In this document: piece after piece, positions 1 to 64,000 of the stretch
Numbering within the stretch: position 1 is the stretch's first letter
How the letters are laid out: each line of letters starts with the position of its first letter
Origin: an uncultured SAR86 cluster bacterium
GTDB taxonomy: Bacteria > Pseudomonadota > Gammaproteobacteria > Magnimaribacterales > D2472
DNA: 64,000 nt
Direction of reading: 5' to 3'
NCBI GenBank assembly: GCA_902622845.1
Contig: CACNRI010000001.1
Location: forward strand, 248,001-312,000
Notes under the pieces: generated by a model
Database searches by the model: none
Seen by the model: the letters and a program-made list of their open reading frames with translations, nothing else
Told to the model about the DNA's origin: nothing
Made by a program: the position numbers and the translations under genes

Positions 1-228
1 GCTCTTGCTGGAAGCGACATTGTAATGTTTGATAAAGATAGGAATGTAGAAATCCTAATGGAAGGAGTTCAAGGAGCTGCTATGCAATCATTTGCAAATC
101 AACTTTCCGAAGTTGATATGGCTGCAGTTATAACATACACAAGACAGGCATGGGGTAATGCCGAAAATGGTGATGGAGAATACGTTGTTCCATCAGATAT
201 AGTTGAATATAAAAAACCAAAAATTTAA
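1..228 (+). CDS. coxB: Cytochrome c oxidase subunit II, C-terminal end (partial)
   Basis: This is the 3' end of subunit II, which carries electrons from cytochrome c into the oxidase; the rest lies before the window. The open frame runs from base 1. The visible 75 residues look like the end of a C-terminal cytochrome c domain fused to the cupredoxin part. A buried Met in GAAMQSFANQLSE is a likely heme axial ligand, followed by the helix DMAAVITYTRQAWGN. The CXXCH heme site would be upstream and is not visible. The stop is 15 bases before coxA, with a GAGG ribosome site in the gap, so they are co-transcribed. The fused cytochrome form is inferred from this short tail. Confidence 0.88.
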   Translation, partial: ALAGSDIVMFDKDRNVEILMEGVQGAAMQSFANQLSEVDMAAVITYTRQAWGNAENGDGEYVVPSDIVEYKKPKI

Positions 229-243
229 TTAGCGAGGTAAATT

Positions 244-1827
244 ATGAGCTCAGTTATTGAAAGCCACCATGATGATCATCATCACGGCCCTGCAAAAGGC
301 TTGATGCGATGGCTTCTTACAACCAACCATAAGGATATAGGTACATTATATCTATGGTTTAGTTTTGCCATGTTCTTAATTGGTGGAGCAATGGCAATGG
401 TTATTAGAGCCGAGCTTTTCCAACCTGGGATGCAGATAGTAGAACCTGAATTCTATAATCAGATGCTTACACTTCATGGGCTTATTATGGTTTTTGGTGC
501 AGTAATGCCTGCCTTTGTTGGATTGGCTAACTGGCTTGTGCCTATGATGGTTGGAGCTCCAGATATGGCCCTCCCACGATTGAATAATTTAAGTTTTTGG
601 TTACTTCCGTTTGCCTTTGGTATCTTACTCTCTTCATTATTTATGGAAGGGGGAGCACCAAATTTTGGGTGGACATTCTATGCGCCTCTCTCTACAACGT
701 ATGCACCCCCAAGTGTAACTTTTTTTATTTTCTCAGTTCACATTATGGGAGCGTCCTCAATCATGGGATCTATTAATGTAATCGTAACCATAATGAATAT
801 GAGAGCCCCAGGAATGGATTTAATGAAGATGCCACTCTTTGTATGGTCTTGGTTAATTACCGCTTATCTTCTTATTGCTGTTATGCCGGTTCTAGCTGGT
901 GCAGTAACTATGATGTTAATGGATATTCATTTTGGCACAAGTTTCTTTAATGCAGCTGGTGGCGGTGATCCGGTATTATTCCAGCACATTTTTTGGTTCT
1001 TTGGTCATCCTGAAGTTTATATTATGATTTTGCCAGCCTTTGGAATTGTCTCTCATATTATTGAGACCTTTTCCAGAAAGCAGTTATTTGGTTATTCATC
1101 TATGGTTTGGGCGATGCTGTCTATTGCAATTCTTTCTTTTGTTGTTTGGGCTCATCATATGTTTACTGTTGGTATGCCATTAGCAGCTGAGCTTTTCTTT
1201 ATGTGGGCAACGATGCTTATAGCAGTCCCAACCGGAGTTAAGGTATTTAACTGGGTTGCAACAATGTTCAAAGGCTCCATTACATATGAGACTCCAATGC
1301 TATTCGCAATTTCCTTTGTAGTTCTCTTTACAATTGGTGGATTCTCAGGACTTATGCTTTCAATAGTACCCGCTGATTTTCAATACCATGATACTTATTT
1401 TGTAGTGGCTCACTTCCATTATGTCCTAGTGCCTGGATCAATATTTTCAATAATGGCAGCAGTTTATTATTGGATACCAAAGTGGACAGGTAACATGTAT
1501 GACGAAAGAATGGGCAGATTGCATTTCTGGCTTTCGTTTGTGGGAGTAAATGTCACATTTTTCCCTCAGCACTGGATTGGATTGGCAGGAATGCCAAGAA
1601 GATATCCAGACTATGCTCTTCAGTTTGCTGACTGGAACATGGTTTCAACTGCAGGAGCTTTCTTATTTGGAGCTTCTCAAATCTTATTCTTATTTATTGT
1701 TCTAAAAACAGTAATGGGTGGAAAGAAAGCTACTCCTCAAGTTTGGGAAGGAGCAAGAGGTTTGGAGTGGTCAGTTGAATCACCTGCACCCTATCATACG
1801 TTTTCAACACCACCTAAAGTCAATTAA
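244..1827 (+). CDS. coxA: Cytochrome c oxidase subunit I (aa3 type)
   Basis: Catalytic subunit of the proton-pumping heme-copper oxidase in the inner membrane. It is 527 residues with about twelve membrane helices. Ligands are all visible: His78 and His392 (heme a), His390 (heme a3), and His255, His304 and His305 (CuB). Tyr259 follows His255 in GHPEVY, the cross-linked pair of A-type oxidases. Glu257 in the same motif marks the D channel and Lys333 is a candidate K-channel residue, so this is an A1-type enzyme. The N-terminus carries a His/Asp-rich run before MRWLLTTNHKDIG, common in proteobacterial CoxA. Its stop overlaps the ctaG start as TAATG. Confidence 0.98.
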   Translation: MSSVIESHHDDHHHGPAKGLMRWLLTTNHKDIGTLYLWFSFAMFLIGGAMAMVIRAELFQPGMQIVEPEFYNQMLTLHGLIMVFGAVMPAFVGLANWLVPMMVGAPDMALPRLNNLSFWLLPFAFGILLSSLFMEGGAPNFGWTFYAPLSTTYAPPSVTFFIFSVHIMGASSIMGSINVIVTIMNMRAPGMDLMKMPLFVWSWLITAYLLIAVMPVLAGAVTMMLMDIHFGTSFFNAAGGGDPVLFQHIFWFFGHPEVYIMILPAFGIVSHIIETFSRKQLFGYSSMVWAMLSIAILSFVVWAHHMFTVGMPLAAELFFMWATMLIAVPTGVKVFNWVATMFKGSITYETPMLFAISFVVLFTIGGFSGLMLSIVPADFQYHDTYFVVAHFHYVLVPGSIFSIMAAVYYWIPKWTGNMYDERMGRLHFWLSFVGVNVTFFPQHWIGLAGMPRRYPDYALQFADWNMVSTAGAFLFGASQILFLFIVLKTVMGGKKATPQVWEGARGLEWSVESPAPYHTFSTPPKVN

Positions 1828-2378
1828 TGAACAACTCTGCTAAAAGAACTCTTAAATATTTGTCATTCGCAGTTTTTGGGATGTTCTTTTTTTCATTTGC
1901 GCTAGTTCCTCTTTATGATGTTTTTTGTGAAGTGACAGGTCTAAATGGAAAGATTTCGCAATCAGAAGAGGGAATCAGCTATGAATCAAATACTGGGAGA
2001 GACTTAACAATCCAATTTGTTTCTCACAATGCTGAGCAAATGCCTTGGGTATTTAAACCATCTGAAAAGATTATGAAAGTGAAAACTGGCAAGTACAGTA
2101 ATGCTACGTTCTTTGTAAAAAATAATACAGATAAACCAATGACAGCAAGAGCAGTTCCTAGCGTTGCTCCAAGCAATGCAAACGAATACTTGAAGAAATT
2201 AGAATGTTTTTGTTTTGAAGAGCAATTTCTTGCGCCTGGCGAAGAAGCTCTTCTGCCAGTCAGATTTATTTTTGATAGTAATATGCCTGAAAGCATTAAT
2301 AATGTAGCTCTCTCATATACTATCTTTGATATTACTAACTATAATGACATGGAGATGGCACATCACGATGGAAGATAG
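1827..2378 (+). CDS. ctaG: Cytochrome c oxidase assembly protein CtaG (Cox11)
   Basis: Membrane-anchored copper chaperone that delivers copper to the CuB site of subunit I. The 183 residues have one N-terminal membrane helix (about 11-30) followed by a periplasmic domain. The copper-binding CFCF motif is at residues 127-130, followed by the family's EEQFLAPGEE. Length is normal. The start overlaps the coxA stop (TAATG), which suggests translational coupling, and coxC follows one base after the stop. It lies between subunits I and III as in other proteobacterial cox operons. Confidence 0.96.
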   Translation: MNNSAKRTLKYLSFAVFGMFFFSFALVPLYDVFCEVTGLNGKISQSEEGISYESNTGRDLTIQFVSHNAEQMPWVFKPSEKIMKVKTGKYSNATFFVKNNTDKPMTARAVPSVAPSNANEYLKKLECFCFEEQFLAPGEEALLPVRFIFDSNMPESINNVALSYTIFDITNYNDMEMAHHDGR

Positions 2379-2379
2379 A

Positions 2380-3285
2380 ATGGAATATCAAAAATATTAT
2401 GTTCCTGAGTCGAGCAAATTCCCTATTTTTGCTGCCTTTTCTTTGTTCATTTTAATAATTGGCGCTTCATCAACAATTAATTCTCTTGATAATCCTGAAA
2501 GCAATGCAAGCTTAATTTTATATACAGGCCTAGCTTGTTTCTTAGCAACACTGTTTTTTTGGTTTAGGCAGGTTGTTAAAGAAAACAATGCCGGCCTAGA
2601 AAGTGCACAACTTTCTCAGTCTTTTGTTTACGGGATGGCGTGGTTTATATTTTCTGAAGTAATGTTTTTTGCAGCTTTCTTTGGAGCTTTGTTTTACGTA
2701 AGATCTTTTGCAGTTCCGTGGTTAGGGGGAGAAGGAGAAAAAGGCCTTGCTAATATGCTATGGCAAGATTTTGAGGCTACGTGGCCACTAATAAATACTC
2801 CTGATGGGGGTAAAGCTTTTGTCATAGCTGCAAAAAGTATGAGCTTTCCCGGGTGGGAAAATATTAGCCACTGGCTACCTTTATACAACACTATCGTATT
2901 GCTAAGTTCTAGTGTGACAGTTCACTTTGCACATCTGGGTCTTAAGAAAGGAAACAAAAAAACATTCAATATTTGGCTTGGTATTACAGTTTTACTCGCT
3001 CTAATTTTTGTTGGCCTTCAAGCAGCAGAATACTATGAGGCTTATGAACATTTTGGACTTACTCTAAATTCAGGAATTTATGGATCAACTTTCTTTATGT
3101 TGACTGGATTCCACGGATTCCATGTAATGTTGGGCGGCCTTATGCTCGCAGTTATGTTTATAAGATCTGTATTTTATGGCCACTTTAATGAGCACAAACA
3201 TTTTGGTTTCGAAGCCGCATCTTGGTATTGGCACTTTGTAGATGTTGTTTGGGTTATGTTGTTCCTATTTGTTTATATTTTATAA
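2380..3285 (+). CDS. coxC: Cytochrome c oxidase subunit III
   Basis: Third core subunit, which stabilises subunit I and its proton uptake. I start at ATG 2380 (MEYQKYYVPESSKFP), which has GGAAG five bases upstream and matches the family N-terminus. An in-frame ATG at 2326 would overlap ctaG by about 50 bases and adds non-homologous residues. This gives 301 residues with seven hydrophobic segments. The Glu-bearing helix ALIFVGLQAAEYYEAYEHFG and the C-terminal FEAASWYWHFVDVVWV are typical. The stop overlaps the convergent DUF2909 gene through a TTATAA palindrome. Confidence 0.95.
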   Translation: MEYQKYYVPESSKFPIFAAFSLFILIIGASSTINSLDNPESNASLILYTGLACFLATLFFWFRQVVKENNAGLESAQLSQSFVYGMAWFIFSEVMFFAAFFGALFYVRSFAVPWLGGEGEKGLANMLWQDFEATWPLINTPDGGKAFVIAAKSMSFPGWENISHWLPLYNTIVLLSSSVTVHFAHLGLKKGNKKTFNIWLGITVLLALIFVGLQAAEYYEAYEHFGLTLNSGIYGSTFFMLTGFHGFHVMLGGLMLAVMFIRSVFYGHFNEHKHFGFEAASWYWHFVDVVWVMLFLFVYIL

Positions 3286-3498
3286 ACTTTCCGAAGCTAT
3301 ATAAGAATTGCCAAGTTCACCAGTTGATAAACCATATGCCACTAAAATTATTAATAAAATTGCCAAAGTGACTCTAATGCCTAAACCATATACAGTTCTT
3401 TTTCCTTCACCTCTATCTTTAAATAAGAAAAACAGACTCGAAGCAAGGCTCAAGAGAATTCCGATTATTAATACTATAATGATGCTTTTTACTGACAT
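3280..3498 (-). CDS. DUF2909-type twin-transmembrane protein
   Basis: A 72-residue membrane protein with two hydrophobic helices (about 5-27 and 42-60) joined by a polar FKDRGEGKRTVYGLGIR loop. The loop and paired helices match the DUF2909 family found beside coxC and the SURF1 gene in Pseudomonas-like cox clusters. It runs against the operon: its stop is nested in the coxC stop and its start lies 24 bases from the SURF1 start, so a promoter for either must sit in that gap. Function is unknown; a role in oxidase assembly is only inferred from position. Confidence 0.85.
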   Translation of the reverse strand: MSVKSIIIVLIIGILLSLASSLFFLFKDRGEGKRTVYGLGIRVTLAILLIILVAYGLSTGELGNSYIASESL

Positions 3499-3522
3499 AA
3501 CCTTTGTATTGTATAGGTAAAG

Positions 3523-4218
3523 ATGAAATTAACTAAATCAAGGCAAGCAGCTACAATTTTTTATGTATTTTTCTCAATTGTCTTTGTTGTTCTGGGCTTT
3601 TGGCAGATCAATAGAGGAAATGAAAAAACAGAAATTATTGAAGCCTTTGAGTTACAACAGGCAGGACAAGCCATTGAATTCTCATCTGACTCCCAAAAAT
3701 GGGAGAGAGTTTATATTAGTGGTGAGCTCGATGATAAAAGAATAATATATCTCGATAATGTAATTCATAAAGGGATATTAGGCTTTAAAGTTTTAGCCCC
3801 TGTCTTTATAGAAGATAACAAAATTATATTAGTTGACTTTGGCTGGATAAAACAGCCCCAAAGCAGAGATCAAGTTAGCATCGTGAGCATTTCTGATAAT
3901 AAGAATGTTTCGGTTTCAGGAGTTCTAGAATCACCAGAAATGGGATTAATATTATCAGAAGATATTTTTACAAACAGTTGGCCAAAAATATCTCAGAGCA
4001 AATCAATAACTGCATTGGAGTCATTATTTGAAGAAGAAATCATTAAATTTATTCTTCTATCTGACTATAGACCAGATACTAACTTTGTATATCTAAAGCC
4101 TGTTGTTGCAAATATGCCACCAGTAAAACACTATGGTTACGCCGGCCAATGGTTTGCAATGTTTATAGCATTATCAATTATGTATTTGTATTTTTTGAGG
4201 AAATCATCGAATGAATAA
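3523..4218 (+). CDS. SURF1 family oxidase assembly protein
   Basis: SURF1 proteins help insert or protect heme A in subunit I. The 231 residues have the family layout. There is an N-terminal membrane helix ending in VVLGFWQINRGNEK, a periplasmic domain, and a C-terminal helix preceded by PPVKHYGYAGQWFAMF. The next gene starts eight bases before its stop. Together with ctaA and ctaB this forms the heme A part of the cluster. Confidence 0.93.
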   Translation: MKLTKSRQAATIFYVFFSIVFVVLGFWQINRGNEKTEIIEAFELQQAGQAIEFSSDSQKWERVYISGELDDKRIIYLDNVIHKGILGFKVLAPVFIEDNKIILVDFGWIKQPQSRDQVSIVSISDNKNVSVSGVLESPEMGLILSEDIFTNSWPKISQSKSITALESLFEEEIIKFILLSDYRPDTNFVYLKPVVANMPPVKHYGYAGQWFAMFIALSIMYLYFLRKSSNE

Positions 4219-4762
4219 AAAAGCCTTCCTACTCTTTCTATTGCTGACGCCTCTAATAGTAATTGTTTCTTCAACGCTTGCTTTTAGATTTGGTTTTGGG
4301 CCTGAAGCCACCAAAAATAATGGCATATTTTTCAATGAGTTTACTGATATAACAGGAATGGAAATATCCTCAATAAAAAACTTCAAGCTAGACTTTGAAG
4401 ATGGTAAGTGGGTTATGGGAATTTATCATAATAACGAAGGGAAAACTCTTGAGAACAGCAGATTAATGAAACAACTCAACGTGGCTCTTAATAGAGATAT
4501 TAATAGAGTAAAAAGAATTGTCTTCTTTGAGCATAATCCGGAAGATAGTTTTCTAGAGAATATTGAAAATGATTTTCCAAGACTAGAAATTTTTGTTGAT
4601 GCAGAATCAGAATTTAAAAATCTCTTATTAAATTTATCCGAGGAATCTATAATTTCCTCAAGTTATATTTTTATAATTGATCCATATGGAAGACTCGTTA
4701 TGTATTTTCCAAATGATCTAACTCCCAAAAAGATTCTGAAAGACCTAAAGGTACTAATATGA
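4211..4762 (+). CDS. Membrane-anchored thioredoxin-fold-like cox-cluster protein
   Basis: A 183-residue protein with one N-terminal membrane anchor (about 5-24) and a periplasmic part. I do not recognise a named family. The C-terminus (IFIIDPYGRLVMYFPNDL then a Lys-rich helix) resembles the end of SCO-like thioredoxin folds, but no CxxxC copper motif is present. Conserved hypothetical genes of this size sit between SURF1 and ctaA in many gammaproteobacterial cox clusters. It overlaps SURF1 by eight bases and ctaA by four (ATGA), so it is translated with them. A role in oxidase assembly is inferred from context only. Confidence 0.8.
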   Translation: MNKKAFLLFLLLTPLIVIVSSTLAFRFGFGPEATKNNGIFFNEFTDITGMEISSIKNFKLDFEDGKWVMGIYHNNEGKTLENSRLMKQLNVALNRDINRVKRIVFFEHNPEDSFLENIENDFPRLEIFVDAESEFKNLLLNLSEESIISSSYIFIIDPYGRLVMYFPNDLTPKKILKDLKVLI

Positions 4763-5733
4763 TAAATATAAGAAATATATCTCTTTTCGGTGGACTATTT
4801 GCGATAGTTGTAATTGCTTTAGGAGCTTGGACAAGACTTGTAGATGCGGGTTTGGGTTGTCCAGATTGGCCTGGCTGTTATGGATTTGTAACTTTTCCAA
4901 TAACTGATTCAGAAATAGCTCTTGCTGAAAGTAGATATCCAACATTTCCATATGAGATCGATAAAGCAATACCAGAGGTTGTTCATAGGTATTTTGCTGC
5001 GATGCTTGGCCTGATTGCAATCTTTCTTGTATTTTTTGCGATCAGATATAAAGTTGATCGCTCATTAAGGAATCTTTCAATCTTTTTACTCTTTTTTATT
5101 TGTTGCCAAGGCCTTTTTGGTTATCTGACCGTAAGCTTAAAGCTCCTTCCTATAATAGTTACAGGCCATCTCTTTGGTGGCTTTATAACACTGAGTTTAT
5201 TCTTTTTCATATTTTTAAAAGCAGCTGACTTTAGATTTCTAAACTATATAGATATTAAGAAGTATAGGTATCTTGCATTAGTGTGTTTGTTTGTTTTACT
5301 TGTTCAGATATTCCTTGGCGCATGGACAAGTACTAACTATGCCTCACTCGCATGTCCGGATTTTCCAACTTGTCAGGGTAGTTACTATCCAGAAATGGAC
5401 TTTGAATCAGGATTCAATCTTAAACAAGAAGTTGGGCCAAACTATCTTTATGGACTTTTAGAAAATCCAGCACGAGTTGCCATACATTACTCTCATAGAG
5501 TTACAGCCCTTGTTCTTACATTTTTTATGTTAATTTTGATTGGCTGTTTGTGGTTTACAAATGCTGCCCCTTTATCATCAACACTGGGACTTGTTTTGCT
5601 GCTACAGATTTCCCTTGGAATTATGAATGTGGTCTATGTTTTACCTTTGTATATTGCAATTGCTCATAATCTTATCGCAGCAATGTTACTATTGGTTACT
5701 TTGCTTGTTAACTACTTAGCTTTCAAAAAATGA
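4759..5733 (+). CDS. ctaA: Heme A synthase (COX15/CtaA)
   Basis: Oxidises the C8 methyl of heme O to the formyl group of heme A, in the membrane. It is 324 residues with about eight helices in two similar halves. Each half has a Cys-containing loop (GLGCPDWPGCYG and SLACPDFPTCQG) and conserved heme-ligand His residues (EVVHRYFA, VTGHLFGG, IHYSHRV, IAHNLIA). It overlaps the preceding gene by ATGA and the ctaB start by four bases, in the order that supplies heme A to CoxA. Confidence 0.96.
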   Translation: MINIRNISLFGGLFAIVVIALGAWTRLVDAGLGCPDWPGCYGFVTFPITDSEIALAESRYPTFPYEIDKAIPEVVHRYFAAMLGLIAIFLVFFAIRYKVDRSLRNLSIFLLFFICCQGLFGYLTVSLKLLPIIVTGHLFGGFITLSLFFFIFLKAADFRFLNYIDIKKYRYLALVCLFVLLVQIFLGAWTSTNYASLACPDFPTCQGSYYPEMDFESGFNLKQEVGPNYLYGLLENPARVAIHYSHRVTALVLTFFMLILIGCLWFTNAAPLSSTLGLVLLLQISLGIMNVVYVLPLYIAIAHNLIAAMLLLVTLLVNYLAFKK

Positions 5734-6587
5734 ATGTTTTAAAAAACTACCTTGAGCTTACAAAACCTAAGGTAGTTTTAATGATGCTCATAACAGCAAT
5801 TATTGGGATGTTGTTAGCTTCAAAAAGCTTACCTTCATTATATTTAGTTATTATTTCGATGATTGGCATAGGCTTATGTGCTTCTTCTGCTGCAACCATT
5901 AACCAAATTATAGATAGAAATATAGATGCAAATATGGCTAGAACTTCTAACCGACCACTTCCACAAGGTGAAATCACTACTTTCAATGCAAGTCTATTTG
6001 CATTTGCTTTGATGATTATTGGAACAGCTATTCTTGTTAGTGAAGTAAATACACTTACAGCAGTTCTTACGGTAGCCTCATTAATAGGATATGCCTTCAT
6101 CTATACAGTTTTTCTAAAAAGGGCAACTCCTCAAAATATAGTTATTGGAGGCTTGGCTGGAGCTGCACCACCGCTTTTGGGGTGGACATCTGTAACTAAC
6201 TCAATCGATCCAAATGCACTTCTTTTGGTGCTAATAATTTTTGTTTGGACACCACCACATTTTTGGGCACTTGCCATTTACAGAAAGGAAGATTATGCGA
6301 GAGAGTCTATACCAATGTTACCAGTTACTCATGGAGTAAGATTTACAAAGCTTCAAATTATTTTATATACAGTTCTATTAGTGCTTGTAAGTTTACTTCC
6401 TTACATTGTATTAATGTCAGGAAACATATATTTATTTTCAGCACTTGGATTAGGACTATTTTATTTATATTCATCAATAAAAATGTATTTAACAGATGAT
6501 GAAGAATACCCTATGACCTCATTCAAATATTCGATTTATTATATTTTTCTAATTTTTTTTGCGCTCCTTGTAGATCACTTTATCTAA
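5730..6587 (+). CDS. ctaB: Protoheme IX farnesyltransferase (heme O synthase)
   Basis: Transfers a farnesyl group to protoheme, making the heme O used by CtaA. The 285-residue polytopic UbiA-family enzyme has the first aspartate-rich motif NQIIDRNIDANMARTSNRPL, the family's YTVFLKRATPQNIVIGGLAG stretch and YRKEDYARESIPMLP. Length is normal. The ATGA overlap with ctaA supports coupled translation, and the SCO gene follows after one base. Confidence 0.97.
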   Translation: MNVLKNYLELTKPKVVLMMLITAIIGMLLASKSLPSLYLVIISMIGIGLCASSAATINQIIDRNIDANMARTSNRPLPQGEITTFNASLFAFALMIIGTAILVSEVNTLTAVLTVASLIGYAFIYTVFLKRATPQNIVIGGLAGAAPPLLGWTSVTNSIDPNALLLVLIIFVWTPPHFWALAIYRKEDYARESIPMLPVTHGVRFTKLQIILYTVLLVLVSLLPYIVLMSGNIYLFSALGLGLFYLYSSIKMYLTDDEEYPMTSFKYSIYYIFLIFFALLVDHFI

Positions 6588-6588
6588 T

Positions 6589-7233
6589 ATGAAAAATAAT
6601 ATAAGACTTTCTTTGCTTCTTATTTTTGTCTTCATAGCAACGATACTTTATGGATTTGTGAACAAGCTAACAGCTCCAAGAATACTAAGCAATGAAGAGC
6701 TGTTAATAAATGGCTTTTATAAGTTACAGGAGCCCATTGCGCTCTCAGATTTTAGTTTGGAGAGAGAAGATGGCTCTTACTTTACAAAATCAGACTTAAT
6801 AGACAAATGGACAATAATGTACTTTGGTTTTAGTAGTTGTCCTACAGAGTGTCCGGTGACAATGAGTGAATTAAGAAAACTCATCAATGCACTTAGAGAA
6901 AAAGACTTCATGCTTGATGATAAGCAGTGGGTTTTGGTTACCATAGATCCTGAGAGAGATTCTGCAAAAGATATAAATTTCTATGCCTCTAGATTCGACT
7001 CAAGTTTTGTTGGCCTTAGAGCAGAAAGACCAACTTTATTAAGCTTAACAACACAACTTAATGTAGCAAAAGTGAAACCAATGAAACATGAAATGCATTC
7101 CATTGAGGAGCTAAGCAATCATGTTAATAATGTAATCTTGATCAACAAGGATGCTGAATATTTTGGATTTTTTAGGCCTCCTTTTGATATTTCAAAACTT
7201 TCTTTGACTTATCAGTCAGTTACTACTCAATAA
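6589..7233 (+). CDS. SCO1/SenC family copper chaperone
   Basis: Thioredoxin-fold chaperone for the CuA site of oxidase subunit II. The 214 residues begin with a membrane anchor (about 7-23). The copper-binding cysteines are Cys84 and Cys88 (SSCPTECP), and the distal copper ligand is probably His178 (SNHVNNVILI). DPERDS is also typical. It closes the cox operon. Immediately after the stop is a short AACAA/TTGTT inverted repeat that could be a weak terminator. Confidence 0.94.
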   Translation: MKNNIRLSLLLIFVFIATILYGFVNKLTAPRILSNEELLINGFYKLQEPIALSDFSLEREDGSYFTKSDLIDKWTIMYFGFSSCPTECPVTMSELRKLINALREKDFMLDDKQWVLVTIDPERDSAKDINFYASRFDSSFVGLRAERPTLLSLTTQLNVAKVKPMKHEMHSIEELSNHVNNVILINKDAEYFGFFRPPFDISKLSLTYQSVTTQ

Positions 7234-7240
7234 CAAGCCC

Positions 7241-7269
7241 TTGTTTTCTTACAGTTAGATACCTATATT
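7241..7269 (+). promoter_or_regulatory. Putative sigma-70 promoter of the TPR gene
   Basis: TTGTTT (7241-7246) and TATATT (7264-7269) are separated by 17 bases. The ATG of the TPR gene is only six bases past the -10 box and no Shine-Dalgarno sequence precedes it. Transcription would start at or next to the start codon, giving a leaderless mRNA. This is a pattern match only. Confidence 0.4.
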
Positions 7270-7275
7270 AATTAT

Positions 7276-7725
7276 ATGAAGTATTTACATATTTATTTTC
7301 TATCCGCAGCATTATTGTTTTCTTTTGATTTGAATGCATCTAAGTACGAGAAGGAAAGCGCATCTGATTTATATAAAAAGGCTACCAAACAGTTAAAAGA
7401 AGAAGATTATAAAAGTGCTCTTAAAACCCTAAAGAAATATACAAAGTCAAAAAAAAAGGATGCAGATGGTTGGACTCTTTTAGCGTTTACTAATAGAAAA
7501 CTTAAGAATTATAGTGAGGCCGAATCTTTATATGCTAAGGCGCTTAATCTTGATCCTGATAATAAGATAGCTATTGAATATCAAGGTGAGCTATTTGTAG
7601 AGCTTGGAAGAATGGAAGAAGCAAATGCCAACTTAGCTAAACTGAGAGCGCTATGTCCAAACTCTTGTGAAGAGCTTGAAATGCTAGAGGAATATATCTC
7701 AGGAAATAAAACAAAATCTTGGTAA
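7276..7725 (+). CDS. Exported tetratricopeptide-repeat protein
   Basis: A 149-residue protein with an N-terminal signal sequence (hydrophobic core about residues 5-16, likely cleavage after NAS near 22). Helical repeats follow. One clear TPR unit reads GWTLLAFTNRKLKNYSEAES then LYAKALNLDPDN (about 71-103), flanked by a preceding half-repeat and one more. The C-terminus has two close Cys (CPNSC) that could form a disulfide in the periplasm. TPRs mediate protein-protein contacts; the partner is unknown. It probably has its own promoter. Confidence 0.85.
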   Translation: MKYLHIYFLSAALLFSFDLNASKYEKESASDLYKKATKQLKEEDYKSALKTLKKYTKSKKKDADGWTLLAFTNRKLKNYSEAESLYAKALNLDPDNKIAIEYQGELFVELGRMEEANANLAKLRALCPNSCEELEMLEEYISGNKTKSW

Positions 7726-7740
7726 TCTAAATAGTATCAA

Positions 7741-8484
7741 TTGATAAAAGAAGAAATTCTCAAGATAGAAGGGCTTTTAAAAGAATCACATAACATCGTA
7801 TTTCTCACGGGTGCTGGTATTAGTACTAATTCAGGACTACCTGACTTTAGAAGTGATAATGGTTTTTGGAAGACTAATAAACCAATAATGTTTAGAGACT
7901 TCTTGAATAGCTACCAATCAAGACGACTATCTTGGAGCAGAAATATAACCCTTAATAAAGCCCTGAAAAAAATTAAACCCAACCGTGGACATATGTTTGT
8001 CAAAGAGATATTAGATGATAAGAAAGGCTGTGTAATTACACAAAATATCGATGGCCTTCATCACAGATCTGGAATACAAGAGAAAAAAATAATAGAAGTT
8101 CACGGCAATGCAACAAAAGCTAAATGTTTAGATTGTGGGATTAGCCTTGATCTCGAACCATTCCACAAAGCAATTCATGATGACAAAGTAACGCCAGATT
8201 GTCCCAAGTGTTATGGCTTAGTAAAAGTTGCAACTATTTCCTTTGGGCAACCCATGAATATGAATGATTTTGAGAGATCTAAAGATAAAATAATCGAAAG
8301 CGATATTTTAATCGTGTTGGGTTCATCTCTTCAGGTGCAACCCGTTGCTTCACTCCCAGGCTTTGCTGTTCAAAATGGAAAAAAATTAATAATTATCAAC
8401 AAAGATCCAACTAACTTTGACCAATACGCTGAGGTTTGTATCCACGAAGATATTTGCAGCACAGTTGCTAAGATAAATATTTAA
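7741..8484 (+). CDS. Sirtuin (NAD-dependent protein deacylase), SIRT4-like
   Basis: NAD-dependent lysine deacylase or ADP-ribosyl transferase of the SIR2 family, 247 residues from a TTG start (no better start is in frame). Visible are GAGIS (24-28), the PDFR loop, QNID (101-104), catalytic His121 in EVHGN and the zinc cysteines Cys129, Cys132, Cys154 and Cys157. The segment PIMFRDFLNSYQSRRLSWSR resembles the class II (SIRT4-like) helix more than E. coli CobB. The substrate is unknown. It ends convergently with the APH gene inside a shared TTAA. Confidence 0.9.
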   Translation: MIKEEILKIEGLLKESHNIVFLTGAGISTNSGLPDFRSDNGFWKTNKPIMFRDFLNSYQSRRLSWSRNITLNKALKKIKPNRGHMFVKEILDDKKGCVITQNIDGLHHRSGIQEKKIIEVHGNATKAKCLDCGISLDLEPFHKAIHDDKVTPDCPKCYGLVKVATISFGQPMNMNDFERSKDKIIESDILIVLGSSLQVQPVASLPGFAVQNGKKLIIINKDPTNFDQYAEVCIHEDICSTVAKINI

Positions 8485-9539
8485 AGTTTAGAAACTCTAG
8501 TAACCTCACTGTCTAAATACTCAGTAGTAAAATTATTTAAATGGAAGTCTGAATCAAGCGGCATAATTTCATTAAATATTAAACGCTTTGCAACCCTTAC
8601 CATTATCACCGAAAACTTAAACAAGGCTAAGACCCTAAAGTAATTTATATTTTCTGCAGACAAACCAGTTTTATTTTCCCAAATCTCTATACCCTCGCTC
8701 TGACTCATGGAGCCATCAAGTCGAGGTACACCAAGCCCCAAACTATTACATTCATCTACAGCGAAGCCCCAAGCTAGATCCATTAATGGATCTCCCATGC
8801 TTGCCATTTCCCAATCAAGAAGAGCAGATGCTTTATAGTCTTTATATAAGACATTCCCTATTCTTGAGTCGCCCCAGCACATGGAAATTTTTTGTAATTC
8901 TGGTTTATTGGCAACCAACCAACCATGAGCATTTGAGCAAACAGGATGCTTTTCTCCATCCATACCCCAATTTAAAAACTCCTTGTAATAATCCAATTCT
9001 GCGCCAAGTGAATCCTCTGTATTTTTAAAACCACAACTCGAAATCTCTTCACTTGTTAAATCTAAACTATGAAATGAAGATAAATTATTTACCCAACCAG
9101 ACCACACTGAATATCTTTGCTCAGGAGTCCCTTTTCCCATCATTCCCTCAGGATCCATATGATGAGGAGGATTATCGCTTGGTGCCTCTCCATCAATACA
9201 CCTCATCACATAAAACTCTGAACCTAAAATATCATCATTATAGTTTTCAAATATTATTTCTGGAGTAGGGAGGCCCTTTAATCTTAATAGCTTCATAATC
9301 GAAGCTTGCATTTTCAAATCATAGTCAGGAAACACCTGATATCCAGTTGGCCTAAGCCTTAAAACAAGACTTTCCGAAACATCTTTACCCTTTACGTCGA
9401 AGACAAAAGTTTCATTAGAAAAGCCTGAAGCAATTGAGCTTTCATGAGGTATAACTTCACATTCACCATAAAGTTCGTTAAGCCAGGACTGCAGCTTAAG
9501 AAGCTTTTCATCAAAGTTTTTGTCTGTAGATACCGACAT
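8481..9539 (-). CDS. APH-family phosphotransferase (ACAD10/11-type kinase domain)
   Basis: A 352-residue kinase-fold protein of the aminoglycoside/choline phosphotransferase family. An N-lobe glycine-rich segment is around ASGFSNETF (38-46). The catalytic loop is CWGDSRIGN (Asp224, Asn229), with the usual HGD His replaced by Trp, and the metal-binding Asp242 is in LLDWEMASMGDP. This variant is typical of the stand-alone relatives of the ACAD10/11 kinase domain, which act on hydroxyacyl substrates rather than antibiotics. It starts in a TAATG overlap with the DUF7064-like gene, so the two probably work together. The substrate cannot be told from the sequence. Confidence 0.85.
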   Translation of the reverse strand: MSVSTDKNFDEKLLKLQSWLNELYGECEVIPHESSIASGFSNETFVFDVKGKDVSESLVLRLRPTGYQVFPDYDLKMQASIMKLLRLKGLPTPEIIFENYNDDILGSEFYVMRCIDGEAPSDNPPHHMDPEGMMGKGTPEQRYSVWSGWVNNLSSFHSLDLTSEEISSCGFKNTEDSLGAELDYYKEFLNWGMDGEKHPVCSNAHGWLVANKPELQKISMCWGDSRIGNVLYKDYKASALLDWEMASMGDPLMDLAWGFAVDECNSLGLGVPRLDGSMSQSEGIEIWENKTGLSAENINYFRVLALFKFSVIMVRVAKRLIFNEIMPLDSDFHLNNFTTEYLDSEVTRVSKL

Positions 9540-10639
9540 TAAGGTTTATCAAAAAGATCAACAAACCCACTTGGTTCATGCGCTCCAAGAATAAGTTGCT
9601 CTAAAACACCCCTTCCTTCATAAGCTTTATCTCCGATCTTCAATGTGGCATTCGAAAGTGCCTGAACATGTAAATATGGTGGATCACCAGGGTCTTCATT
9701 TAGATCATATTCATCAAATTGAGTTGCATTATCCCCTTTATCATGACCATGACCCCAATCAGGATGCATGTACCCTAGACCGCACATAAATGCTTTCATG
9801 CCGCAGTCAATACTAATCTCAATGTTGTTACCATCTTTATCATTGGCAGTAATTATCATGGACTCAACTCTTCTAGATTTAGGCACATAAGACACTTTCT
9901 TTTGTACATTCCGTAACTCTATCTCACCCTCAAATTCTGGACCTTGCATAATTGCTAGGACGGTGTCAGGAGTACCATCAGCTTTATCGATAAAGTAAAT
10001 ATGAGCAGAAAGATCCTCAAAATGGAAGGGCGCCCATAACCAATAAAATTGAGGCATATTAAAAGGAACCACAGGTTGACTATCGTAAGCTCCAACCGGC
10101 CTAACTCCCCAAGACCGATCCCTTGTTCCAACAAAGGTATCCTCAGTTACATCAATTTGCTCATCATTTATTTTTATCTTTCCAGACCATTTACCCTGCT
10201 GAGTTAGCCTACAAGTATCCATAATCATTCTAGGGCCATTGAATAATTGCATTTGAGGCTCTCTCATTGGCTCAAATCTGCCAGTGATAGTTAAATCAAC
10301 CCCAAAATTGTTTTCAACATCGTTTAAAGAGACTTTTAGTTTTCTTAGTGGCTCAATAACCTCAATTTTTAGAGGCCCCACTTTGGTTTCAAGTCTTTCT
10401 AAATTTAAAACCCTTGAAGCTCTCGAGTTGTATTGTTTTCCTTTATAAGCAAGAGTAAATGCTCCATCCATTATATTTAGATTTGGGTAAACGCAGAGCA
10501 CAGCACCAAAGTAGATATCATCTATTTTTGAATAACCATTAAAAAAATATCTGTCATAAAAGTTTCTTTCGGACCCCACTTCAGAAACAGGTTTTGAAAT
10601 TTGATGTATTGGATAATCGTCAGCTTTTGTTAAAGACAT
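9539..10639 (-). CDS. DUF7064/DUF7065-like lipocalin-fold protein
   Basis: A 366-residue protein without signal peptide or membrane helix. Its many short beta-like segments and the motif GTRDRSWGVRPVG (about residues 174-186) match the DUF7064/7065 and CrtC/AttH-like double-lipocalin group. Members of that broad group include carotenoid and steroid hydratases, but no reaction is assigned to this branch. It lies four bases after the quinone-reductase gene and overlaps the kinase gene (TAATG), a pairing that suggests one pathway for a lipid-like or hydroxylated substrate. The pathway is inference. Confidence 0.75.
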   Translation of the reverse strand: MSLTKADDYPIHQISKPVSEVGSERNFYDRYFFNGYSKIDDIYFGAVLCVYPNLNIMDGAFTLAYKGKQYNSRASRVLNLERLETKVGPLKIEVIEPLRKLKVSLNDVENNFGVDLTITGRFEPMREPQMQLFNGPRMIMDTCRLTQQGKWSGKIKINDEQIDVTEDTFVGTRDRSWGVRPVGAYDSQPVVPFNMPQFYWLWAPFHFEDLSAHIYFIDKADGTPDTVLAIMQGPEFEGEIELRNVQKKVSYVPKSRRVESMIITANDKDGNNIEISIDCGMKAFMCGLGYMHPDWGHGHDKGDNATQFDEYDLNEDPGDPPYLHVQALSNATLKIGDKAYEGRGVLEQLILGAHEPSGFVDLFDKP

Positions 10640-10642
10640 AAT

Positions 10643-11641
10643 TTATATAGTTATTATTACTTTTCCTTTTGCTTTTCTATCCTGCAGATGGGCTATAGCA
10701 TCTGCAGCGTTATCAAGCGTGAATTTATCAGAAACCTCAGGAGCGATTTTTCCTTCACCATGAAGTTTAAATAACTCCATAAAGTTAGCTTTATTGCCTG
10801 CAGGATCAATCCCAGTCCAAGCACCCCAAAAAACACCAACTATTTGGCATCCTTTCAGCAAAGCTAAATTAAGCGGAATTTTCGGTATATCACCGGCAGC
10901 AAAACCGATTACCAAATATCTTCCTTCCCATGCGATAGCTCTTAATGCCGGTTCAGAATAATGTGAGCCTACCGGATCATAAATAACATTGGCTCCAACA
11001 CCTCCTGTGACCTCTTTAATCTTTCCTGAAAGTTCTTTTTGCTGATCTTTTGATAGGTCGCCAGTTGGATATATGAATCCTTCATCAGCACCATGTTGAG
11101 TACACATATCAATTTTTTCTTGAGATGATGCAGCAGCTATAACCCTAGCTCCCATAGCTTTGCCCAAATCAACGGCGGCAAGACCAACCCCACCTGCGGC
11201 TCCAAGAACCAACAATGTCTCTCCTGCTTTAAGATTTGCTCTTTGCTTTAGAGCATATAAAGTTGTGCCATATGTCATTGAAAGAGCAGCTGCCGTTTCA
11301 TAGTCCATTGATTCAGGAATAGGCATTACTGACCCTTCTGGTGCAACAATCTTTTCTGCAAAAGCACCCATACCAGTCATTGCAAAAACCTTATCACCTT
11401 CTTTGAGACTTTCTACACCTTCACCAACTTTTTCAATAATTCCAGCTGCTTCACCGCCAGGCGTAAAAGGAAGTGGAGGTTGAAATTGATATAAACCTTG
11501 TATCATTAAGACATCAGGAAAATTTACACTTGCGGCCTTAACACTTATTAAAACCTGTCCAGGTCCTACATCTGGACTTGAGACTTCTTTAATTTCTAGT
11601 TTATCTACCCCTCCAAGCTCAACGCACTGCAATGCTTTCAT
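10643..11641 (-). CDS. Zinc-free medium-chain NADPH:quinone oxidoreductase
   Basis: Member of the quinone oxidoreductase branch of the medium-chain dehydrogenase family, 332 residues. It has the GroES-like N-terminal domain (PDVLMIQGLYQFQPPLPF, PGGEAAG) and a Rossmann domain with GAAGGVG near residue 148. It lacks the structural-zinc Cys cluster and the catalytic Cys of alcohol dehydrogenases. It reduces quinones or enones with NADPH; some relatives act on acyl-CoA thioesters. It sits three bases after gshA and before the DUF7064-like and kinase genes, so it probably serves the same pathway as those two. Confidence 0.9.
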   Translation of the reverse strand: MKALQCVELGGVDKLEIKEVSSPDVGPGQVLISVKAASVNFPDVLMIQGLYQFQPPLPFTPGGEAAGIIEKVGEGVESLKEGDKVFAMTGMGAFAEKIVAPEGSVMPIPESMDYETAAALSMTYGTTLYALKQRANLKAGETLLVLGAAGGVGLAAVDLGKAMGARVIAAASSQEKIDMCTQHGADEGFIYPTGDLSKDQQKELSGKIKEVTGGVGANVIYDPVGSHYSEPALRAIAWEGRYLVIGFAAGDIPKIPLNLALLKGCQIVGVFWGAWTGIDPAGNKANFMELFKLHGEGKIAPEVSDKFTLDNAADAIAHLQDRKAKGKVIITI

Positions 11642-11643
11642 AC

Positions 11644-13173
11644 TTATCCCCTTACTTTGTCATTATATTGTTCCACATACTTATTCAATTCAACACCCTT
11701 TTTAGCTTCTATTTCTTTATGTAACTCAATAGAGGCAAACCTTTCATTTTCTAAGATAGCTTCGTTTTTAAGCTTTGCACCTTTCAATGAATTCATTTTA
11801 TTTATACTTTCCTGCAAAATATTTTCCGTAAAACTATTATCACTTCCTAATATATTATTTAGTAACTGCCTGCTCTTATTTTCCATATTTAAGCAATCAG
11901 ATACTGACTTTTCAAACTCAGGATCAACTGAATTTAATTCCTTAGCAATCATCAAAAGCTCATTGGAAATATCTGATATTTTATTTCTTATACTTAACCC
12001 TGAACCATTAAATGAAAGTTTTTGATCTAGATCTGAACCTGAATGAATTGCGGTTACATAGTTTTTGTTCATTTCATCATATTCAGACTGACTTACTGAT
12101 TTCGACTCAGTAATTAGACAATGAATAAGAAACACATCAAGCAACCGCATTTCTGATTTGGATATTCCTGTAAGAGAGTTTGGAGATAGATCAATTCCTC
12201 TAACTTCAACATATTCAATACCTTTATTTGAAAGTAGCTCTATTGGCCTAGTCTCTGAAGCGCCTTTTCGCTTTGGTCTAATAGAATCATATAGCTCATT
12301 TTCTATCTGGAGAATTCCTGATGATATTTGTTGTCTTTCATTGTTTTTATCATACAAGCCCAGGCTTTTAAATACTCCATACTCCTCGAACACTCCTTTT
12401 TTTAGTGACTCTATAAAACCATCAAGAGAGTTATATTTAATATCAAGGGCCCTTTGATGGTGGCTTTGATAACCAACCTCACTCATTCTCAGAGAAGTAG
12501 CATATTCATCATAAAGGTCTGATTTATTCCTTTTTTTGATTGAATGATTTCTTCCTGAAATAAAAGATTTATCAAAGATAGGAGAAGCACCAAAGAAGTA
12601 AAGCAAGAACCAAAAATTTCTTTTGAAATTTCTAATAAGACCTAGATAAATATCTGACTTAGTTCCTTTATTAAGATCTTCAGTAAACAATCTAAGGGAG
12701 TCATCATCAATTGAAAAATTATAATGAATACCAGCTACACACTGCATGATTGAACCATATCTGACCCGCAAACCTTTTCTATAAATATTTTTTAGCTTAC
12801 CAATGTTGCTAGAGCCAAACTCAGCAATTCTTATTTCTGATTCATCCCCAATAAAGCAGGGCATGGAATTTGACCACAAAACCTCATCTGATTCCATAGC
12901 GTTAGCAGTGAAGATGTGAAGATCTAAAAGGAATTCATAAACTTCATCAACACTATTGAAGGTTGGAGTTACAAGCTCTATTAGTGCTTCAGAAAAGTCT
13001 GTTGTAATAAATTTATTAGTTAAGGGAGAGCCAAGCCCTTTTGGATGATTGCTTTGAGATAGTTGAGCATTACTTTTTACTCTCAAGGACTCCTTTTCGA
13101 TACCTCTAGAAATTTCTATATTTTCAAAAAACCCCTTATCTTTTAATTCAGCAACTCTACTGCTAAAAGCCAT
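11644..13173 (-). CDS. gshA: Glutamate-cysteine ligase (gammaproteobacterial type)
   Basis: Makes gamma-glutamylcysteine from glutamate, cysteine and ATP, the first step of glutathione synthesis. The 509 residues align in outline with E. coli GshA: RGIEKESLRV (23-32), IELVTPTF, GIHYNFS, SLRMSEVGYQS and YVEVRGIDLSPNS. It is a little shorter than the 518-residue E. coli enzyme. It is the third gene of the dsbB-pckA run, with spacing of only 10 and 2 bases to its neighbours. No gshB is seen in the window. Confidence 0.95.
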   Translation of the reverse strand: MAFSSRVAELKDKGFFENIEISRGIEKESLRVKSNAQLSQSNHPKGLGSPLTNKFITTDFSEALIELVTPTFNSVDEVYEFLLDLHIFTANAMESDEVLWSNSMPCFIGDESEIRIAEFGSSNIGKLKNIYRKGLRVRYGSIMQCVAGIHYNFSIDDDSLRLFTEDLNKGTKSDIYLGLIRNFKRNFWFLLYFFGASPIFDKSFISGRNHSIKKRNKSDLYDEYATSLRMSEVGYQSHHQRALDIKYNSLDGFIESLKKGVFEEYGVFKSLGLYDKNNERQQISSGILQIENELYDSIRPKRKGASETRPIELLSNKGIEYVEVRGIDLSPNSLTGISKSEMRLLDVFLIHCLITESKSVSQSEYDEMNKNYVTAIHSGSDLDQKLSFNGSGLSIRNKISDISNELLMIAKELNSVDPEFEKSVSDCLNMENKSRQLLNNILGSDNSFTENILQESINKMNSLKGAKLKNEAILENERFASIELHKEIEAKKGVELNKYVEQYNDKVRG

Positions 13174-13183
13174 TTTCGAATTT

Positions 13184-14704
13184 TTATTGATCAGAAGGGC
13201 CGGCAGAAATTATTTCTTCATTGACATCAAATCTTTCAAAGTTATTTTGAAATAATTTTATTAAGTCAGCAGCGGCAGCATCATAAGCACCTTTATCTTC
13301 CCAAGTTTCGCGTGGATTTAGCAATCTGCTATCAACCCCTTGAATTGATAGAGGAACTTCTAAATTTAAACCATTAAGCATTTGAGTTTCAACGTCATCA
13401 AGCTCGCCGTTTTGAACTGCATTAACGATTCTTCTAGTAGTTGGAATATCAAATCTTTTTCCAACTCCATAAGGTCCTCCAGTCCAACCAGTATTTACAA
13501 GAAAAACCTTTGAGCCAAAATCTTCAACTCTTTTCATTAAAAGGTCTGCATAGACACCAGCAGGTCGAGGAAAAAATGGTGCTCCAAAACAAGTTGAGAA
13601 AGTTGACTCAATATCTGAAGATGATCCAATCTCTGTAGACCCTACCTTCGCAGTATACCCGCTTAAAAAATGATAGGCAGCAGCTTCTTTAGATAATATT
13701 GATACTGGAGGAAGGACACCAGTCAAATCACAAGTTAGGAAGATTACTGTCTTTGGTTCACCAGCATAATTTTCTGGGACTGCTTTTTCGATATGTGTTC
13801 TTGGATAACAACATCTTGAATTTTGAGTTAATGAAACATCTGAGTAATCAGGAACTCCATCATTTAATACAACGTTTTCTAAAATACTCCCTTCTTTAAT
13901 AGCTTTCCAAATTACAGGTTCATTTTCCTCGGAGAGATCTATACATTTTGCATAACACCCACCCTCGAAATTAAAAACGGAACCTGGAGACCATCCATGC
14001 TCATCATCACCGATCAATGTGCATGCTGGATCTGCAGAGAGAGTTGTTTTTCCAGTACCTGAAAGACCAAAAAATAGTGCTACTGAATTTTTATCATTGA
14101 TATTCGAAGAACAGTGCATTGGAAGGATATCTTTGGCAGGAAGAAGAAAGTTTTGAACCGAGAACATTGATTTTTTCATCTCGCCAGCATACTTCATGCC
14201 TGCAATAAGGACCTTTTCCTCTTTAAAATTTATAATTACACAACCATCTGAGTTAGTCCCATCTATTTCAGGCACACATTCAAAATTTGCTGCGCTAAGT
14301 ATTTTCCAGTTACTTTTACCTTTTGGGTTAAATTCATCAGGATCAATAAATATTAATCTTGAGAAAAAGCTCTGCCAAGCTGTTTCAGTTATTACCTCAA
14401 TTGGAAGATAGTGATCAGGATGAGACCCAACATGTACTTTAGTTAAAAATCTTTCTTTGTCATCTAAATAAGACTCAACCTTTGACCAGAGAGAGTAGAA
14501 CTTCTCTTCATTAAATGGCCTATTTATTTCTCCCCATTCAATATCATTTTTAGTAGTTTCTTCTTCCACAATATATCTATCTAGTGGGCTTCTCCCAGTT
14601 CTTTTTCCCGTTACAACTGTTAGTGCTCCGTTAGAAGCAAGCACTCCTTCTTCTCTCTCTAGAGCTTTAGAAATAAGATCTTTATTTGAAAGTTCAAAAA
14701 CCAT
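13184..14704 (-). CDS. pckA: Phosphoenolpyruvate carboxykinase (ATP)
   Basis: Converts oxaloacetate and ATP to phosphoenolpyruvate, CO2 and ADP at the start of gluconeogenesis. The 506 residues contain the kinase P-loop GLSGTGKTT (213-221), the kinase-2 motif [10 protein letters not shown] with metal-binding Asp, the RTGRSP substrate loop and [11 protein letters not shown]. This identifies the ATP-dependent enzyme. Length is slightly below the usual 530-540. It is followed 10 bases later by gshA. Confidence 0.97.
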
Positions 14705-14727
14705 GATTTTTTAAATTTGTCCTTAAA

Positions 14728-15255
14728 TTATACCTTTTTTAGGACTTTAAATACGTTAAGAAGATTAACAAATATAAATATTAGGAAGAAGATTAAGCCC
14801 CATTCAGCAAAATTAAAGATAAATCTCCAACCTTCTTCTGCACAGCTAGGACCCCCTTGAAGAGTTTTATAAATACCTCCAAAAAAACCATAAAATTCAA
14901 TAGTTGTTTCAAGCGGCATTCCACACCCAGACAAATTAGTTAAACCTTCTGAAGAAAGATTTTGAATATATATTTGTCTACTAGTTACACCAGCGCCAAA
15001 AAATAATGATCCAAAAATAAAAATGTTTTGGAGATTCTTAAAACTATCATTGAATGCTGCAATTAGTGAAAAGAAACCAAATGTTCCAAAAACATATCTT
15101 GTTAATATACACAAAGGACATGCATATAAGGCCAAAACAATATCCATAATCCAAGCAATAATTATTATGCCAAAAGACAAGATAGCATTATTTAGATGAA
15201 ATCTTTTTACATAGATTTCCCATAATTTTTCAATAAAATGTAACACTTGTGACAT
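14728..15255 (-). CDS. dsbB: Disulfide bond formation protein DsbB
   Basis: Inner-membrane quinone reductase that reoxidises DsbA. The 175 residues have four membrane helices. The first periplasmic pair is Cys46/Cys49 in YACPLCILTRY and the second pair is Cys111 (SGCGMP) and Cys138 (GGPSC). All four redox cysteines are present. It is the first gene of a six-gene minus-strand run and divergent from polA, with 54 bases between. Its partner dsbA lies at 19.2 kb. Confidence 0.93.
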   Translation of the reverse strand: MSQVLHFIEKLWEIYVKRFHLNNAILSFGIIIIAWIMDIVLALYACPLCILTRYVFGTFGFFSLIAAFNDSFKNLQNIFIFGSLFFGAGVTSRQIYIQNLSSEGLTNLSGCGMPLETTIEFYGFFGGIYKTLQGGPSCAEEGWRFIFNFAEWGLIFFLIFIFVNLLNVFKVLKKV

Positions 15256-15309
15256 ATGATAAATCTTTTGTATTAATAAAAAAATCCTAATGTCATAATA
15301 AATAACTAA

Positions 15310-17985
15310 ATGAAAAAAAATTTATATATTGTTGATGGATCTTCGTATGTTTATCGAGCTTTCCATGCAATGCCACCTCTAACAACATCATCAGGCAGGC
15401 CCACTGGTGCTATAAAAGGCGTATCGAACATGATGATGAACCTTAAAAATGAGAACGATGGTTCTTCTATCATCACAGTGTTCGACGCCAAGGGAAAAAC
15501 ATTTAGAAGTGATATTTATTCTGATTACAAAGCCAATCGACCTCCCATGCCAGATGAGCTAAGGCTTCAATTAGATCCAATTAAATCAATATGCAAGGCA
15601 ATAGGGTTTCCTATAGTAGAGATAGAGGGGGTAGAAGCTGATGATGTAATAGCCACCATTGTAAAAATAGCAAAAGAAGAGGGATATAGTTGTGTTATTT
15701 CTTCATTAGACAAAGATTTAATGCAGTTAGTTGAGGATCCTGCTGTTTCAATGATAAATACAATGACCAATAAAAAATTTAATGAAAAAGATGTAATCGA
15801 AAAGTTTGGAGTTAAGCCTAACCAAATTAGAGATATGCTAGCGCTTGTCGGAGATTCATCCGACAATATTCCAGGTGTTCCAAAAGTGGGACAGAAGACA
15901 GCTGCTAAATGGTTAAATGAGTTTGGAGACTTAGACTCAATTAAAGAAAACGCCCCATCAATCAAAGGAGTTGTTGGAGAGAATCTAAGAAATTCTTTAG
16001 ATGATTTAGATAGAAATATTAACCTTGTGTCCTTAAAACAAGACGTAGATATTCAAGTTAGGTTTAGCGATCTGTTAACACTAAATCCTGATGATGATGA
16101 GCTTGATAAGATTTTTTCGGAGTTAGAATTCGCAACAGCAAAAAATAATGACAAAAAAAATAAGGAGCAAAAGAAAGATTCAAAATATGAAACAGTTTTG
16201 TCTGAAAAAAGTTTAGAGAAGTGGGTAAAAAAGATAGACAAATGTAAAGCATTTGCAATCGATACCGAGACCGATTCAGTTAACACTGTTTCAGCAAATC
16301 TTATAGGCATTTCAATTTCTGTAAAAGAAAATGAAGGGTGTTACATTCCTATAGGACACTCATATGAAAATTGTCCTGAGCAGCTTTCCCTTGACTTTAT
16401 TCAAAAAAAACTGGGACCTGCTATTGAAAAAAATCAAAAAAAAGCTGTCGGCCAGAATTTAAAGTTTGATATTCCAATTTTGTCTCGACATGGCATAAAA
16501 CTCTCTGAGTTTTTGGCAGACACAATGCTCATGTCATATGTGCTTAATAGCACCGCAACTCGCCATGGAATGGATAGACTCGCAGATTATTATCTAAACT
16601 ACACAACTACAAAATATACTGATGTAACAGGGACTGCCTCTAAGCAAATTAGTTTTGCACAGGTACAAATTGATGTTGCAACAGATTATGCAGCCGAGGA
16701 CGCTGACGTAACGCTAAGACTTTTTAATACTTTATCTGCGTTATTAAGAGAGAAACCAATTCAAGAGAAACTATTAAAAGAAATTGAATATCCTCTTGTG
16801 CATGTGCTTTCAAGAGTAGAGCAAAATGGAGCAAAAATAGACAAGAAAAAACTTGGAAATCACTCCAAAGAGCTTGGAGACAAGATCGCTGACTTATCTG
16901 CCCAAGCTTTCAAAATAGCTGGAGAGGAATTTAATCTTGATTCCCCAAAACAACTCTTAGAAATTTTATATGAAAAGCAAGGATTACCAGTATTGAGAAA
17001 AACACCTAAAGGACAACCATCTACCAATGAAGAGACACTACAAAGGCTATCAGAGGAATATGAACTACCAAAGATAATTCTACAATATAGAACATTGGCA
17101 AAACTAAAATCTACTTATACAGATAGCTTAATAAATATTGAGAATCCTAAAACACAGAGGATTCACACCTCATATCAGCAAGCTATAACATCAACAGGAA
17201 GACTTTCTTCTACAGAGCCTAACTTACAAAATATTCCTATTAAAACCGCTGAAGGAAGGAGAATAAGAGAAGCTTTTGTTCCAGAAAAGGGCAACACACT
17301 TATTTCTGCTGATTATTCTCAAATAGAACTCAGGATAATGGCTCATTTATCAGAAGATAAAAATCTCACAAATGCTTTTAATAATAATATTGATGTTCAT
17401 TCTTCAACCGCTGCAGAGGTTTTTGGCGTAGCAATTGAAGAGGTAAATAAAGATCAAAGAAGAAGCGCCAAAGCTATAAATTTTGGCTTAATGTATGGCA
17501 TGTCTGCTTTTGGACTTACAAGACAGCTGGGAATTACCAGAGCTGAGGCTCAAGAATATTTAGATACTTATTTTGCGAGATATACCGGAGTAAGAGATTA
17601 CATGGATAACATTAAAGCTAAAGCTAAGGAAGATATGTTTGTTGAGACCATTATGGGAAGACGCCTTTATCTTAATGAAATAAATGCTGCAAATGGATTA
17701 AGAAGACAGGCTGCAGAAAGAGCAGCTATTAATGCTCCACTTCAGGGATCTGCAGCAGACATAATTAAAAAGGCAATGCTTGATATCGATAAACTTATTA
17801 CAAATGAAATGCCCGAGGTAAAAATGATAATGCAGGTTCATGATGAACTAGTGTTTGAATGCCCAAAAGAAAACGCTGACTTAGTGATGGAGCAAATGAA
17901 AGAAACTATGGAGCAAACCGTAGAACTAAAAATACCTTTAATTGCCGAAGCAGCTGTTGGCTCAAATTGGAATGAGGCGCATTAA
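15310..17985 (+). CDS. polA: DNA polymerase I
   Basis: Repair and Okazaki-fragment polymerase with three domains in 891 residues. The 5'-nuclease domain (about 1-270) starts LYIVDGSSYVYRAFHAMPP. The 3'-5' exonuclease domain (about 300-480) keeps its DxE motif (AIDTETDSV) and DYAAEDADVT, so proofreading should be active. The polymerase domain has motif A SADYSQIELR, the O-helix RRSAKAINFGLMYGMSAFG and motif C QVHDELVFE. Length is slightly under the 928 of E. coli. A CATAAT box ends ten bases before the ATG and no Shine-Dalgarno sequence is visible. Confidence 0.97.
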   Translation: MKKNLYIVDGSSYVYRAFHAMPPLTTSSGRPTGAIKGVSNMMMNLKNENDGSSIITVFDAKGKTFRSDIYSDYKANRPPMPDELRLQLDPIKSICKAIGFPIVEIEGVEADDVIATIVKIAKEEGYSCVISSLDKDLMQLVEDPAVSMINTMTNKKFNEKDVIEKFGVKPNQIRDMLALVGDSSDNIPGVPKVGQKTAAKWLNEFGDLDSIKENAPSIKGVVGENLRNSLDDLDRNINLVSLKQDVDIQVRFSDLLTLNPDDDELDKIFSELEFATAKNNDKKNKEQKKDSKYETVLSEKSLEKWVKKIDKCKAFAIDTETDSVNTVSANLIGISISVKENEGCYIPIGHSYENCPEQLSLDFIQKKLGPAIEKNQKKAVGQNLKFDIPILSRHGIKLSEFLADTMLMSYVLNSTATRHGMDRLADYYLNYTTTKYTDVTGTASKQISFAQVQIDVATDYAAEDADVTLRLFNTLSALLREKPIQEKLLKEIEYPLVHVLSRVEQNGAKIDKKKLGNHSKELGDKIADLSAQAFKIAGEEFNLDSPKQLLEILYEKQGLPVLRKTPKGQPSTNEETLQRLSEEYELPKIILQYRTLAKLKSTYTDSLINIENPKTQRIHTSYQQAITSTGRLSSTEPNLQNIPIKTAEGRRIREAFVPEKGNTLISADYSQIELRIMAHLSEDKNLTNAFNNNIDVHSSTAAEVFGVAIEEVNKDQRRSAKAINFGLMYGMSAFGLTRQLGITRAEAQEYLDTYFARYTGVRDYMDNIKAKAKEDMFVETIMGRRLYLNEINAANGLRRQAAERAAINAPLQGSAADIIKKAMLDIDKLITNEMPEVKMIMQVHDELVFECPKENADLVMEQMKETMEQTVELKIPLIAEAAVGSNWNEAH

Positions 17986-18489
17986 TTAAGAATCTCTTAC
18001 TACTGGAATATATTGCATTTCCTCAGGAAGCAAGATCTTAATTCCATACATTTCTCTAAGATCACTAATTTTCATTGAAAGATAATCTTCAGGCATCTTG
18101 AAAGGCCATTTTTTCTTCATTTTTAAAGCTCTATATATAACCCTGCGTTTAATACCCCCAATTTTCCAATATATTTTTATAAAACCAAAAACACCAAACT
18201 CTTTATACAAGTCTTTATAAAGTTGTTTAAGCTGCGGAAGATTTTGGTATGAAAGGAGGTAGCTAAGCTTCCACTTACTTCCCCAAAGAACCCAACTATC
18301 AAGAATGGCTTCTTGTTCAATAGATATGTCTAAACCAAAGATTATATGTGTACAGTCATGATCTCTAAGGAGAGTACCTGTTTCATTACTATCCTCAAGT
18401 ATTTCTGTAGATTCAGGAAATGATTTGTAATAGAGCTTTAGGCCCTCTTGGAGAGTTAAATCACAATCTTGTTTCTGGTATTCCAGCAT
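17986..18489 (-). CDS. Coq4-like protein (putative ubiquinone biosynthesis)
   Basis: A 167-residue protein with the exact metal-binding pattern of the Coq4 family, H-D-x-x-H-x11-E: His44, Asp45, His48 and Glu60 in HDCTHIIFGLDISIEQE. The C-terminal MPEDYLSMKISDLREMYGIK also matches the end of Coq4 proteins. Coq4 is part of the ubiquinone-making complex in mitochondria and occurs in some alphaproteobacteria. The rest of the sequence is divergent and the protein is shorter than usual. Its ATG overlaps the engB stop by one base. Its stop abuts that of polA as TAATTA. Activity is inferred only. Confidence 0.7.
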   Translation of the reverse strand: MLEYQKQDCDLTLQEGLKLYYKSFPESTEILEDSNETGTLLRDHDCTHIIFGLDISIEQEAILDSWVLWGSKWKLSYLLSYQNLPQLKQLYKDLYKEFGVFGFIKIYWKIGGIKRRVIYRALKMKKKWPFKMPEDYLSMKISDLREMYGIKILLPEEMQYIPVVRDS

Positions 18490-19070
18490 TATTCAACAAA
18501 TTCTAGTATTTTCTTTGAAAGCTTGTCAAAACCCTCATCATCCTTTGATGACGTTACAATGACAGACTTAGAATTAAGTTTTTTTTCAACATCCTTAATA
18601 GATCTAGAAATTGCAGAGCTGTTTAGTTTATCGCTTTTGGTTAAAACAGGTATAAATGGGACTTCATATTTATGACAGAACTCCATCATTTGAATATCGC
18701 TATTTTTTAGAGGATGTCTTATATCCATAAAGACAATGGCAGCACACAACGATTGCCTTGACGAAAAATAACTATCCAGCAAAGTATCAAGGTTCTTTTT
18801 TTTATCAACGGAGATTTTAGAAAATCCATATCCTGGTAAATCAACAAGTTTGATTTCGTCTGTCACTTTAAAAAAATTAATTTCTGTAGTTCTCCCTGGT
18901 GTTTTGCTTGTTCTTGCTAACTTTTTATTTTTTGCCAAACAGTTAAGAGCACTTGATTTTCCCGCATTCGATCTCCCTGCTAAAACAAACTCAAAACCTT
19001 CATCTGGCGGAGCTTTCTTAATATTTAATACACCTTGCATAAAGGTAGTTTTAGTGAAAATGTTTTGCAT
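18489..19070 (-). CDS. engB: Ribosome biogenesis GTPase EngB (YihA/YsxC)
   Basis: GTPase needed for assembly of the large ribosomal subunit. The 193 residues show the G motifs in order: G1 GRSNAGKSS, G2 region PGRTTEINFF, G3 DLPGYGFSK, G4 TKSDKL and G5 SSKDDEG. Length is typical. It is the first gene of a two-gene minus-strand unit with the Coq4-like gene and is divergent from dsbA, with about 90 bases between. Confidence 0.95.
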   Translation of the reverse strand: MQNIFTKTTFMQGVLNIKKAPPDEGFEFVLAGRSNAGKSSALNCLAKNKKLARTSKTPGRTTEINFFKVTDEIKLVDLPGYGFSKISVDKKKNLDTLLDSYFSSRQSLCAAIVFMDIRHPLKNSDIQMMEFCHKYEVPFIPVLTKSDKLNSSAISRSIKDVEKKLNSKSVIVTSSKDDEGFDKLSKKILEFVE

Positions 19071-19161
19071 TTTTCTGTTTGTTTGAGCCTCTCTTAGGTT
19101 TATAATACCGTTTCTAAAATATTTCGTATATTCATAAAATATTTATTAAAGATACAAAACC

Positions 19162-19764
19162 ATGAAAAAAATACTGATTTCATTATTACTAGTAACTAGC
19201 GGACTTGCATACTCATTTGAGCCTGTACTTGGAAGAGACTACAGCTTACTTGAAAACCCTTTACCCACTAAAAAAGATGGGAAAGTCGAAGTTCTTGAAA
19301 TCTTTTGGTACGGATGTGGTCACTGTTATGCGATGGAATCGAAAATTAAAGCCTGGAATAAAACAACCCCAGAGTATGTGAGCTTTAAAAAGATGCCAGT
19401 TACATGGGGCCCAGTGCACCGTCTCCATGCTGCTATGTTTTATACAATTGAGTCTATTGGCTCTGAACAAGATCTACACGCAGCAGTATTTTCAACAATG
19501 CATAATGAAAGAAATATATTATCTAGTGAACAGGCCGTGACAAGGTTTTTCGGAAAAGTTGGTGTTTCTTCTTCAGATTTATCAAAGTATTTAAATTCTT
19601 TTGGTGTTAAACAAAGAGTAAATAGAGCTGTTGAGCTAACTAAACAACTTAAAGTTGATTCAGTGCCTATGATAATTGTCGATGGTAAATACAAAGTGGC
19701 TGCTAGAGACACAGCCCTTCAAACGGTTGACTACTTAGTTGAAATGCAAAAATCGGAGTCCTAA
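19162..19764 (+). CDS. dsbA: Thiol:disulfide interchange protein DsbA
   Basis: Periplasmic oxidase that introduces disulfides into exported proteins. The 200 residues begin with a signal peptide (about 1-18, SGLAYS). The thioredoxin-fold active site is CGHC at residues 52-55, unlike the CPHC of E. coli DsbA. The cis-proline loop reads SVPMIIVDGKY. A helical insert carries the DsbA-type features. The cupredoxin gene starts three bases after the stop, so both exported proteins are made together. Confidence 0.92.
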   Translation: MKKILISLLLVTSGLAYSFEPVLGRDYSLLENPLPTKKDGKVEVLEIFWYGCGHCYAMESKIKAWNKTTPEYVSFKKMPVTWGPVHRLHAAMFYTIESIGSEQDLHAAVFSTMHNERNILSSEQAVTRFFGKVGVSSSDLSKYLNSFGVKQRVNRAVELTKQLKVDSVPMIIVDGKYKVAARDTALQTVDYLVEMQKSES

Positions 19765-19767
19765 ATA

Positions 19768-20349
19768 ATGAAAAATACTTTTTTCCTATCTTTAATCTTT
19801 CTTACAACATTAGCTTTTGCTGGCAAGAAATACGAAGATCAAGTAATTGAAAGAATAACCTGTCCAACCCAGAAGTGTGAAGAGGGTCAAACTTTAGATA
19901 TTGAGATTCCTTCAATGATGGAAGAAACTGCCGCAGAAGATGTTGTAAAAGTAGAGTTATCTGAAGGTTCAGAGCATGTTGTAAAAATGCTTAATTCAGG
20001 AGAAGGCGGACAAATGATTTTTGAACCAGCTGTAATAAAAGTCTCTGTTGGCGATACTATTCATTTTAAAGCTACAGATGCGGCACACAACTCTGTATCT
20101 GTTGATGGCATGGTGCCAGCTGGTGCAGCTAGCTGGGCTAGTCAATTGAGTCAGGATATAAGTGTTACTTTGGATACCGAGGGCGTATATGTCTATCAAT
20201 GTGACCCGCATCTTATTATGGCAATGGTTGGAGTTATTCAAGTTGGCGATGCTGTCAATATGGAAGAGATTAGAAGTGCAGCTTCGAGCTATAGTGCGAA
20301 TTTCTTAATGAATAATGACAGACTTCAAGGCTATCTAAATCAACTTTAA
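19768..20349 (+). CDS. Exported cupredoxin (pseudoazurin/plastocyanin-like)
   Basis: A 193-residue exported blue-copper protein. The signal peptide ends at about residue 18. A roughly 60-residue segment with a CPTQKC pair precedes the cupredoxin domain (about 80-160). Type 1 copper ligands are visible: His107 (AAHNS), Cys145 and His148 (YQCDPH) and Met153 (MAMVG). It probably carries electrons between periplasmic redox partners; no partner is next to it. The extra N-terminal cysteines may form a disulfide made by the DsbA encoded just upstream. Its stop shares TTAA with yigB. Confidence 0.88.
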   Translation: MKNTFFLSLIFLTTLAFAGKKYEDQVIERITCPTQKCEEGQTLDIEIPSMMEETAAEDVVKVELSEGSEHVVKMLNSGEGGQMIFEPAVIKVSVGDTIHFKATDAAHNSVSVDGMVPAGAASWASQLSQDISVTLDTEGVYVYQCDPHLIMAMVGVIQVGDAVNMEEIRSAASSYSANFLMNNDRLQGYLNQL

Positions 20350-21047
20350 ATACAATCAATTTTTTCCGTTAGCCCTTCCCATGTGCTGAACTCTGGAGGT
20401 TTTTCTACACCCTCAAGATCCCAAATTTCTTTATTTGGATTAAACCAAAGACCTTTAACGCCATAACTTATTGCTCCGTGCATATCATTAATTTTGTGAT
20501 CACCAATATGCAACAATTCTTCTTTACTAACCCCTAATAGCTCAATTGCTTTATGGAAGTGATTTTCACTTGGCTTGTTTGCACTTACATCTTTTGAAGA
20601 AATATTAAATTTAAAAAACTTACTAATACCAATTATTTCAATATTAGCATTACCATTTGTTAGGCATCCCAACTTATATATTTGAGAAAGTTTCTCAATT
20701 TCATCCAAAACAGAGGGAAAAAACTCTACTTTATTTCTTTCCTGAAAAAATAATTGAAAAGCACTTTCTGATAGCGCATTTGCAGTTTCTTCATCAGATA
20801 TACGCTCCTGTATTTTCATTAATAATAATTTTTTTCTGAGTTTCCCAACATCGAATTCGTATGAAGCATCTTCAATAATAAGCTTTTCTCTTATTTGTTT
20901 GAATTCTTCCCAAGATCCCCATTCTAATTTTCCAATCTTGTCCTCTATAAATTTTCTTGTTTTCATCTCAGCATTTATTAATACTGGTTTTACATCCCAG
21001 AATGTGTCATCAAGGTCAAAAGTTATAGCTTTAATTTTTTTACTCAT
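20346..21047 (-). CDS. yigB: HAD-family phosphatase YigB-like
   Basis: Haloacid dehalogenase-type phosphatase of 233 residues. The nucleophile motif is DLDDTFWD (Asp11, Asp13). LTNGN forms motif II and HIGDHKINDMHGA forms the metal-binding motif IV. In E. coli, YigB follows xerC and dephosphorylates the riboflavin precursor 5-amino-6-(5-phosphoribitylamino)uracil. The same gene order here (DUF484, xerC, this gene) supports that name, but the substrate is not proven by sequence. Three bases separate it from xerC. Confidence 0.85.
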   Translation of the reverse strand: MSKKIKAITFDLDDTFWDVKPVLINAEMKTRKFIEDKIGKLEWGSWEEFKQIREKLIIEDASYEFDVGKLRKKLLLMKIQERISDEETANALSESAFQLFFQERNKVEFFPSVLDEIEKLSQIYKLGCLTNGNANIEIIGISKFFKFNISSKDVSANKPSENHFHKAIELLGVSKEELLHIGDHKINDMHGAISYGVKGLWFNPNKEIWDLEGVEKPPEFSTWEGLTEKIDCI

Positions 21048-21049
21048 GT

Positions 21050-21946
21050 TTACTTTTTTGCTCTCGGATGTGATTTATCATAAATCTTAACAAGATGTTG
21101 ATAATCTAAGTTTGTATATATTTGAGTGGTTGATAAAGAACTATGACCTAATAGTTCTTGTATTGACCTTAGGTCTCCAGATGATTCAAGCATGTGAGTT
21201 GCAAAGCTATGCCTCAGCATGTGGGGATTAATAGGAGGAAGTCCTTGCTTTATTGCAAGTTTTTTTAGGCGAAGTTGGATACTACGCGTTGTCAGTCTGC
21301 CCCCAGTTTTATTAACGAATAGCGCCCCATCTTTATTAGTTATTTTCTTTCTTTCTTCCAACCAGTTATCAATCGCACTAATGGCAAATCTTCCCAAAGG
21401 AACTAGCCGAGTTTTCGATCCTTTACCAACGACTCTTAAAAAATTCTTTTCTTCTTCAAAATCATGGATATCCACATTAACTGTTTCAGAAACCCTTAGA
21501 CCTGAGGAATACATTAATTCTATTATCGCCAAGTCCCTTATTTCTATAAATGAGGTAGGTTTAAAATCTAACAATCTATTAATTTGTTCAGGTGTTAAAG
21601 TCTCAGGAAGTTTCTTTTCCATCTTTGGACCCGAGATAAGCTCAAATGGAGACTGATTAATTCTGTGATTTTTTTGAAGATATTTAAAAAAACCTTTAAT
21701 AGAAGATAGGTGTCGTTGAATGCTTCTTGCACCAATATTCATAGAATAGAGAGAGCCTATCCATGAACTACATATTTCTTCAGATATATCACTTAATTTA
21801 TTAATTTTATTAGATATAAGAAAGTTCCTAAATTTCAAAATATCCCTTTTGTAGGCTTTTGTAGAGTTATCTGAAAGATTTTTAACATCTTTTAAAAAAA
21901 CTAAATAGTCATCAATAAGATTATCAATGAAGAATTTTTTAGACAT
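21050..21946 (-). CDS. xerC: Tyrosine recombinase XerC
   Basis: Site-specific recombinase that resolves chromosome dimers at dif together with XerD. The 298 residues have the SAM-like core-binding domain (about 1-90). The catalytic residues are Arg151 (SSGLRVSE), Lys175, His242 and Arg245 (HMLRHSFAT), His268 (LLGHSS) and Tyr277 (TQIYTNL). The downstream YigB and upstream DUF484 context points to XerC rather than XerD or a phage integrase. The start overlaps the DUF484 stop by one base. Confidence 0.93.
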   Translation of the reverse strand: MSKKFFIDNLIDDYLVFLKDVKNLSDNSTKAYKRDILKFRNFLISNKINKLSDISEEICSSWIGSLYSMNIGARSIQRHLSSIKGFFKYLQKNHRINQSPFELISGPKMEKKLPETLTPEQINRLLDFKPTSFIEIRDLAIIELMYSSGLRVSETVNVDIHDFEEEKNFLRVVGKGSKTRLVPLGRFAISAIDNWLEERKKITNKDGALFVNKTGGRLTTRSIQLRLKKLAIKQGLPPINPHMLRHSFATHMLESSGDLRSIQELLGHSSLSTTQIYTNLDYQHLVKIYDKSHPRAKK

Positions 21947-22575
21947 TAAGCTGGAAAAGTCTTTAGTTTGGCTTCTGTTATATCTCTAATAAACTCAATA
22001 AAAGTTGTATCTTCATCTCCTAGATATCTTGTCTTGTCTTTAGAGCCAATAAGCAACAACCCAATTTTATTCTTGTTTTTAAAAACGCTTATTACAACTG
22101 ACTTAATAGAATCATCTTCGAAAAGGATCTGAATTTTTTTATTAGCAAAACTGCCATGTTTTGTTTCACCCACAGAAAATGTCATTCCTGTGCTTTCCTC
22201 AAGATCATTCATTTCACTATTAGTAAAAAATTGTAAATAAGCTACATCAACATCAAATATTTTTTTTAAATTTTTAGGCATTAATTCAATTAATGCTTCT
22301 TCATCCCTTGCAGTAACTATTTTCAAAATTAAAGCTTTTGATTTTATGAACAGGTCTTCATTTTCAGAAGCATTCGATAAGAAAACAGAGAGACTATCAA
22401 GTAGATTTTTTTGTTCATTTCTCAGCTTTCTTACTTGCCTTTCAAGCAAAGATTCCGCTTTTCCTGGGGAGTGTTTAAAATCAAGCTCGCTGACTATTGA
22501 CTCTCTCGTAAGAAAAAAATCAGTGTTTTTTAAAAGATAAAGCTCTACTTCTTTTGCTGATATTTCTTTAGTCAT
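21946..22575 (-). CDS. DUF484 family protein (YigA-like)
   Basis: A 209-residue cytosolic protein of the DUF484 family, whose genes sit directly upstream of xerC in many gammaproteobacteria. The N-terminus (VELYLLKNTDFFLTRESIVSELDF then RQVRKLRNEQKNLL) is the family signature and probably forms a coiled coil. The remainder looks like a GAF-type domain (SVVISVFKNKNKIGLLLIGS). Function is unknown. It starts four bases after ahcY. Confidence 0.88.
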   Translation of the reverse strand: MTKEISAKEVELYLLKNTDFFLTRESIVSELDFKHSPGKAESLLERQVRKLRNEQKNLLDSLSVFLSNASENEDLFIKSKALILKIVTARDEEALIELMPKNLKKIFDVDVAYLQFFTNSEMNDLEESTGMTFSVGETKHGSFANKKIQILFEDDSIKSVVISVFKNKNKIGLLLIGSKDKTRYLGDEDTTFIEFIRDITEAKLKTFPA

Positions 22576-22578
22576 TCT

Positions 22579-23973
22579 CTAATATTTATAAGAATCTTCT
22601 TTAAAAGGGCCTTCCTTAGGAACATCAATGTAATCAGCTTGTTCATCAGTTAGCTTTGTAACAACACCACCAAACCCTTGAACCATAAGAGCAGCAACCT
22701 CTTCATCAAGTTTTTTTGGTAAAACCTCAACTTTTATTAAAGTTTTTTTCTTTTCCTCATCATTAATTTTTGCAAAACCTTTCTCATATAAATGCATTTG
22801 AGCAAGCACTTGATTGGCAAAGGATCCATCCATAATCCTGCTTGGATGACCGGTAGCATTTCCAAGATTCACAAGTCTTCCCTCTGCTAGCAAGAGTATA
22901 TAGTTTTTGCTAGTAAGATCGGGTTCTTGATCAGGTGAACAGTCCCTAAAGACTCTATGAACCTGAGGCTTTATCTCCTCCCAATACCAAACATCTTTCA
23001 TATAAACAGTATCTATTTCAGTATCAAAGTGACCAATATTGCAAACCACTGCTCCATTTTTGAGAGAACTTAGGATTGCTGAATCGCAAACATTAACATT
23101 TCCAGTTGTTGTAACCAGAATATCAGTATCTTGAAGAAGATCTTTATTAATATCATCTTCTTTTCCTGTAACATTCCCATCTTTGTAACATGAAACAAGC
23201 GAGAATCCATCCATGCATGCCTGCATTGCACATATGGGATCAGTTTCTGTAACTCTGACAACCATCCCTTCTTGAGCTAAGCTAGCCGCTGAGCCTTTAC
23301 CTACATCACCATATCCAATTACCAGTGCTTTCTTACCGGATAAAAGCATGTCAGTAGCTCTTTTAATGCCATCATTAAGGCTGTGCCTGCAGCCATATTT
23401 ATTGTCATTTTTTGATTTTGTTACAGAGTCGTTTACATTTATTGCAGGGACTCTTAACTCTCCTTTTTCTAGCATTTTTTTCAGCCTATAGACACCTGTT
23501 GTTGTCTCTTCAGATATGCCATGAATTGTTTCTAGCATCTCAGGATACTTTGTATGAACCATATGAGTTAAGTCACCACCATCATCCAGAATCATATTTG
23601 CATCCCATGGCTCACCGTCTTTAAGTATAGTTTGTTCTATACACCAGTCGAATTCTTCGTCAGTTTGACCTTTCCAAGCAAAAACAGGTATGCCCTTGGC
23701 TGCCATTGCAGCAGCTGCATGATCTTGGGTAGAGAAAATGTTACAGCCCGACCACCTGATTTCCGCTCCAAGATCTATCAAAGTTTCCATCAAAACAGCC
23801 GTCTGGATAGTCATATGTATACAGCCCATAATCTTTGCACCTGATAATGGTTGCTCATCTTTATACTTTTCTCTGAGTGCCATTAAAGCAGGCATTTCAT
23901 TTTCAGCAAGAGATACCTCCCTTCTTCCAAACTCTGCTAAGGTAATATCTGCAACTTTATAATCTTCTTTCAT
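22579..23973 (-). CDS. ahcY: Adenosylhomocysteinase
   Basis: Splits S-adenosylhomocysteine to adenosine and homocysteine, relieving product inhibition of methyltransferases. The 464 residues contain the family's [30 protein letters not shown]-type region (here with [10 protein letters not shown]), the NAD-binding [13 protein letters not shown] and the C-terminal [12 protein letters not shown]. It lies nine bases after metK, so both steps of the SAM cycle are co-transcribed. The short gap leaves no room for an SAH riboswitch. Confidence 0.97.
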
Positions 23974-23982
23974 AACTTAATC

Positions 23983-25068
23983 CTAAAATAAATCCAATCT
24001 TTCATATGGGAGATTATCCCTACCAAAGTGTCCGTATAATGTTGTTTCAGTTAAATCTAGTTCGAATAAGCTAAATTTATCTATTATTCCTTTTGGGGAA
24101 AGATCCACATTTTCTCTAATCCAATTTGCAAGATCGGGCCTGACTTTTCCATCAGCATAAACATAAACACTTGTCGGTTCAACAACACCGATAGCATAAC
24201 TTAATTGCACGGTTGCATTAGAAGCCCTGCCGCTTGAAACTATATTTTTTGCAAGATATCTCGCCATATAAGCGCCAGATCTATCTACCTTTGTGCAATC
24301 TTTTCCTGAAAAGGCTCCACCTCCGTGAGGAGCATAACCTCCATATGTATCAACAATAATTTTTCTACCAGTTAAACCAGTATCTCCATCAGGTCCCCCA
24401 ACAACAAACCTCCCAGTTGGATTAATAAGAAACTTTGTAGAACTTAGATCCTCTGTTATTTCATCTCTAATTATTTCCTCTATTTTTTTTCTAACATGTT
24501 CAATGTCAACATCTTCGGCATGTTGAGTACTACAAACAATTTTTTCAATATTTTGTGGCTTATTGATATCGCTGTAGGTAAGAGTTACTTGGCTTTTATT
24601 GTCAGGAAGAATCCACCTATGATTCTCTCTTTCATTTTGGACTCGTTCCAATATTTTGTGACATAAATAGATAGCCATTGGCATATAATTTTCAGTTTCT
24701 AAGCAAGCATACCCAAACATAAGGCCTTGATCGCCAGCACCAAAATTGTCAGTCCCTAGGGCTATATCTGGAGACTGACCATGCATCTCATTATAGATAT
24801 TTAGACGCTCATGATGGAAACCATCTTGCTCATATCCGATTTTTGCTACTACATTCCTTATTATTTTTTCTATTTCATCTTTATCGAAATTATTGCTTTT
24901 ATATTCACCAGCTATCGTAACCATATTTGTAGTTACAAGAGTCTCTATTGCGGCTCTATGAGAAATATTTTTTGATAAAAGAAATGTAGCAACTGAATCT
25001 GAAATTAAGTCAGCTACTTTATCAGGATGACCAATGCTTACGCTTTCGCTAGTAAATTCGTATTCCAT
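23983..25068 (-). CDS. metK: S-adenosylmethionine synthetase
   Basis: Makes S-adenosylmethionine from methionine and ATP. The 361 residues carry SESVSIGHPDKVADLISD at the N-terminus, GAGDQGLMFGYA, TGRKIIVDTYGG and the phosphate-binding GGGAFSGKDCTKVDRSGAY. It is shorter than the 384-residue E. coli protein but has all these motifs. It heads the metK-ahcY-DUF484-xerC-yigB run. The 101 bases up to tkt must hold divergent promoters; I see no SAM-riboswitch-like fold there. Confidence 0.96.
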   Translation of the reverse strand: MEYEFTSESVSIGHPDKVADLISDSVATFLLSKNISHRAAIETLVTTNMVTIAGEYKSNNFDKDEIEKIIRNVVAKIGYEQDGFHHERLNIYNEMHGQSPDIALGTDNFGAGDQGLMFGYACLETENYMPMAIYLCHKILERVQNERENHRWILPDNKSQVTLTYSDINKPQNIEKIVCSTQHAEDVDIEHVRKKIEEIIRDEITEDLSSTKFLINPTGRFVVGGPDGDTGLTGRKIIVDTYGGYAPHGGGAFSGKDCTKVDRSGAYMARYLAKNIVSSGRASNATVQLSYAIGVVEPTSVYVYADGKVRPDLANWIRENVDLSPKGIIDKFSLFELDLTETTLYGHFGRDNLPYERLDLF

Positions 25069-25169
25069 AAGTTTAATTATTGAATTCTACCCTTTTGTGT
25101 TGGATGTATGTATATAAATATGGACAAATTCATATTATTATAACGATACTTTAACTTTAAGAATAAAAG

Positions 25170-27155
25170 TTGGACAATAAAGATTTAGCAAACGCGATAA
25201 GATTCCTTTCAATTGATGCTGTTCAAACAGCAAAATCTGGACATCCTGGCATGCCAATGGGCATGGCTGATATAGCCGTATCTCTTTGGAAAAATAATTT
25301 AAAGCATAATCCTTCTAATCCTAAATGGATTAATAGAGACAGATTTGTTCTTTCAAATGGTCATGGTTCGATGTTGCTTTATAGTCTTTTACATTTAACA
25401 GGATATGACCTTAACATCAATGATTTAAAAGATTTCAGAAAACTTAAATCAAAAACACCCGGTCACCCCGAATATGATATCGATATTGGAGTTGAAACAA
25501 CCACTGGCCCACTTGGACAAGGAATTGGGAATGCTGTTGGAATGGCCCTAGCTGAAAAGAATCTTGCTGCAACATTTAACAAGGAAGACATAAAAATAAT
25601 AGATCACTATACCTATGCTTTTCTTGGCGATGGTTGTTTAATGGAAGGTATCTCTCATGAAGTTTGTTCATTCGCAGGCACACACAAACTTGGAAAACTT
25701 ATATGTTTTTATGATCAAAATGGAATATCTATAGATGGAGAAATTGATCTATGGTTTACAGATAATACAAAACAAAGATTTGAAAGCTATGGATGGCAGG
25801 TGATTGAGATTGATGGCCATAACATAGATGAAATTAATAAAGCTACTGAAGAAGCTAAGAGAGAAACTGAAAGACCATCAATGATTTGCTGTAAGACAAC
25901 CATTGGTTTTGGCTCGCCAAATAAATCAGGAACTGCTGGAGTTCACGGAAGTCCGTTAGGTGATGACGAAATTGAAATAACCAGGAGAGAACTTAACTGG
26001 GAACATGGCCCTTTTGAAATACCTGAAGATATTTATGATGCCTGGAATGCAAAAGATGAGGGTGCCAATAAAGAAAAAGCCTGGCAAGATCTTTTGGAAA
26101 CTTATAAACAAAAATATCCAGAGGAATCCAATGAACTTGAGAGAAGATTTAATTCAGAGATGACTCATGAATTTAATGAAAGATTCGATGACTTTTTAAA
26201 AGATTGTTCATTACAAGAAGATCCGATCGCAACCAGAAAAGCATCTCAAATTTGTCTTGATCATTTTTGTGCTGACTTACCTGAGTTAATTGGCGGTTCT
26301 GCCGATTTAACAGGATCAAATAATACTTTTTCAAAACATAACACTGAACTTACTGCCGATAATCCTGGCGGATCACATATTTACTATGGCGTAAGAGAGT
26401 TCGGCATGGTTACTATCATGAATGGAATGAGTCTCCATGGTGGCATTAGGCCATATGGAGGAACCTTCCTAGTTTTTATGGATTATGCAAGAAATGCAGT
26501 GCGTTTATCTGCAATGATGAGTCTGCCAAATATATATGTCTTTACTCATGATTCAATCGGCTTAGGTGAAGATGGTCCAACACATCAACCTATCGAACAT
26601 TTGGTTACTCTCAGAGCAACGCCAAACTTATACAATTGGAGGCCAGCTGATCTTAAAGAAACAGCAGTAGCATGGAAAGAGTCAATTTTATCAAAATCCC
26701 CAAGCTGTCTTATCCTCAGCAGACAGGGTCTTCCGCAGGTCAAAATGAGTGAGGACAAGATTAGTAATATCTCTAAAGGAGGATATTTAGTTCAAAAGGA
26801 CGAAGATGCAGAGCTAAACATTATATCCTCTGGAAGCGAACTGCAATTAGCCATTCAAGCAGCTAAAGATCTTGATCAGTCGGATATAAAGGTAAATGTG
26901 GTTTCGATGCCATGTTTAGATAGATTTCTTGAGGCGGATTTAGAATATCAAAATAAAGTGATCCAAAAAGATTTGCCATCCATTGTTGTTGAGGCTGCCC
27001 ATCCAAACTCATGGTATAGAATTTTAGGAAGAAATGACCTTGTAATTGGTATGACAACATTTGGGGAGTCTGCACCTGCAAAAATGCTTTTTGAGGAGTT
27101 CGGTTTTACAGCAGGGAATATTGTTTCAAAGGCAAAAAAACTTTTAGATAAATGA
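25170..27155 (+). CDS. tkt: Transketolase
   Basis: Thiamine-diphosphate enzyme moving two-carbon units in the pentose phosphate pathway. It has 661 residues from a TTG start; the N-terminus DNKDLANAIRFLSIDAVQTA fits the family, so TTG is preferred. It shows SGHPGMPMG, GPLGQGIGNAVGMALAEK, the cofactor motif GDGCLMEGISHE, and in the pyrimidine domain REFGMVTIMNGMSLHGG. Its stop overlaps the pgk start as ATGA. It opens the tkt-pgk-fba-dtd-LOG operon. Confidence 0.97.
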   Translation: MDNKDLANAIRFLSIDAVQTAKSGHPGMPMGMADIAVSLWKNNLKHNPSNPKWINRDRFVLSNGHGSMLLYSLLHLTGYDLNINDLKDFRKLKSKTPGHPEYDIDIGVETTTGPLGQGIGNAVGMALAEKNLAATFNKEDIKIIDHYTYAFLGDGCLMEGISHEVCSFAGTHKLGKLICFYDQNGISIDGEIDLWFTDNTKQRFESYGWQVIEIDGHNIDEINKATEEAKRETERPSMICCKTTIGFGSPNKSGTAGVHGSPLGDDEIEITRRELNWEHGPFEIPEDIYDAWNAKDEGANKEKAWQDLLETYKQKYPEESNELERRFNSEMTHEFNERFDDFLKDCSLQEDPIATRKASQICLDHFCADLPELIGGSADLTGSNNTFSKHNTELTADNPGGSHIYYGVREFGMVTIMNGMSLHGGIRPYGGTFLVFMDYARNAVRLSAMMSLPNIYVFTHDSIGLGEDGPTHQPIEHLVTLRATPNLYNWRPADLKETAVAWKESILSKSPSCLILSRQGLPQVKMSEDKISNISKGGYLVQKDEDAELNIISSGSELQLAIQAAKDLDQSDIKVNVVSMPCLDRFLEADLEYQNKVIQKDLPSIVVEAAHPNSWYRILGRNDLVIGMTTFGESAPAKMLFEEFGFTAGNIVSKAKKLLDK

Positions 27156-28288
27156 GATTACTTAAAGACCAAGATCTTAGTAATAAGAATGTGGTTGTAA
27201 GATTAGATTTAAATGTTCCTATTCAAGACAAGCAAATTATAGATTCAACCAGAATCATTTCTTCAGTACCAACAATAAAATATCTCGTAGATAAAAATTG
27301 TAAAGTCCTTTTAACATCACATCTTGGCAGACCTGAGGAAGGAAAGTTTGATCAAGATTTCTCAATGTCTCCTGTTGCTGAAAAATTATCCGAAATCTTA
27401 AATCATGAAATTGATCTTATTGATTCCCTAGACAGCAGCGATATTTTTAATACAACTCAAATACAACTATTAGAAAATTTAAGATTTCTTATTGGTGAAA
27501 AAGACAATAATGAAAAGCTAGGCAATCAGCTAGCAAATAAAGGAGATGTTTATATATTTGATGCTTTTGGGACTGCTCACCGTAAACAGGCTTCCACACA
27601 CTCAGCTATTCAACAAGCAAAGATTTCATGTGCTGGACTTCTCTTAGAGAAAGAGATTAATTCACTTAATAAAGCTTTAACCTTTATTGAAAATCCATTC
27701 ACTGCTGTAATTGCAGGTTCAAAGATTTCAACAAAGCTTGAACTTATAGCTCATTTGAATTCAAAAGCAGATTTCATTGTTGTTGGCGGCGGCATTGCTA
27801 ATACCTTTCTGAAATCTCAGGGCTTCGATGTTGGAGAGTCTTTGGTAGAAAATGACATGATTGAAATTGCAAAAGAGCTTTTTAATTCTGGCAAAATAAT
27901 ATTACCAAATAAAGTCATTGTTGCTGATTCAATTGATAGCAATTCCTCAAATACTAAAAATATAGATTCTGTTAGTGGCTCGGATAAGATTTTTGACATT
28001 AATTTAACTAGCAATATGTCGGAAATCCTTAAGAACTCAAAAACTATTTTATGGAATGGGCCAATAGGAGTTTTTGAAAAAGAGCCTTTTCAGAAAGGCA
28101 CATATCAATTAGCTAAAACTATTGCAGGGTCTGAGGCTTTTTCACTTGCTGGAGGTGGAGAAACTATAGCTGCTATAAATAAATTTATTAATAAAGATGA
28201 GGTATCATACTGTTCAACAGGTGGAGGAGCTTTTTTAGAATATATGGAAGGCAAATTACTCCCATCAATTGAGGCTTTAGGAGGCTAA
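27152..28288 (+). CDS. pgk: Phosphoglycerate kinase
   Basis: Interconverts 1,3-bisphosphoglycerate and 3-phosphoglycerate with ATP formation. The 378 residues show the substrate-binding VVRLDLNVPI, LTSHLGRPEEG and LLENLRF, the VFDAFGTAHR-type segment (here IFDAFGTAHRKQAST) and the nucleotide-binding GGGETIAAINKF with the final STGGGAFLEYMEGK. Slightly short for the family. It overlaps tkt by four bases and fba follows after two bases. Confidence 0.97.
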   Translation: MRLLKDQDLSNKNVVVRLDLNVPIQDKQIIDSTRIISSVPTIKYLVDKNCKVLLTSHLGRPEEGKFDQDFSMSPVAEKLSEILNHEIDLIDSLDSSDIFNTTQIQLLENLRFLIGEKDNNEKLGNQLANKGDVYIFDAFGTAHRKQASTHSAIQQAKISCAGLLLEKEINSLNKALTFIENPFTAVIAGSKISTKLELIAHLNSKADFIVVGGGIANTFLKSQGFDVGESLVENDMIEIAKELFNSGKIILPNKVIVADSIDSNSSNTKNIDSVSGSDKIFDINLTSNMSEILKNSKTILWNGPIGVFEKEPFQKGTYQLAKTIAGSEAFSLAGGGETIAAINKFINKDEVSYCSTGGGAFLEYMEGKLLPSIEALGG

Positions 28289-28290
28289 AA

Positions 28291-29295
28291 ATGTCATTAG
28301 AAGAAATTGCGAATTATATAGTTTCAGACGGTAAAGGAATTCTTGCCGCAGATGAAAGTAATCCAACATGCGGCAAAAGATTTGATTCTATTGAAGTAGA
28401 AAATTCTGAGAATAATAGAAGAGATTATAGAGAGATGCTTTTTAGATCAAAAGGTATGAAAGGTAATATTGGCGGAGTAATTTTATTTGATGAAACTCTG
28501 AGGCAGGATGCCAAAGATGGCACTCCCCTCAGAGAATTAATCAGTAATTCGGGCGCCCTTCCCGGCATTAAGGTTGATAAAGGCTTAGTACCTCTGGTCG
28601 ATGGATCAGATGAAGTGGTGACTCAAGGATTGGATGGGCTCGATGAAAGATGCTCCGAATATGATTCTTTAGGAGCAAAATTTACAAAGTGGCGAGCAGT
28701 AATAAAAATCGGAGATAGCATGCCATCTGATGATTGTATTAATGCAAACGCCAAAGCATTAGCAGATTATGCTGCAATTGCTCAATCAAATAACATGGTG
28801 CCAATAGTTGAACCTGAAGTTTTAATGGATGGCGACCATTCAATTGATCTTTCTTTTGATGCTTGCGCAAGATCTTTTCAAGCTCTATTTGATGCTCTAG
28901 AAAATAATGGTGTAAACATAAAAGGGACCATATTAAAACCAAGCATGGTTACTCCAGGCTCGCTATCTGAAAAAGTAGCAATCAGAGAAGTGGCTGAAAT
29001 GACAGTAAGGTGTCTTAAAGAGAATATTCCTTCAGATCTTCCCGGAGTTGCTTTTTTATCAGGAGGGCAAACAGAGCTTGAGGCGACAGCTCATTTAAAT
29101 GAAATGAACAAAATAGGTGAGTTTCCATGGAAACTTAGCTTCTCATATGGGCGAGCCCTTCAGCAAAGTGCTCTGAAAGCCTGGTCAGGCCAAAGCGAAA
29201 ATATCTTCATAGCTCAAGATGAGTTATCTCACAGGGCTGAAATGAATAAACTAGCAGCACTTGGACAATGGGATATCAAACTTGAAGATAGATAA
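28291..29295 (+). CDS. fba: Class I fructose-bisphosphate aldolase
   Basis: Cleaves or forms fructose 1,6-bisphosphate through a Lys Schiff base, without metal. The 334 residues belong to the animal/plant-like class I group: GILAADESNPTCGKRF, EPEVLMDGDH, the Schiff-base Lys in GTILKPSMVTPG, FLSGGQTELEATAHLNEMN and FSYGRALQQSALKAWSG. It lacks the C-terminal Tyr typical of the animal enzymes, ending KLEDR. Its place after pgk supports a glycolytic or gluconeogenic role. Confidence 0.96.
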   Translation: MSLEEIANYIVSDGKGILAADESNPTCGKRFDSIEVENSENNRRDYREMLFRSKGMKGNIGGVILFDETLRQDAKDGTPLRELISNSGALPGIKVDKGLVPLVDGSDEVVTQGLDGLDERCSEYDSLGAKFTKWRAVIKIGDSMPSDDCINANAKALADYAAIAQSNNMVPIVEPEVLMDGDHSIDLSFDACARSFQALFDALENNGVNIKGTILKPSMVTPGSLSEKVAIREVAEMTVRCLKENIPSDLPGVAFLSGGQTELEATAHLNEMNKIGEFPWKLSFSYGRALQQSALKAWSGQSENIFIAQDELSHRAEMNKLAALGQWDIKLEDR

Positions 29296-29298
29296 CGA

Positions 29299-29736
29299 GT
29301 GATTGCTACCGTTCAAAGAGTTTCAGAAGCAAAAGTTGAGATAAACAACAGCATCTATTCTGAAATTGGAGATGGAGTATTAATACTTTTGTGTGTTGAA
29401 AGAGACGATGACTCTAAGCAAGCGATAAAAATGTCAGATAAAATATTAAATTTTTGCATTTTAGAGGGAGATAGAGGCACAATGTCTGCAAGTTTAAGGG
29501 AGTTAGAAGAAGATGTGATGATAATAAGTCAATTTACCCTTGCTGCAATTACGAATAAAGGCAACAAACCAAGCTTTCACAAAGCAGCCAAACCAAACAA
29601 AGCAAAAGAAATATATGATCAATTTGTTCAGATTTTTAAAGACTCATCCTTAAATGTTCAAACTGGTAAGTTTGGTGAGATAATGAATATAACTTTAACA
29701 AATAAAGGCCCAATAACTTTTAATTTTAGGACGTAA
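29299..29736 (+). CDS. dtd: D-aminoacyl-tRNA deacylase
   Basis: Removes D-amino acids from mischarged tRNA. The 145 residues run from a GTG start (VIATVQRVSEAKVEI, the usual N-terminus). The conserved SQFTLAA and the C-terminal cis-proline element TNKGPITF are present. Length is typical. It follows fba by three bases and precedes the LOG-family gene by two. Confidence 0.95.
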   Translation: MIATVQRVSEAKVEINNSIYSEIGDGVLILLCVERDDDSKQAIKMSDKILNFCILEGDRGTMSASLRELEEDVMIISQFTLAAITNKGNKPSFHKAAKPNKAKEIYDQFVQIFKDSSLNVQTGKFGEIMNITLTNKGPITFNFRT

Positions 29737-29738
29737 AA

Positions 29739-30323
29739 ATGGTTAAAAATATTTCAATTTTTTGTGGAGCACATGAAGGTACAAATCCTAACTATGCATT
29801 GGAGGCAAAAAAGATAACGGCGCTACTTTCAAAAAAAGGAGTAGATGTTGTTTTTGGTGGAGGCAATGTTGGCATTATGAAAATTATCTCTGATGAGGCA
29901 AAAGATAATAATTCAAAAGTCACCGGCATAACCATGGAATCTCTTCATAACCTTGAGCTTACAAATCCAAGAATTGATGACTTAGTAGTTACTCATTCAC
30001 TACTAGAAAGAAAGGATGAATTTATGAAAAGATCTGATGCTTTTCTCGTCCTGCCAGGAGGAGTTGGGTCACTAGACGAGCTAGCAGAAATTTTAGCAAG
30101 CAACCAGCTAGGCATAATTAACAAACCAGTTGGGTTATTAAATACAGATGGATATTATGACCATCTAATTGCATGGTTTGAAAAAGCTGTTAACGAGGGT
30201 TTTATAACTCAGGCAAATCTTGATGAATTAATTATTACTGACAATTGTGAAGAAATGGTTGAGAGAATACTCGAAGAAAAAAGTGAATCCTCAAATGATT
30301 GGAAAGGCAGATTAGGTCTTTAA
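29739..30323 (+). CDS. LOG-family protein (cytokinin riboside phosphoribohydrolase-like)
   Basis: A 194-residue Rossmann-fold protein of the LOG/TIGR00730 family, which releases a base from a nucleoside 5'-monophosphate. It shows the N-terminal FCGAHEGTNPNY, GGGNVGIMKIISDEA and the signature PGGVGSLDELAE, a variant of PGGxGTxxE with Ser for Thr. ERKDEFMKRSDAFLVLPGG contains the conserved Arg. The bacterial substrate is uncertain, possibly AMP-like. It shares its stop with tatC in TTAA. Confidence 0.9.
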   Translation: MVKNISIFCGAHEGTNPNYALEAKKITALLSKKGVDVVFGGGNVGIMKIISDEAKDNNSKVTGITMESLHNLELTNPRIDDLVVTHSLLERKDEFMKRSDAFLVLPGGVGSLDELAEILASNQLGIINKPVGLLNTDGYYDHLIAWFEKAVNEGFITQANLDELIITDNCEEMVERILEEKSESSNDWKGRLGL

Positions 30324-31036
30324 TCTTTATCCTTAGAAATAAGAATACCGAGCTCAAATAACATCCACATAGGCAACGCTAAAAAAACTTGAGACAAGAT
30401 ATCGGGCGGCGTTAGAAACATGCCAATGATAAAAAATAAGATTATGAAATACGGCCTAGATTTTTTTAAAGCTTCTTTTGTAAATATACCAAGCCTTACT
30501 GAAATAATTGTAAAGACCGGAACCTGAAAAGCGATACCAAAACCAATGATTATTTTGATGGCAAAATTAAAAAACTGGCTTATGTCCGTCATTATCTTTA
30601 CAGATTCAGGAGCCGTGCTTATAAAGAAATTTATCAGGACTGGAACAACAATATAAAACGCAAAGATAGCTCCTAAATAAAACAGTATAAAAGAGCTTAT
30701 TGCAAAAGGAAGCATTAGCTTCTTTTCACCATCTAGAAGGCCAGGCTTTGCAAATGACCATATCTGATAAATGATGTAAGGTATTGATATAAGGATACTT
30801 ATTGATAATATTAATTTAATTGGAACAATAAATGGTGACCCTACACCAATGGCAATTAAATCAGAAGATTCAGGCAAAGATTCTATGAGAGGTTTTGAGA
30901 ATAAGACATAAATATCATCAGCAAATGGGAACATAAAAACTAATAAAACCAAGCAGAAAATTAGAGCCTTGATTAAGCGATTACGAAGTTCAGATAAGTG
31001 ACCGATTAGATTATTTTCCTCCATCATTATCCTCAC
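30320..31036 (-). CDS. tatC: Sec-independent protein translocase TatC
   Basis: Receptor for twin-arginine signal peptides in the inner membrane. The 238 residues have six membrane helices. The N-terminal LIGHLSELRNRLIKAL is the TatC hallmark, with a conserved Glu in the first periplasmic-side helix region and PGLLDGEKKLMLPF in the first cytoplasmic loop. Its start overlaps tatB by 26 bases. Order tatA-tatB-tatC after ubiB is as in E. coli. Confidence 0.96.
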   Translation of the reverse strand: MRIMMEENNLIGHLSELRNRLIKALIFCLVLLVFMFPFADDIYVLFSKPLIESLPESSDLIAIGVGSPFIVPIKLILSISILISIPYIIYQIWSFAKPGLLDGEKKLMLPFAISSFILFYLGAIFAFYIVVPVLINFFISTAPESVKIMTDISQFFNFAIKIIIGFGIAFQVPVFTIISVRLGIFTKEALKKSRPYFIILFFIIGMFLTPPDILSQVFLALPMWMLFELGILISKDKD

Positions 31037-31265
31037 TTTCCTCTAGTTCAAGTTCTTGTAATTTCATATCATTAAAAATATCTTTTTTGATTTCTTCTGT
31101 CCCAATTTCATTATTTATTTCATTAGAAATCTTTTCATATTGGGATCTAAGTTTTGACCAAATTTGAATAAAGAACTTTGCAACCTCAGGCAATCTTTTT
31201 GGCCCTACAAGCAAGAGAATCAGAACAAGCAGTGTTAGTAATTCAGGGAAGCCTATTTGAAACAA
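31011..31265 (-). CDS. tatB: Sec-independent protein translocase TatB
   Basis: Partner of TatC in substrate recognition. The 84 residues have a short membrane helix followed by an amphipathic and acidic helix. FQIGFPELLTLLVLILLLVG carries the TatB-type Glu in the membrane helix and GPKRLPEVAKF the hinge. It starts with TTG and lacks a clear ribosome site; no ATG is available at the N-terminus. It is much shorter than E. coli TatB (171), as in many streamlined genomes. Confidence 0.93.
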   Translation of the reverse strand: MFQIGFPELLTLLVLILLLVGPKRLPEVAKFFIQIWSKLRSQYEKISNEINNEIGTEEIKKDIFNDMKLQELELEESEDNDGGK

Positions 31266-31276
31266 GTTGCGATTAA

Positions 31277-31441
31277 TTAATTATTATTTTGTTGATCGTC
31301 TTCACTATCATCTTTCATGGATTTCTTAAAACCTTTTAACCCAGCGCCAAGATCGGAACCCAAAGTTCGGATTTTTTTGCTACCAAAAAGTAGCAAGGCA
31401 ATTGCAAGAATTAAAAGTATTTCCCATGGACCTGAAAACAT
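31277..31441 (-). CDS. tatA: Sec-independent protein translocase TatA
   Basis: Pore-forming Tat component of only 54 residues. It begins [20 protein letters not shown] and continues [20 protein letters not shown], the TatA hinge and amphipathic helix, ending in an acidic Asn/Gln-rich tail ([11 protein letters not shown]). The usual polar residue in the membrane helix is Glu at position 7. It lies 35 bases after ubiB and 11 before tatB on the minus strand. Confidence 0.94.
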
Positions 31442-31476
31442 ACTTTTATCTTAACCTTTTTGAAAATAAATATAAA

Positions 31477-32973
31477 TCAATTTAAGTACAAGAAAATAAT
31501 TGTTACACCTAATAAGCCAATCAAGAAGTATGAAATGTTTTTCAATTTTTTAATTCTTTTATCTAACTCAATCATGAGGTCATTGTTTCTATTTGATGAA
31601 ATATTAATATTTCTGATTTCATCAACAATTTCAAAAAACATTCCCGGCGTATCTTTGATACTTTCCAAGATCTCTTCTTTATTTTCAAAGATATAGTTTT
31701 TAAGTTTTGTAGGATTAAATTGTTCACTTATCCAGTTTTCTAAATACGGTTCAGCTAAACCCCAGAAATCTAAAGCAGGATAAATTTGCCTACCCATTCC
31801 TTCGATATGAATTAAGGTTTTTTGTAACAAAACTAAAGATGGCTGTATAGATAAACCATACTCTCTAGTACTTTCGAATAAATATAGTAAAAGTTTGCCA
31901 AATTCTATTTCAGATAGTGGTTTTTCAAGAATTGGCTCACAACAAGCTCTCAATGTATTTTCCAAATCACTAATATTTGAGTTTTTGTCTACCCAACCTG
32001 CATTTATGAAGAGTTTTGCAAGAGAATGATACTGTTCCTTGATAACAGCTTGAAGCATTCTAGCAAGCGTATACCTTTCTTCATTCGTTAATGAGCCACA
32101 AATAGCGCAATCTACTGCTACATAACCAGCATTTTCAGTATTTCTCTTATCTACAAATATATTTCCTGGATGCATATCTGCATGAAAGAAATTGTCTCTG
32201 AAGACCTGATCTAAGAAGATTTGGACACCATTTTCAGCCAATTTCTTCTTATCTACCCCTTCTGCATCAATTTTATCTATATCAGTACAAGGAATTCCTT
32301 CAATTTCCTCTAAAACAAGTATCTTAGAGGTAGACAAATCCCAATAAACCTCAGGAATATATAGTATTTTTGAACCACTAAAGTTTTTTCGAGTAAGGTT
32401 TGTGTTTGAAGCCTCTAATTTTAAGTCCAGCTCTTTAATAATAGTCTTCTCATAATCTCTCACAACTTCAAGCGGCTTAAGCCTTTCTGAATCTTTAAAA
32501 GTTATTGAAAAGATAGAGGCAAAAGACTTTAAGAGACTCACATTTCTTTCCACTTCTCGTCTTATACCTGGCCTCAATATTTTTATAACTACCTTCTTTG
32601 AATTATCTTTAAGCGTTGCCTTATGAACTTGAGCAAGAGAAGCAGCCGCAAAAGGAGACTCATCAAAATCTTGAAAGAAATCCTCAATTGGGCCACCAAG
32701 CTCAGATTCGATGATCTTTCTCGACTTGTCGCTACTAAAAGGCTTACATTGATCAGTTAATTTTTGAAGCTCTTTGGCTACATTAATAGATAAAAGATCC
32801 GTTCTGGTAGATAAAAGTTGACCAAACTTTATGAACATAGGACCCATTGATTCAAGGCTTAGTCTGAGTTTGCGACCAAATTTTTCTGAGTCTTTATCTA
32901 AAAAAATTAAGTTGAACCATAGGACCCTTGAAATTATCTTCAGCCCTCCTAAAAAAAGATTGATGATAGTCAT
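31477..32973 (-). CDS. ubiB: Ubiquinone biosynthesis ATPase/kinase-like protein UbiB
   Basis: Atypical kinase-fold protein (ABC1/COQ8 family) needed for ubiquinone synthesis. The 498 residues have the KxGQ motif (FIKFGQLLSTRTDLLS), the Ala-rich loop AAASLAQVHKA in place of a glycine loop and the HADMHPGNIFV metal-binding loop. A hydrophobic segment ends the protein. It abuts ubiE directly; the ubiJ gene that separates them in E. coli is not present here. Confidence 0.96.
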   Translation of the reverse strand: MTIINLFLGGLKIISRVLWFNLIFLDKDSEKFGRKLRLSLESMGPMFIKFGQLLSTRTDLLSINVAKELQKLTDQCKPFSSDKSRKIIESELGGPIEDFFQDFDESPFAAASLAQVHKATLKDNSKKVVIKILRPGIRREVERNVSLLKSFASIFSITFKDSERLKPLEVVRDYEKTIIKELDLKLEASNTNLTRKNFSGSKILYIPEVYWDLSTSKILVLEEIEGIPCTDIDKIDAEGVDKKKLAENGVQIFLDQVFRDNFFHADMHPGNIFVDKRNTENAGYVAVDCAICGSLTNEERYTLARMLQAVIKEQYHSLAKLFINAGWVDKNSNISDLENTLRACCEPILEKPLSEIEFGKLLLYLFESTREYGLSIQPSLVLLQKTLIHIEGMGRQIYPALDFWGLAEPYLENWISEQFNPTKLKNYIFENKEEILESIKDTPGMFFEIVDEIRNINISSNRNNDLMIELDKRIKKLKNISYFLIGLLGVTIIFLYLN

Positions 32974-33714
32974 TTAATTCTTTTCTGCAACATGAATGGC
33001 AACTATTCCATTAAGCAAGTTATAAAATTTACAATCTTTAAAACCAGCTTTAAGTATTTTTTCTTTTAATCTTTCCTGATCAGGATGCATTCTAATTGAT
33101 TCAGCTAGATATCTATAACTATCAGAATCACTAGCAAATATGCTTCCCATAACTGGCATTACATTGAAAGAATACCAATCATATATTTTACTGAAGGTAG
33201 CATTCTGAGGCTGAGAGAACTCTAGGATTATTAACTTTCCGTTATTGGCAAGACATCTATGCATTTCTAATAAACCCTTTTCTTTATCAGTAAAGTTTCT
33301 TAATCCAAAAGCAATAGTTGTAGTGTCAAAATATTCATCACCAAAAGGGAGTAGTTCACCGTTTAACTGACAAAAGGAAGTATTTTTGAAAAAGTTTTCA
33401 TCAACCGATCTCTTCTTTCCATAAACCAGCATCTCTGCATTTATATCAGCTACTGTGATTTCTGCATCTGGGAAGTTAAGATGAATTTCTTTTGCAATAT
33501 CACCAGTTCCTCCCGCAAGATCAAGAACTTTACTATCAGGCTTAACTCCTGCAAGTTCAATCATTATTTTTTTCCAAAATCTATGAAGTCCAAATGACAT
33601 GACATCATTCATAAGATCATAATTTTCTGCAACAGAAGTAAAAACCGAGTTTACTTTTTCTTGTTTTTCTTCCTTAGAGACCTTTTCAAAACCGAAGTGG
33701 GTGTCTTTATTCAT
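32974..33714 (-). CDS. ubiE: Ubiquinone/menaquinone methyltransferase UbiE
   Basis: C-methyltransferase of ubiquinone synthesis using S-adenosylmethionine. The 246 residues show the SAM-binding VLDLAGGTGDIAKEI, YDLMNDVMSFGLHRFWKK at the N-terminus and FGLRNFTDKEKGL, the UbiE signature. Its start overlaps the rsgA stop by eight bases, and ubiB follows at once. Confidence 0.97.
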   Translation of the reverse strand: MNKDTHFGFEKVSKEEKQEKVNSVFTSVAENYDLMNDVMSFGLHRFWKKIMIELAGVKPDSKVLDLAGGTGDIAKEIHLNFPDAEITVADINAEMLVYGKKRSVDENFFKNTSFCQLNGELLPFGDEYFDTTTIAFGLRNFTDKEKGLLEMHRCLANNGKLIILEFSQPQNATFSKIYDWYSFNVMPVMGSIFASDSDSYRYLAESIRMHPDQERLKEKILKAGFKDCKFYNLLNGIVAIHVAEKN

Positions 33715-34570
33715 TATTTGTAAAACTTATATAATTATTGTATCTGCTTTCTGCAATATTGCCTTTTGATACTTGATCAATAACGTTGCAGCCAACACCA
33801 TTTATATGATTACAATTTTTGAACTTACAAGACAATGCAGCTTCTCTAATTTCAAAAAAACCTTTTAAGACTTCATCTGGACTAAATTTCTCAATCTCTA
33901 TGTCTCTGACACCAGGAGAATCTATGATTTCTATTTTATCTTTAACATATAAGGAAGATACTGACGTGGTATGAACACCCTTAGACTTATTAAGTTCCTT
34001 AGTTTTTAAATTAATACCAAGCAACTTTGATGAGATCGTTGATTTGCCTGAGCCAGATTTCCCAACAAAAATAGTAGTTTTATTTTCAAGAAATCTTCCA
34101 ATATCAGACAACCCTTCTCCTGATTTGCCTGAAACTTTAAACATCTTAATCCCAAGACTCTCATAAATATTGCAAGCTTCTATAAATTCCTCGTCGCCAG
34201 TTAAATCTATTTTGTTTACAACTATTAATGGATCTATTCCTGCAGCAGCAGAGAGAACCAACCACTTATCAATAAATATTTTTGGAGTAAGTGGTACAGG
34301 TGATAACAAGATAGCAATATTTGTAACATTAGCTGCAAAAACTTTCTTTTTACCTCTATGAAATCTTTTCAGTGATGTTTTTCTTTGAACTTTATTTAAG
34401 ATCTTTCCTTTTACTTCTAAGCTATCTTGGAGAGGAACTATTTCAACGAAATCACCAACGACAATATCTTGATCTTTGGGTGTCTTGCAGGGGATTTTAA
34501 ATTCTCTTATCTCTACAAGGCATGAATTTGAGTAAAACTCAACCACTCTTCCAATTTGAACTTTTTCCAT
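33707..34570 (-). CDS. rsgA: Small-subunit ribosome biogenesis GTPase RsgA
   Basis: Circularly permuted GTPase acting late in 30S assembly. I choose the ATG at 34570 (MEKVQIGRVVEFYSN, 287 residues). The longer open frame would add 22 hydrophobic residues not found in the family and run into orn. The order is an OB-fold domain, G4 NKID (119-122), G1 GKSGSGKST (170-178), G3 DSPG (217-220) and a C-terminal zinc site with Cys248, Cys253, His255 and Cys261. It heads the ubiE-ubiB-tat run and is divergent from orn, as in E. coli. Confidence 0.93.
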   Translation of the reverse strand: MEKVQIGRVVEFYSNSCLVEIREFKIPCKTPKDQDIVVGDFVEIVPLQDSLEVKGKILNKVQRKTSLKRFHRGKKKVFAANVTNIAILLSPVPLTPKIFIDKWLVLSAAAGIDPLIVVNKIDLTGDEEFIEACNIYESLGIKMFKVSGKSGEGLSDIGRFLENKTTIFVGKSGSGKSTISSKLLGINLKTKELNKSKGVHTTSVSSLYVKDKIEIIDSPGVRDIEIEKFSPDEVLKGFFEIREAALSCKFKNCNHINGVGCNVIDQVSKGNIAESRYNNYISFTNNE

Positions 34571-34610
34571 ATAGAGCACAAAATACACTATTAAGAGAGT
34601 TTTACAAAAA

Positions 34611-35159
34611 ATGAAAGCTAATAAATCCGATAACAACTTAATATGGGTTGACCTTGAAATGACAGGCCTAGATCCTGAGCAAGAAAAGATAATTGAAATA
34701 GCTACGATAATAACTGACTCAGATTTAAATATTATTGCCGAAGGCCCTAATATAGCTATTCATCAAAGTAATGAGTTGCTTGATAATATGGATGAATGGA
34801 ATGTAAACCAACATACTTCATCCGGTCTCATAGATGCAGTTAAAACAAGCATAATTAGCGACAAGGAAGCTGAGCTAGAGACTTTAGATTTTATCTCAAA
34901 ATATGTGCCAGCAGGAAAATCTCCAATGTGCGGAAATACTGTTTCTCATGACAGAAGATTTCTTAGCAAATATATGCCCGAGCTAGAGAACTACTTTCAC
35001 TATAGGCATATAGATGTTTCTTCGGTAAAAGAATTAATTGTTAGATGGATGAATCAGGCGCAGTCATATCAGAAAAACAGTAACCATAGAGCCTTAGATG
35101 ATATTAAGGACTCAATCAACGAATTAAAGCACTACAAGAAACTTCTTTTTGAAGAGTAA
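34611..35159 (+). CDS. orn: Oligoribonuclease
   Basis: 3'-5' exoribonuclease that degrades two- to five-base RNA remnants and pGpG. The 182 residues have the DEDDh exonuclease motifs: [20 protein letters not shown] (Asp14, Glu16), the central [19 protein letters not shown] and the C-terminal [11 protein letters not shown]. Length matches the family. It starts 40 bases from the divergent rsgA start, so the promoters must share or overlap that gap. Confidence 0.97.
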
Positions 35160-35164
35160 GAATT

Positions 35165-35491
35165 TTAGTCAGTTTTTTTTGCGGGCTGAATGTTGAGAGG
35201 AAAAGGACTGACCTGGCTGGACGTTTTCTTAATTTTAGCTTCTCCTGACTCAATCACTTCATCAATCCTTTGAATAGCTCCAATTGGAATATAGCTTCTT
35301 TTAACCTTATTAAATTCTGTTTTAAGTTTTTCTGAACTAGGATCAACGACAAGCTGATCATCATTGGTAAATATGAACTCTTCGACCTCCAGGAAGCCGT
35401 ACATATCGCTTTGAAAAATCTGTTTTGCAAAAATTTCATAGATTTCTCCAAGCTGAATAAATATAATCTTATAAATTTTTTTGTCCTTCAT
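35165..35491 (-). CDS. DUF1820 family protein
   Basis: A 108-residue soluble protein matching DUF1820, a family common in gamma- and betaproteobacteria. Recognisable parts are YKIIFIQLGEIYEIFAKQIF, LEVEEFIF and the C-terminal SYIPIGAIQRIDEVIESGEAKI. It has no signal peptide. Function is unknown. It stands alone, ending five bases from the orn stop and divergent from miaB with 67 bases between. Confidence 0.87.
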   Translation of the reverse strand: MKDKKIYKIIFIQLGEIYEIFAKQIFQSDMYGFLEVEEFIFTNDDQLVVDPSSEKLKTEFNKVKRSYIPIGAIQRIDEVIESGEAKIKKTSSQVSPFPLNIQPAKKTD

Positions 35492-35558
35492 AAAAATTAT
35501 GTATGTCTTAAAAGTTATTTTAAAACACTTGAGGTCAGAAATAATAGATAATTAGCAT

Positions 35559-36884
35559 ATGAAAAAGAAGCTTTTCGTTAAAACTCATGGTTGTCAGATG
35601 AATGAATATGATTCTGCAAAAATGATTGATCTTCTCCAAGAGAAAGAAGACTTTGAGTTAGCTGAATCTGAAGAACAGGCTGATCTATTAATTTTGAATA
35701 CATGTTCAATAAGAGAAAAAGCTCAAGAAAGAGTTTTTCATCAGATTGGGAGATGGAGAAAAATAAAAGAAAAAAATCCTGATTTAAAAATTGCTATCGG
35801 GGGCTGTGTAGCCTCTCAGGAAGGGGAGAAAATTATTAAACGCGCACCATCAGTTGATATAGTTTTTGGACCACAAACACTTCATAAACTTCCCGGTCTT
35901 TATAATGAAAAAGAGAGGAGTAATGAAAATCAGATTGATATCTCATTTCCAAAATTAGAAAAGTTTGATCATCTTGCATCTCCAAAAGCCGAGGGCCCAT
36001 CAGTTTTTGTATCAATAATGGAGGGGTGCAATAAGTACTGCTCATTTTGTGTTGTACCAAAGACAAGAGGGCACGAAGTCTCAAGAGATTTTAAAGATAT
36101 TTTAAATGAGGTTTCCAAACTTGCAGACCAAGGAGCCAGAGAGATTCATTTCCTAGGACAAAATGTTAATAATTTTAAAGGTATGCACAATGGGGAGAAA
36201 TCCTCACTTGCAAAGTTAATAGAAGAAGCAGCTAAAATTGAGAATATTGAAAGGATAAGATTTACCACAAGCCATCCACATGAATTTAAAGAAGACTTAG
36301 TTGAGGTTTATGACAAGGTTCCTGAGTTAGTTAGTCATGTTCATTTACCAATCCAGAGCGGATCAGATAGAATCTTAAAATTAATGAGAAGAAGATACAA
36401 TGTTGATAAATACATGGATCTAATTAGTCGCATTAAATCTGTAAGACCTGAAATGAGCTTCTCATCTGATTTTATTGTTGGCTTCCCAGGTGAAACAAAG
36501 GAAGACTTCAAAGATACTATGGATGTTATTAATGAAGTCCAATTTGATGAATCTTTTAGTTTTATCTACAGTCCTAGACCGAATACCACTGCTGCAGATA
36601 TGCCAGATGATGTTTCTAGAGAAGAAAAAAAAGAACGCCTCTCAATTTTACAGACAAGACTTAGCCAGCTGTCATTTGGCTATAGCAGAAAAAAGGTTGG
36701 ATCAATCCAAAATTGTCTTGTAATGGGTCAATCAAAAAGAGATCCTGGACAGCTCCAAGCAAGGACGATATGTAACCGGGTTGTAAATTTTTCTGCAAAT
36801 AATGTTGATTTAATTGGACAATTAATTAATATTCAAATTATAGATGCTTTACCACACTGCCTTAGAGGGACTCTTCATAATTAA
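35559..36884 (+). CDS. miaB: tRNA-2-methylthio-N6-isopentenyladenosine synthase MiaB
   Basis: Radical SAM methylthiotransferase that modifies A37 of tRNAs. The 441 residues have the N-terminal cluster ligands Cys12, Cys49 and Cys83 and the radical SAM motif CNKYCSFC (Cys157, Cys161, Cys164). A C-terminal TRAM domain includes VGSIQNCLVMG. It opens the miaB-ybeZ-ybeY-corC-lnt unit. A GATAAT box ends six bases before the ATG and no nearby Shine-Dalgarno sequence is visible. Its stop overlaps ybeZ as TAATG. Confidence 0.97.
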   Translation: MKKKLFVKTHGCQMNEYDSAKMIDLLQEKEDFELAESEEQADLLILNTCSIREKAQERVFHQIGRWRKIKEKNPDLKIAIGGCVASQEGEKIIKRAPSVDIVFGPQTLHKLPGLYNEKERSNENQIDISFPKLEKFDHLASPKAEGPSVFVSIMEGCNKYCSFCVVPKTRGHEVSRDFKDILNEVSKLADQGAREIHFLGQNVNNFKGMHNGEKSSLAKLIEEAAKIENIERIRFTTSHPHEFKEDLVEVYDKVPELVSHVHLPIQSGSDRILKLMRRRYNVDKYMDLISRIKSVRPEMSFSSDFIVGFPGETKEDFKDTMDVINEVQFDESFSFIYSPRPNTTAADMPDDVSREEKKERLSILQTRLSQLSFGYSRKKVGSIQNCLVMGQSKRDPGQLQARTICNRVVNFSANNVDLIGQLINIQIIDALPHCLRGTLHN

Positions 36885-37846
36885 TGCCTGATAAAGAGAG
36901 TCCAAAAAATCTTATTCTTTCTCCACCAGATGCAAATGTCTTGGTAAGATTTGTTGGTGAGCTAAATGGAAACATAAAGTTTATTGAGAAGTCTTTTAAA
37001 GTTAAAGTTTTCCAGAACGGAAATAAACTGAAGATAACTGGGCAAGATGAAGATGTTAAATTGGCATCAGATGCGCTTAAGAAGCTTTATGAAGCTGCTG
37101 GTAAGGGAGTTGAAATCACTAAAGAGACTCTTCACCTATGTATACAAGAAGTAAAGGAGGATTCCTCTAGTCAAGACTATGAAGACATAATAATTAAGAC
37201 TCCAAAGAAAACTGTTAAACCAAGATCAATTAATCAATCAAAATACATTCAAAGCATTAAACATAATGAAATTAATTTTGGAATTGGGCCTGCAGGAACA
37301 GGAAAGACTTTTCTTGCCATGGCATTAGCTATTGAGTTTCTTCTTGATAAGAAAGTTGAAAAGATTGTGTTAATTAGGCCAGCAGTTGAAGCAGGCGAGA
37401 AGTTAGGATTTTTACCTGGTGACCTTTCTCAAAAAGTAGACCCATATCTAAGACCTCTTTATGATGCAATGTATCAAATGATAGGTTTTGAAAAATCAGA
37501 GAGGTTAATGAATAGAGAGATTATAGAGATAGCACCTCTTGCATACATGCGAGGGAGGACTCTTAATAACTCTTTTATCATTATGGATGAAAGTCAGAAT
37601 ACAACCACAGAACAAATGAAAATGTTTCTTACCAGAATGGGTTTTGGCTCTTATGCAGTCATTAATGGCGATCTAACACAAATAGATCTTCCAAAGAATA
37701 TATATTCTGGGCTTAAAGATGCTGTTGACCTCCTAGATGGAACAGATGGAATAGGTTTTACGAGATTTAACTCAAAAGATGTAGTTCGACATCCTTTAGT
37801 AAAGAAAATAGTAGATGCATACGATAAAAGGTTAGAAGAAAATTGA
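36884..37846 (+). CDS. ybeZ: PhoH-like ATPase YbeZ
   Basis: PhoH-family ATPase linked to RNA metabolism, working with YbeY. The 320 residues have an N-terminal KH-like region and the PhoH core. Walker A is GPAGTGKTF (134-142); PAVEAGEKLGFLPGDLSQKVDPYLRP and the Walker B FIIMDESQNTT follow. It overlaps miaB by one base and ybeY by four. Confidence 0.96.
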   Translation: MPDKESPKNLILSPPDANVLVRFVGELNGNIKFIEKSFKVKVFQNGNKLKITGQDEDVKLASDALKKLYEAAGKGVEITKETLHLCIQEVKEDSSSQDYEDIIIKTPKKTVKPRSINQSKYIQSIKHNEINFGIGPAGTGKTFLAMALAIEFLLDKKVEKIVLIRPAVEAGEKLGFLPGDLSQKVDPYLRPLYDAMYQMIGFEKSERLMNREIIEIAPLAYMRGRTLNNSFIIMDESQNTTTEQMKMFLTRMGFGSYAVINGDLTQIDLPKNIYSGLKDAVDLLDGTDGIGFTRFNSKDVVRHPLVKKIVDAYDKRLEEN

Positions 37847-38292
37847 GCCTAAACATTTCCGACCCAAATAAATTCTTATCGAATAGTCAGCTTCAAGCTA
37901 TGAAAGAAGTTGCTGACATAGTCTTTTGTGAGAGAGAAAAAACAAATAAGAAAATAAATGTAAAGATTGTTTGCAACACAGAAATGCAAGAGCTGAATAA
38001 GACATTTAGAAATAAAGATAAAAATACTAATGTACTTGCATTTGTAAACGATGATGAGTCCAAAGAACAGACTCAAGAATTTGGGGATATTGCAATATGT
38101 TATCCTTATCTTGAAAAAGAGGCAGCATCGCAAGGAAAAAGTATTAACGATCACATTAGTCATATGCTCATTCATGGGATTCTTCATATCTTTGGTCATG
38201 ACCATACCAAAACAACACAAAGAAAAGATATGGAAAAAGAAGAGATAAGAATCTTAAAAAAACTAAAAATAGGCGATCCTTATTTAATATGA
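37843..38292 (+). CDS. ybeY: Endoribonuclease YbeY
   Basis: Zinc endoribonuclease for 16S rRNA 3'-end maturation and ribosome quality control. The 149 residues start at TTG inside the ybeZ stop. The zinc motif HGILHIFGHDH places the ligands at His111, His115 and His121, and NVLAF and GDIAIC are conserved. Its stop overlaps corC by four bases (ATGA). Confidence 0.95.
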   Translation: MSLNISDPNKFLSNSQLQAMKEVADIVFCEREKTNKKINVKIVCNTEMQELNKTFRNKDKNTNVLAFVNDDESKEQTQEFGDIAICYPYLEKEAASQGKSINDHISHMLIHGILHIFGHDHTKTTQRKDMEKEEIRILKKLKIGDPYLI

Positions 38293-39134
38293 ATAAAATA
38301 ATAAAAAATAAGGAAGATGCGCCCTCCTCTTTTTATCAAAGGTTCCGAGCTTTTGTAAGAAATATTCTTTTTATCAAACCAAAAAATATAGAAGATGTTA
38401 CAGAGGTTTTAGAAAGCTCTCTATCATCAGATATTATTGATGAGGTTGCATTCTCTATTGCTGAAAATGCAATTAAATTAAGAGCAACCTCCGTTAAAGA
38501 AATAATGATTCCAAAAGTTGAAATGGTAAATATCTACATTGATGATTCATCTGAGAAACTGCTTGAGACTGTAATTGAATCTGGCCATTCAAGATATCCA
38601 GTCATAAATGAAAAAAAGAAGAAGGTAGAAGGAATCCTTCTAGCAAAAGACCTATTGCCACTTCTATCTATAAATGAAGAGGTAAATTTAGATTCAATAA
38701 TGAGAGATGCAAAAGTTGTACCTGAGACAAAACGCGCGGATTCACTTCTTGAAGAATTTAAAAAAGATAAGTCACATTTAGCTGTTGTAATTGATGAATA
38801 TGGAGAAATATGTGGCTTGGTAACTATCGAAGATATTTTAGAGGAATTAGTTGGTGAAATAGAAGATGAGCATGATATCGATGACCTTGACCTCATTCAG
38901 GTATCAGAAAAGGAGTTCATTGCCGATGCAAAAATCGAAATAGATGAATTCGAAGAAAAATTTGAAATTAATTTAAATGAAAGCTCAGTTGAGACTTTGG
39001 GCGGATATATGACCAAAAAATTAGGAATACTTCCAAAAGTTGGCGATAAAATTATTGTTGAATCAATTGAGCTAGTCGTCACAGCTGCTGATAAACGTCG
39101 AATTAAAAAAATTGGCATCTCAATTATTACTTAG
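38289..39134 (+). CDS. corC: CorC/YbeX family CBS-domain protein
   Basis: A 281-residue protein with two CBS domains (about 70-195; ATSVKEIMIPKVEMV, SRYPVIN, HLAVVIDEYGEICGLVTIEDILEELVG) and a C-terminal CorC_HlyC domain ending KKIGISIIT. The family has been linked to magnesium efflux and to late ribosome assembly. It lacks a transmembrane domain, as in E. coli YbeX. It lies between ybeY and lnt as usual. Confidence 0.94.
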   Translation: MNKIIKNKEDAPSSFYQRFRAFVRNILFIKPKNIEDVTEVLESSLSSDIIDEVAFSIAENAIKLRATSVKEIMIPKVEMVNIYIDDSSEKLLETVIESGHSRYPVINEKKKKVEGILLAKDLLPLLSINEEVNLDSIMRDAKVVPETKRADSLLEEFKKDKSHLAVVIDEYGEICGLVTIEDILEELVGEIEDEHDIDDLDLIQVSEKEFIADAKIEIDEFEEKFEINLNESSVETLGGYMTKKLGILPKVGDKIIVESIELVVTAADKRRIKKIGISIIT

Positions 39135-40569
39135 TTTGAGAAAATACTTTGAGCCAGTATTGTTTGGCTCAATTGGAGTATTATCTTTTGCACCTTTTTC
39201 ATTTAAATACGCGCTAGTTGTAAGTTACACCTATCTAATCTATAAACTATTTAGATCAAATGATAATAGGAATTTAAATAACTTATTTCTATGGTCGTTT
39301 GGGTATTGGGGAATTGGAACATCATGGATAATAGTGAGTATTTACTATTACGGAAATGTCAGTCTTTTCGGATCAATTTTATTATTCTTAATATTATCAA
39401 TTGGCTGCATCATATTCTTTTTTCTACCAATTCTATTGCTAAAAAGAGTTATTATTAACAAATCAAATAATCTCCTTTTGTTCGTGCCTTTCATTCTAAT
39501 TTTAGTTGAATTCGGTAGGTATTACTTTTTAGGCGGATTCCCATGGCTATTGCCAGGATACATTTTTTTAGATACCTCTTATGAAATCTTATATGGTTTG
39601 ATCGGCGTTTCAGGTTTATCTCTTTTGCTATATATTTTTGTAGCTTCAAATGTAGTTTTATATTCAAACAAAATTTATTTATTGGCGTTTAACTTATTCA
39701 TATTCATTAGCCTTATGTCACCAAATATTTTTGAAAGCGGTAAAAGTGATGGAGGTGTTATAAATTTAGCAATCATTCAGCCATCCACAGATCCTTTTAA
39801 GAAATTTGATAATGACTATTTAAATGACATTGAACAGGAATTTGTAAGTTTATCTTCTCAAGCTGCAGAAAAAGCTGATATTTTGGTTTGGCCCGAAGCT
39901 CCATTACCCTATACTTCAGAATCTGCAAGAAGCCAAAATTTAATTAAAAACATAGAAAAGCCATTGATTAGCGGATTTTTTAGTTATCAGAATGGAAATT
40001 TATACAATTCAATAATAAATTCAGAGCAAGAAATAAAATATAACAAAAGAAAACTTGTACCATTTGGGGAATATATTCCATTTGAAAGCTTTTTAAGGGG
40101 ATTAATTTCATTTTTTGATATGCCCATGTCAAATATGACCAGGGGTGAAAGTCCGAAAAAGATGAATGTAGGATATGGAAGCTTTTCACCACTTGTTTGC
40201 TTTGATATAGTCTTTGGTGAAATGGTTAGAAAAGACGTCAAAAGTTCTAATTATCTTATCAATGTCAGTAATGATACCTGGTTTGGTAATTCTTTCGGCC
40301 CTTATCAGCATCTTGAGATATCAAGAATAAGATCTATAGAAAATAACATTCCAATTGTTAGAGCCACAAATGACGGTATATCAGCACTTATAGATAGTAA
40401 AGGAACAATTGTTGATTATATGGGTAAAGGCAATTCAGGCATACTATATGTTAAACTTGTACCCACAGATGTACGCACGTTCTACAACAAATATGGCAAC
40501 CTGCTTCTTTATATATACCTCTTTATAGTTTCAATCAAATTATTTTTTGTTAGAATGAGGAATGCATAA
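39112..40569 (+). CDS. lnt: Apolipoprotein N-acyltransferase
   Basis: Adds the third acyl chain to lipoproteins in the inner membrane. The long frame starts at a TTG inside corC. A second TTG at 39136, one base after the corC stop, is an equally good start and would give 477 residues. An N-terminal block of membrane helices is followed by a nitrilase domain. The catalytic triad is Glu262 (WPEAPLPYT), the Lys in YNKRKLVPFGEY and Cys363 (LVCFDIVFGE). Several lipoproteins in this window would be its substrates. Confidence 0.94.
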   Translation: MASQLLLSLRKYFEPVLFGSIGVLSFAPFSFKYALVVSYTYLIYKLFRSNDNRNLNNLFLWSFGYWGIGTSWIIVSIYYYGNVSLFGSILLFLILSIGCIIFFFLPILLLKRVIINKSNNLLLFVPFILILVEFGRYYFLGGFPWLLPGYIFLDTSYEILYGLIGVSGLSLLLYIFVASNVVLYSNKIYLLAFNLFIFISLMSPNIFESGKSDGGVINLAIIQPSTDPFKKFDNDYLNDIEQEFVSLSSQAAEKADILVWPEAPLPYTSESARSQNLIKNIEKPLISGFFSYQNGNLYNSIINSEQEIKYNKRKLVPFGEYIPFESFLRGLISFFDMPMSNMTRGESPKKMNVGYGSFSPLVCFDIVFGEMVRKDVKSSNYLINVSNDTWFGNSFGPYQHLEISRIRSIENNIPIVRATNDGISALIDSKGTIVDYMGKGNSGILYVKLVPTDVRTFYNKYGNLLLYIYLFIVSIKLFFVRMRNA

Positions 40570-41089
40570 GTACTTTTTATTTTTAATAGTCTTTTCTGGT
40601 CTCTCAGGTGCTGATATTCTTGTTGATATCAGCCAACAACGACTTTTTCTGCTTGATAATAGGGGTGATCTTATTATTTCCTATCCTATATCTTCATCTT
40701 CATATGGTGAAGGCCAAATCGAGAATTCCTATAAAACACCTCTAGGTAGTCATATAATAAAAGAAAAAATTGGTACAGATGCTCCTAAAAACATTATTTT
40801 TAAAGAGAGAATAAATACTGGTAAATTTGCAGAAATCCACCATGATGACTATGATTCAGAAGATGACCATGTAACCTCAAGAATACTATGGTTAGAGGGG
40901 ACTGAGGAGGGTTTTAATAAGGGTGGTAATGTAGACTCTTTTTATAGATATATCTATATTCATGGCACTCCTGAAGAGGGCTTAATAGGTGAAAAAGCTT
41001 CTCATGGTTGCATAAGAATGTTTAATCAGGACGTTATTGAACTATTTAGCCTAGTCGAAAAGGGAACAAAAGTTAATATAGTATTATAA
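40562..41089 (+). CDS. L,D-transpeptidase (YkuD domain)
   Basis: Exported cell-wall enzyme that makes or anchors 3-3 peptidoglycan links. The 175 residues begin with a signal peptide (cleavage near GLSGA, about 17). The YkuD catalytic motif is IHGTPEEG...ASHGCIRM with His134, His148 and Cys150; PLGSHIIKEKIG is also typical. It overlaps lnt by eight bases. The stop lies in a TTATAA palindrome shared with the beta-oxidation gene. Confidence 0.92.
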   Translation: MHKYFLFLIVFSGLSGADILVDISQQRLFLLDNRGDLIISYPISSSSYGEGQIENSYKTPLGSHIIKEKIGTDAPKNIIFKERINTGKFAEIHHDDYDSEDDHVTSRILWLEGTEEGFNKGGNVDSFYRYIYIHGTPEEGLIGEKASHGCIRMFNQDVIELFSLVEKGTKVNIVL

Positions 41090-43249
41090 ATTACCAGCTA
41101 CCGATGATTTATTAAAGCCTGAAACAGGTTTTCTGTCTTCAGGTGCCGGCGCATCTCCAAACCTACCCTTAATTTCGCTTAGACTCCCTATTAAATCAGC
41201 CTTTTGCCAAAATTCAGGATCATTTTTAGCAAATTCATCTATTTTGGCTGAAATTACATCAAGACCTTCCATATTTGCATACTGCATTGGTCCTCCTCTC
41301 CAAATTGGAAAGCCATAACCATTAATATATACAACATCCATATCTCCTGATCGTTGAGCAACACCTTCTTCAAGGATTTTTGCTCCCTCATTAACTAGAG
41401 CCAATATGCATCTATCAATGATCTCTTGATCAGATATTTCTCTTCTTTCAAAGCCATTATCTTTAGAAACTTGTTCATATATAGCTTCATTTTCTGGAGC
41501 AGGGTGTGGAGCTCTAGAACCCTCAACATAGTTATAAAAGCCCTTTCCATTTTTTTGACCATATCTGTCCAAGTCACATAATGCGTCATTTATTTTTGCC
41601 GTAATTGGTGATTCGGTCCCACTAAGCTTTCTAGCTCTCCATCCTAAGTCTAAACCAACGAGGTCTAGCATTCTAAATGGACCCATGCTCATGCCAAAAT
41701 TCTCAAGTGCAGAATCAACTTGATGGGGGAGAGCCCCTTCTAATAGGAGTTTATTTGCTTGAGTTGTATATCCAAATAGCATCCTATTTCCAATAAACCC
41801 TGGTGCATTTAGAGATACAACTGGAGCCTTTTTAAGGGCCTTACCAAGCGACATAATAGTAGCAAGTGTTTCGTTAGATGTTTTTTCACCACGCACAACT
41901 TCCAACAACCGCATCACATTTGCAGGACTAAAAAAGTGAGTGCCCACTACTTTCCCAGGCCTTTTAGTACAATCTGCTAGGGCATCAACATCAAGCCCAG
42001 AAGTATTTGATGCAAGGATTGCATCATCTTTGACAGCCTCATCTAGTTTCTTAAATATCTCTAGTTTTAGGTCTAAGTTTTCATATACAGCCTCAATGAC
42101 AATATCAACATCAGAAATTTCTTCATAAGAAAGACCTGATGAAATAAGACCAAAAGTTTTTTCCATTTGTTCAGTCGACATTCTTCCTCTATCAACCATA
42201 AACTTATAGTTTCTTTCTATAGCTGCTAAACCTTTTTTAAGGTTTTCTTCATCTTGATCAACAATATGAACCGGTATACCAATGTTTGCAAAGCACATCG
42301 CTATTCCTCCGCCCATTGTTCCCGAGCCAATTATTCCGGCTTTTTTAATATCCATTTTTGGCGTCTCTTTGGGAACATCATTAATTTTTGAAGCAGCTCT
42401 TTCACCAAAAAAGATATGAATCATTGCCTCTCTCTGAGGATTCATAAGACATTCAATGAAATATTCAGCTTCTTTTTTCATTGCTTCATCAAAATCATCT
42501 AAATTTATTGCTGCTTCCACACATTGAATGATCTTCCCGGGTGCAAATTGCCCTTTTCTTGTTTTTGCTGCAAGCGCTCTCGCTTCTGAAATTATGTTCT
42601 CATCACCTCTTGCTGCGAGCACTTTCTCATTAAGGTTTCTTACTAGCGGATGTGTTTCATTCTTCTCTGCAACATCTTTAGCAAACGCAACAGCATCTTC
42701 TACTATGTCTCCTTCAGATAATGAGTCTATAACACCCATATCTAAAGCCTTTACAGCGGGTATATGCCTTCCTGAAAGCATTATTTTGAGAGCTTCAGCT
42801 GGCCCGACTAGACGGGGGAGACGTTGAGTTCCTCCTGCACCTGGCAACAACCCAAGATTTACTTCAGGCAAGCCTATAAAACCTTGCTTTGATGAGACTC
42901 TATAATGGCAACATAATGCTGTTTCTAATCCACCACCAAGAGCGGATCCGTTAATTGCGGCAATAACAGGCTTTGTTGATTTTTCAATTTTTTCAAAAGC
43001 GTCATGAATAGAAGGTCCTTCTATTTGTTGGCCAAACTCTGAAATATCTGCTCCTGCAATGAATGATCTACCTTTACCTGTAAGCACAATACCAACAACA
43101 CTGTCATCAGCTTCTGCTTTTTCCATACTCTCTATAAGACCATGTCTTACGCCGTCACTAAGAGGATTGACTGGTGGATTATCAACCTCAAGAATTGCAA
43201 TTCCATCGGTAACGCTGTAATTAATTTTTCCTTTCAAGACAAACTCCAA
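41084..43249 (-). CDS. Bifunctional enoyl-CoA hydratase/3-hydroxyacyl-CoA dehydrogenase
   Basis: Fatty-acid beta-oxidation enzyme of 721 residues in the FadB/FadJ class. The crotonase domain (about 1-190) has INGSALGGGLETALCCHYR and EVNLGLLPGAGGTQRLPRLVG with the catalytic Glu residues. The NAD-binding domain starts about residue 303 (GIIGSGTMGGGIAMCFANIG), with NTSGLDVD and HFFSPANVMRLLEVV. The C-terminal dehydrogenase domains follow (NRMLFGY, MGPFRMLDLVGLD). A thiolase partner is not adjacent, and the peroxisomal-like layout leaves fadB or fadJ open. It is monocistronic. Confidence 0.93.
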   Translation of the reverse strand: MEFVLKGKINYSVTDGIAILEVDNPPVNPLSDGVRHGLIESMEKAEADDSVVGIVLTGKGRSFIAGADISEFGQQIEGPSIHDAFEKIEKSTKPVIAAINGSALGGGLETALCCHYRVSSKQGFIGLPEVNLGLLPGAGGTQRLPRLVGPAEALKIMLSGRHIPAVKALDMGVIDSLSEGDIVEDAVAFAKDVAEKNETHPLVRNLNEKVLAARGDENIISEARALAAKTRKGQFAPGKIIQCVEAAINLDDFDEAMKKEAEYFIECLMNPQREAMIHIFFGERAASKINDVPKETPKMDIKKAGIIGSGTMGGGIAMCFANIGIPVHIVDQDEENLKKGLAAIERNYKFMVDRGRMSTEQMEKTFGLISSGLSYEEISDVDIVIEAVYENLDLKLEIFKKLDEAVKDDAILASNTSGLDVDALADCTKRPGKVVGTHFFSPANVMRLLEVVRGEKTSNETLATIMSLGKALKKAPVVSLNAPGFIGNRMLFGYTTQANKLLLEGALPHQVDSALENFGMSMGPFRMLDLVGLDLGWRARKLSGTESPITAKINDALCDLDRYGQKNGKGFYNYVEGSRAPHPAPENEAIYEQVSKDNGFERREISDQEIIDRCILALVNEGAKILEEGVAQRSGDMDVVYINGYGFPIWRGGPMQYANMEGLDVISAKIDEFAKNDPEFWQKADLIGSLSEIKGRFGDAPAPEDRKPVSGFNKSSVAGNL

Positions 43250-43300
43250 AATTTTTTTACATTATACCCAAAAAAAAGACCATTTATTTTATAAAAAGTA

Positions 43301-43328
43301 TTGATAATATATTATAAACGTGCATAAT
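43301..43328 (+). promoter_or_regulatory. Putative sigma-70 promoter for the 43.3 kb RNA
   Basis: TTGATA (43301-43306) and CATAAT (43323-43328) are 16 bases apart, with TG just ahead of the -10 box. A start site six to seven bases later falls at about 43335, the first base of the stem of the first hairpin. This agreement supports a real transcript. Confidence 0.5.
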
Positions 43329-43334
43329 ATTAAA

Positions 43335-43408
43335 TTGTCAGCACTCCTCCCCCTATTTTTGGGCTGACAAATCCTCTGAAAAATGTGGAGGGCTCAGGCC
43401 CTCCAAGT
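43335..43408 (+). ncRNA. Two-hairpin RNA: small RNA or leader of the small ORF
   Basis: The first hairpin has an eight-base perfect stem TTGTCAGC (43335-43342) and GCTGACAA (43363-43370) around a 20-base loop containing CTCCTCCCCC. The second has an eight-base stem TGGAGGGC/GCCCTCCA (43386-43405) with loop TCAG. The pyrimidine loop could pair with Shine-Dalgarno-like GGAG, either in the second stem or on other mRNAs, as in the anti-Shine-Dalgarno loops of some alphaproteobacterial small RNAs. No U-tract follows the second hairpin, so it may be a leader rather than a terminated small RNA. I do not recognise a named family. Confidence 0.5.
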
Positions 43409-43423
43409 CTTATAAGGAATATA

Positions 43424-43501
43424 ATGAGAGAGAATTTAGAAGTAATTTTTTTAGCAAGCTTATTTTTTGTTTCAGTACTTGCAATTGCACCTGTAAGCTA
43501 A
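43424..43501 (+). CDS. Small single-helix membrane peptide (25 residues)
   Basis: This short frame has a strong ribosome site, AAGGA at 43414-43418, five bases from the ATG. The peptide starts MRENLEV and then runs as one hydrophobic helix (IFLASLFFVSVLAIAPV) before a final Ser and TAA. It looks like a genuine small membrane protein, similar in size to CydX or KdpF, but I do not recognise it. It follows the two-hairpin RNA and precedes the glutathione peroxidase gene by 16 bases. Confidence 0.5.
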   Translation: MRENLEVIFLASLFFVSVLAIAPVS

Positions 43502-43503
43502 GT

Positions 43504-43509
43504 TATAAT
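43504..43509 (+). promoter_or_regulatory. Candidate -10 box of the glutathione peroxidase gene
   Basis: A perfect TATAAT lies eight bases before the ATG at 43518 and there is no Shine-Dalgarno sequence. The best -35 candidate is TTGCAA at 43479-43484, with a long 19-base spacer. If active it would give an mRNA with almost no leader. Confidence 0.35.
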
Positions 43510-43517
43510 CCCACATC

Positions 43518-44039
43518 ATGAAAAACCTGTTGTACATATCTGCGCTTCTTCTTTCAGTTACAAGTTTTGCTTGTAATTCTTTGATTGACGAAAAGCTCAG
43601 AATACTTGATTCGACTGAATCTGAAAGTCTTTGCAAATATGAGGGTGACGTTCTTTTAATCGTTAATGTGGCCAGCAAGTGTGGATATACACCTCAATAC
43701 GAAGGATTACAAAAACTATATTCAGAATATGGTGATAAAGGCTTCACAGTAATAGGTATTCCATCTCGCGATTTTATGTGGCAAGAATTTACAGATGAAT
43801 CTAAAACTGCTGAATTTTGTGATGCAACTTACAACGTAACATTTCCTCTTTATGCAACCACTCGTGTTAGAGGAGATCAAGCACACCCACTATTCAAAAA
43901 ACTTTCTCGAGAATCTGGTAAAGAACCATCTTGGAATTTTAATAAATTTCTTATTTCAAAAGAGGGCAAGTTAGTGGGAATGTATGATTCAAAAGTTTTA
44001 CCAGAGTCACTAGCTGGCAAAATAGAAAATCTCCTCTAA
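43518..44039 (+). CDS. Exported glutathione peroxidase
   Basis: Thiol peroxidase of the GPx family, 173 residues with a signal peptide (hydrophobic 4-17, cleavage near SFA/C). The peroxidatic residue is Cys55 in NVASKCGYTPQYEGLQ, a Cys and not selenocysteine. WNFNKFLI supplies the active-site Trp and Asn, and GFTVIGIPSRDFMWQE is the family's central block. Export to the periplasm suggests a thioredoxin-like reductant rather than glutathione, by analogy with other Cys-GPx proteins. Its stop abuts that of rpiA (TAATTA). Confidence 0.9.
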   Translation: MKNLLYISALLLSVTSFACNSLIDEKLRILDSTESESLCKYEGDVLLIVNVASKCGYTPQYEGLQKLYSEYGDKGFTVIGIPSRDFMWQEFTDESKTAEFCDATYNVTFPLYATTRVRGDQAHPLFKKLSRESGKEPSWNFNKFLISKEGKLVGMYDSKVLPESLAGKIENLL

Positions 44040-44675
44040 TTAACCTATAAATATTTGATCTGCTTTTCGTAATCCAAATATTCCGTTATCTACGACCCCG
44101 GGGATTGAATTAATCTTTGTTTCTAAAGATATTGGGTCATCAATTGTCATTCCAGTTAAATCAAGAATTTCATTACCTTGATCGGTAATAAAATCATGTC
44201 TCAATTTTGCAATACCGCCCAAAGCCATTAATTTCCTTGCAACAAAACTTCTGGCTTGCGATAAGACTTCGACAGGGATTGGGAAGGAGCCTAATTTTGA
44301 AACTATTTTTGATTGATCCGCAATACATAAGAAGTTCTTAGAGGCTGTTGCAATAATTTTCTCTTGAGTGTGTGCACCACCTCCACCTTTCATAAGAGAT
44401 AAATCATCAGCAATTTCATCTGCTCCATCAATATAGAACTCAACCTCATCAATATCATTTAAATTAAAGACATCTATTCCTATTTCTCTTAAGAGCTTTG
44501 TTGAAGCTTCAGAGCTGGAAACTGCACCTTTTACAAGGGTAGGGCATGGTCGCAACAGTTCAATAAAACAATTAACTGTTGATCCAGTTCCAATTCCTAA
44601 GATAGATTTTGAATTAATTTTGGGCCTTAGATAATTTAGTGCTTTTTCTGCAGCCCTTATCTTTGCATCGCTCAT
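44040..44675 (-). CDS. rpiA: Ribose-5-phosphate isomerase A
   Basis: Interconverts ribose 5-phosphate and ribulose 5-phosphate. I start at ATG 44675 (MSDAKIRAAEKALNYL), giving 211 residues, because the longer frame adds 16 unrelated residues and overlaps ilvA. Visible motifs are GIGTGSTVNCFIELL, FYIDGADEIADDLSLMKGGG and ACADQSK-like FLCIADQSKIVSKLG. It is divergent from ilvA, as in E. coli. Confidence 0.94.
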   Translation of the reverse strand: MSDAKIRAAEKALNYLRPKINSKSILGIGTGSTVNCFIELLRPCPTLVKGAVSSSEASTKLLREIGIDVFNLNDIDEVEFYIDGADEIADDLSLMKGGGGAHTQEKIIATASKNFLCIADQSKIVSKLGSFPIPVEVLSQARSFVARKLMALGGIAKLRHDFITDQGNEILDLTGMTIDDPISLETKINSIPGVVDNGIFGLRKADQIFIG

Positions 44676-44686
44676 AAAGCTATAAT
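44657..44686 (+). promoter_or_regulatory. Putative ilvA promoter
   Basis: TTATCT (44657-44662) and a perfect TATAAT (44681-44686) are 18 bases apart. The box is followed by GAGGA (44695-44699) and the GTG start at 44707. The promoter overlaps the first codons of the divergent rpiA gene. Confidence 0.4.
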
Positions 44687-44706
44687 ACTCCAATGAGGAA
44701 AGAGCT

Positions 44707-46242
44707 GTGAAAATTTCTAACAAAAGAACAAAGAATTTTACTAAATCAAAAAGATATTTATCTTTGATTGAAAATTCTAGTGTTTACGATGTAGCAAATG
44801 TTTCCCCAATTACTAATGCAACCAACCTTTCAAATAAACTTGGCCATAATGTTTTCCTAAAGAGAGAAGATTTACAACCTATTTTTTCTTTTAAAAATAG
44901 AGGCGCCTACAACAAAATTGTGAATATTAAAAAGGATAAGCTTAAATTGGGGGTTATTGCCGCATCTGCTGGCAATCATGCTCAAGGAGTAGCAAGTGCA
45001 TGTAAAAAATTAAAAATTAAATGTCTTATAGTTATGCCTAAAACGACCCCAGAAATAAAGATTAGGGCTGTTAAAAATTTTGGAGCAAGAGTAAAGCTAT
45101 TTGGTGATAATTATGATCAAGCCGTGAAGCATGCATATGAAATTTGTAAAAAGGAGAAGAAAGAATTTATTCACCCCTTTGATGATCCATATACAATAGC
45201 TGGCCAAGGAACAGTTGGAAAAGAAATTTTAGAAACAAATGATGACTTAGATGCAATATTTGTCCCAGTTGGTGGAGGAGGTCTTCTGGCAGGAGTTTCT
45301 GCATGGATAGCCCAAAATAACAAAAAAATAAAAATCTATGGAGTCGAGGTTGATGATTCTGCATGTCTTTATGAGGCTCTCAAAGCAAACAAGAGAGTAA
45401 GACTCAAGAACGTAGGAATCTTTGCTGATGGCGTTGCTGTAGAACAAGTAGGTAAAAACAACTTTGATGTTATAAAAGAATGCATTGATGGGGTAATAAC
45501 AGTAACTATTGATGAGGTATGTGCCGCAGTAAAAGATCTGTTTGAAGATACAAGAGTAATGTCTGAACCAGCCGGAGCAGTAGCGTTAGCAGGATTGAAG
45601 AAATACGCATCAAAAAAGAAAAAGAATCTGCTAGCAATAAGTAGCGGCGCTAACCTAAATTTTGATAGATTAAGTTATATTGTTGAAAGGTCAGAGCTTG
45701 GAGAGGACAAAGAAAAGATTCTAAGTATCCAAATTCCCGAAAAAGCTGGGAGTTTTCTAAAACTATCTAAGATATTTTCTAATTCTCAGATTACAGAGTT
45801 TAATTACAGGCTTTCTGATCCAAATGATGCTCATGTACTGGTTGGAATAAAAACAAAGTCAGCTAAAAACTTTATATCATTAAAAAACAGATTGTCTAAA
45901 AATCACTATCCTTTTAAAGATCTTACAAAAAATGAGATTTCAAATGACCATTTGCGACATATGGTTGGTGGAAGAAGTACAACTGCGAGAACCGAAAGAG
46001 TTTTCAGGATGGAATTTCCTGAAAGGCCAGGGGCTTTGCTAGATTTCTTAGAAAAATTAGGTAATAAATGGAATATAACGCTTTTTCACTACAGGAATTT
46101 GGGTTCTGCTTTTGGGAAAGTATTAGTAGGAATCCAAGATGGCTCAAAGAATAAAGAACTACTAAAAAGATATTTAAAAAGAACTGGATACACTTTCACA
46201 GAAGAGACTTCAAACATAGCTTACAAACATTTTCTTGAGTAA
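44707..46242 (+). CDS. ilvA: Threonine deaminase (biosynthetic)
   Basis: Converts threonine to 2-oxobutyrate, the first step of isoleucine synthesis. The 511 residues start at GTG, supported by a GAGGA ribosome site seven bases upstream. The PLP lysine is Lys63 in SFKNRGAYNK and the phosphate cup is GGGGLLAG. Two C-terminal ACT-like regulatory domains (about 335-500; LSIQIPEKAGSFLKL and FRMEFPERPGALLDFLE) indicate feedback control by isoleucine. This is the long biosynthetic form. Epoxide hydrolase follows without spacing. Confidence 0.96.
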   Translation: MKISNKRTKNFTKSKRYLSLIENSSVYDVANVSPITNATNLSNKLGHNVFLKREDLQPIFSFKNRGAYNKIVNIKKDKLKLGVIAASAGNHAQGVASACKKLKIKCLIVMPKTTPEIKIRAVKNFGARVKLFGDNYDQAVKHAYEICKKEKKEFIHPFDDPYTIAGQGTVGKEILETNDDLDAIFVPVGGGGLLAGVSAWIAQNNKKIKIYGVEVDDSACLYEALKANKRVRLKNVGIFADGVAVEQVGKNNFDVIKECIDGVITVTIDEVCAAVKDLFEDTRVMSEPAGAVALAGLKKYASKKKKNLLAISSGANLNFDRLSYIVERSELGEDKEKILSIQIPEKAGSFLKLSKIFSNSQITEFNYRLSDPNDAHVLVGIKTKSAKNFISLKNRLSKNHYPFKDLTKNEISNDHLRHMVGGRSTTARTERVFRMEFPERPGALLDFLEKLGNKWNITLFHYRNLGSAFGKVLVGIQDGSKNKELLKRYLKRTGYTFTEETSNIAYKHFLE

Positions 46243-47367
46243 ATGACTATCAGAGAATTCAAGGTTTCAGTAGATGAGTCCAAAATAGATGATCTTCATA
46301 AAAGAATAAATCTTACCAGATGGCCCGATGAGGTTAATGATGAGATTTGGACTCTTGGAACTAAGAAAAGTTTTTTAAAAGACGCTGTCCAGTATTGGAG
46401 AAATGACTTTGATTGGAAGATACATGAGAAACAAATAAATGATTTTGGAAGTTATAAATTTAAGACAAAGGATGATCTAGAGATACACTTTATTCATTCA
46501 AAATCGGATTCTGAAAATTCAATACCAATCATAATAACCCATGGATGGCCTGGGAGTATTCAGGAATTTTTTAAAATTATCCCTTTACTTAATAAGGATA
46601 AAGATGGTCTGAGCTTTGATGTTGTCTGTCCATCCATGCCAGGGTATGGTTTTTCAGATAAGCCTAGTCAAAAAGGCTATGACTCAAAAAAGATAGCTGA
46701 AATTAATCATGAGCTTATGACAGCTCTTGGATATAAAAAGTATTTAGTTCAGGGTGGCGATTGGGGTTCAACAGTGAGCAAATGGTCTGCTGAACTTTTC
46801 CCCAATGAAGTGCTAGGCCTGCATTTAAATTTAGTTATCGCTTTTCCGCCTGAAAAAGATGATCCCATGGAGGGAGTCACAGATCAGGAAAAAGTTTTGC
46901 TTGGAAGGTATGCTAAATACTTAGAGTTAGGAAGTGGATATTTTGAAATTCAAAGAACTAAGCCACAGACTCTTGGATATTCACTTAACGATTCTCCTGT
47001 TGGTTTAGCGGGATGGATTATTGAGAAGTTTCATTCTTGGACTGATGATGAGAAAGATAAACTAATCGTAAGTCTGGAAGATGTCCTTTCTATAGTTTCT
47101 TTATATTGGTTTTCAGAATCAATAACTTCCTCAATAAGACTTTATAACGAGAATGGAAGGGAAGGGTTTTCAAAATCAAAAGTTGAAGTACCCACTGGCT
47201 GTGCACTTTTTAAAAATGAGATCATGCTCCCGCCTAAAGCTTGGGCAGAAGAAATATATAACCTTATCCATTGGGAGCATTATGATGGAGGTCATTTTGC
47301 AGCCCTTGAAAAGCCTGAGACTCTAGAAAGAGATATAAGACTTTTTGTTCAGAAGCTTAAAATTTAA
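46243..47367 (+). CDS. Epoxide hydrolase (EHN domain, microsomal type)
   Basis: Alpha/beta hydrolase that opens epoxides to diols, 374 residues. The N-terminal EHN domain (about 1-105) contains RINLTRWPDE. The oxyanion motif HGWPGS is at 100-105, nucleophile Asp163 in GGDWGSTVSKW, and the catalytic His is in YDGGHFAALEKPE near residue 356. No signal peptide is present. It starts at the base after the ilvA stop, although the functions are unrelated. Substrate unknown; juvenile-hormone-type and limonene-like epoxides are typical for the family. Confidence 0.92.
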   Translation: MTIREFKVSVDESKIDDLHKRINLTRWPDEVNDEIWTLGTKKSFLKDAVQYWRNDFDWKIHEKQINDFGSYKFKTKDDLEIHFIHSKSDSENSIPIIITHGWPGSIQEFFKIIPLLNKDKDGLSFDVVCPSMPGYGFSDKPSQKGYDSKKIAEINHELMTALGYKKYLVQGGDWGSTVSKWSAELFPNEVLGLHLNLVIAFPPEKDDPMEGVTDQEKVLLGRYAKYLELGSGYFEIQRTKPQTLGYSLNDSPVGLAGWIIEKFHSWTDDEKDKLIVSLEDVLSIVSLYWFSESITSSIRLYNENGREGFSKSKVEVPTGCALFKNEIMLPPKAWAEEIYNLIHWEHYDGGHFAALEKPETLERDIRLFVQKLKI

Positions 47368-49633
47368 ATCTAACTTTTAAAGTAAAAACTTCATTGGAAG
47401 GATTTTCCCAAGAATCTTGGTAAAGATCTTCATAAGTGAATGTGTCAGAGTCGTCAAAAAAACTATATCCCCTTGTATAAACTAAATAGAAATAGGAAAG
47501 AGGAGATATTTCATAACGATATCTCATCTGAAGGGAGTTTTCAGAAACATAAAAAGGGTCAATCAAATAATCAGATTCACTTAATTGCCCTGAAAGTGAG
47601 CTTATTAATGGAATTGGATCTTCGGCTTTAATCATCACCGATTGATTTTTAAGCCTAAATTCATGTCTTGTACCCTGAAAGTAGGTCATACCAAAATTAA
47701 TATTTCTTCTGTTTTTAGTAAATGATCCTAGTCTATTAGTATCAATCCACTTTAACCATTCCTCTTCCTTTGAATCATCCACACCAAAACTAAACTGAAG
47801 CTGATCATTAGGGAAATAATTTATATTAAACCTCTTACTTTTATTATTTCTTCCATCAGAATCCCAAGAAGAATATGGAGAATATTTATTAAATCCAAAA
47901 CCTGCACCAAAAGAGAAGTTTTTATATTTGGGAGATCCAAAACCGGCATTAAAACTCACCTCATCCATAATTTGGATATAGGGTGAGCCTATGTATTTTC
48001 TTGTAATATTAGTATCTTTACCTTCAGTTTTTGCAGACATAGATAAATCAATATTGAAATTTGATTTGAAAGACAACTCGGTCTTAGTCCAAACTCCTTT
48101 TGGAGACTTCTTTCCATCTGTTGTCATTGTTTGGAAGATAGATATATGACTATCTCTACTTCTAAGCAATGATTCTTTTGGATATGAGTTTCTGTCAAAC
48201 TCAAATCTGTTATAAAACTTGATTTGGTCATTTCTCTGAAGATAGCCCATATCATTTAGATCAAGATCTTTATCAAAATAGTGAAAGCCTACAGTATTTT
48301 CATATTTATTATTTGGAATATATTTAATATCAAACCTAAATCCATGGCCTGTAGAGTTTTCTTTCCTAGAATTCAATAAGTATCCAGAAATCTGTGTATT
48401 CTTTACTGCTGTATTCTCTATATCAAGAGAATATACATCTGAACTTTCATTAAAAAAATTACTCTTAGTTTTAGTTGCTAAAAAACCAACTTTATTTTGA
48501 GGGCTATTTGACCTTACTCTAAATGCAAAATAATCCCTTCCTTTTGAGAAATTTTCATCACTTTCACTTGCAGCTAAGAATCCTAAATCAACTTTTTCTT
48601 TTTGAATTGTGTGCCTCAAAGCAAGATCTAAATCAGAATATTCTTTTCTGTTGTTTTCACAAATATCAGATTGCTCAAAACGACTACAATCATAATCCGG
48701 TCTTCCTCCTATTCTTCTTGTATTAATGACGTAAAAATCATCTCTTCCACCCTTGACTTCAAATAAGGAGTGATTTTCGGTAAAGAATGCTCTTTTTTCG
48801 GAGAAAAAGGTCTCAATTGCACTGAAATTAACTACAACTTGATCCGTCTCAACCTGACCAAAGTCTGGATTAATAGCTATGTTTGTTTGGCTTCCATCAC
48901 CATGATTTAAAAAAATATCTATTCCAGCTTTTTGAATCGATTCATTTGTTACAGAGTCTTCCGCAACCGTTAGATAAGGGAAATAACTATATTTTTTGGA
49001 CTGATAATTATCAATTACAAGATCTTCAAGATCATATATAAAAGTTTCTCTTTCCCAATTTGTTTTTGTTGAACCAAAGCCATATTCATCACTAGCTAAC
49101 CATCGAAATGCAATAAATTTTACATTCCTTTTTGGTCCATCTACTTTTTGCATTGGCACTACTGTCCAAGGTATAAAAAATTCAGAGCTCCAAAAATTAT
49201 CACCTTTAAATGTTCTTGCTGTCCAATCACCATCCCAATCTTTACTCTCACTATTACCATTTGTATATGTTGCATCTGCAAGGGAGTCTCCAAGCGATAC
49301 AGTAAATCCATATGCAACTTTAGAATTGCCATCAAAATCAATTGTGAATGAATTCTTATCTCCTCTATCATCCCAGTCATCACGGATATGGTTAAAAGAC
49401 CTTATAGTCTCATTATCTTGTTCATTGATAAAACCTACATAAATTCCATCTTGATTGGTAAAGATTTTTACATTAGTACGATATTTAGGATTCTCAAAAT
49501 TATATGGAACTATGGTTGTAAAGTCTGATATCTGTTGAGCACTATCCCACTCCTTCTCATCAAGGACACCATCAACATCAATTGCATTAACGTAAGTTAT
49601 GCAAAAAAAAGTTAATAAAAATAATCTTAAAAT
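47357..49633 (-). CDS. DUF5916 outer-membrane protein with CBM9-like domain, ATT start
   Basis: The frame is open from a TGA near 49652 to the stop at 47357, yet holds no ATG, GTG or TTG before 49159. Starting there would cut off a signal peptide and a whole domain. An ATT at 49633 has GGGAG seven bases upstream. It gives a 758-residue protein beginning LRLFLLTFFCITYVNA, a clear signal peptide. A CBM9-like domain follows (about 20-190; VDGVLDEKEW, DGIYVGF, WSSEFFIPW). The remainder is a DUF5916 region rich in beta strands ending in KVRFKF, a beta-barrel terminus. The start overlaps the fau stop by seven bases. Function is unknown; surface binding or uptake of sugars or peptides is a guess. 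Confidence 0.8.
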   Translation of the reverse strand: MLRLFLLTFFCITYVNAIDVDGVLDEKEWDSAQQISDFTTIVPYNFENPKYRTNVKIFTNQDGIYVGFINEQDNETIRSFNHIRDDWDDRGDKNSFTIDFDGNSKVAYGFTVSLGDSLADATYTNGNSESKDWDGDWTARTFKGDNFWSSEFFIPWTVVPMQKVDGPKRNVKFIAFRWLASDEYGFGSTKTNWERETFIYDLEDLVIDNYQSKKYSYFPYLTVAEDSVTNESIQKAGIDIFLNHGDGSQTNIAINPDFGQVETDQVVVNFSAIETFFSEKRAFFTENHSLFEVKGGRDDFYVINTRRIGGRPDYDCSRFEQSDICENNRKEYSDLDLALRHTIQKEKVDLGFLAASESDENFSKGRDYFAFRVRSNSPQNKVGFLATKTKSNFFNESSDVYSLDIENTAVKNTQISGYLLNSRKENSTGHGFRFDIKYIPNNKYENTVGFHYFDKDLDLNDMGYLQRNDQIKFYNRFEFDRNSYPKESLLRSRDSHISIFQTMTTDGKKSPKGVWTKTELSFKSNFNIDLSMSAKTEGKDTNITRKYIGSPYIQIMDEVSFNAGFGSPKYKNFSFGAGFGFNKYSPYSSWDSDGRNNKSKRFNINYFPNDQLQFSFGVDDSKEEEWLKWIDTNRLGSFTKNRRNINFGMTYFQGTRHEFRLKNQSVMIKAEDPIPLISSLSGQLSESDYLIDPFYVSENSLQMRYRYEISPLSYFYLVYTRGYSFFDDSDTFTYEDLYQDSWENPSNEVFTLKVRFKF

Positions 49634-50190
49634 TTTAAAACTCCCTTTTCAGTTATAACTGAGTCACATTTAAGGTCATGGTCTTCAGCAAAACTGACTT
49701 CTAAAACTTGAAATGCATAACCCACACCTATTATAAATGGTTTTCTGCTCAACTCACTCTCCTGATTAAAGAACCTATCGTAGTATCCACCTCCATATCC
49801 AAGCCTAAATCCATTTATATCAATACCTACCAACGGCAATACTGCAAGGCCAATTTCATCTAATTCAACAGTGCCTAAGTCATTACTCTCCTTGATACCA
49901 AATTTATTTTTTGAATAACTAGAATTTTTCCTTAATCTATTAATTATTATTTTTTCTTTTGATGTAACTTTTGGAATATAAACTTCAATATCTTTTTGCC
50001 ATGCTAATTCAGTGGTTTGCTCAATTGAAGGCTCATTATCGATGGATTGATAGACAAGAATTTTTTTTAAATCTCTGTTTTGGATTTCATTTATTAAATG
50101 AGTATTAATTTCATAAGAGACTTGCTTCAGTTCTTCTTTGGAAAGAGATCGCCTCCGTTTTAAAAGTGATCTTCGAATATCTTCTTTCAC
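49627..50190 (-). CDS. fau: 5-formyltetrahydrofolate cyclo-ligase
   Basis: ATP-dependent enzyme that recycles 5-formyltetrahydrofolate. The family part begins IRRSLLKRRRSLSKEEL. I prefer GTG at 50190 (187 residues); the frame extends to a GTG at 50229 but that part overlaps the 6S RNA. The nucleotide-binding signature is FRLGYGGGYYDRFF, with KILVYQSIDNEPS and VYIPKV upstream. Order zapA-ssrS-fau is conserved in gammaproteobacteria. The exact start is uncertain because no ribosome site is clear. Confidence 0.9.
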   Translation of the reverse strand: MKEDIRRSLLKRRRSLSKEELKQVSYEINTHLINEIQNRDLKKILVYQSIDNEPSIEQTTELAWQKDIEVYIPKVTSKEKIIINRLRKNSSYSKNKFGIKESNDLGTVELDEIGLAVLPLVGIDINGFRLGYGGGYYDRFFNQESELSRKPFIIGVGYAFQVLEVSFAEDHDLKCDSVITEKGVLKF

Positions 50191-50390
50191 AGCATTCAGT
50201 ACGGAGGCATAGAACCGATTCACCGTCACATATAATCCCCGAACCCGTTGTCCAGGTGGTGAATATCATGCTAAATCAGGCTTCTCTTAAAAAAAGGTAA
50301 TGCACAACATTAACAGAGGAAAATCACCTTATTAAAAATTATAGGTTCAAAAAATAACTTATATATAAACGAATGAACCAGTATGCACTT
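50190..50390 (-). ncRNA. ssrS: 6S RNA
   Basis: The roughly 190-base gap between zapA and fau is the standard place of 6S RNA, which binds RNA polymerase-sigma70. On the minus strand the 3' half is recognisable: GAGAAGCCT (near 50285), then ATTCACC (50264-50258) and a GAACGGGTTC-like hairpin region (GACAACGGGTTCGGG). The 5' half is AT-rich and diverged; a TAATG/CATTA hairpin sits where the central bubble partner should be. A possible closing helix pairs GCATACTGG (50386-50378) with CCGTACTGAATGC (50204-50192). A TATACT box at 50396-50391 could be its promoter. Ends are approximate. Confidence 0.65.
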
Positions 50391-50419
50391 AGTATAAGTT
50401 ATTTATTAATTATCGAGAA

Positions 50420-50680
50420 CTATGTTTTTAAAGCTTTATCAACTTTTTCTAAAAGAAGATCTAAACCTTCAATATTTATAGATTCACCTGAAGGGTTAAG
50501 ACATTTATTTGCAAGATTCAGTCCAGCAAGGATTAAAGCATTTTCTTTATCTGAAATCCCATTTAGCTCTTCATTAAGAAGCTCAGCTGCAGACAAGAGA
50601 GCATCTTTCTCATCAGAGGGACATGCAAGAGTTATATCTCTTCCAAAAACTCTTAGGGAAACTCTTTCAATTTCAGCCAT
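50420..50680 (-). CDS. zapA: Cell division protein ZapA
   Basis: Stabilises FtsZ bundles at the division site. I start at ATG 50680 (MAEIERVSLRVFGRDITLAC), giving 86 residues. The N-terminal beta part with VFGRDI and the later helix ENALILAGLNLANKCL fit the family, and the C-terminal half would form the usual coiled coil. Its start overlaps the stop of the upstream zapB-like gene by eight bases. Confidence 0.9.
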   Translation of the reverse strand: MAEIERVSLRVFGRDITLACPSDEKDALLSAAELLNEELNGISDKENALILAGLNLANKCLNPSGESINIEGLDLLLEKVDKALKT

Positions 50681-50879
50681 TATTCTCTGAAGCAATTTTT
50701 TTTAGCTCAAATTCTAAATCTTTTATTTTCTTTAGATTAAGGGTTTTATTTTTCTTCCAATCCCTTTCTCTTTTGACATATCCGTCGATAATACCTTTTT
50801 GCTCACTAAATTTTTTAAGAAGAACATCAACTTTTTTATTGAGTTCTTCTAAAACATTCTTATTTAGATCTTTGGCCAT
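50673..50879 (-). CDS. ZapB-like coiled-coil protein (TIGR02449 type)
   Basis: A 68-residue, charged, almost entirely helical protein with heptad-like hydrophobic spacing (VLEELNKKVDVLLKKFSEQK). Small coiled-coil genes of this kind (TIGR02449) lie directly upstream of zapA in many gammaproteobacteria. A role with ZapA at the division ring is inferred from this pairing. Its TGA overlaps the zapA start. Confidence 0.8.
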   Translation of the reverse strand: MAKDLNKNVLEELNKKVDVLLKKFSEQKGIIDGYVKRERDWKKNKTLNLKKIKDLEFELKKIASENNG

Positions 50880-50906
50880 AAACTAGATTAATTCTAGCTT
50901 ATAAAA

Positions 50907-50935
50907 TTGGGAACTTCCAAATAAGAGAGTAAAAT
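50907..50935 (+). promoter_or_regulatory. Putative pepP promoter
   Basis: TTGGGA (50907-50912) and TAAAAT (50930-50935) are exactly 17 bases apart. The ATG at 50942 is six bases past the -10 box, so the transcript would start at the initiation codon. The only Shine-Dalgarno-like run (AAGAGAG) lies between the two boxes and would not be transcribed. Confidence 0.45.
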
Positions 50936-50941
50936 AAAGAT

Positions 50942-52237
50942 ATGAAGATTTACGAGGAAAGAAGACTAAAATTAACAGAAAATCTCAGTGGAGATATTGC
51001 TGTAATTATTCCTGGATCAGTTTTAGCTAACAGAAGTAATGATACTGCTTATCCATTTAGGCAGGATAGTAATTTTTACTATTTAAGTGGATTTAATGAA
51101 CCAGACTCAACATTGATGATTATTAACAAATCTGGAAAGACTAACTCTATAGGTTTTGTTCCCAAAAAAGACAAACTAAAAGAAATTTGGGATGGCTTTA
51201 GGCATGGCCCTGAGGGCATGAAGTCAGATTTCGGTTTTAATGATGCATTTAATAATGATGAGATAGACGAGCTTTTACCAGACTTATTGGATGGTGTGAG
51301 CTGTGTATATTATCCATTTGGTAAGGTTGAGGGCTTTGATCAAAAGGTAATTAAGTGGACTAAAAAAGCTAATAGCAAAGATCGCCACTCAAAAAAAATG
51401 GAGATTGCAGATATCTCAAAAATTATTGGCAATAAAAGACTTATAAAAGATAGCTCCGAGATAAATATTATTGAAAAAGCATGCGACATCTCTGCAAATG
51501 CTCACTTGGAAGCAATGAAGTTCGTTAAACCTGGTATGAATGAAGCTGAAGTTGAAGCTTTTTACTTATATGAGTTTGCTAAAAATGGTGGAAGATTTCC
51601 AGCCTATAATCCAATAGTTGCATCAGGAGAAAACGCATGTGTTTTACATTATGTTGAAAACAATCAAGTAATCAATGATGGTGATTTGCTCCTTGTTGAT
51701 GCAGGCTGCGAATATGAGATGTATGCTTCCGATATAACAAGAACATTCCCAGTAAATGGAAAGTTCAGTGATGAACAGCTTCAGATTTATAATATTGTGC
51801 TTGAAGCACAAAAAGCATCAGTTGATGCTGTCAGAAAGGGTAATGGAGTTATGGACCCTCAAACAATATCTGAGAAAGTTATAACTGAGGGACTAATAGA
51901 CCTTGGGATAATCAAAGGGAATCTTGAAGAAGAGCATGAAAAAGGATCATTTAAAGATTTTTATATGCATAAAATTGGTCACTGGATGGGAATGGATGTG
52001 CATGACGTAGGTGATTATATGCACGAAGGAGAATTCATTAAGTTTGATGAAGGCATGATTACAACAATTGAGCCAGGTATTTATATAAGTTCCACTTCAG
52101 ACGTTGATAATAAGTGGAAGGGGATAGGTATTAGAATCGAAGATGATGTTTTGGTTACTAAAGATGGTAATAAAAACTTAACTGACACTGTTCCAACTGA
52201 TCCTGCTGAAATCGAATCCTTGATGCAAGAATCTTAA
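50942..52237 (+). CDS. pepP: Xaa-Pro aminopeptidase
   Basis: M24 metallopeptidase that removes N-terminal residues before proline. The 431 residues have an N-terminal AMP_N domain (about 1-130; YPFRQDSNFYYLSGFNEPD) and a pita-bread domain. The dimetal ligands are visible: two Asp in LLLVDAGCEYEMYASDITRTFP, His in HKIGHWMGMDVHD, Glu in TTIEPGIYI and Glu in GIRIEDDVLV. The stop overlaps the monooxygenase start as TAATG, the same pepP-ubiH order as in E. coli. Confidence 0.96.
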   Translation: MKIYEERRLKLTENLSGDIAVIIPGSVLANRSNDTAYPFRQDSNFYYLSGFNEPDSTLMIINKSGKTNSIGFVPKKDKLKEIWDGFRHGPEGMKSDFGFNDAFNNDEIDELLPDLLDGVSCVYYPFGKVEGFDQKVIKWTKKANSKDRHSKKMEIADISKIIGNKRLIKDSSEINIIEKACDISANAHLEAMKFVKPGMNEAEVEAFYLYEFAKNGGRFPAYNPIVASGENACVLHYVENNQVINDGDLLLVDAGCEYEMYASDITRTFPVNGKFSDEQLQIYNIVLEAQKASVDAVRKGNGVMDPQTISEKVITEGLIDLGIIKGNLEEEHEKGSFKDFYMHKIGHWMGMDVHDVGDYMHEGEFIKFDEGMITTIEPGIYISSTSDVDNKWKGIGIRIEDDVLVTKDGNKNLTDTVPTDPAEIESLMQES

Positions 52238-53364
52238 TGCAACAACCAATTGTAATATCTGGAGCTGGAATCCTAGGGTGTTATATTTCTTGTGCCCTGA
52301 GCCTTCAAGGCATCGACTCTATAGTATTGGAAAAAAAAGATGATGAGGTTGAAGATTCTGTTAGGACCATCACATTAAATCCCTTCTCAAAAAATCTTTT
52401 AGACAAGATAGGCATTGAAAATGATTACTCGATGATCAATAAAATGGAAGTCAAAGACTTTGATGGTACTGGAAAAATAGTTTTTAAAAGTAGAGAGATA
52501 GGGATGGATCATCTCGCCTATGTATCAGATTTTGCCACTCTTTTAATGGCTGTTCGAAAAAAAGCAAGTGAAAAAATCCTATATAAAGAGGAAATTATTG
52601 ATATTGATAATAAAGGTGACCTTAATGAAGTAACTTTATCGAGTGGAAAGGTCATTAAAACAAATCTTATAATTTCTTCAGACGGTAAAAACTCGAAGCT
52701 AGCAAATAAAATTCCTAAATCAGATAAGGATTACTTTCAAACAGCTTTAACTTTCTTAGCTTCTGCTGAAAAAGATATGAACATGAGCGCTTTTCAGATT
52801 TTCTCAGACAATGGTATTTGTGCTTTTATGCCAACAAGAAAAAAAGGAGAGGATTTCGTTACCGTTGTTTGGTCAATATCAGATGATCTTATCGAGAATG
52901 GATATGAAGATTTTATTGAGGAAAATCTAGAAAAGATCTCTAGAAAAATAGGAAATAGTTTTCAAATAAGGTCCAAAGTCCAAAGCTTTAAATTATCTTC
53001 ACACAATAGATCGAGTTATATAGATTTTCCGGTTGTGCTAGTTGGTGATTCTGCTCATTCCATCCATCCCCTTGCAGGCCAAGGGATAAACCTTGGATTT
53101 GAGGACGCAAACTCCTTAGTTAAGAAGATTATAAAAACTAATGATTCAGATACTATAAATTTTAAGGAAAGTTTGAATGTCTACTCAAACGAAAGAAGAC
53201 TACAGAATGAAATTATGCTTAAAACCATGGATGGATTTGTAGCATTATTTAATGAAAGAAATCCATATATAAGATTTTTAAGAAATTTTGGATTAAATGC
53301 TTTTAATCAATCTAAATTTCTAAAATCTTTCTTTGTTAAAGCAGCTTCTGGCCCAATAAAGTAA
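52237..53364 (+). CDS. UbiH/UbiF-type FAD monooxygenase (ubiquinone synthesis)
   Basis: Flavin-dependent aromatic hydroxylase of 375 residues in the UbiH/UbiF/Coq6 family. It has the Rossmann GAGILGCYISCALSLQG with acidic residue in VLEKK, an internal SDGKNSKLA (DG motif) and the FAD-ribityl motif LVGDSAHSIHPLAGQGINLGFEDA, the family signature. Position after pepP points to UbiH, which hydroxylates the ring in ubiquinone synthesis, but the regiospecificity cannot be read from sequence. No second copy is in the window. Confidence 0.9.
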   Translation: MQQPIVISGAGILGCYISCALSLQGIDSIVLEKKDDEVEDSVRTITLNPFSKNLLDKIGIENDYSMINKMEVKDFDGTGKIVFKSREIGMDHLAYVSDFATLLMAVRKKASEKILYKEEIIDIDNKGDLNEVTLSSGKVIKTNLIISSDGKNSKLANKIPKSDKDYFQTALTFLASAEKDMNMSAFQIFSDNGICAFMPTRKKGEDFVTVVWSISDDLIENGYEDFIEENLEKISRKIGNSFQIRSKVQSFKLSSHNRSSYIDFPVVLVGDSAHSIHPLAGQGINLGFEDANSLVKKIIKTNDSDTINFKESLNVYSNERRLQNEIMLKTMDGFVALFNERNPYIRFLRNFGLNAFNQSKFLKSFFVKAASGPIK

Positions 53365-53380
53365 TATAGCGCTCTTATTT

Positions 53381-53401
53381 AAATGATAATCATTATCATT
53401 T
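53381..53401 (+). promoter_or_regulatory. Fur box
   Basis: A perfect 21-base palindrome, arms AAATGATAAT and ATTATCATTT around a central C. It contains the full 7-1-7 Fur motif TGATAATCATTATCA. It ends 11 bases before the start codon of the iron-binding lipoprotein, where bound Fur-Fe2+ would block transcription or initiation. Confidence 0.85.
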
Positions 53402-53412
53402 AGAATGGGTGC

Positions 53413-54411
53413 ATGAAAAATTATATCCTAGCTTTAATTATATTCTTATCGTCATGCTCTTTTGAGCAAGCAAATGACGATGAGGTTGTTATTTATACTT
53501 CTCGTCAGCCACAATTAATAGAAAATCTCTTAAATGTTTTTACTGAAGAAACAGGAATCCAGGTAACTGTTTTATCAGGAGATGCACAGCAGTTAATGGA
53601 AAGGATTGCAGTAGAAGGAGTAGACACAGATGCAGATATATTTATGACCGTGGATGCAGGAGTCTTGTGGCAAGCTGCAGATAAAGGAATATTCGATCCC
53701 ATTGAATCAGAAGTGCTTTCTTCAAGAATACCTCAACATCTAAGAGATATCGATAATCAATGGTTTGGCTTCTCTAAAAGAGCAAGAACAATAGTTTACT
53801 CAAAGACAGATATAGACCCTCAAGATTTAAGCTCATATGAAGCGCTAGCTACAAGGGAGTTTAAGGGTAAACTCTGCTTAAGAACTTCAAAAAAAGTTTA
53901 TAACAGATCATTAATTGCAAGCATGATTGAAGCAAATGGATTTGAAAGAACTGAAAGGGTAGTAAAAGGCTGGGTTAATAATCTGGCTGAACCAGTTTTT
54001 TCTAGCGATACCAATGTTCTAAAAGCAGTTGAGGCTGGAAATTGCAGCCTAACAGTTGTTAATACCTATTATCTTGCAAGGCTCATTGAAAGCAATTCAG
54101 TAGAAAATCTTGGAATTTTTTGGGCTAATCAAGAGGATAGAGGAGTGCATGTGAACATCTCAGGAGCAGGTCTTGTCAAATGGTCTAACAACAAGAGTTC
54201 TTCAATTAAATTGCTTGAATGGCTGTCATCAAATACTGCTCAGGAGATGTATGCTAAAGCAAATAAAGAATATCCAACTGTTGATGGAATTCCTCTTCAT
54301 CCTGTAATAGAAGCTTGGGGTGGTTTTAAGGAGGACCTTATTCAGGTTGATAAGCTTGGATCAATGCAAAGTGATGCAGTCTTTATTGCGCAAACAGCAG
54401 GATATAACTAA
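53413..54411 (+). CDS. Iron(III) ABC transporter substrate-binding lipoprotein
   Basis: Periplasmic ferric-ion-binding protein of the FbpA/FutA class, 332 residues. The signal peptide ends in a lipobox (FLSSC, lipid-modified Cys15). Mature protein begins VVIYTSRQPQLIENLL. Consecutive Tyr219 and Tyr220 (VVNTYYLARL) are the Fe3+-coordinating tyrosines of the family. A Fur box covers its promoter. The membrane permease and ATPase genes are not adjacent, so they must be elsewhere. The gene ends one base before rpmB, convergently. Confidence 0.93.
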   Translation: MKNYILALIIFLSSCSFEQANDDEVVIYTSRQPQLIENLLNVFTEETGIQVTVLSGDAQQLMERIAVEGVDTDADIFMTVDAGVLWQAADKGIFDPIESEVLSSRIPQHLRDIDNQWFGFSKRARTIVYSKTDIDPQDLSSYEALATREFKGKLCLRTSKKVYNRSLIASMIEANGFERTERVVKGWVNNLAEPVFSSDTNVLKAVEAGNCSLTVVNTYYLARLIESNSVENLGIFWANQEDRGVHVNISGAGLVKWSNNKSSSIKLLEWLSSNTAQEMYAKANKEYPTVDGIPLHPVIEAWGGFKEDLIQVDKLGSMQSDAVFIAQTAGYN

Positions 54412-54412
54412 T

Positions 54413-54649
54413 TTAGACTTTAATACCGCGAGATCTAATATCTTTTAAGACTTCTTCGATACCTTTTTTATCAATAACTCTCATGCCTTTTGCAGACACT
54501 TTGAGAGTAACAAAACGATTTTCAGATTCCACCCAAAATTTATGACTATGAAGGTTCGGAAAAAACTTTCGCTTCACTCTGTTTTTTGCATGAGAAACAT
54601 GATTACCAGCTTGAGGTGACTTACCAGTTACTTGACAAACTTTGCTCAT
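54413..54649 (-). CDS. rpmB: Ribosomal protein L28
   Basis: Large-subunit protein of 78 residues. It shows [32 protein letters not shown]-like [18 protein letters not shown] and the C-terminal [15 protein letters not shown]. rpmG (L33), its usual partner, does not follow; the gene ends against the iron-binding protein gene. The start overlaps the rpmE2 stop by four bases. Confidence 0.96.
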
Positions 54650-54894
54650 GATTTCTTACCAAATCTTTTTTCAAATTTCTGGACTCTTCCACCAGTGTCA
54701 AGAATTTTTTGTTTACCTGTGTAAAAAGGATGCGATGCAGAAGATACATCCAAAGGATAGTATGGATATGTCTTTCCATCTTCCCATTCTTTAGTTTTAT
54801 CCGTTTTTAGGGTTGAGCTAATTAAAAAATACTCATCCACACTAATATCGTGGAAAAGAACTTCACGGTATTCAGGATGTATGCCTTTTTTCAT
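54646..54894 (-). CDS. rpmE2: Ribosomal protein L31 type B
   Basis: An 82-residue L31 of the zinc-independent type: it starts [16 protein letters not shown], has [20 protein letters not shown] and lacks the CxxC zinc cysteines of type A. Type B normally serves under zinc limitation, but here it heads an operon with L28 and may be the main L31. It is preceded by a ten-codon ORF that copies its first residues. Confidence 0.94.
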
Positions 54895-54896
54895 AA

Positions 54897-54929
54897 TTAA
54901 ACCAAATTAGGGTGTACGCCCTTTTTCAT
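54897..54929 (-). other. Upstream mini-ORF copying the start of L31
   Basis: A complete ten-codon frame, [10 protein letters not shown] then TAA, ends two bases before the L31 start. Its first seven residues match those of L31 (MKKGIHP) except Val for Ile, and the surrounding DNA is an imperfect direct repeat. It could be a leader peptide for autoregulation or the relic of a local duplication. No strong ribosome site precedes either start. Confidence 0.5.
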
Positions 54930-54954
54930 AATAAAATCTTAATTTAGGCTGAGA

Positions 54955-54982
54955 ACTATACCAAATAAGGAAATCTTTACAA
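54955..54982 (-). promoter_or_regulatory. Putative rpmE2-rpmB promoter
   Basis: On the minus strand TTGTAA (54982-54977) and TATAGT (54960-54955) are 16 bases apart. Transcription would start near 54949, giving a leader of about 55 bases that includes the L31-like mini-ORF. The -35 box lies just seven bases before the divergent priA start. Confidence 0.4.
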
Positions 54983-54988
54983 TAAATT

Positions 54989-56956
54989 ATGGAAAAATTT
55001 TACTATTCAGTTTCAATACCAGTTCCTGTAAGAAAAGATTTTACGTATTTTAGTGAAGAAAAGATTCAGGCTGGATCGAGGGTAAAGGTTTCATTCAATA
55101 AGAGGAAGGTAGTTGGTGTAGTCTGCAAACAAACATCGAAACCGGCTTTCAAAACTACAAAAATTGAAGAATTGTTAGATGAAAAACCAGTTTTTGATAG
55201 TTTGGCGTTAAAAACCCTTAATTGGGTCTCAGATTTTTATATTCATTCACGAGGTGAAGTTTTTTCTAATTTTTTACCTCCAAAGTTAAGAAAAGATTTT
55301 TATTACGAGGGTCCTGAAACTAAATTCAATGAGTATAAAGTAAATGATGATGACAAAAGATTTCCTCTTACTTCTTACCAACAGAGAGCATTTAAATTTT
55401 TAAGTAAATTAGATAGTTTTGATCCGTGCGTATTCCATGGGGTCACAAGCTCTGGAAAAACTGAAGTTTATATGAGACTAGTAGAAGAGGCACTAAAGAA
55501 AGGTGGGTCATGTTTATTATTAATTCCTGAGATAAGTCTGACGCCTCAATTAGAGCAGAGATTTAAAAAAAGGTTTGGAGAAAATATTGGTACATATCAT
55601 TCAAAGAAAACCTCTAAAGAGAGATTTGAAACATGGAAAAAGTCTAAGTCTGGAGAACTAAGAGTTTTAATAGGAACACGATCCTCGCTTTTTGTCCCAC
55701 TCCAAAAACTTTCTTTGATAATTATTGATGAGGAACATGATGCATCTTTTAAGCAGCAGGAGGGCTTAAAGTTTTCTGCTAAAGATGTTGCTATTAAAAT
55801 GGCGCAGGATAGAAAAATCCCGATTGTTCTTGCATCAGCTACTCCCTCTCTGAAGATGCTGCATTTAGTCGATAAAGGTAAATATAAATTTATCTCTATG
55901 CCAAAAAGAGTCAATGACAAAAACCCTCCTAAGTTCTCAATATTAAATTCTCACTTTTTAGATAGAAAAGCAGGAATAGATACCAACTTACTATCTTTAA
56001 TTGATAAAACAATTTCAAAAGATAAGAAGGTATTGATATTTATAAATAGAAGAGGGTACTCACCTGTATTCAAGTGCACAGATTGTAATTGGACCGCTAT
56101 GTGTAATTCATGTAACTCACGTCTTGTATATCATAAAGATAGTGCCAGACTAAGATGTCACAGATGTGATACATCCTTTGGAGTACCGCATAGCTGTCCG
56201 GAATGTGAGAGCACCAAACTTACTTCAGAGGGTGTAGGAACTCAAAAAATAGAATCCTTTTTGAATGAAGAGTTTCCAAGAGTACCAATGGTAAGGCTTG
56301 ATCTAGACTCAACAAGAAAAAAAGGTTCTCTAGAAAGATTATTATCAGAAATTAGCGATACAAAAAAAGCTTTCTTAATTGGCACCCAAATGATTGCTAA
56401 AGGTCATGATTTTTCAGATGTAGAGCTTGGAATTGTTATAGATGCAGATTTAGGCCTAGTAAGCCATGAAGTAAATGCAGTTGAGAAACTCTCACAACTT
56501 TTAATTCAAGTCACTGGAAGAGTTGGCAGATCAGGAAAGTCTAAAATAATAGTCCAATCTAACCTTTTAGATAATGAGTATCTTAATATCTTAAGTAGTG
56601 GAGACTACTTGGAGTTTTCTAAACACTTGCTTAAAGAATATGAAGCAGCAAACCTTCCGCCATTTTCATCTGTTGCAATCTTGCGAGCTTCATCACCTAA
56701 CAAAACCAGTAATGTTAATTTTTTAAATAAGGCGCGTAAGTATTTAGAAAAAGAAACAAACTGTGAATGTATTGGACCGCTTCCAGATATTATCTCAAAA
56801 GTAAGAGGTAATTTTAGACACTCTCTCTTGCTAAAAGCAAAAACATTGCCAACACTTCATAAAAATACAAAAAATCTAGTTGAAGGATACATAGAAAAAC
56901 AAAAAAGACTCAAGGTGAGATGGTCAGTGGACTTTAATCCGATCGATTATCAATAG
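54989..56956 (+). CDS. priA: Primosomal helicase PriA
   Basis: Superfamily 2 helicase that restarts collapsed replication forks. The 655 residues have the N-terminal DNA-binding domain (VRKDFTYFSEE), Walker A GVTSSGKTE (151-159) and Walker B IIIDEEHD. Eight zinc cysteines are present (CTDCNWTAMCNSC, CHRCDTSFGVPHSCPEC), with TGRVGRSGK as motif VI. It is shorter than E. coli PriA (732). Divergent from rpmE2. Confidence 0.96.
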   Translation: MEKFYYSVSIPVPVRKDFTYFSEEKIQAGSRVKVSFNKRKVVGVVCKQTSKPAFKTTKIEELLDEKPVFDSLALKTLNWVSDFYIHSRGEVFSNFLPPKLRKDFYYEGPETKFNEYKVNDDDKRFPLTSYQQRAFKFLSKLDSFDPCVFHGVTSSGKTEVYMRLVEEALKKGGSCLLLIPEISLTPQLEQRFKKRFGENIGTYHSKKTSKERFETWKKSKSGELRVLIGTRSSLFVPLQKLSLIIIDEEHDASFKQQEGLKFSAKDVAIKMAQDRKIPIVLASATPSLKMLHLVDKGKYKFISMPKRVNDKNPPKFSILNSHFLDRKAGIDTNLLSLIDKTISKDKKVLIFINRRGYSPVFKCTDCNWTAMCNSCNSRLVYHKDSARLRCHRCDTSFGVPHSCPECESTKLTSEGVGTQKIESFLNEEFPRVPMVRLDLDSTRKKGSLERLLSEISDTKKAFLIGTQMIAKGHDFSDVELGIVIDADLGLVSHEVNAVEKLSQLLIQVTGRVGRSGKSKIIVQSNLLDNEYLNILSSGDYLEFSKHLLKEYEAANLPPFSSVAILRASSPNKTSNVNFLNKARKYLEKETNCECIGPLPDIISKVRGNFRHSLLLKAKTLPTLHKNTKNLVEGYIEKQKRLKVRWSVDFNPIDYQ

Positions 56957-56957
56957 G

Positions 56958-58202
56958 TTAAATCTTAATCTTAATTCGTTGCCCAGGAAAGATAGCTTCA
57001 TCTCTTATCAAATTAGTATTTATTATATCCATAACAGGCACTCCAAAACGAATGGCAATTTCTGACAAAACATCACCTCTTTGGACTGTATAGGTTAAGT
57101 ACCCCTCAGCATCATAAATAAAAAAATCGTCTTCAAGATTTTCCTTAAAATAATTATTTATTCCCAGAAAAAGTGATCTAGCAATCATTCTTCTTCCAGG
57201 CTTTCCTTTAAGCCTTTCGGCATCTTCCGAATTAGATATGAAGCCAGATTCAATTAGAACTGAGGGCACATCTAAAGACTTTAGAACCCTGAAGTCTGCG
57301 TATTCAACTCTTTTTTTATGAAGATGTGTATAGGGATCTCGTTTGAGCTGATCTAATATTTTTTTGCCAAGTTGAAGACTTTTACCCTTTTTCTTTTCAT
57401 ATATCTCAGGATATTTCGATCTTGCTAAATCTTCATCAAAATCAAACTCATCAACTCGAACAGAGCTTACTTTCTTAGAAGAAAGACTTTTTGCCGAATT
57501 ACTGGAAGCTTCGTCAGACCAAATGTATACAGCAGCGCCTTTAACAGATGGAAGACTAAAAGCATCTGCATGGATTGAAACAAAAATATCTCCACTATAT
57601 TGCCTCGCTTTTTGATACCTTTGATCTAAATAAATAAATGAATCATCCTCTCTTACCAGAACTGGCTTATATCCATCAGTATCCTCAAGTGTTCTAAATA
57701 ATTCATTTGCAATTAATAGGGTTATATCTTTCTCTATCACATTGTGAGATTTTGCAATTGCTCCAGGATCTCTTCCGCCATGACCTGCATCAATCATTAC
57801 AATTGCCTCTCTAGTCATCTTCTTAATCTCTTTATTGTGATCCAGGGATAACAACACTTTAATGCCATTTTCTGTTTTTATTTGTTGCGGCTTTTGCCAT
57901 GAGACAGGCTCATAGAAAAATATTTCAATTATTGAATTATTTTCTGATGAAGAGGACTTAATATTTTTAATCGGGTAGTTTTGCTTTAGATCAAACTCTT
58001 CTTCTATTGAAGTTTCCTTGAACTCTAAAGAGATGCTGAAAGGAGAGTTAGAAGATTGAGCAATTATAAGAGCAGTTTTTTCCAGTGAAAATTCTAGATT
58101 ATAAGATTTATTTTTTTCACCAACTCCAACAAACTCTAATTGATTAGAAAAGATTACCTGATGTAATGAGAAAATTAAGATTGCAATTAGGTTTCTTTTC
58201 AT
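56958..58202 (-). CDS. N-acetylmuramoyl-L-alanine amidase (AmiB/AmiC type) with LysM
   Basis: Periplasmic zinc amidase that splits septal peptidoglycan. The 414 residues have a signal peptide (about 1-19), an AMIN domain (about 22-125), an Amidase_3 domain and a C-terminal LysM (371-414; YTVQRGDVLSEIA). Zinc and catalytic residues are His141 (DAGHGG), Glu157, His211 (SIHADAF) and Glu318 (LIESGF). The segment RVDEFDFDEDLARSKY in between is the autoinhibitory-helix region. The nnrD-tsaE-amiB order points to AmiB. It overlaps tsaE by four bases. Confidence 0.94.
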   Translation of the reverse strand: MKRNLIAILIFSLHQVIFSNQLEFVGVGEKNKSYNLEFSLEKTALIIAQSSNSPFSISLEFKETSIEEEFDLKQNYPIKNIKSSSSENNSIIEIFFYEPVSWQKPQQIKTENGIKVLLSLDHNKEIKKMTREAIVMIDAGHGGRDPGAIAKSHNVIEKDITLLIANELFRTLEDTDGYKPVLVREDDSFIYLDQRYQKARQYSGDIFVSIHADAFSLPSVKGAAVYIWSDEASSNSAKSLSSKKVSSVRVDEFDFDEDLARSKYPEIYEKKKGKSLQLGKKILDQLKRDPYTHLHKKRVEYADFRVLKSLDVPSVLIESGFISNSEDAERLKGKPGRRMIARSLFLGINNYFKENLEDDFFIYDAEGYLTYTVQRGDVLSEIAIRFGVPVMDIINTNLIRDEAIFPGQRIKIKI

Positions 58203-58633
58203 CTGCTTACTAATTTATTTTCTAACAAAGCTTCTCTTCCTTCACCTTTATAGCTCAAGCTAACTTTCAAATCAAAAGTTCTTGAGTCGCCAATGATTTC
58301 TGGCCATTCAATGATGATAACTTTAACTTTTTCCGATGGTCTATCGAGATCTAAAATTTGTATCTCAGAGACATCAGCGAGCCTATATAAATCAACATGT
58401 AAAAACAAAATGTCATCAGTCTCATATTCATCACATAAGGTATAAGTTGGGCTTTTTACAATTCCATGCCAGCCCAGGGAGTTTAAAATTGATTTAGTAA
58501 GAAATGTTTTACCAGCCCCAAGTTCTCCAGCTAAATGAATTTCAATAACATTACTTTCTGATTCTGAAATAAGTTTTGAAATCTCGATCCCAAAATTAAC
58601 AGTTGCATCTGGATCTTTCAAAAAGATTTTCAC
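58199..58633 (-). CDS. tsaE: tRNA threonylcarbamoyladenosine synthesis ATPase TsaE
   Basis: P-loop ATPase that works with TsaB and TsaD in making t6A37 of tRNA. The 144 residues have Walker A GELGAGKT (36-43), SPTYTLCDEYE and the Walker-B-like HVDLYRL. The Trp-containing IIEWPEIIGD is also typical. It starts in an ATGA overlap with nnrD and overlaps the amidase gene by four bases. Confidence 0.95.
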   Translation of the reverse strand: MKIFLKDPDATVNFGIEISKLISESESNVIEIHLAGELGAGKTFLTKSILNSLGWHGIVKSPTYTLCDEYETDDILFLHVDLYRLADVSEIQILDLDRPSEKVKVIIIEWPEIIGDSRTFDLKVSLSYKGEGREALLENKLVSR

Positions 58634-59451
58634 AACATTTCCTCATTAATAATTTTAATTAGTTTAGTTGCAGTCAATCCTCTTCCCCCTTTGTTTTTAG
58701 AAAATTTATCTCCTGCTGCGCCATGAATAGCAACGGAGAATCTAGCTGCATCTATCTTGCTTAGGCCTTGTGCCAAAAAAGATCCAATTAGGCCAGCAAG
58801 AACATCTCCTGTTCCCGCAGTTGAAAGGGCAGGACCTCCATCAGTGCATTGATATGCTTCTCCATCAAATACTATAGTTCGATAACCTTTTAAAATAATC
58901 AAACAGTTATATCTTCTATATAACTCTTTTACAGCTTCTAATCTATTTTTCTGTAACTCCTCAACTGAACAATTGAGCAACATAGCAGCCTCTCCAGGAT
59001 GTGGAGTAATAATTGCATTTGAAGGACAGCCAAACTCTTTCATGTAATAGAGCCCACCAGCATCAATGACAATATTAATATCTTCATTTTTTTCAGCGCT
59101 AGTAAGAAAAAGCTCACAAAGCTGTTGAGACCATACTGACTCCCTTAAGCCTGGACCAATTAAGAGATTTTTTTGATCATTTAAAAAGGTTTCTGCATCT
59201 TGACGACCATCAACACCTATAGCTATGACCTCAGGATTTCTTGATAAAGAAGATTGAATATGCTCTTTTTTTGTAATTAAAGTTACAAGACCACAACCTG
59301 ACATGATGGCAGATTCAGATGCAATTATGCCTGCACCACCATAACCAGTATCACCACTGGCTATCAAAAGATGACCAAAACTTCCTTTATGAGTATCTAA
59401 GATACCTTGATCTAGGGGGACATCTAAATTGTCCAGGCAAAAATCTCGCAT
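58630..59451 (-). CDS. nnrD: ADP-dependent NAD(P)H-hydrate dehydratase (NnrD only)
   Basis: Repairs hydrated NAD(P)H. The 273 residues correspond to only the C-terminal half of the E. coli YjeF fusion. Typical motifs are GSFGHLLIASGDTGYGGA (about 23-40), TPHPGEAAMLL (149-159) and AGTGDVLAGLIGSF (212-225). The N-terminal epimerase domain (NnrE) is missing and is not encoded nearby. The gene follows the propeller protein by two bases and overlaps tsaE by four. Confidence 0.92.
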   Translation of the reverse strand: MRDFCLDNLDVPLDQGILDTHKGSFGHLLIASGDTGYGGAGIIASESAIMSGCGLVTLITKKEHIQSSLSRNPEVIAIGVDGRQDAETFLNDQKNLLIGPGLRESVWSQQLCELFLTSAEKNEDINIVIDAGGLYYMKEFGCPSNAIITPHPGEAAMLLNCSVEELQKNRLEAVKELYRRYNCLIILKGYRTIVFDGEAYQCTDGGPALSTAGTGDVLAGLIGSFLAQGLSKIDAARFSVAIHGAAGDKFSKNKGGRGLTATKLIKIINEEML

Positions 59452-59453
59452 AA

Positions 59454-60851
59454 TTAATTTTTGAAACTAACTAATCTATCAAGCGAGAATGAGCCGACCC
59501 AAACAGAGTCTCCATCAGGCAGAGCAACTGTAGGAAATGCCGCCTTATTTTTGCTAAAAGTAAAAATATTTATTGGGGTAAGGTCTTTGGCGCTAAGTTC
59601 AATAACCTTAAATGGTAGTGAGCAGACCATATGATCTTCTTCGATACCTTTTAAAGTATATCCTGGACATTTAGCTGTAACGTCAAGGGTTTCATGACCC
59701 AAGCTTGTTACCCAAATTGAATTATCATCAATAACCAAATTATCAGGGCTGTTGATACTATAACTAAAAACTTCCTCTTTTTTGATCAGATCATATGCTT
59801 TTACAGTGTCACTTAAATTATTTGCAACATAAAGAATATTATCCTTTTTAGCTATTCCATTAGGTTGACCAGCATTTGTAAAAGAAAGTTCCTCAAACTT
59901 AAATTTGTTCCAAAATAAAACCACACCTGTAGGGTATTTAAAAATAGCTGCACTAAGCCACTCATTCATAGAAATATTTCTTGGATACATATGCGTAGTG
60001 AAGAATGAACCACTGCTTTCGACCGTAATATCATTTATATAATATTTTTCAGGTACAGAAACACACCCTCTCCAAACCAAAGACCAGTTTTCTTCAAAAA
60101 CTAACTCGAAGAACTCTACCGACTCCTGCGGATAGTGATTAACTACAGCAAGCTGGTAACTGCCATCATATCTTTTATTAAGATCAATGCCATGAGGTCC
60201 AAAACGTAAGTCATCTCTTTGACACTTCGGGTCACCCCAAACATTTGAACCTAATCTAATATCCAAGTCTTCCCTCATTTTTGAACTTAAATTAAAGAGA
60301 GCAAGGTTTCCTTCTTTAGGTTCCTCATAAGGCTTTATTCCACCAAACTCGCTAACAATAAAGTATTTCTCATCCGGCGTTTTTAAAATATCTTCAGGAT
60401 TTGAGAGCACACAGTAAACCTCCAACCTTGATCCATTTGAGCAATCTGAAATATCTTCTATTGGCCCAACATAATCTCTACTTACTGTAAGAACTGAAAG
60501 ACAAAGCATAATCAAAAAAGCAAACACACTAACTATTTTTCCCATACTTATCATCTTTTCCAGAGCGCTCACTAAAAAATTCCTAAAAAACATGAAAAAT
60601 AATCCTCTCAGGAAGAAACCTAATCCAAATAAAAAGGAAACTATACTCCAAACCCTGAAATACCAATTTTCGATATTGAGAATAAAAATTAGTAATGCTA
60701 AGCCTGGAATGCCTATTGCAAGACCAACTCTTTTAGAAAGCTCATCATCATTAGCTATCTTTAAAAAGAAGCTAAACATAGCTCTACCAAAAAGCAGCGC
60801 TGATAGACCTAAAGCTAAAAAAAGTATTGTAAAGAAATAATTTAGAGCCAT
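59454..60851 (-). CDS. Membrane-anchored beta-propeller protein (SMP-30-like)
   Basis: A 465-residue protein with three or four hydrophobic helices in the first 125 residues and a large periplasmic part (about 130-465). The latter has repeated short strands and motifs resembling six-bladed SMP-30/gluconolactonase or arylesterase propellers, such as GPHGIDLN, AVVNHY, QPNGIAKKDNILYVANNLSD and DNLVIDDNSIWVTSLGHETL. The His, Asn and Asp residues at these positions would bind calcium in that family. Function and substrate are unknown. It overlaps the alpha/beta hydrolase by ten bases and lies directly upstream of nnrD. Confidence 0.72.
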   Translation of the reverse strand: MALNYFFTILFLALGLSALLFGRAMFSFFLKIANDDELSKRVGLAIGIPGLALLIFILNIENWYFRVWSIVSFLFGLGFFLRGLFFMFFRNFLVSALEKMISMGKIVSVFAFLIMLCLSVLTVSRDYVGPIEDISDCSNGSRLEVYCVLSNPEDILKTPDEKYFIVSEFGGIKPYEEPKEGNLALFNLSSKMREDLDIRLGSNVWGDPKCQRDDLRFGPHGIDLNKRYDGSYQLAVVNHYPQESVEFFELVFEENWSLVWRGCVSVPEKYYINDITVESSGSFFTTHMYPRNISMNEWLSAAIFKYPTGVVLFWNKFKFEELSFTNAGQPNGIAKKDNILYVANNLSDTVKAYDLIKKEEVFSYSINSPDNLVIDDNSIWVTSLGHETLDVTAKCPGYTLKGIEEDHMVCSLPFKVIELSAKDLTPINIFTFSKNKAAFPTVALPDGDSVWVGSFSLDRLVSFKN

Positions 60852-61732
60852 TTACTTATAGTTTCTTTTATTATTTTAATAACCTCTTTTGGAGCATCTA
60901 TAGGAACGTGATGGGCTGCATTTTCAATTGAAACGAATTCCATATTTTCTTTAAATGTTGATTGCATATACTCCAAAATTTTTGAACCCATGAGCAAGCT
61001 TTTTCCTCCAGCTATAAAGAGAGAAGGGCATTTAAAAATATATTCATATCCTTTGGGCCTTCCTAATTTATAGAAAAGACTATCATCAAATTTCCATCTC
61101 CAACCTTCTTCAGTCTGTTTCACTGAATACTCAGCAACATATCTTAAATACCAATCATTTTCACACTCTTGCTTAGGCATGAGTCTAAACCTTCCAAGTA
61201 TTGTTTTCTTATCTGGATAGTATTTGATCAACCTAAGTGGACCAGAGCCAACATGCTTATCATACTCATAGTCTGGAGGTCTAACAGGCGTATCAATCAT
61301 AATGATCCCAGAAATTTTTGATGGCTTCTCTGTAGCCACGAAACCAGCTATATGACCCCCAAGAGAGTGCCCAACAAGAAAAACATTATTTGAAATATTT
61401 TCTTGTTCTAAAATTGATAAAATACTTTCACCAAAAACTTCGTAGCTATATTCTTCTCTATGATCAGAGTCTCCCATTCCAGGTAAGTCTGGTGCAATAA
61501 CTCTATATTCATCTGAAATAAATGGAGCTATTGGGTCCCACCAATTCTTAGAGGCACCAGTTCCATGGATTAATACAATAGTTTTATCATTTGTACCCTT
61601 GCCCCAACATTTATAACTTACATTGCCAAGCTCTGCTTCAAGTACTTTTACTTCTGATTCTGAAACAATTGCATCTAGAAACCACTCAGGGGCATTCGAT
61701 ATATCTTTTTTAAGATTGTCAGTAATGGTCAT
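60842..61732 (-). CDS. Alpha/beta hydrolase
   Basis: A 296-residue serine hydrolase. The oxyanion motif is LIHGTGASKNWW (about 54-65), the nucleophile Ser123 is in VGHSLGGH, PDLPGMGDSD follows the usual fourth strand and the catalytic His is in NAAHHVPIDAP near residue 279. No signal peptide is present. The substrate is unknown; esters or lactones are likely. It is the first gene of the minus-strand run that ends with the amidase, and divergent from the Nudix gene. Confidence 0.88.
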   Translation of the reverse strand: MTITDNLKKDISNAPEWFLDAIVSESEVKVLEAELGNVSYKCWGKGTNDKTIVLIHGTGASKNWWDPIAPFISDEYRVIAPDLPGMGDSDHREEYSYEVFGESILSILEQENISNNVFLVGHSLGGHIAGFVATEKPSKISGIIMIDTPVRPPDYEYDKHVGSGPLRLIKYYPDKKTILGRFRLMPKQECENDWYLRYVAEYSVKQTEEGWRWKFDDSLFYKLGRPKGYEYIFKCPSLFIAGGKSLLMGSKILEYMQSTFKENMEFVSIENAAHHVPIDAPKEVIKIIKETISKWL

Positions 61733-61773
61733 TGAAGCTATTCTAATCTAGAAACAAAAAATTTTCTTAAATA

Positions 61774-62559
61774 ATGAGTTTAATTCCAGCAGCAACAGTT
61801 CTATTGTTAAGACAAAACAACAATGACATGGAAGTTTTGCTTGTAGAGCGTTCAAGCAATACAGCATTTGGAGATTTGTATGTATTTCCGGGAGGCAAAG
61901 TGGATTCTGAAGATAATTTTTCAGATAAGCTTAGTTCCCACTCTGATTTAGATGATGTAGATTGTTCAAAATTACTTGATATAGAGGATGGCGGGGCCTC
62001 TTATTGGGTTGCTTGTATTAGAGAATGCTTTGAAGAGGTTGGAGTACTTTTGGCAAGAAAAAAAGATGGATCAAAAATTGATTTAAACAACAAGGATAAG
62101 GATAGATTTATTGACTATAGAGAAAAATTAATCTCTAACAAGATTTCTTTTTTAGAGATATGTGAGAGAGAAAACCTTTTTTTTGAAACAACTAACATTG
62201 TTCCTTTCTCTCATTGGATAACTCCAGATATTGAAACCAAGAGATTTGATACAAGATTTTTTGCTGCGGAAATGCCAAAAGATCAACCAACTTTACATGA
62301 TGGGAATGAGCTTACAAATAGTTTATGGATTACTCCAAAGGAGGCAATCAAAAAAGCATGGAATGGCGAGATAAAGATGATTTTGCCAACTTCAAAGAAT
62401 TTAGAGCAAACCTTTGATTTTAATTCTACAAATGAATTAATATCTTTTTATAAAAATAAGGGGTCTTCAGAGATCAAATCAATTTTGCCTAAATTCAAGA
62501 AAGTTGATGGCAATTGGGAAGGTCGATTGCCAGGTGATGAGGGATACGAAGATTTTTAG
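61774..62559 (+). CDS. NUDT19-like Nudix hydrolase
   Basis: A 261-residue pyrophosphohydrolase. The Nudix box is split: GGKVDSE (40-46) is separated from RECFEEVGVLL (83-93) by an insertion of about 36 residues, the arrangement seen in NUDT19/RP2-like proteins that act on CoA and acyl-CoA. FGDLYVFPGG and ITPDIETKRFDTRFFAAEMP are also typical. The following metallo-beta-lactamase gene overlaps its stop, a pairing also seen in relatives (LACTB2 and NUDT19 types). A role in CoA turnover is inference. Confidence 0.85.
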   Translation: MSLIPAATVLLLRQNNNDMEVLLVERSSNTAFGDLYVFPGGKVDSEDNFSDKLSSHSDLDDVDCSKLLDIEDGGASYWVACIRECFEEVGVLLARKKDGSKIDLNNKDKDRFIDYREKLISNKISFLEICERENLFFETTNIVPFSHWITPDIETKRFDTRFFAAEMPKDQPTLHDGNELTNSLWITPKEAIKKAWNGEIKMILPTSKNLEQTFDFNSTNELISFYKNKGSSEIKSILPKFKKVDGNWEGRLPGDEGYEDF

Positions 62560-62561
62560 TG

Positions 62562-63374
62562 ATGGAAAGAGATAATTTATTAAAGAAAATAACTTCACCA
62601 AATGGAGGTATTTTTACTGGTGCAGGGACAAACTCTTATCTTATTGGCAAAAAGGATATAACCTTAGTAGATCCTGGCCCAAACATACCAAAGCATTTAG
62701 ATAAGCTTGTTGAGATAGCAGATAACAACATTAAAAGGATTCTTGTAACTCATACCCATATGGATCACTCGCCAGGAGCCAAACCTCTTGCTGAACGTCT
62801 ATCTATTCCTTGCTATGGAAAATTGGTTGAGAATGATTTTTCAATTCAAGACGAGTCTTTCAAACCAGATTTCGTTTTGTCAGAAGATGAGCATATTGAA
62901 ACTGAAGAATATACGATTAAGCCAATCCATACACCTGGTCACGCTTCTAACCATTATTGTTTTTTGATTGATGAAATTAAATGCTTATTGAGTGGTGATC
63001 ATATTATGGATGGTTCTACTGTTGTTATTGCTCCAAAAGATGGCAATATGAACGAATACATTTCTTCGCTTAAAAAGCTTAATGATTTTTCTTTTGATTC
63101 AATAGCACCTGGTCATGGTAATTTCATTGATAATCCTTATGAAATTATTCAGTGGACTATTAAACATAGGCTTGATAGAGAAGAAAAAGTCTTCAAGAAG
63201 CTTTCTAAGCTTGGAGCTACTGGAATTAATCGTCTTTTAATTTCAGTTTATAACGATGTCAATCCAAAACTCCTTCCTATTGCAAAATGGAGCCTTGAAG
63301 CACATCTGATAAAACTTATTGAGGACGAAAGAGTTGTTCTAGAAAAAGGAAAATATAGATCTTTAGAAGACTAA
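62562..63374 (+). CDS. Metallo-beta-lactamase fold hydrolase (LACTB2-like)
   Basis: A 270-residue enzyme started at ATG 62562; a GTG one codon earlier overlaps the Nudix stop. The metal-binding motif THTHMDH (His, His, Asp and His near residues 64-69) and the later HTPGH, SGDH and PGHG complete the dinuclear site. The C-terminal winged-helix segment (RLLISVYNDVNPKLLPIAKW) fits the LACTB2 branch, which includes RNases and thioester hydrolases. Substrate unknown. It ends convergently in CTAA. Confidence 0.88.
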   Translation: MERDNLLKKITSPNGGIFTGAGTNSYLIGKKDITLVDPGPNIPKHLDKLVEIADNNIKRILVTHTHMDHSPGAKPLAERLSIPCYGKLVENDFSIQDESFKPDFVLSEDEHIETEEYTIKPIHTPGHASNHYCFLIDEIKCLLSGDHIMDGSTVVIAPKDGNMNEYISSLKKLNDFSFDSIAPGHGNFIDNPYEIIQWTIKHRLDREEKVFKKLSKLGATGINRLLISVYNDVNPKLLPIAKWSLEAHLIKLIEDERVVLEKGKYRSLED

Positions 63375-63769
63375 GAGCATTTGTAATATCTTCCTGTATC
63401 TCCTCCAATATCAGGCTCGCACTTAATTTTTAACTCATCTTCGTCTTTCTCAAGCTCAATTTCTTCTTCTTTTTTTGGCACTAATTTGAGCTGATTTTCT
63501 TTATTTAATCTTTCTTCTTCATTTTGAGCTTCAATAGAAGCACTTGTTCTATCTACGCAATCAAAGTAATCATCTCTGTTGAGGTATTCATGCTTATCTT
63601 GTCTTGAAATCATCCTTGGTCCGTTATCTGGATTCTGCATACATGATGTTTGCACATAACCAATTTTGTTTTCACCAACTATATCTGCAAGAGGATCATT
63701 GTTGGGAGCTGAAGAACAAGAAAAAAGAAATATTATCGATAAAGAAAGAATAATAGCTAATTTACTCAT
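63371..63769 (-). CDS. Small lipoprotein of unknown function
   Basis: A 132-residue protein with a signal peptide and lipobox LFSC (lipidated Cys near 18). The mature part is polar, with a highly charged Glu/Lys-rich stretch ([20 protein letters not shown]) before a C-terminal Cys-containing end. Four non-lipobox Cys (TSCMQN, YFDCVDR, IKCEPD, YKCS) could form two disulfides. I do not recognise a family. Its start overlaps the acs stop (ATGA), so it is translated with acetyl-CoA synthetase. Confidence 0.75.
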
Positions 63770-64000
63770 AAACTTTTTTTATTATTAATAAGATCAGAGA
63801 CTACTGCAGGCTCAGCAAGGGTTGTTGTATCACCTAGATTTTTGAAATCACCCTCAGCAACTTTACGTAATATTCTTCTCATAATCTTCCCTGATCTAGT
63901 TTTTGGCAGACCGGGAGCATTTTGAATTAAGTCAGGTTTTGCAATTGGACCAATTTCTTTGCCAACAAAGTTTCTTAATTCCGCTGATAATTCATCTGAA
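63766..64000 (-). CDS. acs: Acetyl-CoA synthetase, C-terminal part (partial)
   Basis: The 3' end of acs; the gene continues past the window. The visible 77 residues contain [18 protein letters not shown], the C-terminal signature with the lysine that is acetylated to control the enzyme, and [13 protein letters not shown]. Acetyl-CoA synthetase activates acetate with ATP and CoA. The sirtuin gene at 7.7 kb could in principle reverse acetylation of this lysine, though that is inference. Confidence 0.93.

Follow-up and report, generated by a model that had tools for sequence, protein, structure and literature searches.

A conserved predicted small RNA with a C-rich loop upstream of membrane-peptide and glutathione peroxidase genes in SAR86 bacteria

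The window analysed here, i.e. a stretch of 64,000 nucleotides from a 1.19 Mb genome whose relatives belong to SAR86, an abundant ocean group with tiny genomes, contains what is very probably a structured small RNA (sRNA). As judged by comparison with related genomes, this RNA is conserved, its two hairpins covary, and it takes the form of a unit with its own promoter and terminator (Table 1). We consider it fairly likely that the locus is an sRNA gene with an operon behind it. In this scheme, a short RNA would be made from a sigma-70-type promoter, starting at hairpin 1 and ending at the terminator hairpin 2, and the C-rich loop of hairpin 1 (CUCUCCCCCUAU in most relatives) would pair, without Hfq, with the G-rich ribosome-binding regions of mRNA leaders and repress them by blocking translation, the best candidates being TonB-dependent receptors and a membrane protein of about 71 aa. 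Readthrough of hairpin 2 would yield an mRNA encoding a membrane peptide with one helix, followed by glutathione peroxidase; the sRNA and the antioxidant operon would thus share one promoter. Transcription, action in trans, targets, repression and readthrough are all predicted here from sequence alone.

The original prediction for this region is partly supported. The promoter, the two hairpins, the AAGGA site and the 25-codon ORF that it named are all present, and its reading of the region as a small RNA, a regulated leader or both is borne out at the sequence level by a conserved, covarying and terminated RNA followed by a conserved peptide ORF. The conservation of both is also what its argument that the region is kept for a purpose would lead one to expect. 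Absent from it were the role of hairpin 2 as a terminator in relatives, the link to glutathione peroxidase and a second locus of the RNA.

Table 1. Features of the RNA unit and its surroundings, in window positions
Feature	Position	Strand	Details
Fatty-acid-oxidation gene	41084-43249	-	Pfam 3HCDH_N and ECH_1; flanks the RNA unit on the side opposite the peroxidase
Promoter with upstream A/T element, TTTATAAAAAGTATTGATA...CATAAT	43288-43328	+	-35 TTGATA 43301-43306, 16-nt spacer, -10 CATAAT 43323-43328
Hairpin 1 of the putative sRNA, 8-bp stem and 20-nt loop	43335-43370	+	Arms TTGTCAGC 43335-43342 and GCTGACAA 43363-43370, perfect pairing; loop contains CTCCTCCCCC at 43344-43353
C-rich loop core CTCCTCCCCCTA (CUCUCCCCCUAU in most relatives), presumed target-binding site	43344-43355	+	Highly conserved in alignment A1
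Linker	43371-43385	+	CUCUGRAA frequent at the peroxidase locus of f1
Hairpin 2, predicted intrinsic terminator, 8-bp GC stem	43386-43414	+	Perfect arms 43386-43393 and 43398-43405; T-run degenerate here (AGTCTTATA)
AAGGA, likely ribosome-binding site of the small ORF	43414-43418	+	Sequence
Small ORF, 25 aa, one hydrophobic helix, MRENLEVIFLASLFFVSVLAIAPVS	43424-43501	+	ATG 43424, stop 43499-43501, 25 codons
Glutathione peroxidase gene	43518-44039	+	PF00255, 96.9 bits; 16 nt 3' of the small ORF; synteny
6S RNA	50208-50387	-	Rfam RF00013, 55.9 bits

Structure and distribution of the RNA

The 82-nt hairpin unit has a folding z-score of -3.28, which none of 200 shuffled sequences equalled, versus only -1.61 (equalled by 11 of 200 shuffles) for the 178-nt stretch that includes the ORF. 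Covariation in related genomes had been proposed as a check, and both stems do covary: across 57 distinct sequences, both partners have changed without loss of pairing at 11 of 14 pairs, i.e. six of the eight pairs of hairpin 1 and five of the six of hairpin 2. Any of the five measures of covariation was reached by none of 500 shuffles, and all five fell when the partners were slid against each other. The consensus structure consists of two simple hairpins only. In alignment A1, which lacks L041, at a contig end, and L063, whose loop is degenerate, and in which the bounds of L054 were cut by hand, the stems vary and the loop core CUCUCCCCCUAU is nearly constant; the loop reads CUCCUCCCCC in the own genome and CUCUCCCCC in most relatives. 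In the f4 family the RNA is minimal: hairpin 1, which retains the C-run core in its loop, is separated by a short spacer from a GGGGC / GCCCC hairpin, with a T-rich tail in most cases.

The promoter consensus taken by itself is not significant, six sites having been found where 4.1 are expected, and we judge the unit to be real because it is conserved in relatives. Upstream sequence of 52 nt or more was available for 58 of 60 loci, and 57 of these carry a TTGATA-like box, a spacer of 15-18 nt and YATAAT or TAnnnT before hairpin 1. At least five T within the 9 nt after the hairpin 2 stem were present at 41 of 52 loci from other genera, compared with one of eight from the own genus. Hairpin 2 thus appears to be an intrinsic terminator in most relatives, and promoter, C-rich hairpin and terminator would therefore form a short sRNA, with the own promoter and intrinsic terminator of a trans-acting base-pairing RNA; in the own genus the T-run is degenerate, and more readthrough is therefore expected here.

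Within the own genus, the locus is matched at 93-100 % identity in eight of ten genomes, the own one included. A covariance model built from relatives in which the locus is conserved matched 139 of the 203 genomes of the order at E <= 0.05, including 98 of 107 in f1 (95 of them at E <= 1.2e-7) and 19 of 21 in f4 (E 8e-7 to 1e-4), together with weak matches in f3 (18) and f2 (four). Nine of the 107 f1 genomes had no match, including G004 (90 % completeness), also without the sRNA-side peroxidase. Nine f2/f3 matches from genera other than g15 (L426-L434) proved to be plain terminators without the C-rich loop, as did one of the six stretches read from the f3 genus g15 (L153). The other five g15 stretches (L151, L152 and L154-L156) share, near 2035-2110, a C-rich hairpin of the form CCCGTCAGC-(loop with CTCTCCCC)-GCTGACGGG, which adjoins an EngB-like GTPase gene where annotated (L154) and is possibly a diverged relative of the sRNA.

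In a sample of the class, six of 369 genomes matched the model, three being SAR86 and the other three (L135-L137) again showing plain terminators without a C-rich loop. The exact pattern of hairpin 1 was found in 59 stretches among 84,980 species genomes, of which 49 are titled SAR86 cluster and 10 Gammaproteobacteria, gamma proteobacterium or Proteobacteria; viral contigs held no stretch with the exact loop pattern. By these searches, the RNA is limited to SAR86 in the collections covered. Rfam 15 has no match at the locus (best 18.5 bits against a gathering threshold of 85.6) and none for nine relatives, in agreement with the earlier statement that no named family is recognizable. Among the papers searched, none concerns sRNAs of SAR86 as judged by title, and subscription papers, including marine small-RNA papers of 2009, may hold an earlier description.

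Eleven further f1 matches that were fetched score 47-62 bits and two score 36 bits (L149 and L157). Six of these are annotated, and in five (L139, L144, L145, L146 and L149) an exonuclease-like gene, the same in each case and presumably sbcB (RNase_H_2 28 bits and RNase_T 22 bits at L139), is convergent with the RNA, while the sixth, L141, lies elsewhere. This second locus, found in genera g2, g3 and g6, lacks the peptide and the peroxidase; in the seven sequences aligned it agrees with the peroxidase locus in promoter, loop and terminator. The promoter is largely kept in f4 as well, and a longer A/T promoter motif (consensus TATTGATAATTAATTATAAATATATATAATA) is common to the peroxidase locus and these seven and is partly found in f4. 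Considering that promoter, hairpin 1 and terminator are kept there without peptide or peroxidase, the RNA appears to stand alone. The own genome harbours the first locus only, in one copy.

The membrane peptide and the peroxidase gene

Synteny of the peptide and the peroxidase gene with the RNA is evident from the 83 peroxidase loci compared: both hairpins lie upstream of the gene at 55 of 57 loci in f1, at all five in f4 and at none of 21 in f2/f3, where a frame resembling, by eye, the L,D-transpeptidase of the window (40562-41089) reaches the peroxidase. The frame 3' of hairpin 2 encodes a peptide of 24-33 aa with one hydrophobic helix at 59 of 62 loci; the three exceptions are all from f4: in two a different frame comes first, and in one the peptide forms the end of a longer frame. 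L094 and L095 (f4) carry a second small hydrophobic ORF, MKEYMNNLFSFCKEYPVWAAVFFSFGYLIGEIYVV, placed between the sRNA and the peptide found elsewhere; L098 (f4) has a frame there that looks similar to it by eye.

Residues E6, L10 and F14 are invariant among the 22 members chosen for alignment A3. The pN/pS ratio of 0.27 over 199 pairs (leaving out L074, L094, L095, L098, pairs of unequal length and pairs below 65 % identity) indicates that the peptide is under purifying selection. Searches with its profile gave E values of 8e-17 to 2e-6 in f1 and f4, whereas the best value in f2/f3 was 9.9e-4. Pfam, NCBIfam and PDB returned no match apart from a single NCBIfam hit at E 0.013 for one of the 22 members. 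The peroxidase gene is probably read from the same promoter as the sRNA.

Candidate targets of the loop and alternative readings

Searches of 61 SAR86 genomes for Hfq were negative, whereas the control was positive in Escherichia coli and four others of 14 known genomes. We infer that the RNA probably acts in trans through its loop. The original prediction had offered an anti-Shine-Dalgarno sRNA acting on other mRNAs, which did not hold for start sites in general: complementarity to the own loop was not enriched at the start regions of 433 genes from 464 kb (start region minus coding sequence 0.55, compared with 0.68 +/- 0.18 for shuffled loops). More promising are the G-rich starts of certain gene classes.

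Of 89 TonB-dependent receptors of f1 (102 rows, 90 taken, 89 counted), 43 have GGGG within 20 nt upstream of the start, compared with five of 431 other genes, the two sets being not strictly comparable because starts were called differently, i.e. as the first ATG in one genome for the control genes and by a signal-peptide rule for the receptors, with visible errors in some receptor rows (L307, L316, L374 and L379, kept in the count). The receptor counts do not include L400, L362, L454 and L461, for which no start could be used. In roughly half of the SAR86 receptor genes inspected, from f1, f2 and f3, the start is preceded by GGGG(G)A and not by the usual AGGAG (e.g. L326, L384 and L385 of the own genome, L424 and L425). 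One of the five non-receptor GGGG starts belongs to an FtsZ-like gene, named by eye (L236:1456-2574, minus strand), with the start region AAGGGGAGATAAAATG.

Receptors of six f2/f3 genomes are equally rich in GGGG (31 of 67, from 76 rows of which 70 were taken; p 0.87 against f1), and therefore the receptor G-runs need no sRNA as an explanation. Two of the six, G041 and G050, belong to genus g15, in which the possibly diverged hairpin occurs, but without them the count is still 26 of 54. The sRNA may have taken over a start signature that was already in place, f2/f3 may have another such RNA, or the two may be unconnected. TAGGGG was more frequent in f1 (16 of 89 receptors, against 3 of 67 in f2/f3; p 0.013, one of ten patterns, uncorrected).

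Evidence on individual genes comes from the pattern TAGGGGGAG-N1-10-ATG, found in 49 rows in 99 f1 genomes, six of them being the antisense of the sRNA itself, versus 17 for the reversed pattern. Thirty TAGGGGGAG loci were read, comprising six receptors (named by eye, one cut by a contig end and L294 also identified by PF07715), three copies of the 71-aa gene, one other long frame and 20 without an evident start, two of which are sRNA antisense. The longest perfect complements to a genome's own loop, chosen after inspection, measure 14 nt (L424) and 12 nt (L326, own genome) in receptors; those in the 71-aa gene measure 14, 14, 11 and 9 nt in g8 (three genomes) and g5, and in the own genome the homologous gene (L237, 41 % identity) carries TATAGGGGGGAA. 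This membrane protein of about 71 aa is conserved (L291, L292, L293, L274 and L237:16113-16331), begins with MDNA in four of these five, has no Pfam match and shows a TAGGGGG(G) start region in three genera. When loops were swapped between genomes, the own loop did better, but not significantly (equalled by 97 and 154 of 720 permutations). Because of the rough start calls, the weak preference in the loop swap and the GGGG of f2/f3, our confidence is high for the RNA and middling for its targets; that receptors and the 71-aa protein are the main ones is a serious possibility which stops a little short of probable.

The evidence can also be read in terms of cis action only, hairpin 2 being an attenuator of the peptide-peroxidase operon, relieved by loop or linker pairing, a protein or a ligand, and the short RNA a by-product. 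The tight linkage of the RNA to peptide and peroxidase in f1 and f4 speaks for such a leader, as does the linker motif CUCUGRAA, seen at the peroxidase locus and neither at the second locus nor in f4. Pairing of the loop with GGAG in hairpin 2, proposed earlier as a structural switch, is possible in energy terms (-9.5 kcal/mol in the own genus), but the loop and the terminator arm do not covary over 60 loci, i.e. own partners average -8.82 against -8.81 when permuted, 722 of 2000 permutations equalling them, in what is a weak test as both sides vary little. Considering, moreover, that the consensus holds two simple hairpins only and that the second locus, followed by a convergent gene, still has all three of promoter, loop and terminator, we regard a leader without any action in trans as unlikely.

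Still less likely is that the C-rich loop binds a protein, as a decoy or sponge, and not mRNAs. The loop core is more constant than varied targets would require and Hfq was not found, both of which would suit a protein partner, yet the long matches to mRNA leaders point the other way, and the loop lacks the GGA that CsrA decoy loops carry; we know of no bacterial regulator that binds C-runs. A type I toxin-antitoxin pair, in which the hydrophobic peptide would be the toxin and the adjacent RNA its antidote, is very improbable: a small hydrophobic peptide does adjoin the sRNA and both occur in the same families, but the RNA lies upstream on the same strand and is not antisense to the peptide gene, whose start region (AAGGA, or AAGGTT in many relatives) matches the loop briefly at most. 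In addition, the gene order with the peroxidase is stable, and no such peptide accompanies the second locus in the annotated stretches.

Returning to the sRNA acting in trans, it is tempting to speculate that a one-loop C-run RNA serves as a global brake on receptor synthesis and that a leaky terminator couples this brake to peptide and peroxidase. This wider idea is tentative; if true, receptor load and oxidative defence would be set together in SAR86. The GGGG start signature of the receptor genes, seen in three SAR86 families, may itself offer a point at which nutrient uptake is controlled in the oligotrophic ocean. With a conserved sRNA in the absence of detectable Hfq, a computed structure, a second copy and predicted targets, post-transcriptional control in SAR86 becomes testable from existing metatranscriptomes.

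Comparison with known systems

RepG of Helicobacter pylori and RsaE of Staphylococcus aureus are not known to need Hfq, and CcsR presumably carries the CCUCCUCCC motif. RsaE has a UCCC motif by which, it has been proposed, it pairs with numerous mRNAs and blocks the ribosomal complex (PMC9266662); it comes from a different phylum than SAR86, and the likeness is one of motif. The alphar14 / cuckoo sRNAs and CcsR1-4 present an anti-SD CCUCCUCCC-type motif in hairpin loops, the stems varying and the loop being fixed (PMC10746234, PMC3927594, PMC8625941). The SAR86 RNA likewise has an anti-SD pyrimidine motif, similar but not identical, in an unpaired loop on a variable stem. In contrast to the three or four hairpins with the same loop in alphar14 / cuckoo and CcsR, it has one such hairpin, with a C-run in the loop, and so falls short of the three or more CCUCCUCCC-loop hairpins expected of an alphar14 / cuckoo member. 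CcsR is induced by oxidative stress and tied to a small-protein gene, which recalls the position of the SAR86 RNA beside peptide and peroxidase; however, CcsR is cut from the 3' UTR of ccaF1, whereas the SAR86 RNA has its own promoter and lies 5' of the peptide (PMC10746234, PMC3927594, PMC8625941).

As in our proposal, RepG uses a C/U-rich loop to pair with a G-run, which lies in the 5' UTR of an mRNA for a chemotaxis receptor, although this loop is the terminator's own and the target is a long, length-variable G-repeat upstream of the RBS (PMC8295292). SisA-D, or alphaR8, of Caulobacter crescentus are Hfq-associated sRNAs of Alphaproteobacteria with a pyrimidine-rich UUUCCUCCCU that pairs near the start codon of the mRNA of a TonB-dependent receptor (PMC12559287). 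Their UUUCCUCCCU is single-stranded after a weak hairpin, whereas the C-rich stretch of the SAR86 RNA lies in a hairpin loop and the 61 SAR86 genomes yielded no Hfq. The likeness, one of general form, extends to a short pyrimidine-rich stretch, an intrinsic terminator, several sibling copies and an oligotrophic host (PMC12559287).
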